Shown here piece after piece: positions 1 through 64,000 of a stretch of 64,000 nt of DNA. This DNA comes from Erysipelotrichaceae bacterium. GTDB taxonomy: Bacteria > Bacillota_I > Bacilli_A > Erysipelotrichales > Erysipelotrichaceae. The position numbers and the translations under genes are program-made. Position 1 is the stretch's first letter; each line of letters begins with the position of its first letter. The stretch covers positions 1 through 64,000 of the forward strand of contig JAFWGU010000019.1 of NCBI GenBank assembly GCA_017512285.1. The letters run 5' to 3'. Below the pieces are notes generated by a model. That model ran no database searches and had not been told where the DNA came from. It worked only from the letters and a program-made list of their open reading frames with translations.

Positions 1-54
1 CGCTTCTTTTTCCTCTGGCGTTCTCATGTTGTTCTTCTTACTTGTTCTGCTCAC
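1..54 (-). CDS. 5' end of a truncated minus-strand ORF, unknown product
   Basis: A minus-strand reading frame opens with GTG at 54-52, preceded by a purine-rich GAAAGGAAG Shine-Dalgarno stretch, and has an in-frame ATG at 27-25. It is open to the window edge. Only 18 codons are visible, rich in Lys, Arg, Asn and Glu (MRTPEEKEA at the end). A hydrophilic start of this kind would suit a DNA-binding protein or the OrfA of an IS3-type transposase, but this is a guess. Nothing in the visible residues identifies a family. Confidence 0.35.
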   Translation of the reverse strand, partial: MSRTSKKNNMRTPEEKEA

Positions 55-84
55 TCGATCACTTCCTTTCTTCCTTCATTGTAC

Positions 85-123
85 TAAAAAAAGTAGATGG
101 GTGTTTTTTTACACCTGTCTACT
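85..123 (-). terminator. 13-bp hairpin with T-run on the minus strand, ahead of the truncated ORF
   Basis: Positions 92-104 and 111-123 form a 13-bp stem (two G-U pairs) around a T-rich loop. The A-run at 85-92 becomes a T-run after the hairpin on the minus strand. It therefore looks like a rho-independent terminator or attenuator between whatever lies to the right and the ORF at 54. Such hairpins near an end are also known in insertion sequences, where they block read-through into the transposase. Confidence 0.6.
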
Positions 124-228
124 TTTAGCGTATCACTTCATTGAAGCCTCTTTTTTTCGGGGAAAACGTGTTCCTGAAAGATGCATAATGACATTATAAA
201 GTCAATACTTTTCAGGCAAATGTGCATC

Positions 229-237
229 TGCTATAAT
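229..237 (+). promoter_or_regulatory. Extended -10 promoter of the small RNA
   Basis: TGCTATAAT at 229-237 is a perfect extended -10 element. No good -35 is visible 17 bases upstream (about TTCAGG). Transcription would start near 244, at the left end of the structured region. Confidence 0.65.
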
Positions 238-243
238 GAAATT

Positions 244-420
244 GCCGAAAGAGAAATGCTTTTCCGACACATTTGATTAGGGGAATCCGGACGTTGATTC
301 AGCGGTGTTGAAAGCCTTTAACTAGGAATCCTGATGCTGAACACAGGGTACCCACCTGGGTAACAGGGAATCGACTTATGTCTTTTGGTAAGGGGATTCG
401 CTAAGCAATCCCTTTTCTCT
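244..420 (+). ncRNA. Structured small RNA, possibly 6S RNA
   Basis: About 175 bases between a strong extended -10 and a hairpin with a T-run (390-398 pairing with 407-415, then TTTTCT) contain no ORF but several complementary segments. GTTGATTC near 294-301 can pair with GAATCGAC near 368-375. GAATCC near 284 can pair with GGATTC near 394. A small hairpin TACCC-ACCT-GGGTA sits on the 3' side. Length, promoter, own terminator and a small hairpin in the 3' strand of an otherwise long stem resemble 6S RNA, the sigma-70 holoenzyme-binding RNA. It matches none of the riboswitch, SRP, tmRNA or RNase P core motifs that I know. The family assignment is tentative; that it is a transcribed structured RNA is likelier. 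Confidence 0.5.
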
Positions 421-440
421 GAAAATTACGTATGTGAAGG

Positions 441-466
441 ACACGGGCTGACCGTGTTTTTCTTTT
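441..466 (+). terminator. Rho-independent terminator before yneF-like gene
   Basis: ACACGG (441-446) pairs with CCGTGT (452-457) around a 5-base loop and is followed by TTTTTCTTTT. It ends transcription from the small-RNA region. Confidence 0.8.
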
Positions 467-538
467 GTGGACATTGTAGTTGAAATGAAAGTTCAATTTC
501 AGTAAAATGTAAAGGTAAATGAAAAGGCGGTGAATTAC

Positions 539-757
539 ATGCCAGAAGTATTAAAGACATTATTATGGCTGTTATTGGGAATGGCTATCGGTGGAGGCTT
601 GGGCTGGTACTTTACTCGTAAAGCTATCCAGAAGCAGCTGAAGGAGAATCCTCCGGTAAACGAAAAGATGATCAGGGCCATGTTCATGCAGATGGGCCGT
701 AAGCCTTCTGAAGCTCAGATCAAAGCTGTAATGAAGAGCATGAATCAGTATCAGTAA
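539..757 (+). CDS. YneF / UPF0154 family small membrane protein
   Basis: A 72-residue protein with one N-terminal membrane segment (about residues 5-24, rich in Leu and Gly, ending GWYFTRK) followed by a charged cytoplasmic tail. The segment PPVNEKMIRAMFMQMGRKPS is the hallmark of the UPF0154/YneF family, whose function is unknown. I chose the ATG at 539 because AAGGCGG lies 5-9 bases upstream; the GTG at 530 overlaps that Shine-Dalgarno sequence. Length agrees with the family. It is monocistronic, between two terminators. Confidence 0.88.
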   Translation: MPEVLKTLLWLLLGMAIGGGLGWYFTRKAIQKQLKENPPVNEKMIRAMFMQMGRKPSEAQIKAVMKSMNQYQ

Positions 758-779
758 CACAGCCACGCTGTGTTTTTTT
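757..779 (+). terminator. Terminator of the yneF-like gene
   Basis: ACACAGC (757-763) pairs with GCTGTGT (767-773) with a 3-base loop, followed by seven T. It overlaps the last base of the stop codon. Confidence 0.85.
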
Positions 780-793
780 AAAGGAGACGAACC

Positions 794-1726
794 ATGAAGA
801 CAAAGATCGCCATCCTGGGATGCGGAAAGATCGCATTGAGGATCATAAAGGGCATAAGCTATTGCGACAATCTGGAGATCGTCGGCTTTGGCGCCAGTGA
901 TCCGCTAAGAGCCAGGGAATACTGTGAGAAGTATGGTGGACATCTGTACGGCACCTACGATGACATTCTGAACAGCGAGGAAGTTGAAGCCGTATACGTT
1001 GCCACATACAATCCATCACACTATCAGCTGATTGAAAAGAGCCTGAATCATCACAAGCACGTCATGTGTGAAAAGCCGATGGTACCGACCATCAGCCAGC
1101 TTGACGAGCTCTTTGAGTTGGCTCATAAGAACGGCTGTCTGTTAATGGAAGCCTGCAAGGGCGTTTTCACACCGTTAAATCAGAAACTGAGACAGATGAT
1201 CGCTGAAGGAACCTTCGGAAAGATAGTCTATGCCGAGGCAGCCTACTGCCATGGCGGCATTACTCCGGATGATCACTGGGTCATGGATAAGGCCACAGGC
1301 GGCTCCTTACAGGATCTGGGTGACTATCCGGTAAGCGTTCTGAACTATGTTCTTAACGCGGTACCGCAGAGCAGGCAGGTATTCACCATTGACCATAACG
1401 GCGTTGACGTGTTTGCTCAGGCAATGATAGACTACGGTGACTTCCAGGGACACATCCACTGCGGATTCATCGTCGATACCCCGCGCATCATGCGCATATT
1501 CGGAACCGAAGGACATGCTGAGATCGTGGACTTCTGGAAGACCGGAAAGGGCACTTACTTCATCAACGGTGAAGAACATCACTTCGACTGTGAAATGATC
1601 AATGACTTCTACTATGAATGCCATCATTTCGCTGACTGCATACAGAAGGGCAAGCTGGAAAGTGACATCATGAGTCACGAAGCCAGCCGCAACATTATGA
1701 AAATTACTGCGAAGCAATGGGAGTAA
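794..1726 (+). CDS. Gfo/Idh/MocA family NAD(P)-dependent oxidoreductase
   Basis: 310 residues. The N-terminal Rossmann fold carries GCGKIA at residues 9-14, and the family signature CEKP is at 92-95, with the Lys expected to be catalytic. The C-terminal half is the usual alpha/beta dimerisation and substrate domain. Members oxidise or reduce sugars, inositols or trans-dihydrodiols; the substrate cannot be read from the sequence. The ATG at 794 follows AAAGGAGACG at the right distance. No sugar-uptake or catabolic genes lie nearby that would suggest a substrate. Confidence 0.88.
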   Translation: MKTKIAILGCGKIALRIIKGISYCDNLEIVGFGASDPLRAREYCEKYGGHLYGTYDDILNSEEVEAVYVATYNPSHYQLIEKSLNHHKHVMCEKPMVPTISQLDELFELAHKNGCLLMEACKGVFTPLNQKLRQMIAEGTFGKIVYAEAAYCHGGITPDDHWVMDKATGGSLQDLGDYPVSVLNYVLNAVPQSRQVFTIDHNGVDVFAQAMIDYGDFQGHIHCGFIVDTPRIMRIFGTEGHAEIVDFWKTGKGTYFINGEEHHFDCEMINDFYYECHHFADCIQKGKLESDIMSHEASRNIMKITAKQWE

Positions 1727-1732
1727 AAGTTA

Positions 1733-1738
1733 TATAAT
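1733..1738 (+). promoter_or_regulatory. -10 element 6 bases before the GH25 start codon
   Basis: A perfect TATAAT ends only six bases before the ATG at 1745. If used, transcription would begin at or next to the start codon, giving a leaderless message. No recognisable Shine-Dalgarno sequence lies before that ATG. No good -35 is seen. Confidence 0.45.
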
Positions 1739-1744
1739 CTTATC

Positions 1745-4123
1745 ATGAGGAAAATTCTGATCACGATCCTGGCGTTATTTATGATGTTGATCGATGTTCC
1801 GGCAGTAAAGGCGGAAACGATTGACAACGGCAGGTTTGAATATGAAATGAATGAAGACGGCAAGACGGTCAGTATCGTTAAGGGAACTGTGGATACTGAC
1901 ACTGTTTTCGTGCCTGAGGGAATCGACGGGTACAAGGTCACCGCGATCAGGTCGGAAGCCTTTGACTGTACTGACGTCGTGGAGATCATTCTTCCCGAGT
2001 CACTGGAAACAGTCGAGGAAAAGGCCTTCTACAACTGCGATGAAGTGCTGGATCTGACGATTGCCGGCTCAACCGCAGCGGAAAGAGGTTTTGAAAAGCT
2101 GGAAAAGCTGAAGACCCTGAGCATATTGAAGGGTACCGGCGAGATGCATGACTACGAACTGTCCTTTGACTGCCCGTGGCATGACAGTTTCTACAGGATT
2201 ACTACGGTATATCTGGCTGATGGAATCACCCACATCGGTGATAACAGCTTTGCCGGATTCTATAACGTCAAGTACATCAAGATACCAAAGAGCGTTGAAT
2301 CAGTCGGCAAGGCAGCCTTCATGAACATGAATGCATTATGCCGTCTTGAACTTCCGGTCGGCCTCAAACAGGCCGGAGACAGAGCCTTTGGCAGTGACCC
2401 GGTGGAAGTCAGGGAGATTTCCATTGTCATTCCGAAGAATCTTACCGATATCGGCAAGAATGCCTTCAGTACCAGCAGGACATACTACGCCTACAAGGAC
2501 AGCCCGTCCGCTCAGCATCTGATCGATAACCGCATTGACTTTACGGAAGTTGACTTTTCTCTGATAGGGGATTACAGTATGCGGGTTTCCGAGAGCAGGG
2601 AAATGAAGTTCAATGATTGTCCGGACTTCATCATGAAGCAGACAAAGTTCCGCTCATCAGATGAAACGATCGCCACCGTCAGCGGAGACGGTCTGATCAC
2701 CGCCTACAGAAGCGGTACGGTAACCATTACGGCTGCCACGGATACCGCTGAAACCTCAGTAACCATCAATGTCGGCAGAAACAAGCTGACTAGATATGAC
2801 ACGGTATACCTCCGCTTGCCGGATGATAGTACCTCTAACCTTACGCCGAGAAGTGATTTTGCCCAGTTTGAAAACTATGAAGGCAGGATAACGTACAAGT
2901 ACATCGGCAATAACGTTCTGATCAATTCAGCAGGAAAGGTAACTCCCCGCAGCAAGGGCAGGACAATGGTGCTTGTTCTGGGTGAACTGGGACAGAGAGC
3001 CCAGTACGTTCTGGACGTCTATAAGCCGGTTAGGCAGATAGAGGTCAACATGGACGACCTGGTAATGCTGAAGGACAGGGAACTGAGACTAAAGACCTAC
3101 GTCTATCCGGAAAATGCCGATGACCTCAACCTGGAATATTCAACCGATGATCCTGAGATCGTCAAGGTCGACTATACGGGCTTGCTGATAGCGGAAAACA
3201 CCGGTAATACCAAGCTGAGAATAAAGGCCAGGGACGGTTCCAATACCGGCAGGACGGTCGACATTCAGGTCAATAACGACGGTGTGGACCTGGCGATCTG
3301 GGCAATGCCTATGAAGCTGGGCGAACAGTTCAAGTTTGAATTTGACTACGATTTCAAGTACTACTCTTCAGACGACAGCATCGTCTCAATAAATGAGAAC
3401 GGTGAATTAAGAGCGTTAAGCGAAGGGGAATGTTACATAATCCTGTACCTGGAAGACAAGTCGATGATCACCTTCTGTGACATCACCGTAACCAGCCAGG
3501 CCTTAGCCTATGGCATAGACATCTCCAACTGGAATGATGCCTTAAGCAACAACGACTGGCAGAATCTGAAGAACTGGGGCATTGACTTTGCGATAATCAG
3601 AGCGGGTTATGCCGACAATTACAAGGATGCCAAGTTTGAGGATTACTACGAAAGAGGCAGAAATGCCGGCATGCCGCTTGGCGTATATCACTACACCATC
3701 GCCATGAACGAGGAGGAGGCCAGAAGAGAGGCTGAGGTAATGCTTGGCTATCTGGAAGGCAAGAAGTTTGAATACCCGGTCGTAATGGACATTGAGGAAG
3801 CGGAACAGAAGTCGCTGCCTAATGATGAGTTCAATAAGATCGTCGATACGTACTGTTCCATTCTGGCTGATGCCGGCTATCTGGTAGCCATCTATTCAAA
3901 TGCCTCCATGCTAAACAAGCTGAGTGAGGAAAACAGGGAAAAGTACGACATCTGGATGGCGCACTGGAATACGACGACACCGACCGTATACAAGGATGAA
4001 TTCACGATCTGGCAGTTCACTTCCGATGGCAGGGTGCCGGGAATCGACGGCAGAGTTGACATGAATCTGTGCTACTTCGACTATCCGGACTACATCATCC
4101 AGAATCAGCTCAACGGATATTAA
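1745..4123 (+). CDS. Secreted LRR / bacterial Ig-like / GH25 lysozyme protein
   Basis: 792 residues. A signal peptide covers about residues 1-23 (hydrophobic core, then KAET). BspA-type leucine-rich repeats run from about 35 to 270, with repeated units such as IPKSVESVGKAAF. Bacterial Ig-like (BIG2) repeats run from about 275 to 580. A C-terminal GH25 muramidase domain starts near 589 (YGIDISNWN). The conserved acidic residues Asp592 and the DIE motif at Asp682/Glu684 are present. GH25 enzymes cut the MurNAc-GlcNAc bond of peptidoglycan. Combined with LRR and Ig-like modules, it is probably an exported wall hydrolase or surface protein. There is no LPXTG anchor. The start codon has no clear ribosome-binding site. 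Confidence 0.87.
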   Translation: MRKILITILALFMMLIDVPAVKAETIDNGRFEYEMNEDGKTVSIVKGTVDTDTVFVPEGIDGYKVTAIRSEAFDCTDVVEIILPESLETVEEKAFYNCDEVLDLTIAGSTAAERGFEKLEKLKTLSILKGTGEMHDYELSFDCPWHDSFYRITTVYLADGITHIGDNSFAGFYNVKYIKIPKSVESVGKAAFMNMNALCRLELPVGLKQAGDRAFGSDPVEVREISIVIPKNLTDIGKNAFSTSRTYYAYKDSPSAQHLIDNRIDFTEVDFSLIGDYSMRVSESREMKFNDCPDFIMKQTKFRSSDETIATVSGDGLITAYRSGTVTITAATDTAETSVTINVGRNKLTRYDTVYLRLPDDSTSNLTPRSDFAQFENYEGRITYKYIGNNVLINSAGKVTPRSKGRTMVLVLGELGQRAQYVLDVYKPVRQIEVNMDDLVMLKDRELRLKTYVYPENADDLNLEYSTDDPEIVKVDYTGLLIAENTGNTKLRIKARDGSNTGRTVDIQVNNDGVDLAIWAMPMKLGEQFKFEFDYDFKYYSSDDSIVSINENGELRALSEGECYIILYLEDKSMITFCDITVTSQALAYGIDISNWNDALSNNDWQNLKNWGIDFAIIRAGYADNYKDAKFEDYYERGRNAGMPLGVYHYTIAMNEEEARREAEVMLGYLEGKKFEYPVVMDIEEAEQKSLPNDEFNKIVDTYCSILADAGYLVAIYSNASMLNKLSEENREKYDIWMAHWNTTTPTVYKDEFTIWQFTSDGRVPGIDGRVDMNLCYFDYPDYIIQNQLNGY

Positions 4124-4124
4124 A

Positions 4125-4156
4125 AAAACAAGGTCACAGGAAGCTGACCTTGTTTT
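4125..4156. terminator. Bidirectional terminator between the GH25 gene and plsY
   Basis: A 12-bp perfect stem (4125-4136 with 4145-4156) is flanked by A- and T-runs on both sides. It serves both convergent genes and encodes the last residues of plsY. Confidence 0.85.
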
Positions 4157-4742
4157 CTTTATGATTGATCAATCTCTGGATGTTTTCCCGGTGCCTGTAT
4201 ATCACGAATGCACACAGCAGTGTGAAACATATTTTGGTGATCAGATCACCGTTGTGGATCCATATCATTATCACCGCTGAGGTAAAGGCCGTCATTGATG
4301 AAAGTGATATGTATTTGGTAGTCACGGCAATTGTCACGAATATCAGAAACGGGATCAGAAACTGCATCAGAAAGTCATCCCATGAACCAAGCGATACCGC
4401 CAGTAACAGACCGGCGCTGGTTGATACTCCCTTGCCGCCCTTGAAGTGGGAGAATATCGGATAACAGTGACCTATGATGGCGCTTGCGGCTGCCAGTAAG
4501 GCGTTGTGATATCCGGCCTTCTGGAGCAGGAAGTAGATGATCATGCTCTTTGAGGCGTCCAGCAGGGTAACGATGTAGAAGTTTTTCTTTCCCAGGACTC
4601 TTCCGGCATTGGTAGCTCCCAGGTTGCCGGAACCGTAGTTACGGATGTCGGTATCATAAAAGAGTTTCCCGATGACCAAGGCCCAGGGAACTGAACCGAG
4701 AAGATATCCTGCTAACATGTAAAGTAACGTTTTCCAGCTCAT
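4134..4742 (-). CDS. plsY: Glycerol-3-phosphate acyltransferase PlsY
   Basis: 202 residues, a polytopic membrane protein of normal length for the family. The conserved N-terminal motif has GSVP at 16-19, then DIRNYGSGNLGATN and R-x-x-G, followed by the second motif HFKGGKGVST. PlsY transfers the acyl group from acyl-phosphate (made by PlsX) to the sn-1 position of glycerol-3-phosphate, the first step of phospholipid synthesis in most Firmicutes. AAAGGTGAT precedes the ATG at 4742. It is divergent from parE, as in several Firmicutes where plsY neighbours topoisomerase IV genes. Confidence 0.96.
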   Translation of the reverse strand: MSWKTLLYMLAGYLLGSVPWALVIGKLFYDTDIRNYGSGNLGATNAGRVLGKKNFYIVTLLDASKSMIIYFLLQKAGYHNALLAAASAIIGHCYPIFSHFKGGKGVSTSAGLLLAVSLGSWDDFLMQFLIPFLIFVTIAVTTKYISLSSMTAFTSAVIMIWIHNGDLITKICFTLLCAFVIYRHRENIQRLINHKENKVSFL

Positions 4743-4793
4743 ATAATCACCTTTTAATAATATATCACAAACCTTAAAAAAACAGTGAAGAAA

Positions 4794-4802
4794 TGCTATA
4801 AT
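4794..4802 (+). promoter_or_regulatory. Extended -10 promoter of parE-parC
   Basis: TGCTATAAT at 4794-4802, an AT-rich region upstream, and a start codon 29 bases downstream of the element. Confidence 0.65.
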
Positions 4803-4830
4803 ATTGGTGTAACCAAAGAGAGGTTTTACT

Positions 4831-6753
4831 GTGGCCGAAATTAAGTACGATGAGAAAAGTATTCAGATACTGAAGGGACTGGAAGCCGTCATAAAGAGAC
4901 CGGGAATGTACATCGGCTCGACTGATTATCACGGCTTGCATCATTTGGTATGGGAGATATTGGACAACTCCATGGACGAGGCACTGAACGGATACGGCAA
5001 GTGCATCAAAGTCACCATAGAAAAGGGGAATGTCATCTGCATAGAGGACGAAGGCAGAGGCATGCCGACAGGCAGACATGAATCAGGTGTACCAACCATT
5101 CAGGTCATTTTCACTGAGCTTCATGCCGGCGGCAAGTTCTCCAGCGACACCGGCTACAAGATCGCCGGCGGTCTGCACGGTGTCGGCGCATCCGTAGTAA
5201 ATGCCTTAAGCGAATGGCTGGAAGTTACGACGAACTACAACGGTTTCACATATCAGATGCGCTTTGAAAAGGGCGGCTCCAAGATCGGCAAGCTGATCAA
5301 GCTGGGGCCGACTAACAAGACAGGCACCAAGGTACGCTTTTTGGCCGATAAGAAGATCTTCGGCAGGATCGAATACAACCACGCAACCATCCTGGAAAGA
5401 GTCAGAGAAGCCGCATTCCTGACCAATGGCCTGAAGATGGTCATTACCGATGAAAGAACCAATGCCAGAGATGAATTCTGTTATGAGAACGGTCTTGAGG
5501 CATTCGTAAAGTATCTGCACGAGGACAAGGAACCTATCAGCAACATTGCCACCATTACCGGAGGCAACGGCAAGATCCAGGTTGAATGTGCCTTCCAGTA
5601 CATAGATTCATATCAGGAAAACATCTATTCCTTTGTCAACCACGTCAGAACGGCTGACGGCGGTACCCATGACATCGGTTTTAAGAGCGCCTTCACCAAG
5701 GTGTTCAACGACTATGCCAGAAGGACCGGACTACTGAAGGAAAAGGACAGCAACCTTGACGGCAAGGACATCCGTGAAGGTCTTACGGCCGTAATTTCAC
5801 TGGCAATAACTGAAGACCTTCTGGAATTTGAAGGCCAGACCAAGGGCAAGCTGGGAACTCCTGAGGCCAGAAACGTCGTGGACAACGTGGTAAGCGAAAA
5901 GCTTTCCTACTGGCTGCAGGAAAACAAGGAAACGGCTGACAATCTGGTCAGAAAGATGCTCAGAGCCTACCAGGCCAGGGAAGCTGCCAGAAAGGCCCGC
6001 GATGAAGCCAGAAAGGGCAAGAAGAATCCGAAGCAGGAAAGACTGCTTTCCGGCAAGCTGGCCGTTGCCCAGTCCAAGGATTCCCGCAAGAAGGAACTGT
6101 TTCTGGTTGAGGGTGACTCAGCCGGCGGCAGCGCCAAGCAGGGCAGAGACTCAAAGTATCAGGCCATACTGCCTTTAAGAGGCAAGGTACTGAATACGGA
6201 AAAGGCCACTACGGCTGAAATATTAAAGAATGAAGAGCTGAGCACTCTGATCTATACGATCGGTGCCGGTTTCGGTGAGGACTTCGACGTTGATTCCAGC
6301 AACTATGACAAGATCATCATCATGACTGATGCTGACGTTGACGGGTCACACATTCAGGTCCTGTTACTGACGTTCTTCTACCGCTACATGAAGCCGCTTA
6401 TTGAAGCGGGAAAGGTATACGTTGCCTTACCGCCTCTGTATAAAGTTCAGAAGGGCAAGGAAGTATTCTATGCCTATAACGATGACGAACTGGATGAACT
6501 TAAGCAGAAGTACGGCAAGGTCGACATCCAGCGTTACAAGGGCTTAGGCGAAATGAACGCCGACCAGCTCTGGGAGACGACCATGAATCCTGAATCAAGG
6601 ACTCTGATTCAGGTCGACATTGACGATAACATGGCTACGGACCGCAAGTTCAGCATTCTGATGGGCGACAGAGCTGACATCAGAAGAGACTGGATCGAGG
6701 ACTTCGTGACCTTTACTCTGGAAGACAAGTATCAGCTGGAGGATGCACAATGA
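4831..6753 (+). CDS. parE: DNA topoisomerase IV subunit B (ParE)
   Basis: 640 residues with the complete type IIA B-subunit layout. The GHKL ATPase has Glu42 and Asn46 in WEILDNSMDE and a later EDEGRGMP motif. The transducer domain follows, and the Toprim domain has EGDSAGG near 428 and DADVDGSHI near 500. The GTG start is preceded by AAAGAGAGG. It is called ParE rather than GyrB because the downstream partner has ParC features and the pair is in the parE-parC order. With ParC it decatenates daughter chromosomes. Confidence 0.95.
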   Translation: MAEIKYDEKSIQILKGLEAVIKRPGMYIGSTDYHGLHHLVWEILDNSMDEALNGYGKCIKVTIEKGNVICIEDEGRGMPTGRHESGVPTIQVIFTELHAGGKFSSDTGYKIAGGLHGVGASVVNALSEWLEVTTNYNGFTYQMRFEKGGSKIGKLIKLGPTNKTGTKVRFLADKKIFGRIEYNHATILERVREAAFLTNGLKMVITDERTNARDEFCYENGLEAFVKYLHEDKEPISNIATITGGNGKIQVECAFQYIDSYQENIYSFVNHVRTADGGTHDIGFKSAFTKVFNDYARRTGLLKEKDSNLDGKDIREGLTAVISLAITEDLLEFEGQTKGKLGTPEARNVVDNVVSEKLSYWLQENKETADNLVRKMLRAYQAREAARKARDEARKGKKNPKQERLLSGKLAVAQSKDSRKKELFLVEGDSAGGSAKQGRDSKYQAILPLRGKVLNTEKATTAEILKNEELSTLIYTIGAGFGEDFDVDSSNYDKIIIMTDADVDGSHIQVLLLTFFYRYMKPLIEAGKVYVALPPLYKVQKGKEVFYAYNDDELDELKQKYGKVDIQRYKGLGEMNADQLWETTMNPESRTLIQVDIDDNMATDRKFSILMGDRADIRRDWIEDFVTFTLEDKYQLEDAQ

Positions 6754-9239
6754 GCAAGACAAACGACAACATCATAAGAGCACCTCTGAATGATCTGATT
6801 TCAGAGCGCTATGGCGAATATGCTAAGGACATCATCCAGGACCGTGCCTTACCGGATGCCAGAGACGGTCTGAAGCCGGTACAGAGAAGGATCCTGTATG
6901 CCATGTACAAGGACGGCAATACGGCTGACAAGGCCTTCAGAAAGAGCGCCAAGACCGTAGGTCTGGTTATCGGTAACTATCACCCGCATGGTGACATCAG
7001 CATCTACGAGGCCATGGTCAGAATGTCTCAGAACTGGAAGATGAACTACTCTCTGGTTGAGATGCACGGCAATAACGGTTCCATTGACGACGACCCGCCG
7101 GCAGCCATGCGTTATACCGAAGCCAGACTGGCTTCGATCAGCGAAACCCTGCTGGAGGACATTGACAAGGATACCGTCATCTGGGCACCAAACTTTGACG
7201 ATACCGAAAATGAGCCGACGGTATTGCCGGCTAAGTATTCAAACCTGTTAGTAAACGGGGCAACGGGCATTGCGGCTGGCTATGCTACCAACATCCCGCC
7301 ACATAACCTGAAGGAAATAATTGACGGTACCATCTACAGGATCAATCATCCACATTGTTCCTTAGACGAAGTGATGACCATCGTAAAGGGACCTGACTTC
7401 CCGACCGGCGGCATCGTACAGGGCATTGACGGCATCAGGGAAGCCTTTGAAACAGGAAAAGGCCGCATCGTCATCAGAAGCCGTACCTCAATTGAAAAGA
7501 CCAAGACGAATCAGCAGATCGTAATTACCGAGATCCCTTACGAAGTAGTAAAGGTCAATCTGGTAAAGAAGATAGATGACATCAGATTCAACCATGACAT
7601 CGATGGCATTCTGGACGTACGTGACGAATCAGACCGCAACGGCCTGAAGGTCGTAGTCGACGTTCACAAGGATGCCGATGCCAGCAGCATTCTCAACTAT
7701 CTGTTTAAGAACACGGATCTGCAGATATATTACTCATACAACATGATCTCAATCGTCAACCAGCGCCCGATGTTACTGGGTCTGCTGGATTCACTGGATG
7801 CCTACATTGCCTTCGTTCAGGAGGTCGTTAGAGCCAGAAGCGAGTTCGAGTACAAGAAGAGGATTGAGAGAAATCACATTTTACAGGGTCTCATCAAGGC
7901 CGTTTCGGTACTTGATGAAGTCATAAGGATCATCAGGGCATCCAAGGACAAGAAGGATGCCAAGAACAGACTCATTGAGCGTTTCGGATTCACCGAGATC
8001 CAGGCTGAGGCCATCGTCAATCTGCGTCTGTACCGTCTGACCAATACCGACGTATTTGAGTTAAGGGAAGAGTATGCCAGACTGGTTGCCGAGTGCAAGG
8101 AGCTCAAGGACATCATCGAAAACGAATCAAGACTCAATGAGGTCATCTGTGAAGAGCTGAAGGAAACTGCCGCAAGGTACGGCCATGACCGTAAGACTGA
8201 CATTGAAAACGAAGTAGCTGAACTGCAGATCGACAAGATGAGCATGATCACCAATGAGCATGTCGTCGTTACATTGTCCAGAGACGGCTACATCAAGAGA
8301 GTAAGCATGCGTTCTTACAAGTCCGTGAGCGACTCTCTGACCGGCCTTAAGGACGATGACCAGCTGGTTGGCGTCTGTGAGGCCGATACGGTCGATACGA
8401 TGCTGCTATTTACCGAGTCAGGGGAATATGTCTGCCTGCCGGTTTACCAGCTCCAGGAGGCCAAATGGAAGGATATCGGCCAGCATGTTTCAATTTACTG
8501 CAAGGTCAATAACTCCGAGAAATTCATCGGAGCCTGCCTGGTCAAGGATTTCCATACCTATGCCTGGATCCTGACGATAAGTGATTCCGGTCAGATCAAG
8601 AGAACACCGGTCGAACCTTGGTTGTTACAGAGGACTTCAAAGAGCTCAACAGCCATGAAACTGGACGACAGGGACAAGATGACAGGCGTAGCTCTGGCGT
8701 ATGACGATGATGAGGTCGTCTTACTGACAAGGGAAGGCTACGCATTAAGATACAGCGTAAATGAGATACCGCAGGTCGGCGTCAAGGCCAAGGGTGTAAG
8801 AGCTGTAAAGCTTACCGGCGATGATGAGCTGGTATCATTAAGCGTCATCAACAGAAAGCAGACCGAACTGGTCGTAGTTACCGACAAGTCCGGTACCAAG
8901 AGGCTCAAACTGGCTGACGTTCAGGTAACCAGCAGGGCTACCAAGGGCATGCTCATAGCCAAGAAAAACAAGACAAATCCTCATGCAGTTCGCTACGGTA
9001 TTGCCTGCAGCCTGAATGATGATTTATCATTAATCAATAAGGAAGGCCTTATGAACGTAAAGGCCAAGGACATATCCTTACTGGGCAAGGATTCAAGATT
9101 CTCGAATCCATTGACCAACAGAGAGTTCTACCGGATCACCGGCATTGAAGAAGTAAGGATCGTTGACATACCTGAAAACGTGCCAACGAAGAAGAGTTTT
9201 GAAGAGATTTCACTGGAGGGACTGGAATATGAAGAATAG
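6750..9239 (+). CDS. parC: DNA topoisomerase IV subunit A (ParC)
   Basis: 829 residues. The winged-helix/tower core carries the active-site Tyr124 within AAMRYTEARL, and a C-terminal beta-pinwheel follows. The motifs HGNNGS and QDRALPDARDGLKPVQRRI are those of Firmicute ParC/GrlA. ATGA overlap with parE indicates translational coupling. Notable: the quinolone-determining loop reads HPHGDISIYE, so Ile83 occupies the position that is Ser in most susceptible ParC/GyrA proteins; the acidic residue (Glu87) is kept. It supplies DNA cleavage and religation for topoisomerase IV. Confidence 0.95.
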   Translation: MSKTNDNIIRAPLNDLISERYGEYAKDIIQDRALPDARDGLKPVQRRILYAMYKDGNTADKAFRKSAKTVGLVIGNYHPHGDISIYEAMVRMSQNWKMNYSLVEMHGNNGSIDDDPPAAMRYTEARLASISETLLEDIDKDTVIWAPNFDDTENEPTVLPAKYSNLLVNGATGIAAGYATNIPPHNLKEIIDGTIYRINHPHCSLDEVMTIVKGPDFPTGGIVQGIDGIREAFETGKGRIVIRSRTSIEKTKTNQQIVITEIPYEVVKVNLVKKIDDIRFNHDIDGILDVRDESDRNGLKVVVDVHKDADASSILNYLFKNTDLQIYYSYNMISIVNQRPMLLGLLDSLDAYIAFVQEVVRARSEFEYKKRIERNHILQGLIKAVSVLDEVIRIIRASKDKKDAKNRLIERFGFTEIQAEAIVNLRLYRLTNTDVFELREEYARLVAECKELKDIIENESRLNEVICEELKETAARYGHDRKTDIENEVAELQIDKMSMITNEHVVVTLSRDGYIKRVSMRSYKSVSDSLTGLKDDDQLVGVCEADTVDTMLLFTESGEYVCLPVYQLQEAKWKDIGQHVSIYCKVNNSEKFIGACLVKDFHTYAWILTISDSGQIKRTPVEPWLLQRTSKSSTAMKLDDRDKMTGVALAYDDDEVVLLTREGYALRYSVNEIPQVGVKAKGVRAVKLTGDDELVSLSVINRKQTELVVVTDKSGTKRLKLADVQVTSRATKGMLIAKKNKTNPHAVRYGIACSLNDDLSLINKEGLMNVKAKDISLLGKDSRFSNPLTNREFYRITGIEEVRIVDIPENVPTKKSFEEISLEGLEYEE

Positions 9240-10341
9240 TCTTAAGATATTTCTGCTGTTACTGACATACGTATTGATAGCCGTATGTACTTTCGGAATA
9301 GTCACCTGGATGTATCAGGTACCGGTACCGCAGATTGGAAAACTTGACTATCAGCTTTACATCGGCATCGCTGCCGGCGTACTTGGACTGATACTTGGCT
9401 TCATCGCTGCCTTTGCCAACACAAAGAAGAAGAGTGTTGAAAGGACGGTGCCTGCTGAGCAGGTGGCAGAAGTCGCTGAACCTGAAGCAGAAGAATCAGA
9501 AACACCTGCCGAAAGCGAACCTGAGACTGAAGAAAGTGCTGAAACCGTAAATGAAGAACCGGCAGAAAGCATTGAAGAACCAGTTGAAGAGGCTCAGGAG
9601 CCAGTGGAAATACCTGTAATTGAAGAGGAACCGGCAGTTATGCCGGCAGTTGAAGACGACTATCAGCTGACAGAGCCTGAAGGCACTTCCAATGAAGAAT
9701 ATGAGGAAACTAACTCAGATGAACTGTTCATAGGCGATCAGCCTGAAGAAAGGGGCATGGTCGAACCAAATGACATTACTCAGGTCATAACTCCAATCGT
9801 TGAAGAGCCTCAGGAAGTCCTGAACGCCGAAGCTCCACCTGTGGTAATCGTGTCTCCTTTAGGACCGAGAAACACCAGAAAGATTGAAACAATTGAAGAG
9901 CAGGTCGATGATGAGGAACTGGAGGAAGCCATCAGAGAAACTGAGGAGCCTACACTGTTTGACATGATCGATGAAGTTGAAGAAACCGTTGAGAAGGTTG
10001 AACAGCCTGAAGAAGTTCAGGAGCCTGAAGTTTCAAGTGAATATGAGGCAATGCCGATGCCTGAACCGCAGGATCTTTCTGATACCCAGGAGAGTTTCAT
10101 TCATGACTCTCGCGTATCTTACATGAACGAGGAAGGCAAGCCGCAGTTCGTCATCACTCAGAACATTGAGAAGATCGATGACATCCCTGAAGAAGAGAAG
10201 AAGCCGAATTTCCAAGGCTATGATGTTCAGGCAGAAAAGATGGCCAGAGTTTCCAGCTTCATTAACAAGGTTCTGACAGCGATACTGATCGCGGCCCTGC
10301 TGTTTGGCATCTACTGGCTGTATACGAAGTATTTCAGTTAA
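9229..10341 (+). CDS. Acidic Glu/Pro-rich protein with three membrane segments, unknown function
   Basis: 370 residues from the ATG at 9229 (after GGAGGG), overlapping the parC end by 11 bases. Two hydrophobic segments lie near the N-terminus (about 6-27 and 42-62). They are followed by some 260 residues dominated by Glu, Pro and Val with many EEP/EPE units, and a last membrane segment (about 345-366) before a short tail. The middle is almost certainly disordered and strongly negative. I recognise no family. Its place between topoisomerase IV and ribosome-assembly genes gives no firm hint. A similar composition occurs in the NusA tail and the ORF at 61324. Confidence 0.75.
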   Translation: MKNSLKIFLLLLTYVLIAVCTFGIVTWMYQVPVPQIGKLDYQLYIGIAAGVLGLILGFIAAFANTKKKSVERTVPAEQVAEVAEPEAEESETPAESEPETEESAETVNEEPAESIEEPVEEAQEPVEIPVIEEEPAVMPAVEDDYQLTEPEGTSNEEYEETNSDELFIGDQPEERGMVEPNDITQVITPIVEEPQEVLNAEAPPVVIVSPLGPRNTRKIETIEEQVDDEELEEAIRETEEPTLFDMIDEVEETVEKVEQPEEVQEPEVSSEYEAMPMPEPQDLSDTQESFIHDSRVSYMNEEGKPQFVITQNIEKIDDIPEEEKKPNFQGYDVQAEKMARVSSFINKVLTAILIAALLFGIYWLYTKYFS

Positions 10342-10343
10342 TC

Positions 10344-11396
10344 ATGAGTGAAAAACGTTGCATAGGCTGCGGAGCTTTGCTGCAGGATAAGGACCCTGAG
10401 GCCGTCGGCTACGCCGTAAGCCTGGAGATGGATTACTGCCAGCGCTGCTTCCGCATGATCCATTATGACAAGCATGTCTCAGCCGGTGTCGTTCCCCTGA
10501 ATGACCTGGAACACCTTAAGGGTACCAAGGGGACATACGTGTGGATAATGGACGTAATGGACATAGAGACGTCACTGGACAGTGCTTTCGTGGACTTCTT
10601 CCGTGATCACTACTGTTTCATCGTTGTTAACAAGTGCGACCTGTTACCGGAAACGGTAGGGGAAAGCAAGATAAGAAACTTCGTGCTGGACAGGCTGAAG
10701 AAATGCAGGACGAGAGTCATTGACATTATTCTGAGAGGCATGGGCAGTGATTTCAGAAGTGAATTCCGTAAGAAGATATCCGACAGGGTGAGCGACGATC
10801 TGGTAATGGTAGGCGTTGCCAATGTCGGCAAGAGCACGGTCATAAATGATCTGCTCGGCAAGGAAGTGCTGACGGTCAACCGTCATCCAAGCACGACCCT
10901 GCAGTTCAACTACATAAACAGCGACTACGGCCGTATCGTGGACTCCGTAGGTCTGGTAGACGGCAACAGCGTTCAGGCATATCTGCATGACAGTGATCTC
11001 AAGAAGATCGTACCTAACCGCCGCATCAGGCCGACGATCTATCAGCTGAAGGATGATCAGACTATCTCCATAGGCGGCTTTGCCAGAATAGATCTGTTTG
11101 ACTGCAGGAATGTAACAGTTGTATGTTATGTATCAAATCTCTGTACCGTTCAGCGTAACGCTCAGAAAAACGCTGACAGGCTCTGGAATGAGCATATGGG
11201 CAGAGAGTTAAGGCCGGTATTGAAGAATGGCGGCAGTTTTGATGAATTTAAGAAGACCGATTTCCCGCAGTATGCCACTAAAAGAGACATCTGCATAGAG
11301 GGAGCGGGCTGGTTATGCATAAGTGGGAGTTACTCTCACCTTGAAGTTTACAGCGATAAGAGAATAAAGATTCGTAATAGAAAGGCGATGATCTGA
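10344..11396 (+). CDS. yqeH: Ribosome biogenesis GTPase YqeH
   Basis: 350 residues. An N-terminal zinc finger (CIGCG at 6-10 and CQRC further on) is followed by a circularly permuted GTPase: the NKCD (G4) motif precedes the P-loop GVANVGKST near residue 155-165. YqeH is required for 30S subunit assembly in Bacillus subtilis. It starts three bases after the preceding stop and its stop overlaps the next gene (TGATG), so it sits in one operon with yhbY and nadD. Confidence 0.95.
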   Translation: MSEKRCIGCGALLQDKDPEAVGYAVSLEMDYCQRCFRMIHYDKHVSAGVVPLNDLEHLKGTKGTYVWIMDVMDIETSLDSAFVDFFRDHYCFIVVNKCDLLPETVGESKIRNFVLDRLKKCRTRVIDIILRGMGSDFRSEFRKKISDRVSDDLVMVGVANVGKSTVINDLLGKEVLTVNRHPSTTLQFNYINSDYGRIVDSVGLVDGNSVQAYLHDSDLKKIVPNRRIRPTIYQLKDDQTISIGGFARIDLFDCRNVTVVCYVSNLCTVQRNAQKNADRLWNEHMGRELRPVLKNGGSFDEFKKTDFPQYATKRDICIEGAGWLCISGSYSHLEVYSDKRIKIRNRKAMI

Positions 11397-11689
11397 TGTT
11401 AACAAAGACACAGAGACAGTATCTGAAGGGGCTGGCAAATACACTGAAGCCGCTTGTTCAGATCGGCAAGAGCGGGCTGAATGAAAACATCATCGTAAGC
11501 GTTGATGAGGTTCTGGAAGCCCATGAACTGTGTAAAATCAGCATCCTGAATACCTGTCAGCAGGAAACAGGTGAGATCGCACTGGATCTTTCCAGTGCCA
11601 CCAACAGTGACATTGTTTCTCAGTTAGGAAGGAAGATAGTGCTGTTCAGACGTAATCTGAAGAAGGGCACTATAACGTTGCCAAAATGA
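11396..11689 (+). CDS. yhbY: RNA-binding protein YhbY (CRM domain)
   Basis: 97 residues, one CRS1/YhbY (CRM) domain with LKPLVQIGKSGL and the later ALDLSS and GRKIVLFR segments. It binds pre-50S particles in E. coli; in Firmicutes (YqeI) it follows yqeH as here. Translation is coupled to both neighbours by overlapping codons. Confidence 0.93.
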   Translation: MLTKTQRQYLKGLANTLKPLVQIGKSGLNENIIVSVDEVLEAHELCKISILNTCQQETGEIALDLSSATNSDIVSQLGRKIVLFRRNLKKGTITLPK

Positions 11690-12705
11690 GGAAGATAGGA
11701 CTGCTGGGCGGCAGTTTTGATCCCATCCATGAAGGCCACATTCATGTGGCTTTAATTGTCTATAACGCACTGAACCTGGATGAAGTGTGGTTTTTGCCGA
11801 CAGTAAAGACCCCTCTGAAGGACAGAGGACTGGCTGACATAAAGCACAGGGCCGCCATGATCAGAATGATCATCAAGCCCTACCGCAACTTCAAACTGAG
11901 CATGATTGAGGAGAAGAACACCGTACCGTCCTACAGCATCAATACGGCGCGTCTGTTGCACAGAATGTATCCGGACGATAAGTTCTACTGGCTGATCGGT
12001 TCAGACGTCCTGGACCAGCTGGATCACTGGAAGGACATCAATGAACTGAAGAAGCTGGTTACCTTCATCTGCGTACAGAGAGACGAAGAATACCGTCATG
12101 AAGATGTGATGATGATAAAGGGCGACATCCACCCGGCCAGTTCGACAATGGTACGTAACGGAGACTTTACCTACATTCCGGAAAACATCCGTAACTACAT
12201 CATGGATAACGGCCTGTATTGCGAGTCCATAGCCAGATCAACGGTATCCGAGAAAAGATGGAAGCATGTTCAGTCCGTGGCTGAACTATGCCGCCAGTTT
12301 GCCATCGGCAACGGCGCAGATCCTGACAAGGCTTACAGGGCCGGCTTGCTTCATGACTGTGCCAAGGACATGGACAGATCAATGGCGGAAGCCTACATGA
12401 GGATATACCATCCTGACAAGATGGATCTCAACTACAACATCTGGCATCAGTATGTCGGAGCCAGTTATCTGTCAAAATACTTCAAGCTAAGAGACAAGGA
12501 GATATTAAGGGCAGTTGAACACCACTGCCTTGGCGATGATGACAGTCTTCTCTCAATGATCGTATACTGCGCTGACAAGCTCGACCCGATAAGGGGATAT
12601 GATTCCTCAAGCGAGATCGAATTATGCACCGGAAACATCAGGGAAGGCTTCAGACTGGTTCATGAGGAACAGGATGAATACCTGCGCAAGGAGGGAGTAC
12701 TATGA
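11686..12705 (+). CDS. nadD: NadD-YqeK fusion: nicotinate-nucleotide adenylyltransferase plus HD hydrolase
   Basis: 339 residues. Residues 1-190 are NadD, with the nucleotidyltransferase motif GSFDPIHEGH at 9-18 and the C-terminal SSTMVR signature. NadD makes deamido-NAD from NaMN and ATP. Residues from about 192 form an HD domain (His near 194, HD in LLHDCAKD near 222) like YqeK, a symmetrical Ap4A hydrolase. In Bacillus these are two adjacent genes (yqeJ-yqeK); here one reading frame covers both without a stop. The Ap4A role rests on family knowledge. ATGA overlaps occur on both sides. Confidence 0.93.
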   Translation: MRKIGLLGGSFDPIHEGHIHVALIVYNALNLDEVWFLPTVKTPLKDRGLADIKHRAAMIRMIIKPYRNFKLSMIEEKNTVPSYSINTARLLHRMYPDDKFYWLIGSDVLDQLDHWKDINELKKLVTFICVQRDEEYRHEDVMMIKGDIHPASSTMVRNGDFTYIPENIRNYIMDNGLYCESIARSTVSEKRWKHVQSVAELCRQFAIGNGADPDKAYRAGLLHDCAKDMDRSMAEAYMRIYHPDKMDLNYNIWHQYVGASYLSKYFKLRDKEILRAVEHHCLGDDDSLLSMIVYCADKLDPIRGYDSSSEIELCTGNIREGFRLVHEEQDEYLRKEGVL

Positions 12706-13397
12706 TTGGAATAATCGTTGCGATGGCCCTGGAAAGAGAAGCCATTCAGCAGCATCTTGAAGATTATAAATGCGTGAACTACGGCAGGCAGAACTACTAC
12801 ATCGGAACCATCAGCGGCAGGGATGTGACCCTGGCTGAATGCGGTGTAGGCAAGGTGGCGTCAGCCATAACCGCTACAAGGCTTATCGAGCACTTCGGGT
12901 GCGATGAGATCATCAACATCGGTACTGCAGGCGGCATCAAGGAATATGAGAACGTTCTGGATGTCGTAGTCGTTGACAAAAGCACCTATCATGACTGGGA
13001 CAATGAATCGGTAAATGATGAACCCAGAAGCTTCGCCACTCAGAACGGCTATGTGTTTGATTCAGATCCGCATCTGGTTGAACTGGCCAGAAAGACGATG
13101 GAACAGTTCAGCGATCATAAGACATACGTCGGACACATCGTATCAGGTGATGCTTTTGTCCGCTTCGACGATCTGGTTCAGATGATACAAAAAAACTTTC
13201 CGGAAGCAGTTGCCTGCGACATGGAAAGTGCATCAATAGGTCATGTGTGTACGATGTATGACGTACCGTTTGTGGTCATAAGATCATTAAGCGACATCGT
13301 CATAAAGGAAGGCAATGAAATGGATTTCCAAACCTATGCCCGCCAGGCCAGCGATAGGGCTGCCCGCTTTACCAGGGCCTTTCTTGAAAGGCATTAG
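12702..13397 (+). CDS. mtnN: 5'-methylthioadenosine/S-adenosylhomocysteine nucleosidase
   Basis: 231 residues, the normal length. MIGIIVAMALERE at the N-terminus, the purine-binding CDMESAS segment near 171-177 with the catalytic-site Glu, and SLSD with the proton-donor Asp near 200. It hydrolyses MTA and SAH to adenine and the thiopentose, recycling methionine and detoxifying SAH. It takes the place of rsfS, which follows yqeK in Bacillus, and overlaps the upstream stop by ATGA. Confidence 0.94.
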   Translation: MIGIIVAMALEREAIQQHLEDYKCVNYGRQNYYIGTISGRDVTLAECGVGKVASAITATRLIEHFGCDEIINIGTAGGIKEYENVLDVVVVDKSTYHDWDNESVNDEPRSFATQNGYVFDSDPHLVELARKTMEQFSDHKTYVGHIVSGDAFVRFDDLVQMIQKNFPEAVACDMESASIGHVCTMYDVPFVVIRSLSDIVIKEGNEMDFQTYARQASDRAARFTRAFLERH

Positions 13398-13894
13398 TTC
13401 TGCGGCAGAAGACCGTTGTTGATCATCCAGTTTTCAACGCTGGATGTGGTCAGACTGTGGGATTCATCCCACTCGATTACGGAAGTGACTCTGACCTTTC
13501 CGTCTTCGTTGACCAGTGTAACAAAGGCAGGGTAGTCAAAGAAGCCCCAGCGTTCCCTTGTCTGCTCGCTGGTAAGATCGGTTCCCTTGAGGTCGCAGTA
13601 TGACAGGGAGTCAAAGCTCTTCATCCTGTGCTGCTTAAGCAGCTGAGTCAGGATGGCGTTGAACAGATAGATGCTGTTGGGATCCTCACTGTTGTAGAAA
13701 ACGATGTGAACATCCTCGGCACTTGTCTCAACATACTTGTCAACGGTAGCGACCGTATAACCCGGACTCGTATTGAAATTGATCTTCTCCATTTCAATGA
13801 CGGCCGTTGATGTCTGATTGTCAACGTAGACCTTATAGGTAAATGAAGATATTAATGCGATTATTATCAGATAGAATAATCCGCGCTTAAGCAT
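13394..13894 (-). CDS. Membrane-anchored thioredoxin-fold-like protein, unknown function
   Basis: 166 residues. One N-terminal membrane anchor (about 5-22) precedes an extracytoplasmic domain whose pattern (strand HIVFYNSED, helix, then YPAFVTLVNEDGKV) resembles a thioredoxin fold, with a cis-Pro-like Tyr-Pro. There is no CxxC motif, so a redox role is not supported. GAGGTG lies six bases before the ATG at 13894 and only one base before the upstream ATG at 13903, so I use 13894. It is convergent with mtnN; the stop codons overlap. Confidence 0.7.
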   Translation of the reverse strand: MLKRGLFYLIIIALISSFTYKVYVDNQTSTAVIEMEKINFNTSPGYTVATVDKYVETSAEDVHIVFYNSEDPNSIYLFNAILTQLLKQHRMKSFDSLSYCDLKGTDLTSEQTRERWGFFDYPAFVTLVNEDGKVRVTSVIEWDESHSLTTSSVENWMINNGLLPQN

Positions 13895-13962
13895 AACATA
13901 CACCTCAAATGAAATTCTAGCATAAGCTGGAACTTTAGTAAACTTACAGGAGATGACGCAAC

Positions 13963-14460
13963 ATGAAGAAATGGTACCAGGAAAACTACTTTTCCAGAAG
14001 AAACTGGATACTGGAAAACCTCAGCAAACTCAAGTTAACAGGAAATCAGGCAATGATCCTGCTGATGATAGATTATGACAATGAGTTCAGACAGCCCATA
14101 ACCATTGAGCTGTTAAGCCAGCAGACAAACCTGAAGACTGATCAGGTAGACAAGATAGTCATGGATCTCTGTCAGAAGGAATACCTGCAGATCGTAAGCA
14201 GAAACCGCAAGATCGTCTATGACATCTCGGGGCTGTTTGAGGAGAAGCCGAAGATAGCCCTGCCGAGTGACCTGTTCTCAACGTTTGAAACGGAATTCGG
14301 CAGACCTCTTTCCCAGCAGGAGACGGTAATGCTGGCCCAGTGGACGGCAAACTACTCCAAGAAGGACATCATCAAGGCCTTAAGAGAAGCTTTGAAGATG
14401 AGCAAGTTCAACATGAACTACATAGACAGGATCCTGGTGAACGGTACCAATGGCAAGTAA
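13963..14460 (+). CDS. dnaD: DnaD-domain replication initiation protein
   Basis: 165 residues. An N-terminal winged-helix region is followed by a DnaB/DnaD C-terminal domain with the pattern F-x-x-E-F-G-R-P-L-S-x-x-E and a closing YIDRIL. It is shorter than Bacillus DnaD (about 230). In Bacillus DnaD loads helicase with DnaB and DnaI, and dnaD is followed by nth exactly as here. AGGAGATG precedes the ATG, and its end overlaps nth by 11 bases. Confidence 0.9.
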   Translation: MKKWYQENYFSRRNWILENLSKLKLTGNQAMILLMIDYDNEFRQPITIELLSQQTNLKTDQVDKIVMDLCQKEYLQIVSRNRKIVYDISGLFEEKPKIALPSDLFSTFETEFGRPLSQQETVMLAQWTANYSKKDIIKALREALKMSKFNMNYIDRILVNGTNGK

Positions 14461-15088
14461 GAAGGCAGATCCGCAGTTCATCTATGAAGAACTGCTGAAG
14501 TTGTTTCCCGAGGCCCATTGCGAACTGAATTTTTCTACAGTCTATCAACTTGCCGTGGCAGTGATGCTTTCGGCACAGACTACGGATGTGTCCGTAAACA
14601 GAGTTACGGGAACCCTGTTTGAAAAATATCCGGATGCCGAAGCCATGGCTCAGGCTGAACAGAAGGACGTTGAAGAGATCATTAAGAGCATCGGCCTTTA
14701 CCGTAACAAGGCAGCAAATGTCATCAGCATGTCCAGAAAGCTCCAGGAAGAGTTTTCAGGCGTGATTCCCGATGACATGGATAAACTTACGTCTCTGCCC
14801 GGAATCGGCCGTAAGAGCGCCAATGTGATCCTCTCGGAAGGGTATAAGCATCCGGCAATCGCCGTTGATACCCATGTGCACAGGGTATCAGCACGCCTTG
14901 GCCTGGCTAAGGAAACCGATACACCCGACCAGACGGAAATGAAGTTAAGAAGGAAGTTCCCAGAAGAGAACTGGAGCAAATTGCATCATCTCATGATCTT
15001 TTTCGGAAGATACAAGTGTCACAGTCGTAATCCTGAATGCGATGACTGTCCGTTCAGGGAGTATTGCAGAAGAAAGGCAAGTCATTGA
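14450..15088 (+). CDS. nth: Endonuclease III
   Basis: 212 residues. The helix-hairpin-helix LPGIGRKSANV near 115-125 includes the catalytic Lys, and the Asp of VDTHVHR near 138 completes the active site. The iron-sulfur cluster ligands are Cys190, 197, 200 and 206 in the canonical C-x6-C-x2-C-x5-C spacing. It removes oxidised pyrimidines and cuts abasic sites. The stop codon lies in the loop of the downstream terminator. Confidence 0.96.
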   Translation: MASKKADPQFIYEELLKLFPEAHCELNFSTVYQLAVAVMLSAQTTDVSVNRVTGTLFEKYPDAEAMAQAEQKDVEEIIKSIGLYRNKAANVISMSRKLQEEFSGVIPDDMDKLTSLPGIGRKSANVILSEGYKHPAIAVDTHVHRVSARLGLAKETDTPDQTEMKLRRKFPEENWSKLHHLMIFFGRYKCHSRNPECDDCPFREYCRRKASH

Positions 15089-15102
15089 TGACTTGCCTTT
15101 TT
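15073..15102. terminator. Bidirectional terminator between nth and ponA
   Basis: A 12-bp stem (15073-15084 with 15089-15100) with a 4-base loop and T-runs in both directions. The nth stop codon is inside the loop. Confidence 0.85.
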
Positions 15103-17782
15103 ATGTGTTCTGTTCACCTGGATCAGGCTCGGGATCAGGAGTTGGTTCAATGTGTGGATCAGGTATGACACCCTTAATGGTAACTTCGTTATGGATGGTG
15201 TTGGACTGTATCGGAGCTATTGAATAAGCATAATATACATCAACATTGTACTTGGTATCCTTGATCGGAGGCTTGTCTAGCGTAAACTTGAATGAAGTAT
15301 CAGAGGTCTTTTCGTGAGCAATCAGATTGCCGTCCTCATCGGTAATGACGATGTTGTACTGAACGATGCCGTCAACCCAGGTAGAACTGTAAACTCTCTT
15401 ACCGCTCCATGTTCCGCCGCCCAGCTTGAACTGCTGAGTCGTATCCTCAATCTTCATTTTCGATTCATCAGGATAAGGCGTGTAGTTTACCGTGATCGTC
15501 TGACCATTGACCTTGGCACTTGCGGTGGTTATGGATTCGATCTTTGGCTCAGGATAGGTTCCGACGGTTGCAAACTTGTCAAGGATCCAGCCCCATGTCT
15601 CATACTTTGCATCAGCATATGACGGCAGGGCTACATATGGATACAGTCCTCTGACGAATCTGATGCTTGTGACCTCAGCAGGTCTTAGATTTTCATTCTT
15701 AGGATAACCAAATGCCTGTTCAACAGCCCACATGATTGCGCCATCGATTCTCGAGTCTCTCTTCAGGTTAACGTCATACTGTGAAACGTATGTCGTTGAG
15801 TCAAAGTAGTTACTTAAGTCATAACCGACCCAGCAGGCTGTGGTATAGTCGCCGTTTGATACGAGTAACAGCTGGTCCTTGGAAGCGTTCCAGGTGAAGC
15901 CGTACTTTTCATAAAGGGCATCAGGCAGCTGGTTGGTACCGCTCTTGCCGTAGAAGTCATAATTCCAGCCATTGTACCTTGAGAAGTAACCAAGACGGAA
16001 ACCTACGGTTACGTCACCCTGTGTCTGATACTGCTGGTTGCAGGCGACTCTCATCAGGTGGCTTGTCAGCCAGGCTGCACCAGGTGAGATGACCTGATTA
16101 GCGTTGTAAACAGGAACGATTGGTTCCTTTGAACCGTCAATGTACTCGATCCTGGTAATGGTATGCGGAGTAATGTACTTGCCACCATTGAGGATCATGG
16201 CACCGGCAGCTGTCAGCTGTAATGGTGAAATGTAACAGCCCATGCCGCCTACGGCAAACTGTTCGTTGAAGGCCTCTACTACGGAAGCGTCGAAGCCGAT
16301 GCCTCTCAGGTACTGCTTGATGACGTCATCGCTGACGTTGGCTCTGGCCATTCTCAGTGCCTTCAGAGAACATATGTTATAGGATGATGCAACACCGCAC
16401 TCGGCACTGACATCGCCCGGATAGTATAAGCTGTGTTCGGTTACACGGACGTTTGAACCTTCAAAGTATACAGGTTCGCTGGTCAGTGTCGTACCGGTTG
16501 ATAAGCCGCCGTACTCGAATCCCAGAGGGTAGGAGAAGATGGCCTTGATCGTTGAACCCGGATTCAGACGGGAGTCAACGGCATAGTTGAATTTTCTTGC
16601 TCTGTCGTAGTTACGTCCGCCGAAGATGCCGACGATGAGTCCTGTGCTGTTCTGTACGCAGGCAGCGGCAGCGTTCATGTACTGGTCGGCGAATTCTACG
16701 ACTGTACCGTTTGCCAGGGCATCACATGTTTCCTGAACGTGCTGGTTCATGGCCGTATATACTCTTACGGAATCGTTGTATACGTCTATGTCATATACTT
16801 CTTCAAGTTCGTTGATTACTACGTCAATGTAAGCCTGATTTCTGATCGTGGTACCATCGCCATAGGTGTTGCTCTTGACACCGCAAAGCAGGTTGGTAAC
16901 GTCTACTTTCTCAGCCATGGCGAATTCCTCATCGGTGATGTAACCGTGGTTATGCATCTGGTAAAGAACTTCCCATGTTCTTTCCTGACAGGCCAGCGGG
17001 TAGTAGTAAGGGTTGTAGGCATTAGGTGCGTTTACGACACCTGCCAGCATCGCACTTTCAACAAGGTTAAGATCTCTTGCGCTCTTGTCGAAGTAGTAGT
17101 CGGCAGCGACCTCAACACCTCTGGCATTTGAACCGTAGTTGACCTTGTTTATGTATAATTCGATGATCTTACCCTTAGGTACCAGGTTGTTGATCTTCAA
17201 TGAGTAGTAGATCTCCTGAACCTTACGGGCGATACTTTCACCGCCTTCACGGACGGCAATGGTGTCTACGGCGAAGAAACTGTTCTTGATTACCTGCATG
17301 GTAATGGTGGAACCGCCCTGGCCGAAGCTCATCGTCCTGATGTTCTCCAGGAATGCCTTGGCGAAACGCGGCATGTCGAAGCCCGGATGTTCGAAGAAAC
17401 GTGAGTCCTCAATGGCGACGAAGGCGTCAATGAGTGACTGAGGCATGTCGCTGTAGGAGATGTTGATACGGTCTTCTACACCAAGTCTTGTAATTTCATT
17501 TCCCTGATCGTCATAGATGAATGAAACTTCTGAGTTGCCGAGTCCGGCAATGTTCATTACGACGTCGCTTTTATCGAGGATCAGTTTTATGGTACTGAGA
17601 CCTGATGCTACGCCTAACAGTGCACAGAAGATGATGAATCCCATGAATCCGTTGTAGATTCTTCTTCTGGCGCGCTTTCTTTCCAGCTTGGTCTTCTTAG
17701 GCTTCTTAGCCACGACCTCGCTCTTTTTATTTTCAGCAGCTTCCGTGCTTAATTCGTTTTTCTTTTTTCTAATTAGAGCCAT
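15101..17782 (-). CDS. ponA: Class A penicillin-binding protein (PBP1-type)
   Basis: 893 residues. A basic cytoplasmic start and one membrane segment (about 43-68) are followed by the GT51 glycosyltransferase with EDSRFFEH near 127 and GGSTITMQ. The transpeptidase has the nucleophile motif STIK near 410, SYN near 466 and KSGT near 609. The C-terminus adds a fibronectin-like stretch and a tail of Pro, Asp and Glu. It polymerises and cross-links peptidoglycan. GGAGG lies 8 bases before the ATG at 17782, better than the ATG at 17797, which overlaps the Shine-Dalgarno sequence. It follows recU by one base, the conserved recU-ponA pair. Confidence 0.95.
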   Translation of the reverse strand: MALIRKKKNELSTEAAENKKSEVVAKKPKKTKLERKRARRRIYNGFMGFIIFCALLGVASGLSTIKLILDKSDVVMNIAGLGNSEVSFIYDDQGNEITRLGVEDRINISYSDMPQSLIDAFVAIEDSRFFEHPGFDMPRFAKAFLENIRTMSFGQGGSTITMQVIKNSFFAVDTIAVREGGESIARKVQEIYYSLKINNLVPKGKIIELYINKVNYGSNARGVEVAADYYFDKSARDLNLVESAMLAGVVNAPNAYNPYYYPLACQERTWEVLYQMHNHGYITDEEFAMAEKVDVTNLLCGVKSNTYGDGTTIRNQAYIDVVINELEEVYDIDVYNDSVRVYTAMNQHVQETCDALANGTVVEFADQYMNAAAACVQNSTGLIVGIFGGRNYDRARKFNYAVDSRLNPGSTIKAIFSYPLGFEYGGLSTGTTLTSEPVYFEGSNVRVTEHSLYYPGDVSAECGVASSYNICSLKALRMARANVSDDVIKQYLRGIGFDASVVEAFNEQFAVGGMGCYISPLQLTAAGAMILNGGKYITPHTITRIEYIDGSKEPIVPVYNANQVISPGAAWLTSHLMRVACNQQYQTQGDVTVGFRLGYFSRYNGWNYDFYGKSGTNQLPDALYEKYGFTWNASKDQLLLVSNGDYTTACWVGYDLSNYFDSTTYVSQYDVNLKRDSRIDGAIMWAVEQAFGYPKNENLRPAEVTSIRFVRGLYPYVALPSYADAKYETWGWILDKFATVGTYPEPKIESITTASAKVNGQTITVNYTPYPDESKMKIEDTTQQFKLGGGTWSGKRVYSSTWVDGIVQYNIVITDEDGNLIAHEKTSDTSFKFTLDKPPIKDTKYNVDVYYAYSIAPIQSNTIHNEVTIKGVIPDPHIEPTPDPEPDPGEQNT

Positions 17783-17783
17783 T

Positions 17784-18359
17784 CTAATTACCTCCATCTA
17801 ACAATCTGTCGATAACCTTCAGATAGTCAATCTTTATTGCAAAGTTGTATGGGATCAGGATCCCATTGTCCCTGAACCATTCATACTTTATAGATTTTTC
17901 CTTAACTTTGCCTATTTTGTCAAGCAGATCCTTTGCCCATACCAGATATGTTTCGTCATGAGCAACAAATCTTATGATGAGAAAGGCAATGCCTCCGTAT
18001 TTGATCACTCTGGAAAGATGCGCCAGTTGATGCGGGTGAATGATCTTTAACGGAAAGGCAGTCTTGTTGTGGGTTTCCTTGGCTTCAAAGTCCAGGTACT
18101 GTCCTCTGTAGACACCGTTGTAGTCGGTGGTGGAGGGTATCTGGAAATAAGCTTCGGTTATCTTGGCGGTTGAACGTGACTTGTAGTCAACGTTTACGAT
18201 CGTGATAGGAGTAGGCTTCTTGTGAACGGCCGCAATGTCAGCCTCCAGATAGTATCTGTTGGTGTCATTGATATCTTCCTCAAGAGACATTCCACGGCGG
18301 GAATAATTGATCTCACTTGAGGTTTTGTAGGCTGTTTTCTTGTTCGGATATCCTATCAT
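17784..18359 (-). CDS. recU: Holliday junction resolvase RecU
   Basis: 191 residues from the ATG at 18359. It begins IGYPNKK and contains RRGMSLEEDIN, YYL, the nuclease core VDYKSRS and DFEAKETHNKTAF, all typical of RecU. I prefer 18359 over upstream ATGs (18371, 18386) because a TATAAT at 18380-18375 would place the transcription start near 18368. RecU resolves recombination intermediates and aids chromosome segregation. Confidence 0.94.
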   Translation of the reverse strand: MIGYPNKKTAYKTSSEINYSRRGMSLEEDINDTNRYYLEADIAAVHKKPTPITIVNVDYKSRSTAKITEAYFQIPSTTDYNGVYRGQYLDFEAKETHNKTAFPLKIIHPHQLAHLSRVIKYGGIAFLIIRFVAHDETYLVWAKDLLDKIGKVKEKSIKYEWFRDNGILIPYNFAIKIDYLKVIDRLLDGGN

Positions 18360-18374
18360 ACAATCACCCATAGT

Positions 18375-18380
18375 ATTATA
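18375..18380 (-). promoter_or_regulatory. -10 element of recU-ponA
   Basis: TATAAT on the minus strand, about 16 bases before the chosen recU start. It gives a very short leader. Confidence 0.5.
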
Positions 18381-18482
18381 AACCAATAAATATCAATAAT
18401 ACAAACAAATTCAACCCCTGGGGAAAATCACACATTGATGCGTGAAAATGGCAAATTATTTCACAAAAAGTCTTAAAGTATG

Positions 18483-18488
18483 TATAAT
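18483..18488 (+). promoter_or_regulatory. -10 element of gdhA
   Basis: TATAAT directly preceded by TG, 27 bases before the gdhA ATG, with AGGAGG between. Confidence 0.6.
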
Positions 18489-18515
18489 CAAAGTCGTATT
18501 TCAGGAGGTAGTTAT

Positions 18516-19850
18516 ATGTCATACGTCAGTGAAGTATATCAGACACTGTGTGATAAATATCCCGATGAGCCTGAATTTCTGATGGCTGTGAATGAAGTTC
18601 TGAATTCAATAGAACCGATCATAAAGGCCAATGAAGCCAGATACCGTTCCATTGCCTTGCTGGAAAGAATGGTCGAACCGGAAAGAATAATCTCATTCAG
18701 AGTACCCTGGATCGATGATGAGGGCAAAGTACGTGTTAACAGAGGTTTCCGCGTTCAGTTCAGCAGCGCCATCGGACCATATAAGGGCGGTCTGAGATTC
18801 CATCCTTCCGTCAATCAGGGCATGATGAAGTTTCTGGGCTTTGAACAGATCTTCAAGAACTCCCTTACAGGATTACCGATCGGCGGCGGCAAGGGCGGAA
18901 GCGACTTTGATCCTCACGGCAAGAGCGACAGAGAGGTAATGCTGTTCTGTCAGAGTTTCATGAATGAACTGTTCAAGCACATCGGTGCAGACGTTGACGT
19001 GCCGGCCGGAGACATCGGGGTAGGTGCCAGGGAAGTCGGTTACCTTTACGGCCAGTACAAGAGACTGACCGGAACATATGAAGGCGTGCTTACCGGTAAG
19101 GGCTTGAGCTATGGCGGATCACTGGCCAGAACGGAAGCTACCGGCTATGGCCTTCTGTATATAACTGAGAGAATGATACGAGAAGCAGGAAGGACGATTG
19201 AAGGCTGCACGGTTGTCGTATCAGGCAGCGGGAACGTCGCCCTGCACGCAATAGAAAAGGCTCTGGCAATGGGGGCAAAAGTCGTTACTGCCAGTGATTC
19301 AGGCGGATACATCTACGATCCAGACGGAATCAACATTGAGCTTCTCAAGAAGATCAAGCTGCAGGACAGAGCAAGGATCAGCCGATACGCTGAACTGGTT
19401 CCGTCGGCAGAATACCACGAGGGTGAAAAGCCATGGGGCGTAAGATGTGACATCGCCTTGCCATGTGCCATCCAGAATGAGATCAGCAAGGATGATGCTG
19501 AGACATTGATAAGGAACGGGTGCTGGTGTGTGGCTGAGGGAGCCAACATGCCAAGCAGTCTGGATGCCATCAATGTGTATCTTGAAAACAGCATCCTGTT
19601 CATGCCGGCCAAGGCAGCCAATGCGGGCGGGGTAGCCGTAAGCGCCCTGGAGATGTCTCAGGATTCCCAGAGATTAAGCTGGACGTTTGAAGAAGTCGAC
19701 GAAAGACTGAAGGGCATCATGAACAGCATTTACGATAAGGTCACTTCAGCTGCCGAAAGGTACGGCTGCAAGGGGAACTTCGTCATCGGCGCTAACATCG
19801 CCGGATTTGAAAAGGTTGCGGAAGCCATGGAGGCTCAGGGCATAGTATGA
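18516..19850 (+). CDS. gdhA: NADP-type glutamate dehydrogenase
   Basis: 444 residues, typical of the hexameric NADP-specific family. It shows the substrate-site GGLRFHPSVN, the signature LPIGGGKGGSDFDPHGKS with the catalytic Lys, and the nucleotide-binding GSGNVA. It interconverts glutamate and 2-oxoglutarate plus ammonium. The ATG at 18516 follows AGGAGGTAGTTAT; an upstream in-frame ATG at 18480 lies in the promoter. NADP preference is inferred from family length and motifs. Confidence 0.95.
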   Translation: MSYVSEVYQTLCDKYPDEPEFLMAVNEVLNSIEPIIKANEARYRSIALLERMVEPERIISFRVPWIDDEGKVRVNRGFRVQFSSAIGPYKGGLRFHPSVNQGMMKFLGFEQIFKNSLTGLPIGGGKGGSDFDPHGKSDREVMLFCQSFMNELFKHIGADVDVPAGDIGVGAREVGYLYGQYKRLTGTYEGVLTGKGLSYGGSLARTEATGYGLLYITERMIREAGRTIEGCTVVVSGSGNVALHAIEKALAMGAKVVTASDSGGYIYDPDGINIELLKKIKLQDRARISRYAELVPSAEYHEGEKPWGVRCDIALPCAIQNEISKDDAETLIRNGCWCVAEGANMPSSLDAINVYLENSILFMPAKAANAGGVAVSALEMSQDSQRLSWTFEEVDERLKGIMNSIYDKVTSAAERYGCKGNFVIGANIAGFEKVAEAMEAQGIV

Positions 19851-20620
19851 TAAAGGCCATTTTCTTCGACATCGATGAGACATTGCTGCCTCACGTCACT
19901 CATAAGATTCCTGACAGCGTGTTCAGAGCCTTTGAGCAGCTTCGTGAAAGGGGAATACTGACATTCACATGTACCGGCAGAAGTCTTTTTGAACTGGAGG
20001 CTCTGGGAGTAACCAGACTGCCGTTCGACGGCCATGTGGTCTTAAGCGGCCAACTGTGTCTGGGCAGGAATAATGAGGTCCTGTACTCCAAAGCGTTCGA
20101 AGAAGATGACATGGAAAGACTGAAGAAACTTTATGACAGTAAGGAGTTTACGATCGCCATTGTTCAGGAGGACGGCAACTTCGTAAACATGATCGATGAT
20201 GATTTTGTCCGCATAAAGAACATGGTCGGTTCATCCCCGCATCCCATCCGTGAGCACATTGAGGGTGACGTTTACCAGGTAACGCTGTTCGGCAATGCCC
20301 AGGCCAAGTTGGAGAAGTATTTCGGAGACTTCAGAAACATCAAGTGCCTGTGGTGGCATAAGGAATGCATCGACATGACTGTAGACGGGGAAGGCAAGGC
20401 TGCCGGCATGAAGGTCATGATGGAACACTATGGCTTCAGCCGGGATGAGATCATGGCATTCGGTGATTCCCAGAACGATACAGAGATGATCAGATTTGCC
20501 GGATTATCCGTCTGCATGGGGAATGGAACTGATGACATAAAGGCCATTTCCGATTATGTTACGGGCAACTGCAGTGAAGATGGAATCTACGATGCGCTGA
20601 AGCATTTTGAGATTATCTGA
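19847..20620 (+). CDS. Cof-type HAD phosphatase
   Basis: 257 residues. HAD motif I FDIDETLL at 8-15, motif II in CTGRS, and motif III/IV GDSQNDTEMI near 204, with a type IIB cap between. Cof-like enzymes dephosphorylate sugar phosphates, flavin precursors or PLP; substrates are broad and cannot be assigned here. ATGA overlap with gdhA. Confidence 0.9.
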   Translation: MIKAIFFDIDETLLPHVTHKIPDSVFRAFEQLRERGILTFTCTGRSLFELEALGVTRLPFDGHVVLSGQLCLGRNNEVLYSKAFEEDDMERLKKLYDSKEFTIAIVQEDGNFVNMIDDDFVRIKNMVGSSPHPIREHIEGDVYQVTLFGNAQAKLEKYFGDFRNIKCLWWHKECIDMTVDGEGKAAGMKVMMEHYGFSRDEIMAFGDSQNDTEMIRFAGLSVCMGNGTDDIKAISDYVTGNCSEDGIYDALKHFEII

Positions 20621-20681
20621 TCTCACAGGGCCGACACGCGAAAAACCGCGTAAAAAAGGCCTTAAATAGTTAAAATAAAGA

Positions 20682-20711
20682 TTGAAAAGCATATGTTCGT
20701 TATGCTAAAAT
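20682..20711 (+). promoter_or_regulatory. Promoter of the rplU operon
   Basis: TTGAAA (20682-20687), an 18-base spacer and an extended -10 TGCTAAAAT. Predicted start near 20718. Confidence 0.7.
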
Positions 20712-20717
20712 ATGTTA

Positions 20718-20820
20718 CGTTGCAGCTCTTAGGAGCTTCAACCGCACTTCATAAGGTCAAAAATGCCGCAAGGATACCTTATTAGGCGAGTCTAAGTAGA
20801 AAGATCAGGAGGTGTAATGC
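20718..20820 (+). promoter_or_regulatory. Ribosomal protein L21 leader
   Basis: A 100-base leader between the promoter and rplU, in the position of the Firmicute L21 leader RNA. It can form a GCTCTTAGGAGC hairpin at its 5' part and has conserved-looking segments before the AGGAGG. Such leaders are thought to bind L21 or a co-encoded protein to autoregulate the operon. The call rests on position and general form rather than a covariance match. Confidence 0.7.
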
Positions 20821-21132
20821 ATGTACGCAGTAATCGAAACTGGTGGAAAACAGTTGAGAGTAGAAGAAGGTCAGCAGATCTTCGTTGAAAAACTGGATGT
20901 TGAACCAGAAGATGAAGTTGTCTTTGACAAGGTTGTCTTAGTTTCTGACAAGACCTGTAAGGTCGGCGCTCCATACGTTAAGGGTGCCAAGGTTACCGCT
21001 GTTGTTGAAAAGCAGGGCAAGGGAAAGAAAATCATGATTTTCAAGTACAAGCCGAAAAACGGTTCTTCACACAGACGTCAGGGTCATCGTCAGCCATATA
21101 CTAAGTTAACTATCAAGTCAATTGAGGCTTAG
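20821..21132 (+). CDS. rplU: 50S ribosomal protein L21
   Basis: 103 residues, the standard size, starting [11 protein letters not shown] and ending with the basic [12 protein letters not shown] segment. It follows AGGAGGTGTAATGC. First gene of the rplU-prp-rpmA operon. Confidence 0.98.
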
Positions 21133-21135
21133 TTT

Positions 21136-21456
21136 ATGATTTGGGTTAAGATAAAGACCCAACAGAAAGAGATTAAGAGCCTGGAAGTAACCGGACATGC
21201 TGAATTCGCTGAAAAGGGACAGGACATTGTCTGTGCAGCGTGCAGTCTGGTAAGCATTGGATTGCTGAACGCCATCGATGAGATGTGCAGTGAACAGTGC
21301 GAATTACTGAAGGAAGACAATCGCATTTATATTGAAGTTAAGGAAAGTAATGAAAGACTTCAGACAATTCTGAATGCAGGAATTATTCAGTACAGAACTC
21401 TGGCTGAAGAATTCGGAAAATACATCAGAATCAGAAAAACGGAGGTAAAACTATGA
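21136..21456 (+). CDS. prp: Ribosomal-processing cysteine protease Prp
   Basis: 106 residues. The catalytic His in VTGHAEFA and catalytic Cys in DIVCAACS are both present. Prp removes the N-terminal extension of L27 in Firmicutes, an essential step shown in Staphylococcus aureus. It lies between rplU and rpmA as expected and overlaps rpmA by ATGA. Confidence 0.95.
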
Positions 21457-21737
21457 AATTCAAATTAGACATCCAGATGTTTGCTTCTAAGAAGGGTGTA
21501 GGTTCAACCAAGAACGGTCGTGACTCTCATTCCAAGCGTTTAGGGGCCAAGCTTGCTGATGGACAGTTTACAAACGCTGGTTCAATCATTTACCGCCAGA
21601 GAGGAACAAAGATTCATCCAGGCGTAAACGTTGGCCGTGGCGGTGACGATACACTGTTCGCCTTATGTGCCGGAATCGTTAAATACGAAAGATTAGGCAA
21701 AGATAAGAAACAGGTATCTGTTTATCCAGTAGCTTAA
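21453..21737 (+). CDS. rpmA: 50S ribosomal protein L27 with Prp-cleavable extension
   Basis: 94 residues. The first ten, [10 protein letters not shown], form the Prp recognition sequence, and mature L27 would start at [12 protein letters not shown]. The rest is a standard L27 at the peptidyl-transferase centre. Cleavage after the Phe is inferred from the S. aureus system. Confidence 0.97.
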
Positions 21738-21744
21738 TGATAAT

Positions 21745-21768
21745 ATCCCCTGATAAAGGGGATTTTTT
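21745..21768 (+). terminator. Terminator between rpmA and obg
   Basis: ATCCCC (21745-21750) pairs with GGGGAT (21758-21763), followed by six T. obg starts 18 bases later, so partial read-through is likely to supply obg. Confidence 0.8.
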
Positions 21769-21785
21769 GTGTTATGAGGTAAGTT

Positions 21786-23072
21786 ATGCAATTCATAGAT
21801 CAGACAACAATAGTATTGAAGGCAGGCAAGGGCGGTGACGGCATCGTTGCCTTCCGCAGAGAGGCTCACGTACCATTAGGCGGGCCTTTTGGCGGTGACG
21901 GCGGCAAGGGTGGCAGCATCATCTTTGAAGTAGATACCCACAAGTCAACACTGCTTGATTTGAGGTATCAGAGAATGATCGCAGCTGAAAACGGTGAAAA
22001 CGGCAAGACCAAGAAGATGCATGGAGCAGACGGTGAAGACAAGATCGTCAAGGTTCCTCTGGGAACCATTGTCAGGGATCTTTCCGATCGCAGGATCATC
22101 GCTGACCTGACTCATCCGCATCAGCAGGCCGTAATAGCCAGAGGCGGTAACGGCGGCAGAGGCAATTTCCGCTTCAAGACGCCACGTAACCCGGCTCCGG
22201 ACTTCTGTGAACCGGGCGAGGAAGGTCAGACTCTTGAGGTTGAAGTAGAACTCAAGTTATTGGCAGACGTAGGACTGGTAGGTTTCCCGTCAGTAGGCAA
22301 GAGCACGATCCTTTCTGTTGTTTCAGCTGCCAAGCCGCAGATAGCCGACTATCCGTTTACGACACTGGTACCTAATCTGGGCGTCGTAAACGTCGGAGAC
22401 GGCCGCAGCTTCGTTCTGGCCGACATGCCTGGCCTGATCGAAGGAGCAAGTCTGGGCAAGGGCTTGGGACATGAGTTCCTCAAGCACATTGAGAGGACAA
22501 GAGTTCTCATTCACGTCATTGACATGTCAGGTGATACCGGAAGAGATCCGGTTGAAGACTATGAGATCATCAACCAGGAACTGGCATCATACAGACTGGG
22601 CTTAATGCAGAGACCTCAGGTCATCGTTGCCAACAAGATGGATGGCGATGAAGCCGAAGCCAATCTGCAGAGGTTCAGGGAAAAGTATCCGCAGCTCACC
22701 GTATATCCATGTACGGCTCTGATAGCTGAGGGATTAAGGGAAGTCATCTATAAGGTGGCTGATCTGTTGGACGTAACGGCAGAATTCCCGATGACCGAAG
22801 AGGACAACGTCGGTGTTGTCTACAAGTACATTCCGGAACCGGATCCGTTTACAATCAGAAATCTGGGCAACGGCAAGTGGTCTCTGGAAGGTGACGAGAT
22901 CAACAAGCTGTTCAAGCGTACGGACTTTGAAGACGAGCAGCAGGCAATGGCTTTTGCCATGGCACTGAAGCGCATGGGCGTTGATGACGCCATGAGAGAA
23001 AAGGGCGTACAGCCAAACGACACCGTATACATCGGAGATTACGTTTTCGAGTTTACGGAATTAAGTGACTGA
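21786..23072 (+). CDS. obgE: Obg GTPase
   Basis: 428 residues with all three domains. The Gly-rich Obg fold (1-158) comes first. The G domain has GFPSVGKST near 165, DMPGLIEGAS and NKMD. The C-terminal OCT domain is the one found in Gram-positive Obg. It acts in 50S assembly and stress/ppGpp signalling. Start ATG after GAGGTAAGTT. Follows rpmA, the usual order. Confidence 0.97.
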   Translation: MQFIDQTTIVLKAGKGGDGIVAFRREAHVPLGGPFGGDGGKGGSIIFEVDTHKSTLLDLRYQRMIAAENGENGKTKKMHGADGEDKIVKVPLGTIVRDLSDRRIIADLTHPHQQAVIARGGNGGRGNFRFKTPRNPAPDFCEPGEEGQTLEVEVELKLLADVGLVGFPSVGKSTILSVVSAAKPQIADYPFTTLVPNLGVVNVGDGRSFVLADMPGLIEGASLGKGLGHEFLKHIERTRVLIHVIDMSGDTGRDPVEDYEIINQELASYRLGLMQRPQVIVANKMDGDEAEANLQRFREKYPQLTVYPCTALIAEGLREVIYKVADLLDVTAEFPMTEEDNVGVVYKYIPEPDPFTIRNLGNGKWSLEGDEINKLFKRTDFEDEQQAMAFAMALKRMGVDDAMREKGVQPNDTVYIGDYVFEFTELSD

Positions 23073-23087
23073 TGAGCCTTAAGAAGC

Positions 23088-23093
23088 TATAAT
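23088..23093 (+). promoter_or_regulatory. -10 element of ruvAB
   Basis: TATAAT 22 bases before the ruvA ATG, with AGGCAGG between; no obvious -35. Confidence 0.5.
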
Positions 23094-23115
23094 AGAAGAA
23101 AGGCAGGTAAGAGAT

Positions 23116-23697
23116 ATGATACGATTCATCCGCGGTACGGTATATTCCTATGGCATAGACTATGTGATCATTGACTGTAATGGCATCGGCTATTACGTCA
23201 GTTTCATGCACCAGGATCTCATTACCCTCGGACAGAACGTAACCATATTCACTTATCAGCAGTTCAGGGAAGATGCCCAGGTGTTATATGGCTTTCTGGA
23301 CCAGAAGGAACTGGATCTGTTTGAAAAGCTGATCTCAGTCAAGGGCTTAGGCCCCAAGACAGCCATGACCATGCTGGGCCACCGCAATTACAATGATCTC
23401 ATAAGAGCCATTGAGAACGGTGAAATAGATTATCTGACCAAGATTCCATCTCTCGGCGCCAAGACAAGCAAGCAGATCATTCTTGATCTTAAGGGAAAGC
23501 TTGTTGAGGAAGACAATAGTAGCAGTGGAAAGAACAACGAAAAGCTTGATGAGGCAGTTCTGGCTCTGAAGGCTCTGGGCTACAAGACCTATGAGATCAA
23601 CGGAGTTCTGCCTGAACTCAGAAAGGAAAAGGATCTGTCAACTGATGAATATCTGAAGATGGGTCTGAAGCTGCTGTTACAGCGTAAGGGAGGTTAA
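23116..23697 (+). CDS. ruvA: Holliday junction branch migration protein RuvA
   Basis: 193 residues. An N-terminal OB fold starts MIRFIRGTV. Helix-hairpin-helix motifs include [10 protein letters not shown] and the [19 protein letters not shown] region, and the C-terminal domain III interacts with RuvB. Stop overlaps the ruvB start region (TAATGATG). Confidence 0.96.
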
Positions 23698-23699
23698 TG

Positions 23700-24707
23700 A
23701 TGGACAGACTAATGGATGCAACAAGATCATTAAGTGATGAAGAGGCAAGCTTACGTCCTTCGTCATTAACTGAATACGTAGGTCAGGAAGGCCTCAAAAG
23801 CAACTTAAGGATCTTCATTGAGGCTGCCAAGCAGCGTAATGAAGCCCTGGACCACGTGCTGTTATACGGCCCGCCGGGACTTGGCAAGACCACTCTGGCA
23901 TACATCATTGCCAATGAAATGGGATGCAACATCCGCATCACCTCAGGTCCTTCAATCGAAAGAAGCGGAGACCTGGCTGCCATACTTTCTACCATCAACC
24001 CGGGCGACGTTCTGTTCATCGACGAGATCCACAGACTGCCAAAGCAGGTTGAGGAAGTACTGTATCCGGCAATGGAAGATTATGCCATTGACGTAGTGGT
24101 CGGCAAGGACAGCGCCGTAAGGTCAATCAGGCTTGATCTGCCGCCATTTACCCTGGTTGGAGCAACTACCAGGGCAGGTGACATAAGCGCTCCGCTGCGT
24201 GACAGATTCGGAATCGTCTCCAAACTGGAGTATTACAACACTGAAGAACTCTCAAGGATCATCAAGAGAACCGCAAAGGTGCTTGATTCAAAGATAACTG
24301 ATGAGGCTGTTGTTGAACTGGCGACCCGTTCAAGAGGTACGCCGCGTATCGCCAACCGTCTGTTCAGAAGAGTAAGGGACTTTGCCCAGATCATGAAGGA
24401 TGACAAGGTCATCGATCTGGACATCGCAAATCATGCCTTAGACCAACTCAAAGTCGACAAACTCGGCCTTGATGACGTCGACCAGAGATATCTCAGAGGC
24501 ATTATTGAAAGATTCAAGGGCGGTCCGGTAGGCGTGGAAGCATTGGCCAACAGTATCGCAGAGGAAACGACGACTCTGGAAGACGTCTATGAACCGTATC
24601 TCTTGCAGATCGGTTTCATTCAGAGAACACCGAGAGGCCGTGTCGCTACTGATAAGGCCTATCAGCACTTAGGCATTCCATTACAGGAAGGCTTATTCAA
24701 CTTATGA
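23700..24707 (+). CDS. ruvB: Holliday junction branch migration helicase RuvB
   Basis: 335 residues from ATG 23700 (or 336 from 23697; the GGAGG spacing favours the second ATG). Walker [10 protein letters not shown], Walker B FIDEIHRL, sensor GATTRAG and a winged-helix C-terminus with TPRGR. AAA+ motor that drives branch migration on RuvA. Confidence 0.97.
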
Positions 24708-24735
24708 AAAAAAGGAGTGTGAACTCCTTTTTTTG
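24707..24735. terminator. Bidirectional terminator between ruvB and the aminotransferase gene
   Basis: AAAAAGGAGT (24709-24718) pairs with ACTCCTTTTT (24723-24732); T-runs on both strands. Confidence 0.85.
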
Positions 24736-24736
24736 T

Positions 24737-25903
24737 TTATCCGTGATTCTTAAGGAAACTCTCCAGCCTTGATATGGCGATCTTTATTTCATCCAGAGAA
24801 TAGGCATAGGATATTCTGACATATCCTTCGCCAGCCTGACCGAAGGCATTGCCCGGCACCAGTGCCAGATTTTCTTCGTCCAGCAGCTTTTCGCAGAATT
24901 CCTCTGAACTTAGTCCCGTTACCTTTATGGAAGGGAATACGTAGAAGGCGCCTTCAGGCATGTGGGTCTTGAGACCGATTCTGTTGAGTTCCTTTACGAT
25001 GTAGTTTCTTCTCTGCTTGAAGCTCAAGGCCATTTCCGCGATGTCGTTGTCACCGTTGTTTACGGCTTCAATGGCAGCGTACTGACTTGGCGTGGTTGCA
25101 CACATGATGGTATACTGGTGGATCTTGAGGATCATGCTGATCAGATCCTTATGAGCCAGAATGTATCCGACGCGGTAGCCGGTCATTGAATAGGCCTTTG
25201 AGAAACCGTTGATCACGATCGTCTGATCTCTGATCTCATCAAACTCGGCAATGCTGGAATGCTTGCCTTCATAGGTGAGCTCGGCATAGATCTCGTCAGT
25301 GACGGCGAAAATATGATGTTTTTTCAGGATCGGAACGATCTTTGCATAGTCATCATGGGTCATGATTCCACCGGTAGGATTGCCGGGGAAGTTCAGGATG
25401 ATGGCCTTTGTTCTGGCGGTTACGGCCTTTTCCAGGACTTCAGGAGTCAGCTTGAATCTGTCTTCTTCCTTCAGTTCCACCTCGACGACCTTGCCTTCAG
25501 CCATTTCAATGATGGCTGCGTAGGCTACGTAAGCCGGGGTAGGGAGTATAACCTCATCGCCTGGTTTGAGAAGTGTCCTTAATACTATGTCTATGGCTTC
25601 GGAACCGCCAACGGTAACGATGGCGTTTTCCTCAGGGTCAAATGAGATGCCGAAACGGCGTCTGTAGTAATCGCAGATGCCTTTTCTTAGGGCAGGAAGG
25701 CCTTTGTTGCCGGTGTAGAAGGTGCGGCCTTTTTCAATGGCATAGATGGCAGCTTCCCTGATGTGCCATGGGGTAATGAAGTCCGGTTCGCCAACACCCA
25801 GGGATACTACTCCCTTACGGGTGGCGGCAATGTCAAAGAATTTCCTTATGCCGCTTGGCTTCAGATTTCTGACGATCTGATTGATTTCCTCTTCGAACAT
25901 CAT
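24737..25903 (-). CDS. Class I/II pyridoxal-phosphate aminotransferase
   Basis: 388 residues. It has FPGNPTGG, the Tyr of DEIYAELTYEG and the Schiff-base Lys in NGFSKAYSMTGYR, and a C-terminal substrate-carboxylate Arg in GYVRISYA. It is closest in pattern to aspartate/aromatic aminotransferases of the AspC/PatA group; the amino-acid substrate is not certain. It is co-transcribed with the Lrp-type regulator, overlapping it by ATGA, which suggests amino-acid-responsive control. Confidence 0.9.
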   Translation of the reverse strand: MMFEEEINQIVRNLKPSGIRKFFDIAATRKGVVSLGVGEPDFITPWHIREAAIYAIEKGRTFYTGNKGLPALRKGICDYYRRRFGISFDPEENAIVTVGGSEAIDIVLRTLLKPGDEVILPTPAYVAYAAIIEMAEGKVVEVELKEEDRFKLTPEVLEKAVTARTKAIILNFPGNPTGGIMTHDDYAKIVPILKKHHIFAVTDEIYAELTYEGKHSSIAEFDEIRDQTIVINGFSKAYSMTGYRVGYILAHKDLISMILKIHQYTIMCATTPSQYAAIEAVNNGDNDIAEMALSFKQRRNYIVKELNRIGLKTHMPEGAFYVFPSIKVTGLSSEEFCEKLLDEENLALVPGNAFGQAGEGYVRISYAYSLDEIKIAISRLESFLKNHG

Positions 25904-26385
25904 GGTGTAACCAACAGCCTTTCACCATCTTCTCTCTCATCGAGAAGCTCTTTGCCGTTGAGCTTGTATTCCTTCAGTATGAACATCGTTTCCGTTCCAC
26001 TTACTCCCTCGGTAGGAGCCAGCTTGTGGGCAACGAAGTTACTGACTTCTCTCATGTTCTTGCCGTTTACCTGCAGCATGAATTCAGCCTTGCCGCTTAT
26101 CAGATACAGGGAGTCGACTTCTGGATAGCGGGCGATCTTTTCGGCAACCTTGTCGTAGCCGGATTCTCTTTCCGGTACGCAGTTGACGAAAATGATGGCC
26201 TTTGAGATCTCGGTATCAGCCTTGTCCCAGTTTATGATGGTATGGTAGCCGGCAATGACGTTGCGGGCTTCCAGATCCTTGATTGCCTTTTCGACGAGTG
26301 TCTCATCTTCATTGAGCAGACTGGCCAGATCCCTGACTTCATAGCGGGCATTGTTTTCAAGTAAGAGCAGTAGTTCCTTGTTCAT
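25900..26385 (-). CDS. Lrp/AsnC family transcriptional regulator
   Basis: 161 residues. N-terminal winged helix (LLENNARYEVRDLASLLNEDE...) followed by an AsnC/RAM ligand-binding domain. The ATG at 26385 is used because GAAGGTGATT sits just upstream; the ATG at 26400 overlaps this Shine-Dalgarno sequence. It probably controls the aminotransferase it precedes, with an amino acid as effector. Confidence 0.9.
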   Translation of the reverse strand: MNKELLLLLENNARYEVRDLASLLNEDETLVEKAIKDLEARNVIAGYHTIINWDKADTEISKAIIFVNCVPERESGYDKVAEKIARYPEVDSLYLISGKAEFMLQVNGKNMREVSNFVAHKLAPTEGVSGTETMFILKEYKLNGKELLDEREDGERLLVTP

Positions 26386-26467
26386 GTTAATCACCTTCAA
26401 TTGTCTCTTATTTTACCCTGAAGTGAGTTTATGTGCAATCATTGAACTTCCTTTGCCAGAACAAATG

Positions 26468-26476
26468 TGCTAGGAT
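26468..26476 (+). promoter_or_regulatory. Extended -10 of the HAD phosphatase gene
   Basis: TGCTAGGAT 27 bases before the ATG, with AAGGGGGAA between. Confidence 0.45.
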
Positions 26477-26502
26477 AAGCACGGCAAGGGGGAACCTGAC
26501 TT

Positions 26503-27135
26503 ATGAACAACGGAATCATTTTCGACATTGACGGTACATTGTGGGACGCAACCGATGGCGTTACAAGAGCCTGGAACATGGTATTGAACGCCCACGGCTT
26601 TGAAAGTGTCACAAGAGAGTTCGTCACTTCTCTGATGGGTTTGACCAGAGTGCAGATCACTGCCAGCATTTTGCCGCAGCTGCCTTTGGAGGAAGGACTG
26701 AAGATCATGAGTGAAGCCAGTGCCAATGCCCGCAAGTTCATCGGGAAAGGGTACTTCGAACTGTTTGAAAACGAGGAAGCGATCCTGAACGTTCTGAAGG
26801 AAAAATATGACCTGTTCATTCTGACCAATGCCGGCATGCAGTATGTTGACATGCTCTATGATATGACCGGGTTCAGGTATCTGTTCAAGGATCAGATCAG
26901 CCATGGGGAGACTGGTCTGGACAAGACCGGAAACATGAAGGTCCTGATTGAAAGACACCACCTGGACAAATCCTTCTATATCGGGGATACGGAAGGCGAC
27001 AATCAGTACTCCAGGAAGGCTGGGATCCCATTCGTATTCGTTGAATTCGGCCACGGTAAGGCCATAGATCCGCAGTATTCCATCGGCAGTTACGATGAGC
27101 TTCCCGCGCTTTGTGAAAGGATATTCGGTGAATAA
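26503..27135 (+). CDS. HAD family phosphatase, Gph/PGMB-like
   Basis: 210 residues. Motif I FDIDGTLWD at 6-14, motif II in LTNAG near 107, motif III Lys in the HGETGLDK region, motif IV GDTEGD near 163. Alpha-helical cap of type I as in phosphoglycolate phosphatase. The substrate is not evident. Confidence 0.88.
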   Translation: MNNGIIFDIDGTLWDATDGVTRAWNMVLNAHGFESVTREFVTSLMGLTRVQITASILPQLPLEEGLKIMSEASANARKFIGKGYFELFENEEAILNVLKEKYDLFILTNAGMQYVDMLYDMTGFRYLFKDQISHGETGLDKTGNMKVLIERHHLDKSFYIGDTEGDNQYSRKAGIPFVFVEFGHGKAIDPQYSIGSYDELPALCERIFGE

Positions 27136-27161
27136 CTCTCCAACTGGGGGAGTTTTCTTTT
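27134..27161 (+). terminator. Terminator of the HAD phosphatase gene
   Basis: AACTCTCC (27134-27141) pairs with GGGGGAGTT (27146-27154) and is followed by TTCTTTT. Confidence 0.8.
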
Positions 27162-27175
27162 GACTGCAGATATTT

Positions 27176-27181
27176 TATAAT
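27176..27181 (+). promoter_or_regulatory. -10 element of murG-murB-divIB
   Basis: TATAAT 17 bases before the murG ATG; no convincing -35. Confidence 0.45.
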
Positions 27182-27198
27182 GATTGTTGGGTGATTTG

Positions 27199-28278
27199 AT
27201 GAAAATGCTGGTAACCACCGGAGGAACGGGTGGACACATATATCCGGCTGTCGCGCTGGTAAACTACATGCTCAAGAACGATAAGGACCTTGAGGTAGCT
27301 TTCATCGGCAACAGCGACAGAATGGAAAATACGATAATACCGAAGATGGGGTACAACTTCATAGGAATTGAAGCTGCCCGTTTTAATGATAACGGCAACA
27401 AGCTCAAGGCCCTGAAACTGCTTTACAGTTCATATCAGAAGTGCCTTACCATCGTGAAGAACTTTGCTCCGGATGTCGTAATAGGTTTTGGCGGGTATGT
27501 GACCGTACCTGTTTTGATGGCGGCTAAAAAGCTTGGCATCAAGACGATCATCCATGAACAGAATTCCATTGCCGGCATGGCCAACAGGGCATTGGGTCAC
27601 TTTGTGAATAAGGTCATCACCGTCTATCCTGAAGCCGGACAGGCTTTCCCGTCCAGAAAGGTAGTAAACCTGGGCAATCCGCGTGAAAGCGCCGCCCTTG
27701 ATTTCAACAAGGACAGGGAGATCATCAGGGATTACGGGTTAGATCCGGCCAGAAAGACGATCCTCATCGTAATGGGATCACTGGGTTCTCAGAGCGTCAA
27801 TGACAGAATGCTGAAGATCCTGAGCGACATGCGCAGAAAGCCATACAACATCATCTACGTTACCGGCAGAAACAACTACAGCGAGTTTGCCAGCAAGATC
27901 GAAGATACCGATACCCTGAAGATACTGCCTTACATTGATCAGTTCAATGTTGCAGGCAACTGCGATCTGGTAGTATCCAGAGGCGGAGCAACCAGCGCCT
28001 GCGAATACATGGCACTTGGCGTACCGAGCATCATCGTACCTTCGCCATATGTACCGAACAATCACCAGTTCCTCAATGCCAAGAGCATGCTTGATAATGG
28101 TGCCTGCAGGATACTGGAAGAAAAGGATCTCAATTCTCTCAATCTCATAGCTGAGATCGAGGATCTTATAAATGATGATATCAAGCTTCGTCAGATGTCC
28201 GCCGCTGCCAAGGCAATGTCACATGTCAATGCCGCAGACGACATCTCAAAGCTGATTTACGAAATGGCAGGTAAGTAA
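27199..28278 (+). CDS. murG: MurG, lipid II-forming GlcNAc transferase
   Basis: 359 residues. N-terminal TTGGTGGHIYPA, GFGGYVTVP, HEQNSIAG, and the donor-site GGATSACE in the C-terminal domain. It adds GlcNAc to lipid I at the inner membrane face. ATG 27199 follows GGGTGATTTG; an upstream TTG (27184) is too close to the -10 element. Followed two bases later by murB. Confidence 0.96.
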   Translation: MKMLVTTGGTGGHIYPAVALVNYMLKNDKDLEVAFIGNSDRMENTIIPKMGYNFIGIEAARFNDNGNKLKALKLLYSSYQKCLTIVKNFAPDVVIGFGGYVTVPVLMAAKKLGIKTIIHEQNSIAGMANRALGHFVNKVITVYPEAGQAFPSRKVVNLGNPRESAALDFNKDREIIRDYGLDPARKTILIVMGSLGSQSVNDRMLKILSDMRRKPYNIIYVTGRNNYSEFASKIEDTDTLKILPYIDQFNVAGNCDLVVSRGGATSACEYMALGVPSIIVPSPYVPNNHQFLNAKSMLDNGACRILEEKDLNSLNLIAEIEDLINDDIKLRQMSAAAKAMSHVNAADDISKLIYEMAGK

Positions 28279-28279
28279 C

Positions 28280-29179
28280 ATGAGCGAATTCCGAAACAAG
28301 ATTGCTCAGTTCGCAGACATAGATGAGAACGTATCCTTTGCCAGACTGACCACGATGAAGGTCGGCGGCAAGGCCAGATACGTTGTTTATCCGTATGATG
28401 AATTTGCCCTTGAGGGCATCATAGAAGTCTGCAGGGAGAATAACGTTGAATACAAGATGTTTGGCAATGGTTCAAACATTCTTTGCTCTGACGACTTCTT
28501 TGACGGCGTAGTAATTAAACTTGGACGTTATTTCAACAAGGTGTTCTTCAATGGTACCGAGGTGGTCGTTCAGGCCGGTTACTCTATTATTTCACTGGCA
28601 TATGATGCCATGAAGAAGAGTCTTTCCGGACTGGAGTTTGCCAGCGGCATACCGGGAACGGTAGGCGGCTGCGTATTCATGAACGCCGGTGCCTACAAGT
28701 CAAACATGAGTGACATCGTTACCGAGGTCCAGGTACTTCACGATGGCATCATTGAATGGCTGGACAATACCAGATGTGAATTCGGTTACCGTACGTCGGT
28801 CTTCCAGAAGAATGAGGACTGGATCGTACTTGCCGTTAAGATGCAGCTTAAGGAAGGCGTCAGGGAAGAGATAAATGAACTCATGCAGGACAGACAGAAG
28901 AGACGCTTTGCTACTCAGCCTCTTGATTATCCTTCAGCAGGCAGTGTGTTCCGCAATCCGGAAAACGGCTTCTCCTGGCAGTACATTGATAAAATCGGTT
29001 ACAGGGGAAAGCACTATGGTGACGCTGCCGTGAGCGAAAAGCATTCGAACTTCATCGTCAATACCGGATCAGCCAAGGCCAGTGAGATCAATCAGCTCAT
29101 AGAGGACATTCAGCAGCTGGTAAGGGATGAATATGAAATTGAACTGATATTGGAAGTGGAGAAATTCAATTGGAAATAG
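28280..29179 (+). CDS. murB: UDP-N-acetylenolpyruvoylglucosamine reductase MurB
   Basis: 299 residues, type II MurB. FAD-binding segments TTMKVGGKA, GNGSNIL and GIPGTVGGCVFMNAGAY, then the proton-donor Ser in YPSAGSVFRNP, and a C-terminal Glu in LEVEKF. It reduces the enolpyruvyl ether to UDP-MurNAc. The murG-murB-divIB order is that of the Bacillus division cluster. Confidence 0.96.
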   Translation: MSEFRNKIAQFADIDENVSFARLTTMKVGGKARYVVYPYDEFALEGIIEVCRENNVEYKMFGNGSNILCSDDFFDGVVIKLGRYFNKVFFNGTEVVVQAGYSIISLAYDAMKKSLSGLEFASGIPGTVGGCVFMNAGAYKSNMSDIVTEVQVLHDGIIEWLDNTRCEFGYRTSVFQKNEDWIVLAVKMQLKEGVREEINELMQDRQKRRFATQPLDYPSAGSVFRNPENGFSWQYIDKIGYRGKHYGDAAVSEKHSNFIVNTGSAKASEINQLIEDIQQLVRDEYEIELILEVEKFNWK

Positions 29180-30072
29180 ATGAGAATCTGAAGAACATTC
29201 AGGAATCAGAAACCGAGGTGGAAGCCGGCAAGGAGTTCATCAAGGAGACCCTGACCCTGGAGGAAGCTGCTAAGAGACTGGCCCGGAAGAAAATATGGCA
29301 TTCCAGGCTTTTGGTCGTTGGCGTCATCGTAGCCATTGTCGGATGCATCATCGGCTATCTCATTTCCGATCTCAGTAACGTCAGAAGCGTTAAGGTCATA
29401 AACAACAGTTTCCTTTCTGCCGAGTACATCATGGATCAGGTGGGAATATCTACGGAGAGCGACTTCATCTTCATCTTTCCGAAGATAAAGGAACTGAGTC
29501 TGAAGTCCGATCCGCTGATAAAGGACGTAAAGATTACCAGGGGACCTAATCACAGCGTGGTAATCGACGTGACGGAAAACGGCATCGTCGGCTACAGATA
29601 TGAGGAGAAGATGCAGCTGATACTGGGAGACGGCAGCTATGTCGACTTCAAGAGCAAGTACATCTCCAATCTCTCATTACTGCCAATGTTCATGTCGGTG
29701 CCGGAAGAGAAGATAAAGATGGTGGCTGAAAAACTGGCAGAACTTGATCCTGAGGTCGTCATGCGCATATCAGAGGTCAGGGATTACGCTTTGAGTTACG
29801 ATGAGAATATGATAAAATTTGTCATGGAAGACGGCTATGCAGTCTATTCTTCCATGGATGGAATAAGCTATCTGAAGGACTACCTGTCAATCATCAAGAA
29901 CACGGGCAGTTCCAACAGGTGCATATATTTCGACACGGAAAACAAGGTCGCCGTCATGCGCAGCTGCAGCGAACTTGAAGAGTTATACAGACGTCATCTC
30001 GATGGTGACGAACCGGAAAAGACCGAAGGCGAGGAGAACACCGAAACTGAAGGTCAGGGAACCGGAGAATAG
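29170..30072 (+). CDS. divIB: Cell-division protein DivIB/FtsQ
   Basis: 300 residues from a TTG start that overlaps murB by 10 bases and follows GTGGAGAA. A Glu/Lys-rich cytoplasmic part (1-43) and one membrane segment (about 46-68) precede a POTRA domain (VRSVKVINNS... ISTESDFIF) and the beta domain. The tail is rich in Glu, Gly and Thr. It links the divisome with septal wall synthesis. The TTG start is inferred from spacing and coupling. Confidence 0.9.
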   Translation: MEIDENLKNIQESETEVEAGKEFIKETLTLEEAAKRLARKKIWHSRLLVVGVIVAIVGCIIGYLISDLSNVRSVKVINNSFLSAEYIMDQVGISTESDFIFIFPKIKELSLKSDPLIKDVKITRGPNHSVVIDVTENGIVGYRYEEKMQLILGDGSYVDFKSKYISNLSLLPMFMSVPEEKIKMVAEKLAELDPEVVMRISEVRDYALSYDENMIKFVMEDGYAVYSSMDGISYLKDYLSIIKNTGSSNRCIYFDTENKVAVMRSCSELEELYRRHLDGDEPEKTEGEENTETEGQGTGE

Positions 30073-30091
30073 GAAAACGGGAGGCAGAACT

Positions 30092-30445
30092 ATGAAGTCT
30101 ACAACTGAATACGGTGGAGTTAACATTACAACAAGTGCCATTGCGTCACTTACCGGCGCAATCGTTACGGAATGCTATGGCGTTGTCGGCATGGCCAGCC
30201 GCAAGTTCATTAAGGACGGCATTGCCGTATTGCTGAAACAGGAAAACTATTCAAAGGGTGTAGTTGTAAGAGAAACCAAGGAAGGCTTTGAACTGGACAT
30301 CTATGTGATCTTATGTTACGGCTTCAAGCTGAATGAGATCGTCAATGAAGTACAGAAGAAGGTCAAGTATGAACTTGGCAAGGCTTTGGACATAGAGTTT
30401 ACAGCCATTAACGTATTCGTACAGGGAATTAAGGTAATTAATTAA
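30092..30445 (+). CDS. Asp23/Gls24 family protein (YloU)
   Basis: 117 residues of the Asp23 envelope-stress family: GGVNITTSAIASLTGAIVTECYG split around the usual G-V-V-G-M motif, then the late VFVQGIKV. GGGAGGCAG precedes the ATG at 30092. As in Bacillus (yloU-yloV) it precedes the fatty-acid kinase gene. Function is poorly known. Confidence 0.9.
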   Translation: MKSTTEYGGVNITTSAIASLTGAIVTECYGVVGMASRKFIKDGIAVLLKQENYSKGVVVRETKEGFELDIYVILCYGFKLNEIVNEVQKKVKYELGKALDIEFTAINVFVQGIKVIN

Positions 30446-30456
30446 AGGTGGCTGAA

Positions 30457-32034
30457 ATGAAGTCTTTGAATTGCACGCGTTTTAAGGAAATGCTTGTCAG
30501 CGGCGCCAACAACCTCGCCAACAAGCATGAAGAGATCAATACACTGAACGTATTCCCGGTACCGGACGGCGATACCGGAACAAACATGAACATGACATTC
30601 GGCTCAGGCGTAGCCGAAGTCAGCAAGGTCATGAGCGATCATGTCGGCGATACCTGCAAGCTCTTAAGCAAGAGCATGCTGATGAGCGCCAGAGGAAACT
30701 CAGGCGTCATCCTGTCCCAGATTTTCAAGGGAGTATACAAGAGCGTTGCCGACAAGCAGAGCGTTACCGCTGCCGATCTGGCTGAGGCCTTTGTCAACGG
30801 TTCAAGAATTGCCTATAGGGCTGTAATGAGACCTGTTGAAGGCACCATTCTTACCGTATGCCGTGAAGCCAGCGAATACGGCCAGCACATGGTTGAGGAA
30901 AACCCTGACACAACCATCGAGCAGTACTTTGACAAGCTGCTGCATGAAGCCAGGGAGTCTCTCAGCAGAACTCCTGACCTGTTACCGGTATTAAAGGAAG
31001 TCGGCGTTGTCGACTCCGGCGGTGCAGGACTTGTTGCCGTGCTGGAAGGCTTTGTTGCCTATCTGAAGGGCAGACCGGTTGGCGTCAAGTCAGAGACAGC
31101 CCCGGTTGAGGAAAAGGAATTAGGCTATTGTGTTGAGATCGTTGTCAAACTGAACAAGGGATATGATGAGGAGCGCATCAGCAGGACCGTCAGCAAGGCC
31201 GGAAACATCGTCAATCTCTGCGGTGCAGGCAATGAGGCCAAGGTTCACGTTCATTCTCTGAAGCCTGGCGACATCATCAGCGCCTTGCAGACATTCGGTG
31301 AACTTATGAGCGTAAAGGTCGAAAACCTGGCCGTAAGCCATAATGTTACCCTTGATTACGAAGATAATCAGCCGAAGGAAAAATATGCCATCATTACCGT
31401 ATGCAACGGTGATGGCATTCAGGACATGTTCCACGAACTCGGCGTTACATATTTCATCAACGGCGGACAGACCATGAATCCTTCAACGGAATCATTCGTG
31501 TCTCTGATCGAAAAGATAAATGCGGATAACATCATCATCCTGCCAAATAACGGCAACATCATTCTGGCTGCCGAACAGTCCAGGGAAGTGCTGTCAGACA
31601 GAAACATCACCGTTCTGCCGACAAAGACCATTCCTGAGGGCATTGCTGCCTGTGTCGTCTTCAATCCTGAAGGCGAACTTGCCGATAACATTGAGGAGAT
31701 GAAGGCAGCCGTAGCCAATGTTACGACCGGATCGGTAACTCATGCCATCAAGGATACCAGCTTCAACGGCATCCAGATCAAGGAAGGCGACTTCATGGCT
31801 ATAAAAGGCAAGGACATCGTGGCTTCCTTACCGGACATGATGGAAACCAGCCGGGCACTGCTCGATGCGCTGGTAAATGACGATACCTCCGTGGTAACGA
31901 TCATCTACGGCAGCGAGGCAACGCAGAAACAGGCCGAAGAGCTGCAGAAATACATCGTAAGCGAATATGATGTTGACTGCGACATTACCGACGGCAAACA
32001 GGATCTATATCCGTTCATTGTAGGTGTTGAATAA
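30457..32034 (+). CDS. fakA: Fatty acid kinase subunit FakA (DAK/YloV family)
   Basis: 525 residues. The N-terminal DhaL-type kinase domain contains NVFPVPDGDTGTNM at about 30-43 and RGNSGVILSQ; the C-terminal half is the DegV-interacting region. FakA phosphorylates fatty acids carried by FakB (DegV-like) proteins. I start it at ATG 30457, five bases after AAGGTGG; the GTG at 30448 has no suitable Shine-Dalgarno sequence. Confidence 0.92.
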   Translation: MKSLNCTRFKEMLVSGANNLANKHEEINTLNVFPVPDGDTGTNMNMTFGSGVAEVSKVMSDHVGDTCKLLSKSMLMSARGNSGVILSQIFKGVYKSVADKQSVTAADLAEAFVNGSRIAYRAVMRPVEGTILTVCREASEYGQHMVEENPDTTIEQYFDKLLHEARESLSRTPDLLPVLKEVGVVDSGGAGLVAVLEGFVAYLKGRPVGVKSETAPVEEKELGYCVEIVVKLNKGYDEERISRTVSKAGNIVNLCGAGNEAKVHVHSLKPGDIISALQTFGELMSVKVENLAVSHNVTLDYEDNQPKEKYAIITVCNGDGIQDMFHELGVTYFINGGQTMNPSTESFVSLIEKINADNIIILPNNGNIILAAEQSREVLSDRNITVLPTKTIPEGIAACVVFNPEGELADNIEEMKAAVANVTTGSVTHAIKDTSFNGIQIKEGDFMAIKGKDIVASLPDMMETSRALLDALVNDDTSVVTIIYGSEATQKQAEELQKYIVSEYDVDCDITDGKQDLYPFIVGVE

Positions 32035-32035
32035 C

Positions 32036-32064
32036 TATTTGAGATTTCTCAAGTAGTTTTCTTT
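32036..32064 (+). terminator. Terminator between fakA and recG, abutting the recG start
   Basis: CTATTTGAGA pairs with TCTCAAGTAG (one G-U), followed by TTTTCTTT. The recG ATG begins three bases after the T-tract. Confidence 0.7.
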
Positions 32065-32066
32065 AG

Positions 32067-34079
32067 ATGGAAATGAAAGAAGTACGTATTACCCCCAAGA
32101 AGAGAGAAGCCCTTGAGGAAATGGGCCTTCTCACCAGCGAGGACATCCTGAACTACTACCCGTACCGTTACGATACGATGGAGTTTCTTGACTATGACAA
32201 GTGGGAAGTAAACTGCCGCGTTATCGTGGAGGGAACGGTTCTGACCAAGCCAAAGATCTACCGCTTCGGCAAGAACAGAAGCGTTATCAGCTTTGAACTT
32301 GGCAACGATCACGATACATACAGGATATCCGTTTTCAATCAGCCCTGGTATCTGAAACAGCAGCCGGGGTCTTTGATGACGGTCGTGGGACGCTATGAGG
32401 GTAACCGCAAGATACTGGCCATCCAGGCCGTAAATCAGCCGATGAGCACGATATTAGGCATAAAGCCGGTATATTCGCTGAAGGATAAACTGAAGCCAAA
32501 GTACTTCAGTGAGCTTGTAGGCAGGGCGCTGGAAGCCAACAGGGATGAAATCATCGATTATGTCAACGATGATCTAAAGGCCAGATACGGCTTCATGAAC
32601 AAGTATGAAGCCCTGAAGGAAGTTCATTTTCCGACTTCCTCCTTTAAACTGAACAAGGCCATTGAATATCTGAAATACGAGGAATTCTTCAAGTTCCAGA
32701 CATACATGCTGTACAGAAAGAATCAGACTCACGGCTCCGATGAACGCTTCATCAAACACTTTGAAATGGAGGATGTCAGAAGTTTCATCTCTTCATTGCC
32801 GTTTGAACTGACGGGAGACCAGAAGAAGGCCGTTAATGAGATCCTAACTGACATGCAGAGCGACTTCCAGATGTGCAGACTGCTGCAGGGAGATGTCGGA
32901 AGCGGCAAGACAATCGTTTCCTTCATTGCCATGTATGCGGCTTATCTCAGCGGCAAGCAGGCTGTTCTGATGGCTCCGACGGAAATACTCGCCAAGCAGC
33001 ACTTCAATAACATTCTCAAGATCTTTAAGGATCACGACATAAACATTGAACTTCTGTACTCAAGCATTACGCCTCAGCAGAAGAGGTCTGTTCTGGAAAG
33101 GATCAGCAGCGGGGAAACTGACTTCGTCGTCGGTACTCACGCCGTATTCCAGCAGGCTGTTGAGTTCAAGGACCTTGGACTGATCATCACTGATGAGCAG
33201 CACCGTTTCGGCGTCAGACAGCGTCAGCTTCTGCAGGACAAGGGTTCTGATGCAGATCTGTTATTAATGTCAGCTACGCCGATCCCGCGTACCCTGGCTA
33301 CTTCGCTGTATGGCGACATGGATGTCAGTACCATCGTTGAAACCCCGAACAAGGGCAAGATCATTCATACGACCCTGATAAAGAAAAACAGCTTCATGGC
33401 CATCGTAAAGGACATAGAAAAGCTGCTTGATCAGGGCAATCAGATGTACGTAGTATGCGCAGCCATCGACAAGAGTACGGAAATACCGGCTAGAAACGTC
33501 AATGATGTCTATAACAATCTCAACGACTACTTCAGGGGCAGATATACCCTGGGTTTACTGCACGGGCAGATGGCGGAAGAGGATAAGGATGACGTTCAGA
33601 TGCGCTTTGCCAATGGCGAAATAGACATTCTGGTATCAACTACTGTAATTGAGGTAGGCGTTGACGTTAAGAAGGCCAACATCATGATCATCTACGATGC
33701 CAACCGCTTTGGTCTGTCTCAACTGCACCAGCTGCGCGGCAGAATAGGCAGGGGAGAAAATGAAGGACACTGTTATCTTCTGACTTCTTCAACTGATGAG
33801 GAAGCTCTCAAGAGACTGCAGGTTATCGTTGATAATACGGATGGATTCAAGATCTCCTACTATGACCTGTTACTAAGAGGACCGGGTGACATCCTGGGCT
33901 ACAGACAGTCAGGTTTGCCGACCTTCATCCTTGGAAACGTGGTTGAGGACAATGAACTGTTACAGAAATCCAGAGAGGACGGGAAGATGGTCATTGAGCA
34001 TCTCGACGACACAGAAAATAGGAACATCAGGGAATATCTTGAGAGAGTCAGCGCGGAAGATGCGTACTATCTGGACTAA
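32067..34079 (+). CDS. recG: ATP-dependent DNA helicase RecG
   Basis: 670 residues. N-terminal wedge/OB region, Walker A GDVGSGKT near 275, DEQH near 376, SATPIPRTLA, and helicase C-terminal motifs with QLRGRIGRG. It regresses stalled forks. The N-terminus lacks the first approximately ten residues of typical Firmicute RecG. There is no Shine-Dalgarno sequence before the ATG at 32067 (or the ATG at 32073), and a terminator lies directly upstream. Confidence 0.95.
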   Translation: MEMKEVRITPKKREALEEMGLLTSEDILNYYPYRYDTMEFLDYDKWEVNCRVIVEGTVLTKPKIYRFGKNRSVISFELGNDHDTYRISVFNQPWYLKQQPGSLMTVVGRYEGNRKILAIQAVNQPMSTILGIKPVYSLKDKLKPKYFSELVGRALEANRDEIIDYVNDDLKARYGFMNKYEALKEVHFPTSSFKLNKAIEYLKYEEFFKFQTYMLYRKNQTHGSDERFIKHFEMEDVRSFISSLPFELTGDQKKAVNEILTDMQSDFQMCRLLQGDVGSGKTIVSFIAMYAAYLSGKQAVLMAPTEILAKQHFNNILKIFKDHDINIELLYSSITPQQKRSVLERISSGETDFVVGTHAVFQQAVEFKDLGLIITDEQHRFGVRQRQLLQDKGSDADLLLMSATPIPRTLATSLYGDMDVSTIVETPNKGKIIHTTLIKKNSFMAIVKDIEKLLDQGNQMYVVCAAIDKSTEIPARNVNDVYNNLNDYFRGRYTLGLLHGQMAEEDKDDVQMRFANGEIDILVSTTVIEVGVDVKKANIMIIYDANRFGLSQLHQLRGRIGRGENEGHCYLLTSSTDEEALKRLQVIVDNTDGFKISYYDLLLRGPGDILGYRQSGLPTFILGNVVEDNELLQKSREDGKMVIEHLDDTENRNIREYLERVSAEDAYYLD

Positions 34080-34081
34080 AG

Positions 34082-34092
34082 TATGATAGAAT
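34082..34092 (+). promoter_or_regulatory. -10 region of rnc-polC
   Basis: Overlapping TATGAT and TAGAAT hexamers just after the recG stop, about 17-22 bases before the rnc ATG. Confidence 0.4.
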
Positions 34093-34108
34093 AAACACAG
34101 AGGTTTTT

Positions 34109-34789
34109 ATGACGATTTATGATTGGTTAAGAGAGCATGGCGTAGAGGCACCGCATCATCAGCTGATAGATGATGCCTTTACTCATTCTTCATATACAAA
34201 CGAGCATAAGCAGGCTCTGCATGACAACGAAAGACTGGAATTCATGGGTGATGCCGTAATGCAGATATGGGTTTCCGAACGGCTGTTCAACACGGAACCG
34301 CCGTTATCTGAAGGCAGAATGACGACTACCAGAGCCCAGATGGTCTGTGAGAAGAGCTTTGCGATGATAATGAGAGAACTGGAACTGACACCTTACCTGA
34401 AATTAGGCGTCGGTGAAGAAAAAAACGGCGGCAGAAACCGTGATTCCATTCTGGCAGATGCCTTTGAGGCCTTTGTCGGAGCTCTGTATCTGGTCTGCGG
34501 CATGAAGGCCGTAAATCAGGTCCTTGACCCGGTCTTTGAGCCGCTGCTGAACAATCCGGAACTCACCGGAATCGTGGACTACAAGACCCAGTTACAGGAA
34601 TATGCCCAGTCAGACATCCGCAAGTCCGTAAGATACGTACTGCTGTCTGAAAAGGGGCCTTCAAACAATCCTGAATTTGAAATGGGTGTATATCTTGATG
34701 ATATCCTGCTAGGCAAGGGCGTTGCCAACAGTAAGAAACAGGCAGAGCAGAAGGCTGCCATGGAAGCACTTAAAATACTGGTGAAATGA
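34109..34789 (+). CDS. rnc: Ribonuclease III
   Basis: 226 residues. Signature NERLEFMGDAV near 39-49, second acidic cluster in DAFEAFVGALY, and a C-terminal dsRNA-binding domain ending KKQAEQKAA. It processes rRNA precursors and structured mRNAs. AGAGG precedes the ATG. In Bacillus the fapR-plsX-fabDG-acpP genes separate recG from rnc; here they are absent. Confidence 0.96.
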   Translation: MTIYDWLREHGVEAPHHQLIDDAFTHSSYTNEHKQALHDNERLEFMGDAVMQIWVSERLFNTEPPLSEGRMTTTRAQMVCEKSFAMIMRELELTPYLKLGVGEEKNGGRNRDSILADAFEAFVGALYLVCGMKAVNQVLDPVFEPLLNNPELTGIVDYKTQLQEYAQSDIRKSVRYVLLSEKGPSNNPEFEMGVYLDDILLGKGVANSKKQAEQKAAMEALKILVK

Positions 34790-34790
34790 T

Positions 34791-37700
34791 ATGAACCTGC
34801 ATGACATTCTGAAAAAGTTCGGCTTAAGTGAAGAATACCTCAGTTATTTTACTGGGGCTTTTATAATGAGGCCGAAGTACAGTGAAAAAAACAATGTGGC
34901 CATCGTGACCATCAGCTGTAATGCCGTGCTGCCGTTCGACGTATACCGGGAAGTAAGCAGGGTAATGACTGAAGTACTGGATTGCAAGGTGGAGCTCCAT
35001 GTACAGACCCGCGAGGGCGACATTGAAGCCAGCAATCTCATCCAGTACCTGAGTCTGCTTTCTGATGATTCAGGCAAAGAGGAATGCCGCAACATGATTC
35101 CCTATGTCGCTGATAATAAGATCTACATCCCGCAGGAATACAAGGGCTGCATTCAGAAGATTAGAGTTCTGGCTGAGAGGATCGGCACCTCATTTGAGGT
35201 CTGCGAGCAGCAGGAAAAGGCCGTAATCAAGGAAATCAAGCCTGTAGTAAGCGCTGGCAGTTACTCTAATGCACCGGAAAGTCCTTTCCCGAGGCGCCGT
35301 GCCAGCCGTCAGCAGTATGAAATAGACAAGTCAAAGTATCCGTTTCTGCCCATCAGTAAGTTAAAAGAGGGAATGGATAAGATCAGTTTCGCCGGGCAGG
35401 TCTTCAAGGTAGAATATCAGACCTTAAGAAACAAGAGCGAAATGCAGAAGATATACATTACCGACCTGGAAGATGCGATCGTCGTAAAGAGATTCCAGGG
35501 CCGTAACATGGAGGCCAGCGAACTTCACGAGGTTGAAGAGGGACAGTTCTATACCGTTTACGGCGCAGTAAAATACGATACCTATGACCGCTTCAACGAG
35601 GTCGATCCGGTCTTAATGGAGAGGATGGAAAACAACCCGTTCACCCGCAGGGACGATTATGAGGGAGACAGACACTGTGATCTGCACGTGCATACCAACA
35701 AGACTGAAATGGACGGCGTATCTGAATGTTCAGAACTGATCACGCAGGCCTTTAAGTTCGGTCAGAAGGCAATAGCCATTACCGACATAAGTGTCGTACA
35801 GGCTTATCCGGATGCCCAGCAGGCCCAGCTGAAGATCGACAAGATGGAAGGCGGCAAGGATTTCAAGGTCATCTACGGCATTGAAATGAAGGTCGCTGAC
35901 GATACACTGAACATCGTTCATAACCCGTGTGACAAAAAGCTCAATGAAGTTGAGTACATGGTATTTGACCTGGAAACCACCGGTCTTTCCACCAAGTATG
36001 ACCACATCATTGAATTCGGCGGCGTCATCGTCAAGGGCAATGAGATCGGTCAGCACTACCAGACGTTCGTCAAGCCTCCGGTAAGGATCCCTCCGTTCAT
36101 TGAACAGAAGACCAACATCACCAATGAGATGCTTGAGAACGCACCGAAGTTGGAAGAAGTCATTGATGACATCCTGAATTTCATCGGGGACAGAGTCATC
36201 GTTGCCCATAATGCGGATTTTGACTTCAATTTCATCAATGAAAAACTGATTGAAATGGGCAGGGAACCGCTGAAGAACACCTGTCTTGATACACTGAATC
36301 TGGCCAAGGAGATCGTAACCAACCGCAAGTACTACCGTCTGGGTCTGATCGCCCGTAACTATGGCGTTTCATATGATGACGAAGAAGCTCACCGCGGTGA
36401 CTACGATGCCGAAGTACTGGCTCAGATACTGGTCAGAATGTTACCGACGATCAAGGGCTATCCTGACGTTACGTTCAATGACCTGCAGTACAAGCAGGAC
36501 GCAGACATATACAAGAAGGCTCATACCTATAACGTGACCCTGCTGGCGAAGAACATGGCCGGCATCAAGGCCATCTATGAACTGGTATCGCTTTCTCATA
36601 CCGACTATCTGACCTACTTTGCCAAGGAGAATGCCAAGAAGGCCGACAGCGACGTCGTAGCCGAACCGCGCATCATCCGCAAGGAGATCGAAAAGAGAAG
36701 GGAAAACATTCTGGTTGGATCCGCCAACATGTACAGCGAGCTGTTTGAAATGGCTCTTAATCGTTCCGATGAGACTCTGGAAGAGTGCATGAAGTTCTAT
36801 GACTACATCGAGATCCAGCCTCTGGACTGCTACAGCCCGCTGATCGAACCGGGAAGTTCGCTTACGGAAGCCAGAATGGCTGACATTGTCAGAAACATCA
36901 TCAGGATCGCCGATAAGCTCGGCAAGCCGGTGATTGGCAATAACGACGTTTACTACACTCATCCGCATCAGAAGATCGCCCGTGACATCTACATCATGAG
37001 CAAGAGGATAGGCGGGGCCAGACATCCTCTCTATCCGATGAACAGGGAGAGAAGATTAAGATTCGTGGCTCCTGATCAGCATCTGATGACCACTCAGGAG
37101 ATCCTGGACGCCTTCAGTTATCTGGATGAAGACAGGATCAGGGAGATCGTAATAGATAATCCGCTGAAAATCGCTTCCCAGATTGAAAAGCTTTATCCTA
37201 TCCCGCAGGAACTGCATACCCCGTCAATTGACGGCTGTGAACAGCTGCTTACGGATGAAATCTATAAGAATGCCTATGCGCTGTACGGTGATCCATTGCC
37301 GGACATCGTCAGGGAAAGAATAGAAAAGGAACTGAATTCAGTCATAACCAACGGCTTCTCAGTTCAGTATTACATTGCCTATCTGCTGGTAAAGAAGAGC
37401 AATGAGGATGGCTACATCGTCGGTTCCCGTGGTTCGGTTGGCTCAAGCTTCATCGCAACCATGGCCAACATTACGGAAGTTAACCCGCTGGTTCCGCACT
37501 ATCTGTGCCCGAAGTGTCATTACTCCCAGTTCTTTACCAACAATGAATATGCCAACGGCTTTGACCTGCCGTTAAGAAACTGCCCGGTATGCGGTGAACC
37601 GCTGATCAGAAACGGCCACTCCATCCCGTTTGAGACCTTCCTAGGCTTCCATGGGGACAAGGTACCGGACATTGACCTCAACTTCGCCGATGATAACCAG

Positions 37701-39143
37701 ATCACGGCTCAGCTGCAGATCAGGGACATCTTCGGTGAGAACTATGCCTACCGTGCCGGAACCATCGGTACCGTAGCCCAGAAGACGGCCTTTGGCTACA
37801 TCAAGGGCTATTGCGAGGAAATGGAGAAGCAGGACAGAGACGGCAAGCCGGTATTCTCCCAGCCGTTCATGGAATACCTTTCACACCTCTGTGAAGGCGT
37901 AAAGAGAACGACAGGTCAGCACCCGGGCGGCATCGTCGTAATTCCAAAGGAAAACGACGTGCACGACTTTACCCCGGTACAGTATCCGGCCAATAACCCG
38001 TTTGCGGACTGGAAGACGACACACTTTGCCTTCTCCGATCTGCACGATAACATTCTGAAACTGGACATCTTAGGTCACGTAGACCCGAAAGTCATCAGGC
38101 TATTGCAGATCTACACCGGCATCGATGCCAAGCAGATACCGATGAATGACCCCAAGGCCTTATCGCTGTTCTCCTCAACGGAAGAACTGCACATAAATGA
38201 CCCGAAGGGACACTATACGGAACTCAACGGGGCAGCGGGCCTGCCTGAATTCGGCACCCATAACAACCGTAACATTCTGAATACGACCAAGCCGACGACC
38301 TTTGCCGAGCTGGTTGCCTTAAGCGGTCTGACCCACGGCACTGACGTCTGGGCCAATAACGCCGAGGAACTGATAAGAAACGGCACCTGTACCCTGAAGG
38401 ATGTCATCGCCTGCCGTGACGACATCATGACCTATCTGATTGCCAAGGGCATGGATTCCAAGGAATCATTTGACATCATGGAGAAGGTCAGAAAGGGCAG
38501 AGGTCTGAGTTCACAATGGGAACAGGACATGAAGGAACACGACGTACCGCAGTGGTACATAGATTCCTGCAACAAGATCAAGTACATGTTCCCGAAGGCC
38601 CATGCCGTAGCCTACGTAATGATGGCAATGAGAATTGCCTACTGCAAGGTCTATCATCCAAGAGAATACTATGCCGTATTCTTCAGTTGCCGCTGCGATG
38701 CCTATGACATCGAGACGATGCTTAAGGGTGAGGATGCCATCTATGAGCGCCTAATGGCGATCAGGGACAAGCAGGCCAACGATCCGCGTAACGTTACGGT
38801 AAAGGAATCCGCTCTTGAGTCAACTCTGGAGCTGGCTCTGGAAATGCATCTGAGAGGCTATCACTTCTCCAACATTTCCCTGAGCAAGTCCGAAGCAGTC
38901 AACTTCATCGTTGATCCGGATGACGACAAGGCCATCGTTCCGTCCTTTGCCTCAATCGACGGCTTAGGCGAGAACGTAGGCGTTTCAATTGTTGAAGCCA
39001 GAAAGGAAGCAGCCTTCATTTCCAAGGAAGACCTGCAGAAGAGGACCCTGGTTAACAATACCCAGCTGGCATTCCTGGAGAAAATCGGAGTACTCAGGGA
39101 CATGGGTGAGGAAAATCAGCTTTCTCTGTTCAACTTTCTGTAA
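34791..39143 (+). CDS. polC: DNA polymerase III PolC
   Basis: 1450 residues, the normal size. OB-like region about 200-280, PHP N-half from DLHVHT near 297, inserted DEDDh proofreading exonuclease starting FDLETTG near 392, PHP C-half, then the polymerase with GSRGSVGSS, a zinc module CPKC...CPVCG, DIDLNF and TGQHPGG. It is the main replicative polymerase of low-GC Firmicutes. Several PHP metal-ligand positions differ from the canonical residues (Ile333, Asn581, Asn646, Tyr721), so the PHP site looks degenerate. Confidence 0.97.
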   Translation: MNLHDILKKFGLSEEYLSYFTGAFIMRPKYSEKNNVAIVTISCNAVLPFDVYREVSRVMTEVLDCKVELHVQTREGDIEASNLIQYLSLLSDDSGKEECRNMIPYVADNKIYIPQEYKGCIQKIRVLAERIGTSFEVCEQQEKAVIKEIKPVVSAGSYSNAPESPFPRRRASRQQYEIDKSKYPFLPISKLKEGMDKISFAGQVFKVEYQTLRNKSEMQKIYITDLEDAIVVKRFQGRNMEASELHEVEEGQFYTVYGAVKYDTYDRFNEVDPVLMERMENNPFTRRDDYEGDRHCDLHVHTNKTEMDGVSECSELITQAFKFGQKAIAITDISVVQAYPDAQQAQLKIDKMEGGKDFKVIYGIEMKVADDTLNIVHNPCDKKLNEVEYMVFDLETTGLSTKYDHIIEFGGVIVKGNEIGQHYQTFVKPPVRIPPFIEQKTNITNEMLENAPKLEEVIDDILNFIGDRVIVAHNADFDFNFINEKLIEMGREPLKNTCLDTLNLAKEIVTNRKYYRLGLIARNYGVSYDDEEAHRGDYDAEVLAQILVRMLPTIKGYPDVTFNDLQYKQDADIYKKAHTYNVTLLAKNMAGIKAIYELVSLSHTDYLTYFAKENAKKADSDVVAEPRIIRKEIEKRRENILVGSANMYSELFEMALNRSDETLEECMKFYDYIEIQPLDCYSPLIEPGSSLTEARMADIVRNIIRIADKLGKPVIGNNDVYYTHPHQKIARDIYIMSKRIGGARHPLYPMNRERRLRFVAPDQHLMTTQEILDAFSYLDEDRIREIVIDNPLKIASQIEKLYPIPQELHTPSIDGCEQLLTDEIYKNAYALYGDPLPDIVRERIEKELNSVITNGFSVQYYIAYLLVKKSNEDGYIVGSRGSVGSSFIATMANITEVNPLVPHYLCPKCHYSQFFTNNEYANGFDLPLRNCPVCGEPLIRNGHSIPFETFLGFHGDKVPDIDLNFADDNQITAQLQIRDIFGENYAYRAGTIGTVAQKTAFGYIKGYCEEMEKQDRDGKPVFSQPFMEYLSHLCEGVKRTTGQHPGGIVVIPKENDVHDFTPVQYPANNPFADWKTTHFAFSDLHDNILKLDILGHVDPKVIRLLQIYTGIDAKQIPMNDPKALSLFSSTEELHINDPKGHYTELNGAAGLPEFGTHNNRNILNTTKPTTFAELVALSGLTHGTDVWANNAEELIRNGTCTLKDVIACRDDIMTYLIAKGMDSKESFDIMEKVRKGRGLSSQWEQDMKEHDVPQWYIDSCNKIKYMFPKAHAVAYVMMAMRIAYCKVYHPREYYAVFFSCRCDAYDIETMLKGEDAIYERLMAIRDKQANDPRNVTVKESALESTLELALEMHLRGYHFSNISLSKSEAVNFIVDPDDDKAIVPSFASIDGLGENVGVSIVEARKEAAFISKEDLQKRTLVNNTQLAFLEKIGVLRDMGEENQLSLFNFL

Positions 39144-39150
39144 AAACGGC

Positions 39151-39177
39151 TTGAAATCGGGCTTCAAATGATATAAT
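39151..39177 (+). promoter_or_regulatory. Promoter of the rimP-nusA-infB operon
   Basis: TTGAAA at 39151-39156 and TATAAT at 39172-39177 (spacer 15), or an overlapping TAATAT at 17 bases. Confidence 0.6.
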
Positions 39178-39189
39178 ATATTAGCGTTA

Positions 39190-39216
39190 ATAAGGAGTGG
39201 GAAGACCACTCCTTAA
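39190..39216 (+). promoter_or_regulatory. Leader hairpin upstream of rimP
   Basis: TAAGGAGTGG and CCACTCCTTA form a perfect 10-bp stem around GAAGA. No T-run follows. It contains a Shine-Dalgarno-like AAGGAG sequestered in the stem. It lies between the promoter and the rimP ribosome-binding site and could serve stability, autoregulation (for example by NusA) or RNase III processing. Confidence 0.55.
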
Positions 39217-39234
39217 TTAGTGCTAGGGGGCAAA

Positions 39235-39696
39235 ATGAACATTAAGGAATTGGAAAAGGCAGCTGAAAGCGTGTTTGAAGAGCATGGAATTGCCAGACAC
39301 AGCATCAGGATGCTTAACGGAAAGACCAGAACTCTGGAGATCATGATCATGAAGGAAGACGGTTCCATGGACATGGATACATGTGCCTCCGTGAGTCAGG
39401 ACATATCAAGGATACTTGATCAGCTCGATTTCGGCGACGGTGCCTATAATCTCGACGTATGCTCATTTGGAGCAGAGAGAGAGTTACTGAGCGATCAGGA
39501 GATCCTGAATGCCGTAAACGACAATGTCCACATTGATTTCAAGAATCCTGCCAAGGGACTTGATCAGGTTGAAGGAACACTGTTGAGTTACGAAAATGAT
39601 TTGTTAACGGTGGAATACAGCGTTAAGGGAAGGAAGAAAACAGCAGAGGTAGCTAAGGATAACGTCAAGCTAATCAGACTGGCTGTTAAACTATAG
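39235..39696 (+). CDS. rimP: Ribosome maturation factor RimP
   Basis: 153 residues; N-terminal alpha/beta domain with LEIMIM and DTCASVSQDISRILD, C-terminal SH3-like domain. ATG 39235 follows AGGGGGC; the GTG at 39220 is upstream of it. First gene of the conserved rimP-nusA-ylxR-infB-rbfA operon; it helps 30S maturation. Confidence 0.94.
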   Translation: MNIKELEKAAESVFEEHGIARHSIRMLNGKTRTLEIMIMKEDGSMDMDTCASVSQDISRILDQLDFGDGAYNLDVCSFGAERELLSDQEILNAVNDNVHIDFKNPAKGLDQVEGTLLSYENDLLTVEYSVKGRKKTAEVAKDNVKLIRLAVKL

Positions 39697-39706
39697 GTGA
39701 AGAAAT

Positions 39707-41425
39707 ATGAATATTGAGAATTTAAAGAAGGTCCTCATGGACATTCAGGAAAACAGAATGATCTCATATGAAGTCGTTGAGGCAGCCATCAAGGAAGGTC
39801 TGGTCAAGACTTACAAGAAGATCATCAATTTCCCGGAAGCAGTTGTCAGAGCTGACATCGATGATGCCGGAAACATCAGACTTTTCCAGTCACGTACGGT
39901 TATTGACGGAGAAGTTGAGGATGCTGACCTGCAGTACAGTCTGGAAGAAGCCAGAGCACTCAAGGAAGATGCTCAGGTTGGCGATGTGCTTGACGAAGAG
40001 ATCGACATCGACAGCTTCGGACGTTCATCAGTAACACAGGTCAAGAACATCATGCTGCAGAAGATCAAGGAAGCCAGCAAGCAGATGGTCTATGACGAAT
40101 ACATTGACAAGGTAGCTGATCTTGTATATGGAACGGTACAGACTGTTGAAGACAAGTTCGTGCTCATCGATCTGGGCAAGACTCTGGCATTAATGCCGAA
40201 GAGCGAACAGATCCCTGGTGAAAGATACTATGACGGCCAGAGATTAAGAGTCGTCATCAAGAACGTTACCAAGGATTCAAAGGGCGCTCAGGTAGTCGTA
40301 TCCAGAAGCTCAGAAATGCTGGTAAAGAGACTGTTTGAATCAAGCGTTACCGAGATCTATGACGGTACCGTTGAGATCAAGGCAATCGCCAGAGAAGCCA
40401 ATGAGAGAACAAAGATGGCCGTATACTCCAATAATCCTAACGTTGATCCTATCGGTGCCTGCATCGGTCCGAGAGGAGCCAGAGTATTAAGCGTCATCGA
40501 CGAGATCACTCAGCATGGCAATCCAAACTCTCACGAAAACATTGACATCTTCGAATGGAATCCGAATTACGTTGAATTCGTCAAGAACGTTCTGAAGCCG
40601 GCCAGTGTCCTGGCAGTTCTGCCGATAAAGGGCGATGAAGACAAGCTGCTGATCGTTGTTGAAGACAATCAGCTGTCACTTGCCATCGGCAAGAAGGGCA
40701 TCAATGCCAGACTGGCAGTAAGACTTCTGAACCGCAAGATCGACATTAAGACACAGAGCGAGGTAGAAGCTGAAGGCATCGACTGGTACAACGAAATGCT
40801 CGCATTCCAGGCTAAGGAAGAAGCCGTCAGAAAGCAGAAGGCCTTAGAGGAATTAAAGGCAGCCGAAGAAAAGAAGGCTCAGGAAGAAGCTGAAGCCGCA
40901 GCACTCAGAGCTGAAGAAGAGGCCAGAAAGGCTGAAGAAGCAGCTAAGAAGGCTGAAGAGGAAGCTGAAGCAGTCAGTGAAGAAGTTCCTGCTGTTGAGG
41001 AACCTGTTGCTGAAACAGTTGAAGAACCTGTTAAGGAAGAAGCTCCTGTCATTGAACCTGTAAAGGCTGAAGAACCTGCAGTTGAAGAAAAGGCTGAAGA
41101 ACCTGAGGAAGAATTGGTCAAGGAAGTAACCAAGCGCCGCAGACCGAAACTTGAAAAGGCCAGCGAATACGTATCCAAGTACGAGGATCTGGCTGACGCC
41201 AAGAAGAGCAGCAAGCAGACGACATCTTCAAAGCGCAAGAAGACAAGCAAGGAAGATGAGGAAGCCGCAGAGTTAAGAAAGAAGTTAGAGGAATTAAGGA
41301 AGCAGCAGTACGAAATCAAGCCGGAGTACTCTGATGAGGAGTTGGAGGAATTCAACAACGAAGAAGACGAGCACTGGTATGATGAGGATGTTGATTACGA
41401 CGATTACGATAACTACTACGACTAA
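39707..41425 (+). CDS. nusA: Transcription factor NusA with a long charged C-terminal tail
   Basis: 572 residues. The first 365 or so are a standard Firmicute NusA: N-terminal RNAP-binding domain, S1 domain (DKFVLIDLGKTLALMP), KH1 with IGPRGARV and KH2 with AIGKKGINARLAV. The last approximately 200 residues are an Ala/Glu/Lys-rich probable helix or coiled coil, then Glu-Pro-Val repeats, a basic patch, and a final Asp/Tyr/Glu-rich end. Bacillus NusA stops near 371, so the tail is extra. It controls pausing, termination and antitermination. Confidence 0.95.
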   Translation: MNIENLKKVLMDIQENRMISYEVVEAAIKEGLVKTYKKIINFPEAVVRADIDDAGNIRLFQSRTVIDGEVEDADLQYSLEEARALKEDAQVGDVLDEEIDIDSFGRSSVTQVKNIMLQKIKEASKQMVYDEYIDKVADLVYGTVQTVEDKFVLIDLGKTLALMPKSEQIPGERYYDGQRLRVVIKNVTKDSKGAQVVVSRSSEMLVKRLFESSVTEIYDGTVEIKAIAREANERTKMAVYSNNPNVDPIGACIGPRGARVLSVIDEITQHGNPNSHENIDIFEWNPNYVEFVKNVLKPASVLAVLPIKGDEDKLLIVVEDNQLSLAIGKKGINARLAVRLLNRKIDIKTQSEVEAEGIDWYNEMLAFQAKEEAVRKQKALEELKAAEEKKAQEEAEAAALRAEEEARKAEEAAKKAEEEAEAVSEEVPAVEEPVAETVEEPVKEEAPVIEPVKAEEPAVEEKAEEPEEELVKEVTKRRRPKLEKASEYVSKYEDLADAKKSSKQTTSSKRKKTSKEDEEAAELRKKLEELRKQQYEIKPEYSDEELEEFNNEEDEHWYDEDVDYDDYDNYYD

Positions 41426-41440
41426 AAAGAAGGTGTAGAC

Positions 41441-41692
41441 ATGCGTAAGATACCAATGCGCAAGTGTGTTGTAACCAACGAACGTTTTCCCAAAAACGAA
41501 CTGATAAGGATCGTCAAGACACCTGAGGGTGAAGTCGTCGTCGATCCTACCGGGAAGAAGAACGGACACGGTGCCTATCTGAAGAAAGACAGAGCGGTAC
41601 TGGAAACGGCCCGGAAAAAGAAATTACTGTCAAGGTATCTTGAAACCGAGATACCTGACAGTGTCTACGAAGAACTGGAAAAATACATGTAA
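41441..41692 (+). CDS. ylxR: YlxR / RnpM family RNA-binding protein
   Basis: 83 residues with the family pattern [13 protein letters not shown] at the start and GRGAYL-like HGAYLKKD. It lies between nusA and infB as usual. Family members in Bacillus bind RNase P RNA and affect its activity. The ylxQ (L7Ae-like) gene usually between ylxR and infB is absent. Confidence 0.93.
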
Positions 41693-41715
41693 GAAAAAGA
41701 AAGGTGGTGCTGTTA

Positions 41716-43557
41716 ATGGCAAAGGGCAATCGTAATAATAACAACAACCGTAACAGAAACAGAAGAGGTGATTTCAGTGGGAACTACACCAAGCGCAACA
41801 CTGAGACTGTAAAGGATTGTACTTATAAGGAAGGCATCACAGTTAAGGAATTAGCTGAGAAGATAGGAAAGTCTCCGGCAGAGATCATCAAGTTCCTGTT
41901 CATGATGGGGCAGATGGTAACCATCAATGCCTCACTGGATGATGAGACAATTCAGCTGATCGCCATGCAGTACGGCATAGAGATCACAAAGGAAGAGTCA
42001 GAAGAAGAAAACAGTCTGGAAGATACTGAAGAAGACGATCCGAAGGATCTGGAACCGAGAGCTCCTATCGTAACCATCATGGGTCACGTTGACCATGGCA
42101 AGACGACCTTGCTGGACAACATCAGAAAGACTCATGTTACCGCATCTGAGTTCGGCGGAATTACCCAGCACATCGGTGCCTATCAGGTAGAAGTCAAGGG
42201 TCAGAAGGTCACTTTCCTGGATACCCCGGGTCATGAGGCCTTCACAGCCATGCGTGCCAGAGGCGCCAAGATGACTGACATCGTTGTAATCGTCGTCGCT
42301 GCAGATGACGGTGTCATGCCGCAGACCAAGGAAGCCATCGACCACTCAAGAGCAGCCGGTGTTCCGATGATCGTAGCGGTAAACAAGATCGACAAACACA
42401 ATGCCAATGTCGACAAGGTATATTCTGAAATGGCAGACTATGATCTGATGCCGGAAGAGTGGGGCGGATCAACAATGTTCACCAAGCTCAGCGCCAAGAG
42501 TGGCTTAGGCATCAGTGACCTGCTGGAAATGATACTGTTACAGGCGGAAATGATGGAACTGAAGGCCAACCCGAACAAGAAGGCTACCGGTACCGTCGTT
42601 GAAGCCAAGCTTGACAAGGGCAGAGGACCTGTTGCCACACTACTGGTACAGAATGGAACTCTGCATACCGGTGACATGATCGTTGCCGGAACAGCCATCG
42701 GCCGTATCAGAAAGATGACAGATGACAAGGGCATGGAGATCAAGAGCGCCAAGCCTTCAACACCTGTTGAGATCATCGGTCTTGACAGCGTACCGGAGGC
42801 AGGCGACCACTTCAAGGCCTTTGAAAATGAAAAACTGGCCAGAAAGATCGCTGACGAGAGAAACAAGCAGAAGATCGAATCTGAAAGAAGAACGACAGCA
42901 GCCATGAGTCTGGATGACCTGACTGAACAGATCAAGGAAGGAAACGTTCAGGAAGTCAACATCATCATCAAGGCTGACGTCAACGGCAGTGCCGAGGCTG
43001 TAAAGTCATCAATGGAGAAGGTAAACGTTGACGGTGTCAAGGTCAATGTCATCAGAGCTACCGCCGGTGCCATTTCCGAGAGCGACATCATGCTGGCAAA
43101 TGCCTCAAATGCCATCATCTACGGTTTCAACGTCAGACCGTCAGCTGCCATCAAGAAGGCTGCTGAGGAAAACGGCGTATCAATCAGACTGCACAACATC
43201 ATCTACAAAGCTCTGGAAGAGCTTGAAGCACTGATGAAGGGCATGCTGGCTCCTGTATATGAAGAAGTCGTTACCGGACAGGCTACCGTCAAGCAGACCT
43301 ACAAGGTCAGCAAGGTCGGTACCATCGCCGGATGCATGGTCGATGACGGTGTCATCAAGAGAAACAGCGGCGTAAGACTGATCAGAGACGGCGTGGTAAT
43401 CTACACCGGTGTCGTCGGATCACTGCAGCGTTTCAAGGACAGTGTCAGAGAAGTCAATGCCGGCTATGAATGCGGCCTGACCATCGAAAGATTCAACGAC
43501 ATCAAAGAAGGAGACATCATCGAAGCCTACGAGAATCAGGAAGTAAAGGAGGACTAA
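41716..43557 (+). CDS. infB: Translation initiation factor IF-2
   Basis: 613 residues from ATG 41716 (AGGTGG eight bases upstream; GTG 41704 is within that region). A short Asn/Arg-rich N-terminus is followed by IF2-N, the G domain with GHVDHGKT near 123-130, DTPGHEAF and NKID, then domains II-IV. Shorter than Bacillus IF-2 because the N-terminal linker is reduced. It brings fMet-tRNA to the 30S subunit. Confidence 0.97.
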
Positions 43558-43558
43558 C

Positions 43559-43906
43559 ATGTCTTTGAAGAAAGACCGTGTTGCCAGCATCATCAAGCGC
43601 AGCATTTCCGAAATGCTGGCGACGGAACTGAACGACCCGAAGATCGGGTTCGCAACCATCACTGATGTTGAAGTCACCAATGATCTCTCATTTGCCAAGG
43701 TATATGTTACATTCTTAGGCAAGCAGGAAAGAAATGATGCCGGTCTTAAGGCCTTACAGAGAGCCAAGGGCAAGATCAGAACATTCATCAGCAGACGTCT
43801 GGATACCAGAAAGTGCCCTGATCTGATCTTCTTACTTGACGATTCTCTGGAAAAGGGCAACAGGATCGACGCCATCATTGAAGGCTTGAACATCAAGCAG
43901 GATTAA
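43559..43906 (+). CDS. rbfA: Ribosome-binding factor A
   Basis: 115 residues, KH-like fold with DPKIGFATITDVEVTND and FLLDDSLEKGNRI. It starts two bases after the infB stop, with AAGGAGG upstream. It acts in late 30S maturation. Confidence 0.95.
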   Translation: MSLKKDRVASIIKRSISEMLATELNDPKIGFATITDVEVTNDLSFAKVYVTFLGKQERNDAGLKALQRAKGKIRTFISRRLDTRKCPDLIFLLDDSLEKGNRIDAIIEGLNIKQD

Positions 43907-43912
43907 CGAACT

Positions 43913-43945
43913 GAGCATCACCGCATTGCGATGATGCTTTTTTCA
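43913..43945 (+). terminator. Terminator of the rimP-rbfA operon
   Basis: AGCATCACCGC pairs with GCGATGATGCT (one mismatch) and is followed by six T. Confidence 0.8.
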
Positions 43946-43972
43946 ACAATGAATGAAAACGTTTCATAATAG

Positions 43973-44000
43973 TTGACATATTTTCATTATCAGGTATAAT
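43973..44000 (+). promoter_or_regulatory. Promoter of the lysine-riboswitch operon
   Basis: Consensus TTGACA (43973-43978), a 16-base spacer and TATAAT (43995-44000). Start near 44007. Confidence 0.85.
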
Positions 44001-44011
44001 GTGCTTAATAA

Positions 44012-44180
44012 AACCACATAGAGGTAGCGACGCAGATGAGTATCCTCATGAGCCGGCAGGCAATGACTGAGGTGAAAGGTAACCGTCGCCGAACGGACAC
44101 AGCCGGCGGGCGTGTACGTGGGGGCATGGAGAACATTCATGTCACTCCTTCGTTAAGAAGAGGCGCTATTGCTTATGATC
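44012..44180 (+). promoter_or_regulatory. Lysine riboswitch (L box)
   Basis: The segment starts AGAGGTAGCGACGC and continues with AGATGAGTA. Later it carries GGTGAAAGG and CCGTCGCCGAA, the hallmark L-box core. It closes with CGCTATTG, which pairs with the 5' AGCG part of P1. The 170-base length fits the five-helix aptamer. With lysine bound, the downstream terminator (44197-44229) should form and shut off the ABC importer. Confidence 0.93.
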
Positions 44181-44196
44181 AGGCTTGTTCAAAATG

Positions 44197-44229
44197 ACCG
44201 TACGTGATAGCATGTACGGTTTTATTTTT
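44197..44229 (+). terminator. Riboswitch-controlled terminator
   Basis: ACCGTAC (44197-44203) pairs with GTACGGT (44214-44220), followed by TTTTATTTTT. It sits between the lysine aptamer and the importer genes. Confidence 0.88.
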
Positions 44230-44248
44230 GAAACAGGGAGGTATCATA

Positions 44249-45085
44249 ATGAGTTTCAGAAGAATTTTGACAGTAGTTCTGGCGGTTTTGTTATTGGTTG
44301 GATGCAGCGGCGGCGGTAATTCAGGAGAAACACCTGAGCCGGAAAGAAAGGTATTGAGAGTTGGCATGGAATGCAACTACGCCCCGTTCAACTGGACGAC
44401 TACGATACCGGGTGAGCATACCGTTGCCATTTCCTCAGTAGACTATGCCGACGGCTTTGACGTTGTCATTGCCAGCATGCTGGCTGAGCAGCTGGGCATG
44501 GAGGTACAGATCGTAAAGCTTGACTGGGATAATCTCATTCCGTCATTACAGCACGATCAGATAGATGCCGTAATAGCAGGCATGACAGATACACCGGTAA
44601 GAAGAGAAGTAGTAGACTTCACCACGCCGTACTACGTATCAGAAGAAGTGGTAATCGTTCGCAAGGACGGTCCAGTTGCCAACATTAGCAGCATAAGTGA
44701 ACTGGCCGGCTTCAGGGTCCAGGGTCAGATGAATACGATATATGACGACATAATCGATCAGATCGAAGGCGTACAGCACATGCCGGCTGCCGAGACATTC
44801 CCGGCATCAATTCAGGCGGTGCTGGCTGGCGGCGTTGATGCCGTAACCTCTGAGTTACCGGTAGCCGTAGGCGTAGTGGCAGCCAATCCTGATCTGGCAT
44901 ACATCCAGTTCAGCGCAGGCAATGGCTTTGCCGGAAGCGAAGTGGACGCTTCAGTATCCATTGCTGTAAAGAAGGGCAACACCGAACTGCTGAATGCCCT
45001 GCAGAAGGCATTGGACACCATCAGCGAAGCTGACCGTCAGCAGCTGATGCTTGACGCTACTAACAGACAGCCGGCAGGAGAATAG
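44249..45085 (+). CDS. Amino-acid ABC transporter substrate-binding lipoprotein (probably lysine)
   Basis: 278 residues from ATG 44249 (GGGAGG upstream). The lipoprotein signal has LVGC with lipidated Cys19. The remainder is a family 3 periplasmic-binding protein: GMECNYAPF, then DGFDVVIASMLA and a later VTSELPVAVG. The lysine riboswitch upstream makes lysine, or lysine plus other basic amino acids, the likely ligand. Confidence 0.92.
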   Translation: MSFRRILTVVLAVLLLVGCSGGGNSGETPEPERKVLRVGMECNYAPFNWTTTIPGEHTVAISSVDYADGFDVVIASMLAEQLGMEVQIVKLDWDNLIPSLQHDQIDAVIAGMTDTPVRREVVDFTTPYYVSEEVVIVRKDGPVANISSISELAGFRVQGQMNTIYDDIIDQIEGVQHMPAAETFPASIQAVLAGGVDAVTSELPVAVGVVAANPDLAYIQFSAGNGFAGSEVDASVSIAVKKGNTELLNALQKALDTISEADRQQLMLDATNRQPAGE

Positions 45086-45087
45086 TC

Positions 45088-45858
45088 TTGTTTATTTCCA
45101 ATATTCTGAAGATATTCAGAACCTATGGGACAAGCCTGCTGTTGGGGGTCAGGACAACATTGTTAGTAGCGATAACAGGTACACTTGCGGGTTTGGTCAT
45201 AGGATTAATAGTAGGAGGCATAAGGGCAATAAGACTCGACTTTACGGCTTCAAATGCCTCCAGAATAACCAAGAAGATAGTTGATGGCATTCTCAATGTC
45301 TATATCGGCATATTCAGAGGAACACCGATGATGGTTCAGGCACTGTTCATTTACTATCTGCTGCTGGATCTAATCCACTGGACCTATCTTCAGGCGGCCA
45401 TTGTCGTAATATCCATAAATACAGGCGCCTACATGGCGGAAATCATCCGTTCAGGCATTCAGTCGGTTGACGAAGGCCAGCGGGAAGCCGCCAGAGCCCT
45501 GGGTATGAGCAACTCTCAGACCATGATGGAAGTCATACTGCCGCAGGCAATAAAGAATGCCTTCCCGGCAGTAGGCAATGAATTCATCGTAAACATCAAG
45601 GACAGTTCTGTTCTGATGATCATTTCAATCACTGAACTGATGTTCCAGGCCAAGAGCATTGCCGGATCCACGTTCCTGTTTACGGAGACGTATTTCATCG
45701 AAGCGGTCATTTACTTCATTCTGACGACTATCGCCAGCATCGTACTGAATGCCATTGAAAGGCACATGGATAACGGCAATGTATCACTTCCGATGAGTGA
45801 CACCAATCCGGCCAGCATGAATCTGGCTTACCATCAGACCGGAAAGGCAGGTAAGTGA
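45088..45858 (+). CDS. Amino-acid ABC transporter permease
   Basis: 256 residues, HisM/GlnP family, several membrane segments and the EAA loop ([13 protein letters not shown]). It starts at TTG 45088, seven bases after CAGGAG, three bases after the upstream stop. Forms the membrane channel of the importer. Confidence 0.92.
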
Positions 45859-45859
45859 C

Positions 45860-46585
45860 ATGGCGCTGGTAGAAATCAGAAACATACATAAGAATTTTGG
45901 TACTTTAGAGGTACTCAAAGGTATAGATTTCAGCGTCGACGAAGGAGAAGTTGTCTGTCTGATTGGCAGAAGCGGATCCGGAAAGAGCACCATGCTCAGA
46001 TGCATAAACCTTCTGGAAATACCGGACAGCGGGGAAATAAGAGTGTTCGGCGAAAACATACTGGAAAACAGGGATGTAAACAGTTACCGAGCCAAGGTCG
46101 GAATGTGCTTTCAGCAGTTTAATCTGTTCACCAACATGAACGTACTGGAAAACTGCGTAAGACCTCAGATTAAAGTTTTAAAAAGAACCAGGAAGGAAGC
46201 AGAAAAGAAGGCTCTTCAGCTGCTTGCCAAGGTTGGCATGCTCGACTTTTCCAGAGCATCAGTAAATACCCTGTCCGGGGGACAGAAACAGCGCGTAGCC
46301 ATTGCCAGAGCACTGTGCATGGATCCAAAGCTGATGCTGTTCGATGAGCCGACTTCAGCACTTGATCCGGAAATGGTACAGGAAGTACTCAATGTCATGA
46401 GGGAACTGGCAGCTGAAGGTCTGACGATGATCATCGTGACCCATGAGATGAGATTTGCCCGGGAGGTCAGTGACAGGATCGTCTTCGTGGATGACGGCAT
46501 CATCGTAGAGGACGACAAGCCGGAAGTCATATTTACCAGACCGAAAAGTCCGAGAACTGCCGAATTCCTTAGAGCATTCATGTAA
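45860..46585 (+). CDS. Amino-acid ABC transporter ATPase
   Basis: 241 residues, GlnQ/HisP type. Walker [10 protein letters not shown] near 36-44, signature [15 protein letters not shown], Walker B MLFDEP, and the H-loop THEM. Third gene of the lysine-riboswitch operon. Confidence 0.95.
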
Positions 46586-46587
46586 GC

Positions 46588-46613
46588 AAACACGGTTTTT
46601 ACCGTGTTTTTTA
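46588..46613 (+). terminator. Terminator of the ABC importer operon
   Basis: AAACACGGT pairs with ACCGTGTTT around four T, followed by a T-run. Confidence 0.85.
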
Positions 46614-46621
46614 TCAAAAAG

Positions 46622-46651
46622 TTGACCTGTGAGCGCAAATCGTTTTAGTAT
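46622..46651 (+). promoter_or_regulatory. Probable promoter of the BglG-type gene
   Basis: TTGACC (46622-46627), 18-base spacer, TAGTAT (46646-46651). Confidence 0.45.
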
Positions 46652-46665
46652 TATGACAGATGAGA

Positions 46666-46701
46666 GGGGTTGTAACTCTAGGTTCTTTTTGAGGCTTATC
46701 C
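46666..46701 (+). promoter_or_regulatory. RAT-like antiterminator sequence
   Basis: GGGTTGTAACTC (46667-46678) and GAGGCTTATCC (46691-46701) can pair through CTC/GAG, internal partial pairs and GG/CC. This matches the pattern of the ribonucleic antiterminators bound by BglG/LicT proteins (GGATTGTTACTG...CAGGC...CC), although the loop is longer. It lies in the leader of the gene for such a protein, suggesting autoregulation. I could not find a convincing overlapping terminator. Confidence 0.35.
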
Positions 46702-46766
46702 ATGAACAGAAGGATCTGTTGGGTGTTAAGTATGACGAAAAGAGCTTTTTTTGGAGCAGAACGCTG

Positions 46767-47585
46767 ATGAAGGTAATCAAGAACATCAACAACAATGTAG
46801 CCCACTGCAGTGATTCCCGGGGAAGGGAAGTCATTGTCTTTGGAAAGGGAATCGGGTTCTACAAGACAGGAGAAGACATTCCGCTGAGTAAGATCAACAG
46901 AACCTTTTATAATGTCAAGGACACGAACTACGGGATCCTCAGCTCCATTCCAACCGTGCTTATCAACACTTCGATCTACATCATCGACTATGCGGCGGAA
47001 AAACTGTCCGTAGTCTTTCCGTCTTCAGCAGCCCTTACTCTTGCGGACCACCTCCAGTTTGCCATCAGCCGGCAGAATCAGAATATCTACCTGGCTCAGC
47101 CGCTGCTGCATGACATTGCTCTGCTTTATCCAAAGGAAATGGACATTGCCCTGTATGCCCTGAAGGTGATTGAAAAGATGACCGGGGAAAAACTGCCCAG
47201 ACCTGAAGCCGGTACCATTGCTCTTCACCTGATCAATGACCGCATGCAGTATCAGAACTACGAAGAATATGATAATGCCAGAATCATAGAAAGATGCTCG
47301 GAAATAATAGAGAAGCACTTTAACCTGAAGATAGACAGGGACAGTTTTAACTACAGCCGTTTCGTTACTCATCTTGATTTCCTGTTACGAAGGCTGTCCA
47401 AGAATGAGCAGATTGAAAGCCGCAATGCCGAGATTTTTGATCAGCTTAAGAAAGGCTTCCCTCAGTCCTATGAGTGTGCCATGCAGATTTCTGAATACAT
47501 CAGAAAACTGACTGGATACGAGCCTAATAATGAGGAGATCATGTATCTGATTGTTCACATCAACAGGCTGATAAGCCGTGTATAA
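46767..47585 (+). CDS. BglG/LicT-type transcription antiterminator (CAT-PRD1-PRD2)
   Basis: 272 residues from ATG 46767 with GGAG ten bases upstream. The CAT RNA-binding domain begins MKVIKNINNNVA and contains EVIVFGKGIGF. It is followed by two PRD modules. All four phosphorylatable His positions are present: His95 and His154 in PRD1, His202 and His264 in PRD2. Such proteins bind a RAT hairpin and prevent termination when the cognate PTS substrate is present. No PTS gene lies next to it, so the target operon is unknown. Confidence 0.9.
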   Translation: MKVIKNINNNVAHCSDSRGREVIVFGKGIGFYKTGEDIPLSKINRTFYNVKDTNYGILSSIPTVLINTSIYIIDYAAEKLSVVFPSSAALTLADHLQFAISRQNQNIYLAQPLLHDIALLYPKEMDIALYALKVIEKMTGEKLPRPEAGTIALHLINDRMQYQNYEEYDNARIIERCSEIIEKHFNLKIDRDSFNYSRFVTHLDFLLRRLSKNEQIESRNAEIFDQLKKGFPQSYECAMQISEYIRKLTGYEPNNEEIMYLIVHINRLISRV

Positions 47586-47597
47586 ACCATAAGAAAA

Positions 47598-47624
47598 GCG
47601 TACATTCACATGTACGCATTTTAT
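47598..47624. terminator. Terminator after the antiterminator gene
   Basis: GCGTACAT (47598-47605) pairs with ATGTACGC (47610-47617), followed by ATTTTATT; an A-rich stretch lies on the other side for the convergent gene. Confidence 0.75.
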
Positions 47625-48103
47625 TATCTCTTTTTTTTCATAGCGTCAATGTCGCGGTCAAAGGCGGTCTTGCGGTTCTTCAGATTCTTCATCTGCTCAT
47701 CAGCCCACTTGCGGTCAGATGCTCTCTGCTTCAGCCATTCATCCATGTGATTCATGTCAAGGTATGTTCCATGATCACTTTCCCAGATCTTTTCCTTCTG
47801 GTTCCACTTGAACAGGGTTTCAGCATTTGAACCGGGATCCTTGACGACGATGGAGTCATTACTGACGGCCTTGACGTTTCTGTATTTCCCGGCAAGGGTT
47901 TGAGCTATCTGCTTTCTGCCACTGAAGCCGGTAAGCACTGCGAGTATGATCATGGCTCCCGTACCGGCCATGATTGCCATTCTTTCCTCATAACTTGTCA
48001 TGGGATTGACGAACCTGCTGTAAAACTTGACGATGATCGTCGGAGTCAGAAATGTTACGGCAAATACGAGTATGGTAAGAAATCGGGTGATCACTTTTTT
48101 CAT
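47624..48103 (-). CDS. Small two-pass membrane protein, unknown function
   Basis: 159 residues. Two membrane segments (about 7-27 and 43-61), then a charged cytoplasmic domain ending in a Lys/Arg-rich helix (KNRKTAFDRDIDAMKKKR). I recognise no family. The start overlaps the upstream TtcA-like stop by ATGA, so the two are co-translated. Confidence 0.7.
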   Translation of the reverse strand: MKKVITRFLTILVFAVTFLTPTIIVKFYSRFVNPMTSYEERMAIMAGTGAMIILAVLTGFSGRKQIAQTLAGKYRNVKAVSNDSIVVKDPGSNAETLFKWNQKEKIWESDHGTYLDMNHMDEWLKQRASDRKWADEQMKNLKNRKTAFDRDIDAMKKKR

Positions 48104-48870
48104 GGCATTATCCTTTCCTGGATATCCTCTTCATCGTCATTTTCAGGCTTGAATATGTCTACCTGTTCGTTATTTCTGAGCATCAGCTGGAAATTGTTCT
48201 TGCTGGAAGGATAGTCCTTGTACAGCTTGTTCAGCATGTCCTTCATTGCCTGTCTTTCCGTATGTCCGCTGTTTGGACAGGCGTTCTTTGAAACAGGCAT
48301 CTCCAGCTTGTCAGCCATTCTTGATATGTCGTGCTCATAAGCGTATACCAGAGGACGGATCATTGTCACCCCGGATCTCTCCAGTAACATCTTCGGCTTG
48401 AAGGTTGCCAGTCTGCCGCCGTTGATCATGTTCATGAACAGGGTCTCCACGGCATCATCACTGTGGTGTCCAAGAGCGATCTTGTTACAGCCGTGAGCCT
48501 TGGCCGCATTGACCAGTGCGCCCTTGCGCAGTTTGGCGCAGAGGGAACACTCGATCCTGTCTTCCTTGTCGAGATGAAGCTTGAGAATGTCGTAGATCTG
48601 AGTCTCCACGACGTAGATTGGGATGTCATAGGGCTTGAAGTATTCAATTACTTCATCCATGTGCTGCTGGCCGAAGCCGAGATCGACATATATGCCTATG
48701 ACGTCAAAGTTCTTCTTGGAGAACATTTTATAGAGATGCAGACAGTGAATGAGGCATGACGAATCCTTGCCGCCGGAAACCCCGACCGCAATTCTGTCAC
48801 CGTCTTCTATCATGTGGTAGTCGTTATCGGCTTTTCTGAAACAGCCTAGTACCTTCTTGACTGGATTCAT
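48100..48870 (-). CDS. TtcA/TilS-superfamily tRNA-modifying ATPase
   Basis: 256 residues. PP-loop SGGKDS near 33-38, CSLCAKLRKG with the Cys pair of the TtcA group, GHHSDDAVET and a later Cys in CPNSGH. TtcA proteins thiolate C32 of tRNA using an iron-sulfur cluster held by such cysteines. The exact tRNA position in this organism is an inference. GAGGTAAC precedes the ATG. Confidence 0.88.
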   Translation of the reverse strand: MNPVKKVLGCFRKADNDYHMIEDGDRIAVGVSGGKDSSCLIHCLHLYKMFSKKNFDVIGIYVDLGFGQQHMDEVIEYFKPYDIPIYVVETQIYDILKLHLDKEDRIECSLCAKLRKGALVNAAKAHGCNKIALGHHSDDAVETLFMNMINGGRLATFKPKMLLERSGVTMIRPLVYAYEHDISRMADKLEMPVSKNACPNSGHTERQAMKDMLNKLYKDYPSSKNNFQLMLRNNEQVDIFKPENDDEEDIQERIMP

Positions 48871-48901
48871 TTTGTTACCTCGTCAATATCATACCATACC
48901 T

Positions 48902-48930
48902 TTGTCAATTGACCATAAAAAATGTATAAT
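48902..48930 (+). promoter_or_regulatory. Promoter of the DEAD-box helicase gene
   Basis: TTGTCA (48902-48907), 17-base spacer, TG-TATAAT (48925-48930), 20 bases before the ATG. Confidence 0.75.
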
Positions 48931-48949
48931 GCAGAAAGGAGGTGTTAAC

Positions 48950-50302
48950 ATGGAAAACATTTACAACTGGAAGCCGGAAATACAGCAGTTAGTTGATGAG
49001 AAAGGCTTCAGGGAATACACTCCGATTCAGAAGAAGACCATCCCGCTGATCCTCAAGGGAAGGGATGTAATAGGCATTTCAGCGACGGGCACAGGCAAGT
49101 CGCACGCTTTCATATTGCCATTGCTGCAGAAGGTCGATACTTCACTCAACAGCATTCAGGTGATCATAACCGCTCCGACCAGGGAACTGGCCAGACAGCT
49201 TTACAATCAGGTAAGTGAGATAAATGAATTCGATCCAGATTACAGGATCAAGCTGATTTCCTCAGGTCTGGACAAGCAGAGAATGATGGATTCTCTGAAT
49301 ACCCAGCCCCACATCGTCGTTGGTACCGTCGGCAGACTGAAGGATCTGTTCGTTGATGAGGCTGTATTAAGACTGGACAAGGCAAAGACAATCGTCATTG
49401 ATGAAGCCGACATGACTCTGGAAATGGGCTTCATAGAGGAAGTTGACCAGCTGTGCGGCAGACTGGCAGATGATCTGCAGATGCTGGTATTCTCCGCAAC
49501 GATCCCTGCGCAGCTGCAGCCGTTCTTAAGAAAGTACATGATGAATCCGATCATCGTTGAGGCTACGGAATCCCATAGCAATGAGCCTCACATCGAGCAC
49601 GTTCTGATCAACTGCCGTCACTTGAGTTACGCTGAAAAGCTGTTAAGGATATTGCCGGGAATTCAGCCGTACGTCTGCATGATCTTTGCCAGAACCAAGC
49701 AGGAAGTCAAGGAAGTTGCCGACTTGCTGAAGGATAACGGCTATCCCGTAACCGAGATACACGGTGATCTGTCTTCCAGAGAAAGAAAACAGGCTCTCAA
49801 GACGATTTCCAATGATGATGCCACATACATCGTATGCAGCGACATCATGGCCAGAGGACTTGACATTCCTTCCGTAAGCCATGTCATTTCATTGGGCCTG
49901 CCGTCATCTCTTGACTACTATACTCACCGTTCAGGCCGAACGGGCAGAGCCGGCAGGTCAGGCGTTTCGTATGTTCTTTACAATGAAAACGACATTCAGG
50001 GGCTGAAGGTACTGAAGAATCAGGGATTCGCGTTTGTTTCAAAAGATTACAGAAGAACCGGCTGGATCAATGCCAAGCCGTTTGACTTCAAGCCTGTCAG
50101 ACAGTCTCAGGAAACCAGCGAAGCCATTCAGAAGGTATTGCATAAGCCGGTAAAGAGAGTAAAGCCTGGTTACAAGAAGAAACGTCAGCAGGAGATCGAT
50201 TCAATCAGAAGAAGAGAAAGAAGACTGATGATCAAGCAGTCCATCAAGCAGCGCCAGAAGGAAAGAGCCAAGGCAGCTCAGCGTGAAAAGGGCGGATATT
50301 AA
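48950..50302 (+). CDS. DEAD-box RNA helicase
   Basis: 450 residues from ATG 48950 after AAAGGAGG. It has the Q motif YTPIQKKTIP, Walker A SATGTGKS, PTRELA, DEAD in VIDEADMT, SAT, and the helicase C motifs with HRSGRTGRAG. The C-terminal tail (from about 395) is strongly Lys/Arg-rich, as in cold-shock or ribosome-assembly helicases. The substrate is not determinable. Coupled to nfo by TAATG. Confidence 0.94.
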   Translation: MENIYNWKPEIQQLVDEKGFREYTPIQKKTIPLILKGRDVIGISATGTGKSHAFILPLLQKVDTSLNSIQVIITAPTRELARQLYNQVSEINEFDPDYRIKLISSGLDKQRMMDSLNTQPHIVVGTVGRLKDLFVDEAVLRLDKAKTIVIDEADMTLEMGFIEEVDQLCGRLADDLQMLVFSATIPAQLQPFLRKYMMNPIIVEATESHSNEPHIEHVLINCRHLSYAEKLLRILPGIQPYVCMIFARTKQEVKEVADLLKDNGYPVTEIHGDLSSRERKQALKTISNDDATYIVCSDIMARGLDIPSVSHVISLGLPSSLDYYTHRSGRTGRAGRSGVSYVLYNENDIQGLKVLKNQGFAFVSKDYRRTGWINAKPFDFKPVRQSQETSEAIQKVLHKPVKRVKPGYKKKRQQEIDSIRRRERRLMIKQSIKQRQKERAKAAQREKGGY

Positions 50303-51141
50303 TGATCAGATTAGGCTCACACGTATCAATGAATGCTCCGGACTATGTTCTGGGATCCGTTGATGAAGCACTGTCATACGGTGCCAATGCCCTGATGCTG
50401 TATACCGGAGCCCCACAGAATTCCTTCCGGACACCGCTGGACAAGCTTAAGATAGCTGAAGGCAGGGAGAAATGGCTTTCATGCGGTTACAGAATGGAAG
50501 ACATGATCATTCACATGCCTTACATAATCAATCTGGCCAACACCGTCAAGGAAGGCGTTTACGACATGGGCAAGGAAGTTCTGCTAAAGGAAATGGCCAG
50601 AACAAAGGCCATCGGCGCCAGATACATGGTGCTTCATCCGGGCAGTGCCCTGACGGGAGACGTCAATGAATCGCTTGATCAGGTAGCCAGAGGCATAAAT
50701 GAAGTTCTGGAAGAATGTCCTTACGGGATCATCTGTCTGGAAACAATGGCCGGCAAGGGCAGTGAGGTAGGACGTGACTTTGCCCAGCTGCAGAGGATCA
50801 TATCTCAGGTCAGACTGCAGGATCACATCGGTGTCTGCTTTGATACCTGCCATACCCATGACGCAGGATATGACCTTACGCAGTTTGATAAGGTACTGGA
50901 TGAATTTGATGAGATCATCGGTTTGGATAAGCTGTACGTAATGCACATCAACGATTCCAAGAATGTCAGGGGCGCTCACAAGGACCGCCACGCCAACATA
51001 GGTGAAGGCGAGATTGGCTTTGAAACATTATATAAGATTGTACATAATGCCCGTCTGGACGATGTTCCAATGGCTCTTGAGACGCCATATGTAGGCGGCA
51101 AGGCTCCATATAAGGAAGAAATTGAAATGTTGTTGAAATAA
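50302..51141 (+). CDS. nfo: Deoxyribonuclease IV (endonuclease IV)
   Basis: 279 residues, TIM-barrel AP endonuclease. GSHVSMN, HPGS, GICLETMAGKG-like CLETMAGKG, CFDTCHTHDAGYD and HINDSKN contain the metal ligands. It cuts DNA 5' of abasic sites. One-base overlap with the helicase gene. Confidence 0.95.
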   Translation: MIRLGSHVSMNAPDYVLGSVDEALSYGANALMLYTGAPQNSFRTPLDKLKIAEGREKWLSCGYRMEDMIIHMPYIINLANTVKEGVYDMGKEVLLKEMARTKAIGARYMVLHPGSALTGDVNESLDQVARGINEVLEECPYGIICLETMAGKGSEVGRDFAQLQRIISQVRLQDHIGVCFDTCHTHDAGYDLTQFDKVLDEFDEIIGLDKLYVMHINDSKNVRGAHKDRHANIGEGEIGFETLYKIVHNARLDDVPMALETPYVGGKAPYKEEIEMLLK

Positions 51142-51164
51142 TTTTCAGAAAATGAAAATTAACA

Positions 51165-51194
51165 TTGACACATTCAATGAAAACAGTTTACAAT
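51165..51194 (+). promoter_or_regulatory. Promoter of the met leader-metQNI operon
   Basis: Consensus TTGACA (51165-51170), an 18-base spacer and TACAAT (51189-51194). Start near 51201, just before the leader ribosome-binding site. Confidence 0.75.
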
Positions 51195-51218
51195 ACAGAC
51201 AACAAGGAGATTCATCCC

Positions 51219-51299
51219 ATGAAGAGAAACAGCACAGCTATGATGATGGAAATGATGGCCATGCGCATGATGATGCGTGTTTCTTTTGATGGAAAATAA
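51219..51299 (+). CDS. Methionine-rich leader peptide (26 aa) of the metQNI operon
   Basis: AAGGAGA at 51204-51210 is followed nine bases later by ATG and an open frame of 26 codons ending TAA at 51297-51299. Ten codons are ATG: codon 1 and codons 8, 9, 10, 12, 13, 15, 17, 18 and 19. The remaining residues are mostly small or charged (Lys, Arg, Asn, Ser, Thr, Ala, Glu) and the peptide ends VSFDGK. Such enrichment, directly after a strong promoter and upstream of a terminator and a methionine importer, fits an attenuator peptide that senses charged elongator Met-tRNA. It should act in cis by ribosome position, not as a product. I know of no named family for it. Confidence 0.85.
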   Translation: MKRNSTAMMMEMMAMRMMMRVSFDGK

Positions 51300-51361
51300 T
51301 CCGATGTAATCTCATAGCCAAGTTTGAAGTCAGTAAAACAATGAACCGGAGATCATCGGAT
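51299..51361 (+). promoter_or_regulatory. Antiterminator hairpin of the met attenuator
   Basis: Arm B at 51299-51306 (ATCCGATG) pairs perfectly with 51354-51361 (CATCGGAT). Arm B continues at 51309-51313 (ATCTC), pairing with 51349-51353 (GAGAT) after a two-base bulge: 13 bp in total. The 3' arm takes two bases of the terminator stem (51349-51350) and its whole loop, so the two structures exclude each other. Arm B starts at the last base of the leader stop codon, so a terminating ribosome would cover it, while one stalled at Met codons would not. Confidence 0.8.
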
Positions 51362-51377
51362 GTCCGGTTTTGTTTTG
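51344..51377 (+). terminator. Rho-independent terminator (attenuator) before metQ
   Basis: AACCGGA (51344-51350) pairs with TCCGGTT (51363-51369), with possible extra ATC/GAT pairs in the loop, followed by TTTTGTTTT. It lies about 140 bases before metQ. Confidence 0.85.
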
Positions 51378-51396
51378 TGGGAAGGGAAGGAAATTC

Positions 51397-51468
51397 ATGA
51401 GCAGTTATTTACGAAGGTTGACTTATTCCAATTATGATTCAAAGCGAATGTGCAGCAGTGAGGACTGA
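51397..51468 (+). CDS. 23-codon ORF between attenuator and metQ
   Basis: GGGAAGGAAATTC precedes an ATG at 51397 and an open frame of 23 codons ending TGA at 51466-51468. The sequence is basic and Tyr/Ser-rich (MSSYLRRLTYSNYD...). It has a good ribosome-binding site, but length alone does not show that it is translated to a useful product. It could help keep the RNA between the attenuator and metQ covered by ribosomes. Confidence 0.35.
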   Translation: MSSYLRRLTYSNYDSKRMCSSED

Positions 51469-51514
51469 CACATTGGCACTTGTTGAATGAAAAAAGGAAA
51501 AAGGAGAAAAGAAA

Positions 51515-52354
51515 ATGAAAAAGACATTAACAGTTATATTAGCAGTATTATTATCACTTACACTGGCAGCCTGCGGCGGCAATGGCGGCAAGCAGGATGA
51601 AAAGGTCATCAAGGTCGGAGCCACATTGGTTCCACATGCTGAAATTCTCAAGAACGTCGTAGCTGACAAGCTGGCCAAGGACGGCTGGACACTTGAAGTA
51701 GTTGAATTCAATGACTACGTAACCCCGAATACCGCTCTGGAGGAAGGTGAACTTGATGCCAACTACTTCCAGACTCTCGGCTACATGAAGGATCAGAACG
51801 AAAACGGCGGACTGCATCTGACAGCCGTAGCCGGCGTACACATCGAACCAATGGGAATCTACTCAAAGAAATATGCATCACTGGATCAGATTCCGGATGG
51901 CGCAACGATCGGCGTTCCAAACGACACAGACAACTGCAACAGAGCTCTCGACTTACTGGCAGCCTGGTATCTGATCACCGGAACAGGCACACCGGAAGAA
52001 CTCAACAGCGATCCTGTAAAGAATCCTCATGGCTATAAGATCACTCTGATTGAAGCAGCCGGCCTGCCAAGATCACTGGATGACCTTGACGCAGCCGTAA
52101 TCAACGGCAACTATGCTCTGGAAGCCGGCTTACCGGAAACTTCACCGGCAGTACAGATCGAGGTATTCAACGCTGAAACAAGCGTACGCAGAACAAACTA
52201 CATCGTCGTAAAGCAGGGAAGCGAAAACTCAGAAAAGATTCAGGCTCTGGTAAAGGCCATCAACTCCAAGGAAGTTGAAGACTACATCAACAATACCTAT
52301 AAGGGTGCGGTCATTCCTTCATTCGTTGATGCTGAAGGCAAGCCATTGAACTAA
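51515..52354 (+). CDS. metQ: MetQ, methionine-binding lipoprotein
   Basis: 279 residues, NlpA/MetQ family. Lipoprotein signal with LAAC and lipidated Cys20. VGATLVPHAEIL, the EFNDYVTPN segment, ELDANYFQ and the GVHIEPMGIYS segment are typical. AAGGAG precedes the ATG. It delivers L- (and often D-) methionine to MetNI. Controlled by the upstream attenuator. Confidence 0.95.
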   Translation: MKKTLTVILAVLLSLTLAACGGNGGKQDEKVIKVGATLVPHAEILKNVVADKLAKDGWTLEVVEFNDYVTPNTALEEGELDANYFQTLGYMKDQNENGGLHLTAVAGVHIEPMGIYSKKYASLDQIPDGATIGVPNDTDNCNRALDLLAAWYLITGTGTPEELNSDPVKNPHGYKITLIEAAGLPRSLDDLDAAVINGNYALEAGLPETSPAVQIEVFNAETSVRRTNYIVVKQGSENSEKIQALVKAINSKEVEDYINNTYKGAVIPSFVDAEGKPLN

Positions 52355-52376
52355 AGAACATATTAGTGTATGATGT

Positions 52377-52405
52377 CAGTCAGCGGTGTCAAACACCGCT
52401 GACTG
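52377..52405 (+). terminator. Strong hairpin between metQ and metN
   Basis: A perfect 13-bp stem (52377-52389 with 52393-52405) with a 3-base loop is followed by TTATT only. It may act as a weak terminator or as a 3' stabiliser that raises MetQ above MetN and MetI, as expected for binding-protein genes. Confidence 0.65.
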
Positions 52406-52423
52406 TTATTGTGAGGTGTTTTG

Positions 52424-53389
52424 ATGATTGAATTAAGGGATGTCAGAAAGAACTTTGATAACCTGGAAGTACTGAAGGGGATATCAATAACCATCAATGA
52501 TGGTGAAATATACGGAATAATAGGTCAGTCAGGTGCCGGCAAGAGCACTCTTTTGCGCTGCATCAACGGCCTTGAATCCTACCAGTCCGGTACGATAACC
52601 GTTGACGGTACCATCGTATCCCAGAAGGACAAGAACACCTTGCGCAGATTACAGCGTAACATGGGCATGATCTTCCAGAACTTCAATCTTCTGGAAAGAC
52701 TGGATGTCTATGATAATGTGGCGCTGCCGATGAAATTCTGGGGCATTAATGTCAGCAGTCCGGAATCAGTCAGAAGAATCGAAGAACTGATCAGACTGGT
52801 CGGTCTGGAAGACAAGAAGCATGCAAGGCCATCTGAGCTTTCGGGAGGCCAGAAGCAGCGTGTTGCCATAGCCAGAGCTTTGGTACTTGATCCTCAGATA
52901 ATCCTCTGTGACGAGGCCACAAGCGCCCTGGACCCGGCAATAACAAGAGAGATCCTGTCACTGTTACAGGAAATCAATGAAAAAATGGGCAAGACGATAA
53001 TCGTCGTTACTCACCAGATGGAAGTAGTAAAGCAGATCTGTCAGAGAGTATCATTTTTAAGAGACGGTACGGTACTGGCGGAAGGCAAGCCGGAAGACCT
53101 CTTCATTCACCCGATAAAGGAAGTTAAGGAATTCCTGCAGGAAGAAAGCGGATTATTGCCGACGAAGGGAACCAACATTCAGCTGTTCTTTACGGATAAG
53201 AGTTCTGATCCGGTCATCACAATGATGGCCAGGGAACTCGATCTGGATTTCTCCATCTGCTGGGGAAAGCTTGAGGACTTCCGTTCAAACGTCTATGGTT
53301 CACTGGTCATTAACGTAAAGGATGAGGATACTCAGAAGGTATGTGAGTATCTTGACAGAGAAAAGGTCAACTGGGAGGTGCTGAAGTAA
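52424..53389 (+). CDS. metN: MetN, methionine ABC transporter ATPase
   Basis: 321 residues from ATG 52424 after GAGGTG. Walker A GQSGAGKST, signature [15 protein letters not shown], Walker B ILCDEATSALDP. A C-terminal NIL (ACT-like) domain from about 245 contains FFTDKSSDPVI and LVINVKDED. In E. coli MetN this domain binds methionine and inhibits transport. Confidence 0.96.
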   Translation: MIELRDVRKNFDNLEVLKGISITINDGEIYGIIGQSGAGKSTLLRCINGLESYQSGTITVDGTIVSQKDKNTLRRLQRNMGMIFQNFNLLERLDVYDNVALPMKFWGINVSSPESVRRIEELIRLVGLEDKKHARPSELSGGQKQRVAIARALVLDPQIILCDEATSALDPAITREILSLLQEINEKMGKTIIVVTHQMEVVKQICQRVSFLRDGTVLAEGKPEDLFIHPIKEVKEFLQEESGLLPTKGTNIQLFFTDKSSDPVITMMARELDLDFSICWGKLEDFRSNVYGSLVINVKDEDTQKVCEYLDREKVNWEVLK

Positions 53390-54024
53390 TGTTACAGATC
53401 ATATTAAAGGCATCTCAGCAGACACTTTACATGGTATTCATGTCTACGTTGTTCTCAGTAATACTCGGATTCATTCCGGCAATAATTCTGACGCTTACCG
53501 CTGATGACGGTCTGAAGCCAAACAAGATCGTTTATGAGGTCTTAAGCTTCATCGTAAACGTATTCAGGAGTTTCCCGTTTGTCATCCTGATGGTCGTCAT
53601 CATTCCGCTGACAAGACTGATTGCGGGTACATCCATCGGTACCAATGCGGCAATCGTACCGCTGACGGTGTGTGCGATACCGTTCATTGCCAGAGTATTT
53701 GAAACCAGTCTCAGAGAGACCAACCCGGGTGTCATTGAGGCAGCCAGGTCATTTGGAGCTTCAGACTGGCAGATCCTGTTCAGGGTATATATCAAGGAAT
53801 CAATTCCAAGAATGATAAACGGAATCATTCTGCTGATCATCAATCTGCTGGGCTATTCAGCCATGGCCGGTACACTAGGTGGGGGAGGAATCGGAGACAT
53901 AGCCATCAGGTACGGCTATCAGAAATACTCAACACCGTATCTGGTCGTCTGTTCACTGGTACTGATCGTATTTGTACAGATAGTACAGATGATCGGCAAC
54001 TACATCTATAAGAAAATATCATAG
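53389..54024 (+). CDS. metI: MetI, methionine ABC transporter permease
   Basis: 211 residues, about five membrane segments, EAA loop with GVIEAARSFGASDWQI. One-base overlap with metN. Completes the MetQNI importer. Confidence 0.95.
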   Translation: MLQIILKASQQTLYMVFMSTLFSVILGFIPAIILTLTADDGLKPNKIVYEVLSFIVNVFRSFPFVILMVVIIPLTRLIAGTSIGTNAAIVPLTVCAIPFIARVFETSLRETNPGVIEAARSFGASDWQILFRVYIKESIPRMINGIILLIINLLGYSAMAGTLGGGGIGDIAIRYGYQKYSTPYLVVCSLVLIVFVQIVQMIGNYIYKKIS

Positions 54025-54046
54025 GAACACTCGTGTTCCTTTTTTT
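54023..54046 (+). terminator. Terminator of metQNI
   Basis: AGGAACA (54023-54029) pairs with TGTTCCT (54034-54040), followed by a T-run; overlaps the metI stop. Confidence 0.85.
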
Positions 54047-54140
54047 ACGATCGTCATATCGAAATCAAGAAGGCTTATTCTAGTTCGCGTCGATTGAAAT
54101 TACGGCATCATGTATTACCATTAAGGCAGGAGGTTGGGTT

Positions 54141-55022
54141 ATGGATCAGATGAAAATTGGCAGTTTCATTCAAAAAAACAGAAAGAAAAAGGGGATGACC
54201 CAGCAACAACTTGCCGATGTTCTCCATGTCAGCAATAAGGCAGTATCAAAGTGGGAAACAGGAGTCAACATTCCAGACACCGCCATGCTAGTGCCGTTAA
54301 GTGAGGCGCTGGATGTTTCAGTATTGGATCTCTTAATGGGGAGTGAACTGAACGAAGCAGACAGCAGTGAAGTGAATGGATTTGCGACCAAATTGTCAGA
54401 AAGCTTCAACATGATAAAAAGCAGATACAGGATCGCCGCCGTTTTCCTGATTGCTGTTCTGATGATGGTGGGAGGAATATCTTTATATCGAGTGTATGCG
54501 GAACAGGTTTATCTCAGACAGTTTGAACAGCTTGAAATAGGAGACAGTGAAGATGTTGCCCATAAGAAAATCAAAGATGCTTCTGCTTTAGTACACGAAA
54601 ACGATCAGTTTAAGTATCTGACTCCATCAGGCAATGTCATAGTAACGGAATTTCTTGAAGAGCAGGGACTGATATATGCCTATGAGTACAGAAAAGACAG
54701 TCAGAAGGTCATAAGAGTGATCGTACCACCCTTTGATGGAGAATACAGGTTAAAGGATGACGGAAGTATAAAAATCATCTTTGCCAATGGCAGATATGAG
54801 ATTAAGGGAACGGGATACGATTATGAAGAATTTATCGGTGCTCTTTCCAGGGAAAACGGTATGTTCAGCAATGAAACAGTTCCAGAGGAGTATTCATGGG
54901 GCTATTCAAGGGAGTTTTATCTTGATAAAAATAATCATGATATAGTTCTGATGTGCATGGGGCCGAAGGACTTCATGCTCAGAATGGGGAATCGCATGTA
55001 CCAGTTTCATAAATATGACTGA
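54141..55022 (+). CDS. XRE-family regulator with a membrane anchor and extracytoplasmic domain
   Basis: 293 residues. An N-terminal HTH_3 domain (residues 6-60: MTQQQLADVL, VSNKAVSKWETG) is followed by one membrane segment (about 97-118) and a 170-residue outside domain of unknown type. CAGGAGG precedes the ATG. A DNA-binding domain tethered to a sensor-like outer domain suggests direct signalling, but neither ligand nor target is visible. Wobble use looks more AT-rich than in neighbours (an impression, not computed). Confidence 0.82.
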   Translation: MDQMKIGSFIQKNRKKKGMTQQQLADVLHVSNKAVSKWETGVNIPDTAMLVPLSEALDVSVLDLLMGSELNEADSSEVNGFATKLSESFNMIKSRYRIAAVFLIAVLMMVGGISLYRVYAEQVYLRQFEQLEIGDSEDVAHKKIKDASALVHENDQFKYLTPSGNVIVTEFLEEQGLIYAYEYRKDSQKVIRVIVPPFDGEYRLKDDGSIKIIFANGRYEIKGTGYDYEEFIGALSRENGMFSNETVPEEYSWGYSREFYLDKNNHDIVLMCMGPKDFMLRMGNRMYQFHKYD

Positions 55023-55051
55023 AATCAGAGTACAAAAAACAAAAAACGAAA

Positions 55052-55091
55052 AAAACAGTGCATTAGACATACTCTAACGCACTGTTTTCTT
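55052..55091. terminator. Bidirectional terminator between the XRE gene and ispG
   Basis: AAAACAGTGC pairs with GCACTGTTTT, extended by TTAGA/TCTAA after a mismatch; flanked by A- and T-runs. Confidence 0.8.
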
Positions 55092-55092
55092 A

Positions 55093-56145
55093 TCAGTAAT
55101 TCAGTATTTCTTCCTTCAGAACCCTTACTAGGTCTTCCTGCTTTACCTTCCTTACTACTTCACCGTGCTTGAACAGTATTCCTTCGTTAACACCGCCGGC
55201 AATGCCGATGTCAGCATCTCTGGATTCTCCAGGACCATTTACGGCACATCCCATGATGGCTACCTTGATGTCCTTGTTAACTGTTTCCAGGAATTCCTCG
55301 ATTTCATGAACTACAGGCAGAACGTCATACTGCAGTCTGCCGCAGGTCGGACAGCTTACCAGATCAGGCACGTTATGTGCCAGGTCAAAGGCCTTCAGCA
55401 GTTTCTTGGCTGCCTTTATCTCTTCAACGCAGTCATCGGAAATCGAGATCCTTATCGTATCGCCGATGCCGTCATTGAGCAGGGTACCCAGGGCAGCTGA
55501 TGACTTGATCAGGCTGTAATCCTTGGTTCCGGCTTCCGTCAGTCCCAGATGCAGAGGATAATTCCACTTCTGAGCAGCCAGTCTGTAGGCTTCAATGGTC
55601 ATCGGAACGTTGGATGACTTGAAGGAGAGACATATGTCATGGAAGTCATGTTTCTCCAGAATGTCGATGTGCTTCTGGGCACTCTCGATCATGGCTTCTG
55701 CACAGCAGCGGCCGTACTTTTCCAGAAGTACCTTTTCAATTGAACCGCTGTTTATGCCAATTCTGATTGGTACATTGTACTGCTTGCACTTTTCAACGAC
55801 TTTGGCAACGTTTTCTTCGGAACCGATGTTGCCCGGGTTGAGTCTTATCTTGTCTGCGCCCATCTCTATGCAGGTGATGGCCAACTTGTAGTCAAAGTGA
55901 ATGTCGCATACCAGAGGTATGTTGATCTGTTTCTTTATTTCCCTTACTGCCAGGGCGTCTTCTTCGTTGAAGACGGCTACCCTGATGATCTGACAGCCTA
56001 CGTCTTCCAGCTGCCTGATCTGAGCCACTGTAGCTTCAACATTACGGGTCTTTGTATTGGTCATGGACTGGATGAGAACCTTGTTCTCGCCGCCCATGGT
56101 GAGATTTCCAACCTTTATCTGTCTAGTGTTTTCTCTTGTATACAT
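55093..56145 (-). CDS. ispG: IspG, 4-hydroxy-3-methylbut-2-enyl diphosphate synthase
   Basis: 350 residues, the bacterial two-domain form. TIM barrel with RLNPGNIG, then the cluster-binding domain with CPTCGR and MGCAVNGPGE holding the [4Fe-4S] ligands. Penultimate step of the MEP isoprenoid pathway. GAGGTGC precedes the ATG. Confidence 0.96.
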   Translation of the reverse strand: MYTRENTRQIKVGNLTMGGENKVLIQSMTNTKTRNVEATVAQIRQLEDVGCQIIRVAVFNEEDALAVREIKKQINIPLVCDIHFDYKLAITCIEMGADKIRLNPGNIGSEENVAKVVEKCKQYNVPIRIGINSGSIEKVLLEKYGRCCAEAMIESAQKHIDILEKHDFHDICLSFKSSNVPMTIEAYRLAAQKWNYPLHLGLTEAGTKDYSLIKSSAALGTLLNDGIGDTIRISISDDCVEEIKAAKKLLKAFDLAHNVPDLVSCPTCGRLQYDVLPVVHEIEEFLETVNKDIKVAIMGCAVNGPGESRDADIGIAGGVNEGILFKHGEVVRKVKQEDLVRVLKEEILNY

Positions 56146-56184
56146 AAATGCACCTCTGTTTAGATTATAACATACAAAAAAGTG

Positions 56185-56214
56185 TTGTCATTTATTATAA
56201 GTTTATGTTAGAAT
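56185..56214 (+). promoter_or_regulatory. Promoter of rpmG
   Basis: TTGTCA (56185-56190), 18-base spacer, TAGAAT (56209-56214). Confidence 0.65.
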
Positions 56215-56254
56215 AATCAAGCAATCAATTTTTGAATGGCAAGGAGGGTTCGTT

Positions 56255-56404
56255 GTGAGAGAAAATCTGATCTTTAAGTGCACTGTATGTGGTGAAGAGA
56301 ATTACTTAGGCACACGTAATAAGAGAAAACATCCTGAAAAGATGGAAATCAAGAAGTACTGCCCACGTTGCAACAAGATGACTACACATAAGGAGAAAAA
56401 ATAA
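56255..56404 (+). CDS. rpmG: 50S ribosomal protein L33
   Basis: 49 residues from a GTG start, six bases after AAGGAGGG. Two CxxC pairs (CTVC and CPRC) make it a zinc-binding L33, with YLGTRNKRKHPEKMEIKKY between, ending KEKK. Its length is standard. Confidence 0.95.
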   Translation: MRENLIFKCTVCGEENYLGTRNKRKHPEKMEIKKYCPRCNKMTTHKEKK

Positions 56405-56427
56405 GCCTGTACACAGGGCTTTTTTTC
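56404..56427 (+). terminator. Terminator of rpmG
   Basis: AGCCTG and CAGGGCT form a stem with one bulged G, followed by seven T. The next gene starts 10 bases later. Confidence 0.7.
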
Positions 56428-56436
56428 TAGCTGAAC

Positions 56437-57039
56437 ATGGAAGTAATCACACTTGTTCTGGGACTTTACCAGACTAACTGCTACATCTTGAAAAAGGGCA
56501 GTGATCTGCTGGTGATAGATCCCGGATACTCACCAAGAAGAGTCATCGAAACCATCAGAAGTCTTGAAGGCTGCACACTTAAGGCGATCCTGCTTACTCA
56601 CGGCCATTTTGACCACATCGGCGCCGTAGACGCCGTCAGAAATACCTTCGGGTGTCCGGTATATGCCTGCAGGGACGATGAGAACATCATCGTACCGGGT
56701 AAAATCAGCAGCAGAGAAAACATGGGAGTCTGCGTTTCATCTGAAATCAGCTGGCTTGAGGGAAACGAACTGAAAGCAGGGGACTTTGACATAAGGATCC
56801 TTTATACTCCCGGTCATACGCCCGGTTCAGTCATGTATGTCATTGAAAACAACCTGTTTTCCGGTGATACGCTGTTCAATGAGTCGGTCGGCCGTACCGA
56901 CCTGTATGGCGGCAGCTATTCACAGCTGAAGCAGTCCTTGAAGGCAGTTGAAACCCTGCCGTTTGACATGGTCATTTATCCCGGTCATGAAGGTCCTTCG
57001 ACCATCGAACACGAACTGAAATATAATCCATTCCTGTAG
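56437..57039 (+). CDS. Metallo-beta-lactamase-fold hydrolase (glyoxalase II-like)
   Basis: 200 residues. Metal motif THGHFDHIG near 55-63, later His in YTPGHTPGS, Asp in SGDTLF, and final YPGHE. Similar to YcbL/YqgX hydrolases; the thioester substrate is unknown. The ATG follows the rpmG terminator by 10 bases and has no Shine-Dalgarno sequence, so expression may depend on read-through. Confidence 0.9.
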   Translation: MEVITLVLGLYQTNCYILKKGSDLLVIDPGYSPRRVIETIRSLEGCTLKAILLTHGHFDHIGAVDAVRNTFGCPVYACRDDENIIVPGKISSRENMGVCVSSEISWLEGNELKAGDFDIRILYTPGHTPGSVMYVIENNLFSGDTLFNESVGRTDLYGGSYSQLKQSLKAVETLPFDMVIYPGHEGPSTIEHELKYNPFL

Positions 57040-57040
57040 G

Positions 57041-57067
57041 AGAACCTGATTCCAGGTTCTTTTTTTA
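57041..57067 (+). terminator. Terminator of the MBL-fold gene
   Basis: AGAACCTG pairs with CAGGTTCT around ATTC, followed by seven T. Confidence 0.88.
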
Positions 57068-57111
57068 GGTTATTTCCTCAGAAAAGTGAATAGGTTAATG
57101 AGGAAATCAAC

Positions 57112-58062
57112 ATGGAAGAAAGATTTGAACAGCTGCTTCAGCTGGCACTTGAGGAAAAGGCCACGGACATCCATTTCAACATCATTGATGATGAGATAAC
57201 GATAGCCTTGAGAGGTATCAGAGGATTGAAAAGCGTACCGGCAGAAAGAGCAGACATCAATCTGTTCAACTATCTGCAGTATCAGGCTCATCTTGACATA
57301 ACCAGTCTCAGCAAGCCGCAGTCAGGAGCCTTCAGCTACTATTACCGTTCGGTGTTCTATGACTTCCGTTTTGCGGTAATGAGCACTTCAAAACGCCGAA
57401 ACGGTGTTCTGAGGATACTGAACTGTCACGAGGGACTGAGTCTGGATGAACTTACTTATGATAAGGCCGTTCAGGACGTCTTAAGTGAGTGGCTTTCACT
57501 CAGGTCAGGACTCATTCTGTTTACCGGACTGACGGGCAGCGGGAAGACGACAACTCTTTATTCACTGCTCAGAATGGCGAAGGGAAAGACGGTATTCTCC
57601 CTGGAAGATCCCATCGAGGTCGCACAGGAGAATGTCGTACAGATGGAGATCAATGAAAAGACAGGATTCAGTTATGATGAAGGCATCAGGCAGATCATGA
57701 GGCATAATCCCGACATAATCATGATCGGGGAGATCAGAGATGAAAAGACGGCGAAAATGACCGTCAGAGCGGCTCTGACCGGCTGTCTGATCGTTACCAG
57801 CATGCACTCAAGGAGCACCGTTTCAGCCATGAACAGATTATTGGAACTGGGGGTTAACAGAAGCGATCTGGCTGAAAGTGCGGTCGGCATCGTCAATCAG
57901 CGCCTGATGAAGAAATACGGTGAAGATAGTTATACCTGCGTCTATGACCTGCTGAATGAGGACCAGATAAGAGGATACCTGCTCAGGAATGATCCCGTCA
58001 GAAGTAGGATGGAGGAAAAGGTTGCCTGGGCAGTCAGTCACAAGATCATTGAGGAAACGTAG
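57112..58062 (+). CDS. comGA: ComGA competence pilus assembly ATPase
   Basis: 316 residues, GspE/PilB-type secretion ATPase without the large N-terminal domain. TDIHFN at the start, Walker A GLTGSGKTTT near 145, Asp box EDPIE, Walker B IIMIGEIRD, and His box TSMHS. It powers the pseudopilus for DNA uptake. TGAGGAAATC precedes the ATG. First gene of a seven-gene com operon. Confidence 0.94.
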   Translation: MEERFEQLLQLALEEKATDIHFNIIDDEITIALRGIRGLKSVPAERADINLFNYLQYQAHLDITSLSKPQSGAFSYYYRSVFYDFRFAVMSTSKRRNGVLRILNCHEGLSLDELTYDKAVQDVLSEWLSLRSGLILFTGLTGSGKTTTLYSLLRMAKGKTVFSLEDPIEVAQENVVQMEINEKTGFSYDEGIRQIMRHNPDIIMIGEIRDEKTAKMTVRAALTGCLIVTSMHSRSTVSAMNRLLELGVNRSDLAESAVGIVNQRLMKKYGEDSYTCVYDLLNEDQIRGYLLRNDPVRSRMEEKVAWAVSHKIIEET

Positions 58063-59041
58063 TTCCTCCGCCTCATTGAGTGAACTTCAGTGGCTGTTAC
58101 TGGCCAGGATGCTGGAACGCAATTACAGCGTCAGGGATGCCTTTGAGTCACTGTCAAGGACCTATCCTTCAAGCAGGGCCATAAGAAACATATGTTCAGG
58201 GCTGAAAGAGGGGATAAGTCTCGCCAGACTGCTAGGCAGCTCACCCTTTGAAAGGGAGCTTTCGTTCTACGTTGATTTTCTCTCTTTGGATAAGAGCATA
58301 ATGGTAGTCAGCAGGCAGCTGAAGAAGGAAAAGACGATCGTCAGCCGTTTTGCCGGCAAGATTGGGTATCAGGTAATGCTGTTACTGGCATCATTCGGCT
58401 TGCTGTTTCTGTTTTCGCAGATCGTTCTGCCCAACATGATGAGCATGCTGGCGCTGGCTGATGAAAGAAGTGAGTCGGTAATGGCGGTATTCCGGGTGAT
58501 GAACATAATAAGGGACGTTCTTATGATACTAATTGTCCTTTTCGTTCTCTTTGTGCTGTACATAATCATCAGGAAGAGGGAGAACTATCTCTGGGTATAT
58601 CTGCATCACCATGGCCTCGACAGGCCGCTTAAGGTCTATGCCACGTACCGTTTTGTCATCAGGCTTAACTGCATGCTGGAAAACGGAATAAGTCTCATAG
58701 ATGCCCTTAACGTGCTCAGGCATGATGACAGTACAAGGATGGTGAACCTGCTCGCACATCATTTCGATGAAGTGCTGCTGAACGGGGTGGATTTTGAAAA
58801 GAGTCTGGACATGGCCTATTTTGATGATGATTTCCACTCTCTGTGTCTACTGGGTATAAGAAGCGATGACTTCAATCAGGCTCTGGAAGACTATGAGTAC
58901 ATGGTTGAACTGAAACTGGACAGAATCCTGACGAGACTTTCCGGCGTGATTCAGGCAGTCTGCTACCTGTTTGTGGCAGCGGTCATTACCATGGGATATC
59001 AGGTACTGTTACTGCCGTTACAGCTCTTGCAGGAGTATTAG
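58022..59041 (+). CDS. comGB: ComGB, competence pilus membrane platform (GspF family)
   Basis: 339 residues from a TTG start at 58022, six bases after GGAGG, overlapping comGA by 41 bases. Two GspF-like cytoplasmic four-helix domains, with membrane segments around 125-145, 175-195 and 310-335. Inner-membrane platform of the pseudopilus. Start uncertain (the ATG at 57989 is also in frame). Confidence 0.85.
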   Translation: MPGQSVTRSLRKRSSSASLSELQWLLLARMLERNYSVRDAFESLSRTYPSSRAIRNICSGLKEGISLARLLGSSPFERELSFYVDFLSLDKSIMVVSRQLKKEKTIVSRFAGKIGYQVMLLLASFGLLFLFSQIVLPNMMSMLALADERSESVMAVFRVMNIIRDVLMILIVLFVLFVLYIIIRKRENYLWVYLHHHGLDRPLKVYATYRFVIRLNCMLENGISLIDALNVLRHDDSTRMVNLLAHHFDEVLLNGVDFEKSLDMAYFDDDFHSLCLLGIRSDDFNQALEDYEYMVELKLDRILTRLSGVIQAVCYLFVAAVITMGYQVLLLPLQLLQEY

Positions 59042-59044
59042 CTT

Positions 59045-59338
59045 ATGAAAAAGGGATTTACTGTATTGGAAATGATTCTTGTTCTCACGGTGGTTTCCAT
59101 CATCGTTCTGGTAACTGTTCCCAACATTGCCCAGAAGAAGTAAGTCATCAACAACGTCGGCTGCAAGGCTCTGTTGGAAATCGTCAACGGTCAGATATTG
59201 ATGTATGAACTCAATACCGGAGAGCAGCCTGGCAGCGTGGAGGATCTGGTCAGTGAAGATTATCTTACCGAAGACCAGTGCCACTGTCCAAATGGCGACT
59301 ACATTCACATTGAAGACGGTCAGGCGGTTGCCTCTTAG
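59045..59338 (+). pseudogene. comGC: comGC (major pseudopilin) interrupted by an in-frame TAA at codon 33
   Basis: The frame starts with ATG 59045 after CAGGAG. It opens MKKGFTVLEMILVLTVV, a class III prepilin leader (cleavage G|F, Glu at +5). Codon 33 (59141-59143) is TAA, directly after AQKK. The same frame then continues without another stop for 64 codons (VINNVGCKALLEIVNGQ...CHCPNG) to TAG at 59336-59338, matching the second half of ComGC, including its conserved Cys. No frameshift is seen. Either a recent nonsense mutation, a sequencing error, or read-through. If real, competence would be lost. Confidence 0.85.
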
Positions 59339-59642
59339 AGGTTTCACCTTTGCGGAAAGCATGCTGGTGCTTCTTATTCTGACGGTTATGATGTCACTGA
59401 CGGCAAAAACGGTAATGCCTTACAATGACGAGTCTGACGCCGCAAGGGTAATGGAAGGCATCACGATGGCTCAGATCGAGGCAATAAGGACGGATGATTA
59501 TGCTGATTATGACAATGACGCTCACGACATTCACGTGACCTTCAACCACAGGGGAAATGTCCTGCTGGCTGGCAGCTTTACGGTCGGCGGGAAGGACATA
59601 ATAGTGTCGTTAGGAACAGGGAGGGTATATGTCAGGCCATAA
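59328..59642 (+). CDS. comGD: ComGD-like minor pseudopilin
   Basis: 104 residues from TTG 59328, overlapping the comGC end by 11 bases. MPLRGFTFAESMLVLLILTV is a prepilin leader with G|F cleavage. Weak Shine-Dalgarno; the start is inferred from leader position. Shorter than Bacillus ComGD (about 143). Confidence 0.78.
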   Translation: MPLRGFTFAESMLVLLILTVMMSLTAKTVMPYNDESDAARVMEGITMAQIEAIRTDDYADYDNDAHDIHVTFNHRGNVLLAGSFTVGGKDIIVSLGTGRVYVRP

Positions 59643-59889
59643 GGGAATGATTTTGATGGACGCCATGCTGGGACTACTGATCATATCAATAACGGCTTCT
59701 CTGATATATGGCGCATCATCACTAAGAAACAGTGTTGAATTTGAAACTGCCAGTGAAGAGATGGAAGAACTGTGGAGAGACGAGGACTATCTGGAAATAT
59801 ACGATCCGGCGGAACCGGTAATACCCCAAGAGGCGGTGGAACTGTTGCCGCAGCTGGAAACCGGTCAGGATTTACCGTTGTTGAACTGA
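59629..59889 (+). CDS. comGE: ComGE-like minor pseudopilin
   Basis: 86 residues. GGGAGGGTAT precedes the ATG. KGMILMDAMLGLLIISI is prepilin-like, though with Met-Ile in place of Phe-Thr after the Gly. The rest is Glu-rich. Assigned by position in the com operon. Confidence 0.7.
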   Translation: MSGHKGMILMDAMLGLLIISITASLIYGASSLRNSVEFETASEEMEELWRDEDYLEIYDPAEPVIPQEAVELLPQLETGQDLPLLN

Positions 59890-60251
59890 TGGTCGCCCTG
59901 ATGGCGGTAACCCTGCTGGCAAATCTGATCTATCCGACAGTCAGGAGTCTGATTGAACTGAAAAGGGAGCTGAAGGTTGATTATCAGGATGAGATCGGAA
60001 TCTATCAGCTTCAGATCACCCTGGCAGTCAACGACATTACCAATGTCACCTCAGAAAGCATCACCTACCGCAGTGCAGACAGTAACTGCATCATCCGAAT
60101 TCTTAACGGCAAGCTCATAAGTCAGCCGGGTACCGTGGATTACATTCACGGCATCGATGAATGTTCTTTTGAGGTGATTGACGACATCGTCTATCTGAAT
60201 TTTAGCAGAGACAGAAGGGAGTGCTGGCCGATTGCCTACTACAGTCCGTAA
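59772..60251 (+). CDS. comGF: ComGF-like minor pseudopilin
   Basis: Up to 159 residues from GTG 59772; overlaps the previous gene by 118 bases. A prepilin stretch NRSGFTVVELMVALMAV begins near residue 30, so the GTG start would leave an unusually long basic leader (33 residues). No better standard start codon exists in frame before it. The ComGF-type C-terminal region (CIIRILNGKLIS, IDECSFEV) follows. Confidence 0.72.
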   Translation: MERRGLSGNIRSGGTGNTPRGGGTVAAAGNRSGFTVVELMVALMAVTLLANLIYPTVRSLIELKRELKVDYQDEIGIYQLQITLAVNDITNVTSESITYRSADSNCIIRILNGKLISQPGTVDYIHGIDECSFEVIDDIVYLNFSRDRRECWPIAYYSP

Positions 60252-60585
60252 AGGCTTCATATCCTTTTATCTGTGCATGATCCTTGCGGTCACACTGGCA
60301 GTGGTTTCCTCACTGTGTACATCGGTAAGAGACTACCACGAGTTTGCCAGAGACAGTGATGCAATGAGGATCATGAACCGCATGGAAATTCTTTGCGTAA
60401 ACAGAGTAAAGAAAAAACTCAGAGCGTATGAGGAGGAAGACGAGAACATCTGTCTGGGTGAGTGCGAGGCATCGATCCGCTACGACGATACAACGGTAAC
60501 AATAACCATTGAGTACGGTCAGTTTACCAGAACCCGCGTGCTTGAGTTTGACGACATTACAGACATCGTTTCCAGTTATCGTTAA
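60232..60585 (+). CDS. comGG: ComGG-like protein
   Basis: 117 residues from TTG 60232, after AAGGGAG. RKGFISFYLCMILAVTLAVV forms the N-terminal hydrophobic segment with a G|F site. Last gene of the com operon; overlaps the previous gene by 20 bases. Identity rests on position and the leader. Confidence 0.7.
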   Translation: MPTTVRKGFISFYLCMILAVTLAVVSSLCTSVRDYHEFARDSDAMRIMNRMEILCVNRVKKKLRAYEEEDENICLGECEASIRYDDTTVTITIEYGQFTRTRVLEFDDITDIVSSYR

Positions 60586-60608
60586 CCATGGATTTTTCCA
60601 TGGTTTTC
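60584..60608 (+). terminator. Terminator of the comG operon
   Basis: AACCATGGA (60584-60592) pairs perfectly with TCCATGGTT (60597-60605), with a short T-tail. Confidence 0.75.
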
Positions 60609-60657
60609 GGCCTTCTGGCATTGTTAAAATATTGTTTAATATATCTTATTTTTTTGT

Positions 60658-60663
60658 TATAAT
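60658..60663 (+). promoter_or_regulatory. -10 element of efp
   Basis: TATAAT in a very T-rich region, 65 bases before the efp start, giving a leader with a small GCGA/TCGC hairpin. Confidence 0.6.
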
Positions 60664-60727
60664 GACTATGTATATCATGCGATAAGTGTCTTTTCGCGTG
60701 GAAAAATAACACAGGAGGTTTATGTTC

Positions 60728-61285
60728 ATGATTCTTGTCAATGATTTGAAACCAGGAACAACTTTCATTTACGAAGGAAATATTTATATTACACTGAGCA
60801 CATCCCTCAATAAGACTGCCATGCGTCAGATGGTTGTAAAGGCTCATGCCAAGGACATGAGAACGGGAACGATCAAGGACGTTGTATTTACAGGCGGAGA
60901 TAAGGTTGAGGAAGCTCTGGTTGATAAGAGTGAGATGCAGTATCTTTACGATGCCGGCGATGAACTGGTATTCATGGATACTACGACATATGACCAGATT
61001 GAGATTCCAAAGAGCAATCTTGAATGGGAACTCAATTTCCTGAAGCCGAATGAGAATGTCAACATCACCAGCTATGAAGGTGAGATTCTGGGTATCTCAT
61101 TACCGGATAAGGTAACATTAAGGGTCGCTGAAGCTGAACAGGCCGTAAAGGGCGATACAGCTACAAGCGCATCAAAGAACGCTGTTCTGGAGACAGGCTG
61201 GCAGGTTAAGGTGCCGCTGTTCATTGAACAGGATGAACTGATCGTAGTAAGCACAGCTGACGGTAAATACTGCGGACGTGCTTAA
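60728..61285 (+). CDS. efp: Elongation factor P
   Basis: 185 residues from ATG 60728 (AGGAGG nine bases upstream; ATG 60722 is only three bases from it). Three EF-P domains: KOW-like N-terminal, OB2, and C-terminal OB3 ending GWQVKVPLFIEQDELIVVSTADGKY split at its usual motifs. It relieves ribosome stalling at polyproline. The tRNA-reaching loop reads SLNKTAMRQ rather than the common PGKGxA, with Lys29 at the modifiable position. Confidence 0.93.
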   Translation: MILVNDLKPGTTFIYEGNIYITLSTSLNKTAMRQMVVKAHAKDMRTGTIKDVVFTGGDKVEEALVDKSEMQYLYDAGDELVFMDTTTYDQIEIPKSNLEWELNFLKPNENVNITSYEGEILGISLPDKVTLRVAEAEQAVKGDTATSASKNAVLETGWQVKVPLFIEQDELIVVSTADGKYCGRA

Positions 61286-61323
61286 TTGACTGATGGGGTT
61301 CCTATTGGAGGAATTTTGAATTA

Positions 61324-64000
61324 ATGGATGGCAGAAGCAGAATGAACAGGTACCAGGATCTGCGCAGAAGAGTAGCTGGTGAAAGCGAAGGCTCTACTGT
61401 TCCCAGAAACGGTACGGTAAGGGACAGCTCCTATAACCTGCGGCATTCCCGCGGTGGAGTTTCTTCAGGTGACGTCTTTAATGACGACACCGGCAGTCTG
61501 AATACGAGAGTAACGAGAAATCTGACGACTGATTATGATGAGATGCTCAGAGAACAGGAAGAGTTCCTGAGATCCCTGGAAGAACAGTTTGACGTTTTCA
61601 AGAATACCGGCTCTTTTTCAACTGTCAGAGAAGAAAGCGCTGGGGAAGTTCAGGCTTTTGATGATGCCATCCCGTCAGAACCAAAGCTTCCGGATGAGGA
61701 ACCCGTAATTGAAGAAACCTCAGAAGCAGAACCTGAAACAGTAGAAGAGCCGGTGATCGAAGAGGAAGTCACTGAAGCAGAAACTGTTGAAGAGGAGACA
61801 GTTGAGGAAACTGCTGAATCTGAACAGTCTGTTGAAACACTTGCAATTGAACCGGAAGAAGAAGTTCAGGAAACAGTAACTGAAGAAGAAGCAGCTGAAG
61901 AAACTGAACAGCCTGCTGAAGAATCTTCGGAGGAAGAAATCAATGAAACCGAACCTGAGGAGACTGAAGAGCCTGAGGCAGAAAGTGAAGAGATAGAACT
62001 GCCTTTGCAGGAGCAGGAAACTGATGAAATAGCAGAAGAGATTTCTGAAGCAATTGAAGAACTTGCTGAAGAACCTGAAGCAGCTGAAGAGGAAACTGAA
62101 CAGGAATCGGAGACATCCGAAGAAGAAATTCATGAGGAAAAAATACAGGAAGAAGAGCCTGTAAAGGAACATGAGGAAGAACTGACTGAACCCGAAGTAA
62201 CTGAATCTGTGACTGAGGAAGAGATTCGGAAGTTCTTTGAGGAATCAGATTCTTTCGAGGAAACATCTGATGATGAGGAAACAGTCCCCAGTGATGCTGA
62301 CTTTGACAACAGATTTGGCTTAAGCAGCGAGCATGAGGACTTCAATGAGATACTCGACTCACTGAAGGTCGAAGATGATGTCATTGACAACACCTACATG
62401 TCACTTGACATGCCTTGGACAAACAGACAGACAAATGAACCGTTTGATTTCTTTGAGGAAAAGAAGGAAGAAACAGTGTCAGAACCTGTCCATACCCAGA
62501 AGCTGCCGAGAGTATCAAGTGTATTTGGGCCAATGGACGGCATTAAGAACACGGGTTACGATGATCCGATGTATGATCTGCACAGCTACAACACGTTTGT
62601 TTCAAATGAGACTGAAACTGAAGTAGAAGATGACTATAAACTCATTGAGCCAGAGAAGGCAACAGAGCAGCTGAACGAAAATGACAAGGAAGAAGTTGAA
62701 ATAGTTAAGGATGCATATCCTGACCTGATTCCACAGATTCCGAATGAATACAAACCCAGTGAATATGCAGAAGATCCTATCGTGCCGGTCGTTGAAGAAA
62801 CGATGCAGAACTTCGATGAACCTGAGGAAAGGATGATCGAAGAGATCGTCAATGAAAATGAACTGGCTGATTACGAAGAGCATTCTGAAGAGAACGCTCC
62901 TGCAGAAAGGCTTGATCTTATTATCGATGAGCCAGTCAGAGAAGAAGCGGAAGAAAGAACAGAAATCGAGGAAGCACCACTGGCTGAAACAACAGATTAT
63001 TCAGAAGAGGAACTGTCACCTATCATTGGAGACTACGCTCTGGAATTCATGAAGCAGAATGACGTTGGAATTCCGGAAAGAAGTGAATTCACAGATACAT
63101 TTGCCGATTTTATCAGCAACATGAATGCAGAGAACGGGAAAGAAGAATCTGAGGTTCATGAAGAGAAAGCACAGCCTGAAATTGATGAGGATATCATTCA
63201 GGAAGATGACGATGAAGAACTGTACAGAGATCTTCTGGAAGAAACATCGAGCGATTTTAATGAAGACATGTTCTTCAACCGAAAGAGAGAGGAACCTGTC
63301 ATTATCGAAGAATCTCAGTTGGATATGGACATTCAACAGGATCCGCAGATTGAAACAGATGAACCGGCGGAGACAGAAAAACCGCTGGTAGAAATAAATG
63401 AGATTGAATCTGAGGATTCACAAGAGTTAAGGGAAGGTACTGTTGAACAGCAACAGTTAGAAATAATTGATGAGGCTTCACAAGAAGCAGTCCAACATGA
63501 AGAGGGTCAAGATATTATGGATAATGATCAGGTAAATTACGAAGAAAAAACTCCAGAGCAGGAAATCAGTTTTGATGACATGTATGTAGAACCGCTGGAC
63601 ATTGCGGTTGACGACTACTATACAGAATTTGAGTACAAAGCTGACGCAGCTGACGAACTTATCAGCGATGCTGCCGTTGATGAAATCATTTCAGAGCCGG
63701 AATCTGAACAGACGGCTGAAAAGATAACCGAAGCTGCCGATGATGCCGTTGAAGCAGAACCGGAGGTTCAGGAAAACGTTGATGAACCAGCGTTGGAAGA
63801 AGAGCCGGTTAGCGAGGAAGAAGTGTCCGCATTCGATTTCCATCCTGTAGAAGAAGTTCAGGAAACTGAACCGGAAATTACTGAACCTGAGGAATACAGT
63901 GAACAGCCTGCAGAGGCTGAAGAACCGGCTGAACAGCCTGAAGAATTCGTTGAGGAATCTGTAGAAGTCGAAGAGCCGGTTGAGGAATCAACTGAGCAGC
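61324..64000 (+). CDS. Very large Glu-rich protein, 3' end beyond window
   Basis: An open frame from ATG 61324 (GGAGG twelve bases upstream) runs to the window end with no stop: at least 892 codons. The first 100 residues are a more ordinary basic-to-mixed region (MDGRSRMNRYQDLRRR..., then a short helix EMLREQEEFLRSLEEQF). After this it is dominated by Glu with Pro, Val, Thr and Ser in EEP/EEPVEE units, broken by a few ordered-looking patches (for example near 61324+1000 FGLSSEHEDFNEILDSL, and IIGDYALEFMKQNDVG further on). No membrane segment or known domain is seen. It follows efp directly. Function unknown; the tail may hold a domain that would identify it. Confidence 0.82.
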   Translation, partial: MDGRSRMNRYQDLRRRVAGESEGSTVPRNGTVRDSSYNLRHSRGGVSSGDVFNDDTGSLNTRVTRNLTTDYDEMLREQEEFLRSLEEQFDVFKNTGSFSTVREESAGEVQAFDDAIPSEPKLPDEEPVIEETSEAEPETVEEPVIEEEVTEAETVEEETVEETAESEQSVETLAIEPEEEVQETVTEEEAAEETEQPAEESSEEEINETEPEETEEPEAESEEIELPLQEQETDEIAEEISEAIEELAEEPEAAEEETEQESETSEEEIHEEKIQEEEPVKEHEEELTEPEVTESVTEEEIRKFFEESDSFEETSDDEETVPSDADFDNRFGLSSEHEDFNEILDSLKVEDDVIDNTYMSLDMPWTNRQTNEPFDFFEEKKEETVSEPVHTQKLPRVSSVFGPMDGIKNTGYDDPMYDLHSYNTFVSNETETEVEDDYKLIEPEKATEQLNENDKEEVEIVKDAYPDLIPQIPNEYKPSEYAEDPIVPVVEETMQNFDEPEERMIEEIVNENELADYEEHSEENAPAERLDLIIDEPVREEAEERTEIEEAPLAETTDYSEEELSPIIGDYALEFMKQNDVGIPERSEFTDTFADFISNMNAENGKEESEVHEEKAQPEIDEDIIQEDDDEELYRDLLEETSSDFNEDMFFNRKREEPVIIEESQLDMDIQQDPQIETDEPAETEKPLVEINEIESEDSQELREGTVEQQQLEIIDEASQEAVQHEEGQDIMDNDQVNYEEKTPEQEISFDDMYVEPLDIAVDDYYTEFEYKADAADELISDAAVDEIISEPESEQTAEKITEAADDAVEAEPEVQENVDEPALEEEPVSEEEVSAFDFHPVEEVQETEPEITEPEEYSEQPAEAEEPAEQPEEFVEESVEVEEPVEESTEQ

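Follow-up and report, generated by a model that had tools for sequence, protein, structure and literature searches.

A methionine-rich leader peptide and a predicted ribosome-mediated attenuator ahead of the metQNI importer operon in Erysipelotrichaceae

What controls a methionine importer operon whose leader contains a short open reading frame (ORF) crowded with methionine codons, followed by an intrinsic terminator? The question is raised by metQNI in a 64,000-nucleotide stretch of an Erysipelotrichaceae genome (hereafter the window), where close relatives mostly carry a T-box. From comparative sequence evidence, we consider it highly probable that metQNI is controlled by ribosome-mediated transcription attenuation in this leader, with charged elongator tRNA-Met as the signal sensed. 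Searches for MetQ covered 98 related genomes, the whole genus, 273 genomes of the family and GTDB contigs, most genomes compared being metagenome assemblies, and upstream regions were read where fetched. Twelve species (the window and 11 others) were analysed in detail, and further copies exist beyond these.

The leader and the importer genes

In the window, the leader and the importer genes lie on the forward strand. The promoter (51165..51194) consists of TTGACA (51165-51170) and TACAAT (51189-51194) separated by 18 nt, with a predicted start near 51200. It is followed by the Shine-Dalgarno (SD) sequence AAGGAGA (51204-51210), which together with the adjoining ATTCA (51204..51215) also serves as a pairing arm, arm A (GAGATTCATC). 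The leader ORF, MKRNSTAMMMEMMAMRMMMRVSFDGK, extends from the ATG at 51219 to the TAA at 51297-51299 (51219..51299) and has 26 codons, 10 of them Met; such a translatable short ORF with its SD is retained in relatives. Nine ATG codons fall within codons 8-19 (51240..51275), the proposed stalling site. At 3% Met, the chance of finding nine Met in 12 codons is about 4e-12. The cluster is the densest across the six frames of the window, the runner-up outside it having five Met, and ATGATGATGNNNATGATG has a single exact match in the 1.76-Mb genome.

The first base of arm B (ATCCGATGTAATCTC, 51299..51313) is also the last of the leader stop codon. Arm C (GAGATCATCGGAT, 51349..51361), made up mostly of the terminator loop plus inner stem, pairs with B over 13 bp, 8+5 around a 2-nt bulge. 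The intrinsic terminator (51344..51376) has an AACCGG/CCGGTT stem (51344-51369, -14.0 kcal/mol) and a T-tract to 51376. Folding of the 180-nt leader gave z = -4.4. The promoter, SD, ORF, stop, arms and terminator named in the first-pass annotation were all verified base for base.

Downstream are metQ (51515..52354), which encodes a methionine-binding lipoprotein (PF03180, E 1.3e-74; MetQ NCBIfam E 5e-47, below the curated cut-off); metN (52424..53389), for an ATPase with a NIL domain (PF09383; best match TIGR02314, E 4.5e-82, below cut-off); and metI (53389..54024), for a permease (NF008049 MetI, E 3.9e-56, below cut-off). Upstream of the leader is nfo. In one congener, G002 (L113), the nfo locus, the leader and a second mini-ORF are as in the window, yet metQ and metN downstream are non-orthologous. 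This arrangement indicates that the importer under one leader has undergone non-orthologous displacement, and the occurrence of one leader at the same locus before non-orthologous genes suggests that what it controls is methionine import.

The second mini-ORF, MSSYLRRLTYSNYDSKRMCSSED (51398..51469), lies between the terminator and metQ. Its motif, [SA]N[YF]xxxRM, is conserved in nine other leader-bearing species, including G007, G002 and genus g26; R17 and M18 are invariant in 11 rows, and the motif is near the end of the peptide, often directly before the stop. The consensus is LLxx[SA]N[YF]xxxRM(C), with counterparts in L003, L113 and L261-L267 and a possible relative in G058; none turned up in the scanned relatives with a T-box. 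The mini-ORF may act as a second regulator, encode an arrest peptide or serve as a spacer by which ribosomes are kept on the RNA. A tandem two-peptide device, in which the Met-rich leader would control transcription and mini-ORF 2, as a new arrest or regulatory peptide, would control metQ translation or Rho access with methionine or a related metabolite as the signal, is a speculative and rather unlikely form of this idea.

The searches also returned circularly permuted MetQ/NlpA lipoproteins, in which a signal peptide with a lipobox precedes the two parts of the canonical protein in swapped order, C-terminal before N-terminal. They are encoded at L113 (1153-2001, minus strand), L023 (1057-1929), L241-L260 and L261-L267, and have two different breakpoints, at about residues 165 and 130. 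Blastp confirmed 22 of them, with two swapped Pfam stretches, and the matches to all 22 PDB relatives fall into two stretches; an AlphaFold2 model of one permuted protein was of low confidence (pLDDT 61).

Distribution of the leader and the T-box background

A Met-rich leader with a terminator was found in four members of the window's genus: the window genome (G000), G006, G007 and G002, the last with the peptide MKRSYTVMMMDMQMMGMDMCASFNVVYPM. It also occurs in G023, from another genus of the family (MKRTGRMMDMMMCMMMADTTVRFTVSWK), and in 7/7 genomes of genus g26 (e.g., MKHLYSNAMMMDMMMDMGMPVCLSVSNV and MKKQQSVMMMAMAMDMRMCMSFKHD; the contig of G286 starts within its leader). A weak case, MTYFNAMMTMRMTMWDYNRFIAVGFGVC, comes from another family (G058). 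In the Lachnospiraceae, two species of the same genus (G656 and G657) have the leader MSSNRIERKEMAVMMMSMMCMCMHIHGSFVVP ahead of msrA-metQNI (L099, 2163-2330, and L102, 2102-2270, respectively); this putative attenuator is independent and ties methionine sulfoxide reductase to the same signal. In every relative that carries the leader a hairpin with a T-run is present. The Met cluster of relatives occupies the same codon range as in the window.

Between G000 and G007, 0/30 nt changed in the Met codons versus 17/48 nt in the other leader codons (p = 1e-4), the Met codons being selectively kept. G007 also retains both promoter hexamers and their 18-nt spacing. Its counterpart of 51297-51316 (arm B and edges) is identical at 19/19 aligned bases, compared with 12/21 in the spacer.

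When a leader HMM was run on 395 genomes of the class, the window's genome was the sole match at E <= 0.01; the device is therefore rare or too diverged for such a search. The same approach yielded one real copy and two weak matches in 397 Lachnospiraceae genomes. One weak match, L231, was rejected on inspection, as it had no leader arrangement. Also rejected was G061 (L185), where a Met-containing ORF and a terminator are present but without B:C pairing, and a conserved mini-ORF in G064 and G069 (L020/L024), M[TK]RMRMP..., which ends shortly before metQ without a terminator, was not counted. A short Cys/Met-rich ORF, MKHILKQGSRICRMCCTCQAGLDEI, was observed about 106 nt upstream of metQ in G050 (L029).

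No Rfam element was detected at the leader; window-wide, the only matches were a lysine riboswitch (44011-44176) and a ribosomal protein L21 leader (20730-20803). For the T-box (RF00230), the stem I, specifier and antiterminator core had no match at the leader, and 0/12 T-boxes of the genome are located at metQ, these assignments resting on Rfam results. The SAM-I/S-box (RF00162) core likewise had no match there, and its only copy in the genome precedes metK. One of the 12 T-boxes is found at metG and has an AUG specifier, so that three methionine-related RNA devices occur in one genome: the predicted leader attenuator (metQNI), the T-box (metG) and the SAM-I riboswitch (metK). The earlier observation that neither an S-box nor a T-box core is present at this leader thus holds, and the closest relatives do have a T-box at this spot.

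Indeed, a T-box is directly upstream of metQ in most of the remaining close relatives, three congeners (G003, G005 and G008) among them. In these three the specifier reads GAA-N-AUG-G, with AUG, the methionine codon, at the position that general T-box knowledge assigns to the specifier. In the MetQ tree, leader operons are nested among T-box operons, and well-supported branches require the leader label to change at least three times. In these gut and rumen bacteria, the leader has replaced the tRNA-sensing T-box that is common in relatives.

Pairing arms and the proposed switch

Across lineages, arms B and C are wholly divergent in sequence with an unchanged layout; for instance, the two arms are GATATGTTCTC and GGGAACATATC in G288, as against TCGTGCCT and AGGCACGA in G656. 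The distance from the stop to arm B was proposed earlier as a check: B starts at -14 to +4 nt relative to the leader stop in 12/12 systems analysed. Among congeners, the loop CATCGGA is invariant in four, and the B core TCCGATGTAA is retained in G002 despite a terminator stem altered on both arms (CCGG/CCGG to CCAGGAG/CTCCTGG). When arms were exchanged among eight lineage representatives, of which those from one genus are not fully independent, the lowest total energy was given by each system's own pairing (1/40,320 permutations, the true one). Shuffles of single systems gave values <=0.05 in 9/12 systems, and a Fisher combination (one per lineage, genus g26 left out) gave p = 0.002; the G058 arms were not significant alone (p 0.27-0.34). 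For G000, the shuffle gave p 0.28 with C restricted to the 5' arm and loop and p 0.03 with the inner 3' side added. Because the simple G000 shuffle is not significant with C so restricted, the swap test is the stronger evidence for B:C.

A further pairing was missing from the first-pass annotation. The SD region of the leader (about 51205-51215) is itself complementary to arm B: GGAGATTCATC with GATGTAATCTC in G000, TTACATC with GATGTAA in G002, and GAAAACCCTAT with ATAGAGTTTT in G023. In a swap test of eight lineages, the fit of the systems' own A:B arms was reached by 9/40,320 permutations. The A:B helix corresponds to the 1:2 helix, which in trp-type attenuators imposes termination when the leader is not translated; the same effect is predicted here.

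These elements, arms A, B, C and D among them, suggest the following mechanism. When methionine is ample, the leading ribosome would pass the Met cluster, reach the stop at 51297 and cover arm B; C would then pair with the 3' arm of the terminator, and transcription would end near 51376. When methionyl-tRNA is scarce, the ribosome would stall in codons 8-19 and leave B free to pair with C before the 3' arm is transcribed, and polymerase would continue into metQNI. If the leader is not translated, arm A, its own SD, would pair with B, and the terminator would form by default. The ORF, the selection on its Met codons, the four arms with their co-variation, the T-box replacement and the occurrence next to methionine importers are evident from sequence, whereas we infer the stalling at uncharged tRNA-Met, the kinetic capture of C by B, the direction of the response and termination without translation.

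The effect of ribosome position was modelled by folding only the RNA downstream of the ribosome in a transcript cut off after C, with an assumed footprint reaching 13 nt past the first A-site base. The modelled P(B:C) was about 0.9-1 for an A site at nearly all Met codons of the cluster, and with the ribosome at the leader stop it dropped to 0-0.3, in both cases in 12/12 systems. With the 3' arm complete, the terminator is favoured at equilibrium in G000, G023 and G656 whatever the position of the ribosome (0.95-1.00), and the balance flips to read-through only in G007 and partly in G002 and G058. Since the terminator still wins at equilibrium in G000 with a stalled ribosome (P about 0.98; likewise in most others modelled), the switch there must be kinetic. 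Kinetic operation is usual for attenuators.

Alternative readings and known attenuators

The leader has the sequence features of a classical attenuator, i.e., a leader ORF, a codon cluster, a terminator, an exclusive B:C pairing and an A:B pairing. It would work like the trp and his attenuators, and it passes all the defining tests that are open to sequence. The attenuation reading of the first-pass annotation is strengthened by co-variation of B and C across lineages and by preservation of the Met codons between G000 and G007. The refuting condition set for it, a lack of conservation of the Met cluster or arms among relatives, was checked and did not hold.

The same data bear on three other explanations. 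That the terminator merely ends nfo, the Met-rich ORF being incidental or encoding a peptide with its own job, such as metal binding, is suggested by the position of nfo immediately upstream, on the same strand and ending at 51141. However, a promoter separates nfo from the leader, the leader of genus g26 follows a different gene, co-variation of B with C and of A with B requires an RNA switch, and the non-Met residues of the peptide change freely; we regard this explanation as highly improbable. An undescribed methionine- or SAM-binding riboswitch incorporating the ORF would be in keeping with the frequency of SAM riboswitches in Firmicutes and with the one at metK in this genome. It appears the least probable of the three, given that Rfam has no match at the leader and that the conserved parts are Met codons and arms fully divergent in sequence between lineages, without a common ligand-binding core.

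It is also conceivable, if very unlikely, that the ATG run acts on initiation, through fMet supply or re-initiation at internal ATGs, and not on elongator tRNA-Met. All of the regulatory codons double as start codons, and the initiation rate matters because arm A overlaps the SD. Against this, the Met codons keep to a single frame of a short ORF and lie similarly far from its stop, the internal ATGs have no preceding SD, and the runs are broken by other codons. Under the favoured reading, a sensor of elongator tRNA-Met, the sensed amino-acid starvation should also limit initiation (fMet), and a non-monotonic response is therefore predicted.

The exchange of a T-box for a leader peptide is visible within one genus, in cells that still have a T-box for Met at metG and a SAM riboswitch at metK. 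The proposed attenuator also implies that ribosome and polymerase are sufficiently close for attenuation in Erysipelotrichaceae, which bears on the generality of uncoupling in Firmicutes. In Bacillus subtilis, transcription outruns translation (PMC7858274); if such uncoupling also held here, the coupling needed for an attenuator would be weakened.

The T-box at metQ in relatives serves the same gene, responds to the same signal, charging of Met-tRNA, and is terminator-based. It binds tRNA directly and does not need translation, and its core is absent from the window leader. With the trp, his, leu and ilv attenuators of Proteobacteria, the metQNI leader shares an SD, a short ORF rich in one codon, a stop codon that overlaps arm 2, an antiterminator and a terminator that exclude each other, a 1:2 helix and an operon for the same amino acid. 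It differs from them in its Met codons, in preceding an importer rather than biosynthesis genes, and in its T-box background; moreover, arm 1 of trp-type systems is in the coding part of the leader, whereas here it is the leader's own ribosome-binding site.

The earlier view that such attenuation is known mainly from Proteobacteria is outdated. In bacilli, His leader peptides precede hisS/hisZ at a position occupied in relatives by a T-box (Naville and Gautheret 2010, PMC2965389). This is likewise a Firmicutes leader in the place of a T-box, but the amino acid (histidine), the synthetase genes and the lineage differ. Experimentally supported ribosome-mediated attenuators of low-GC Gram-positives include Listeria Rli60 (PMC5864092) and Staphylococcus aureus ilv (PMC5794164), which concern branched-chain amino acids and a biosynthesis operon, in contrast to Met and an importer. 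In Streptomyces lividans, metL, upstream of metNIQ, is a weak leader prediction (PMC8079986). It also has Met codons in a leader upstream of a methionine importer, but few Met (and Cys) in 29 residues and a leaderless transcript, no Rho-independent terminator was found and co-variation was not shown.

The earlier suggestion that a Met-leader attenuator may be new in this group of bacteria can be set beside the Streptomyces prediction; our literature search, with subscription journals and preprints largely outside it, found no other methionine leader peptide. The mechanism is therefore a known one, and its methionine specificity is found elsewhere only as that one weak prediction. Among the systems compared, the metQNI leader is the best-supported methionine-specific leader-peptide attenuator found.
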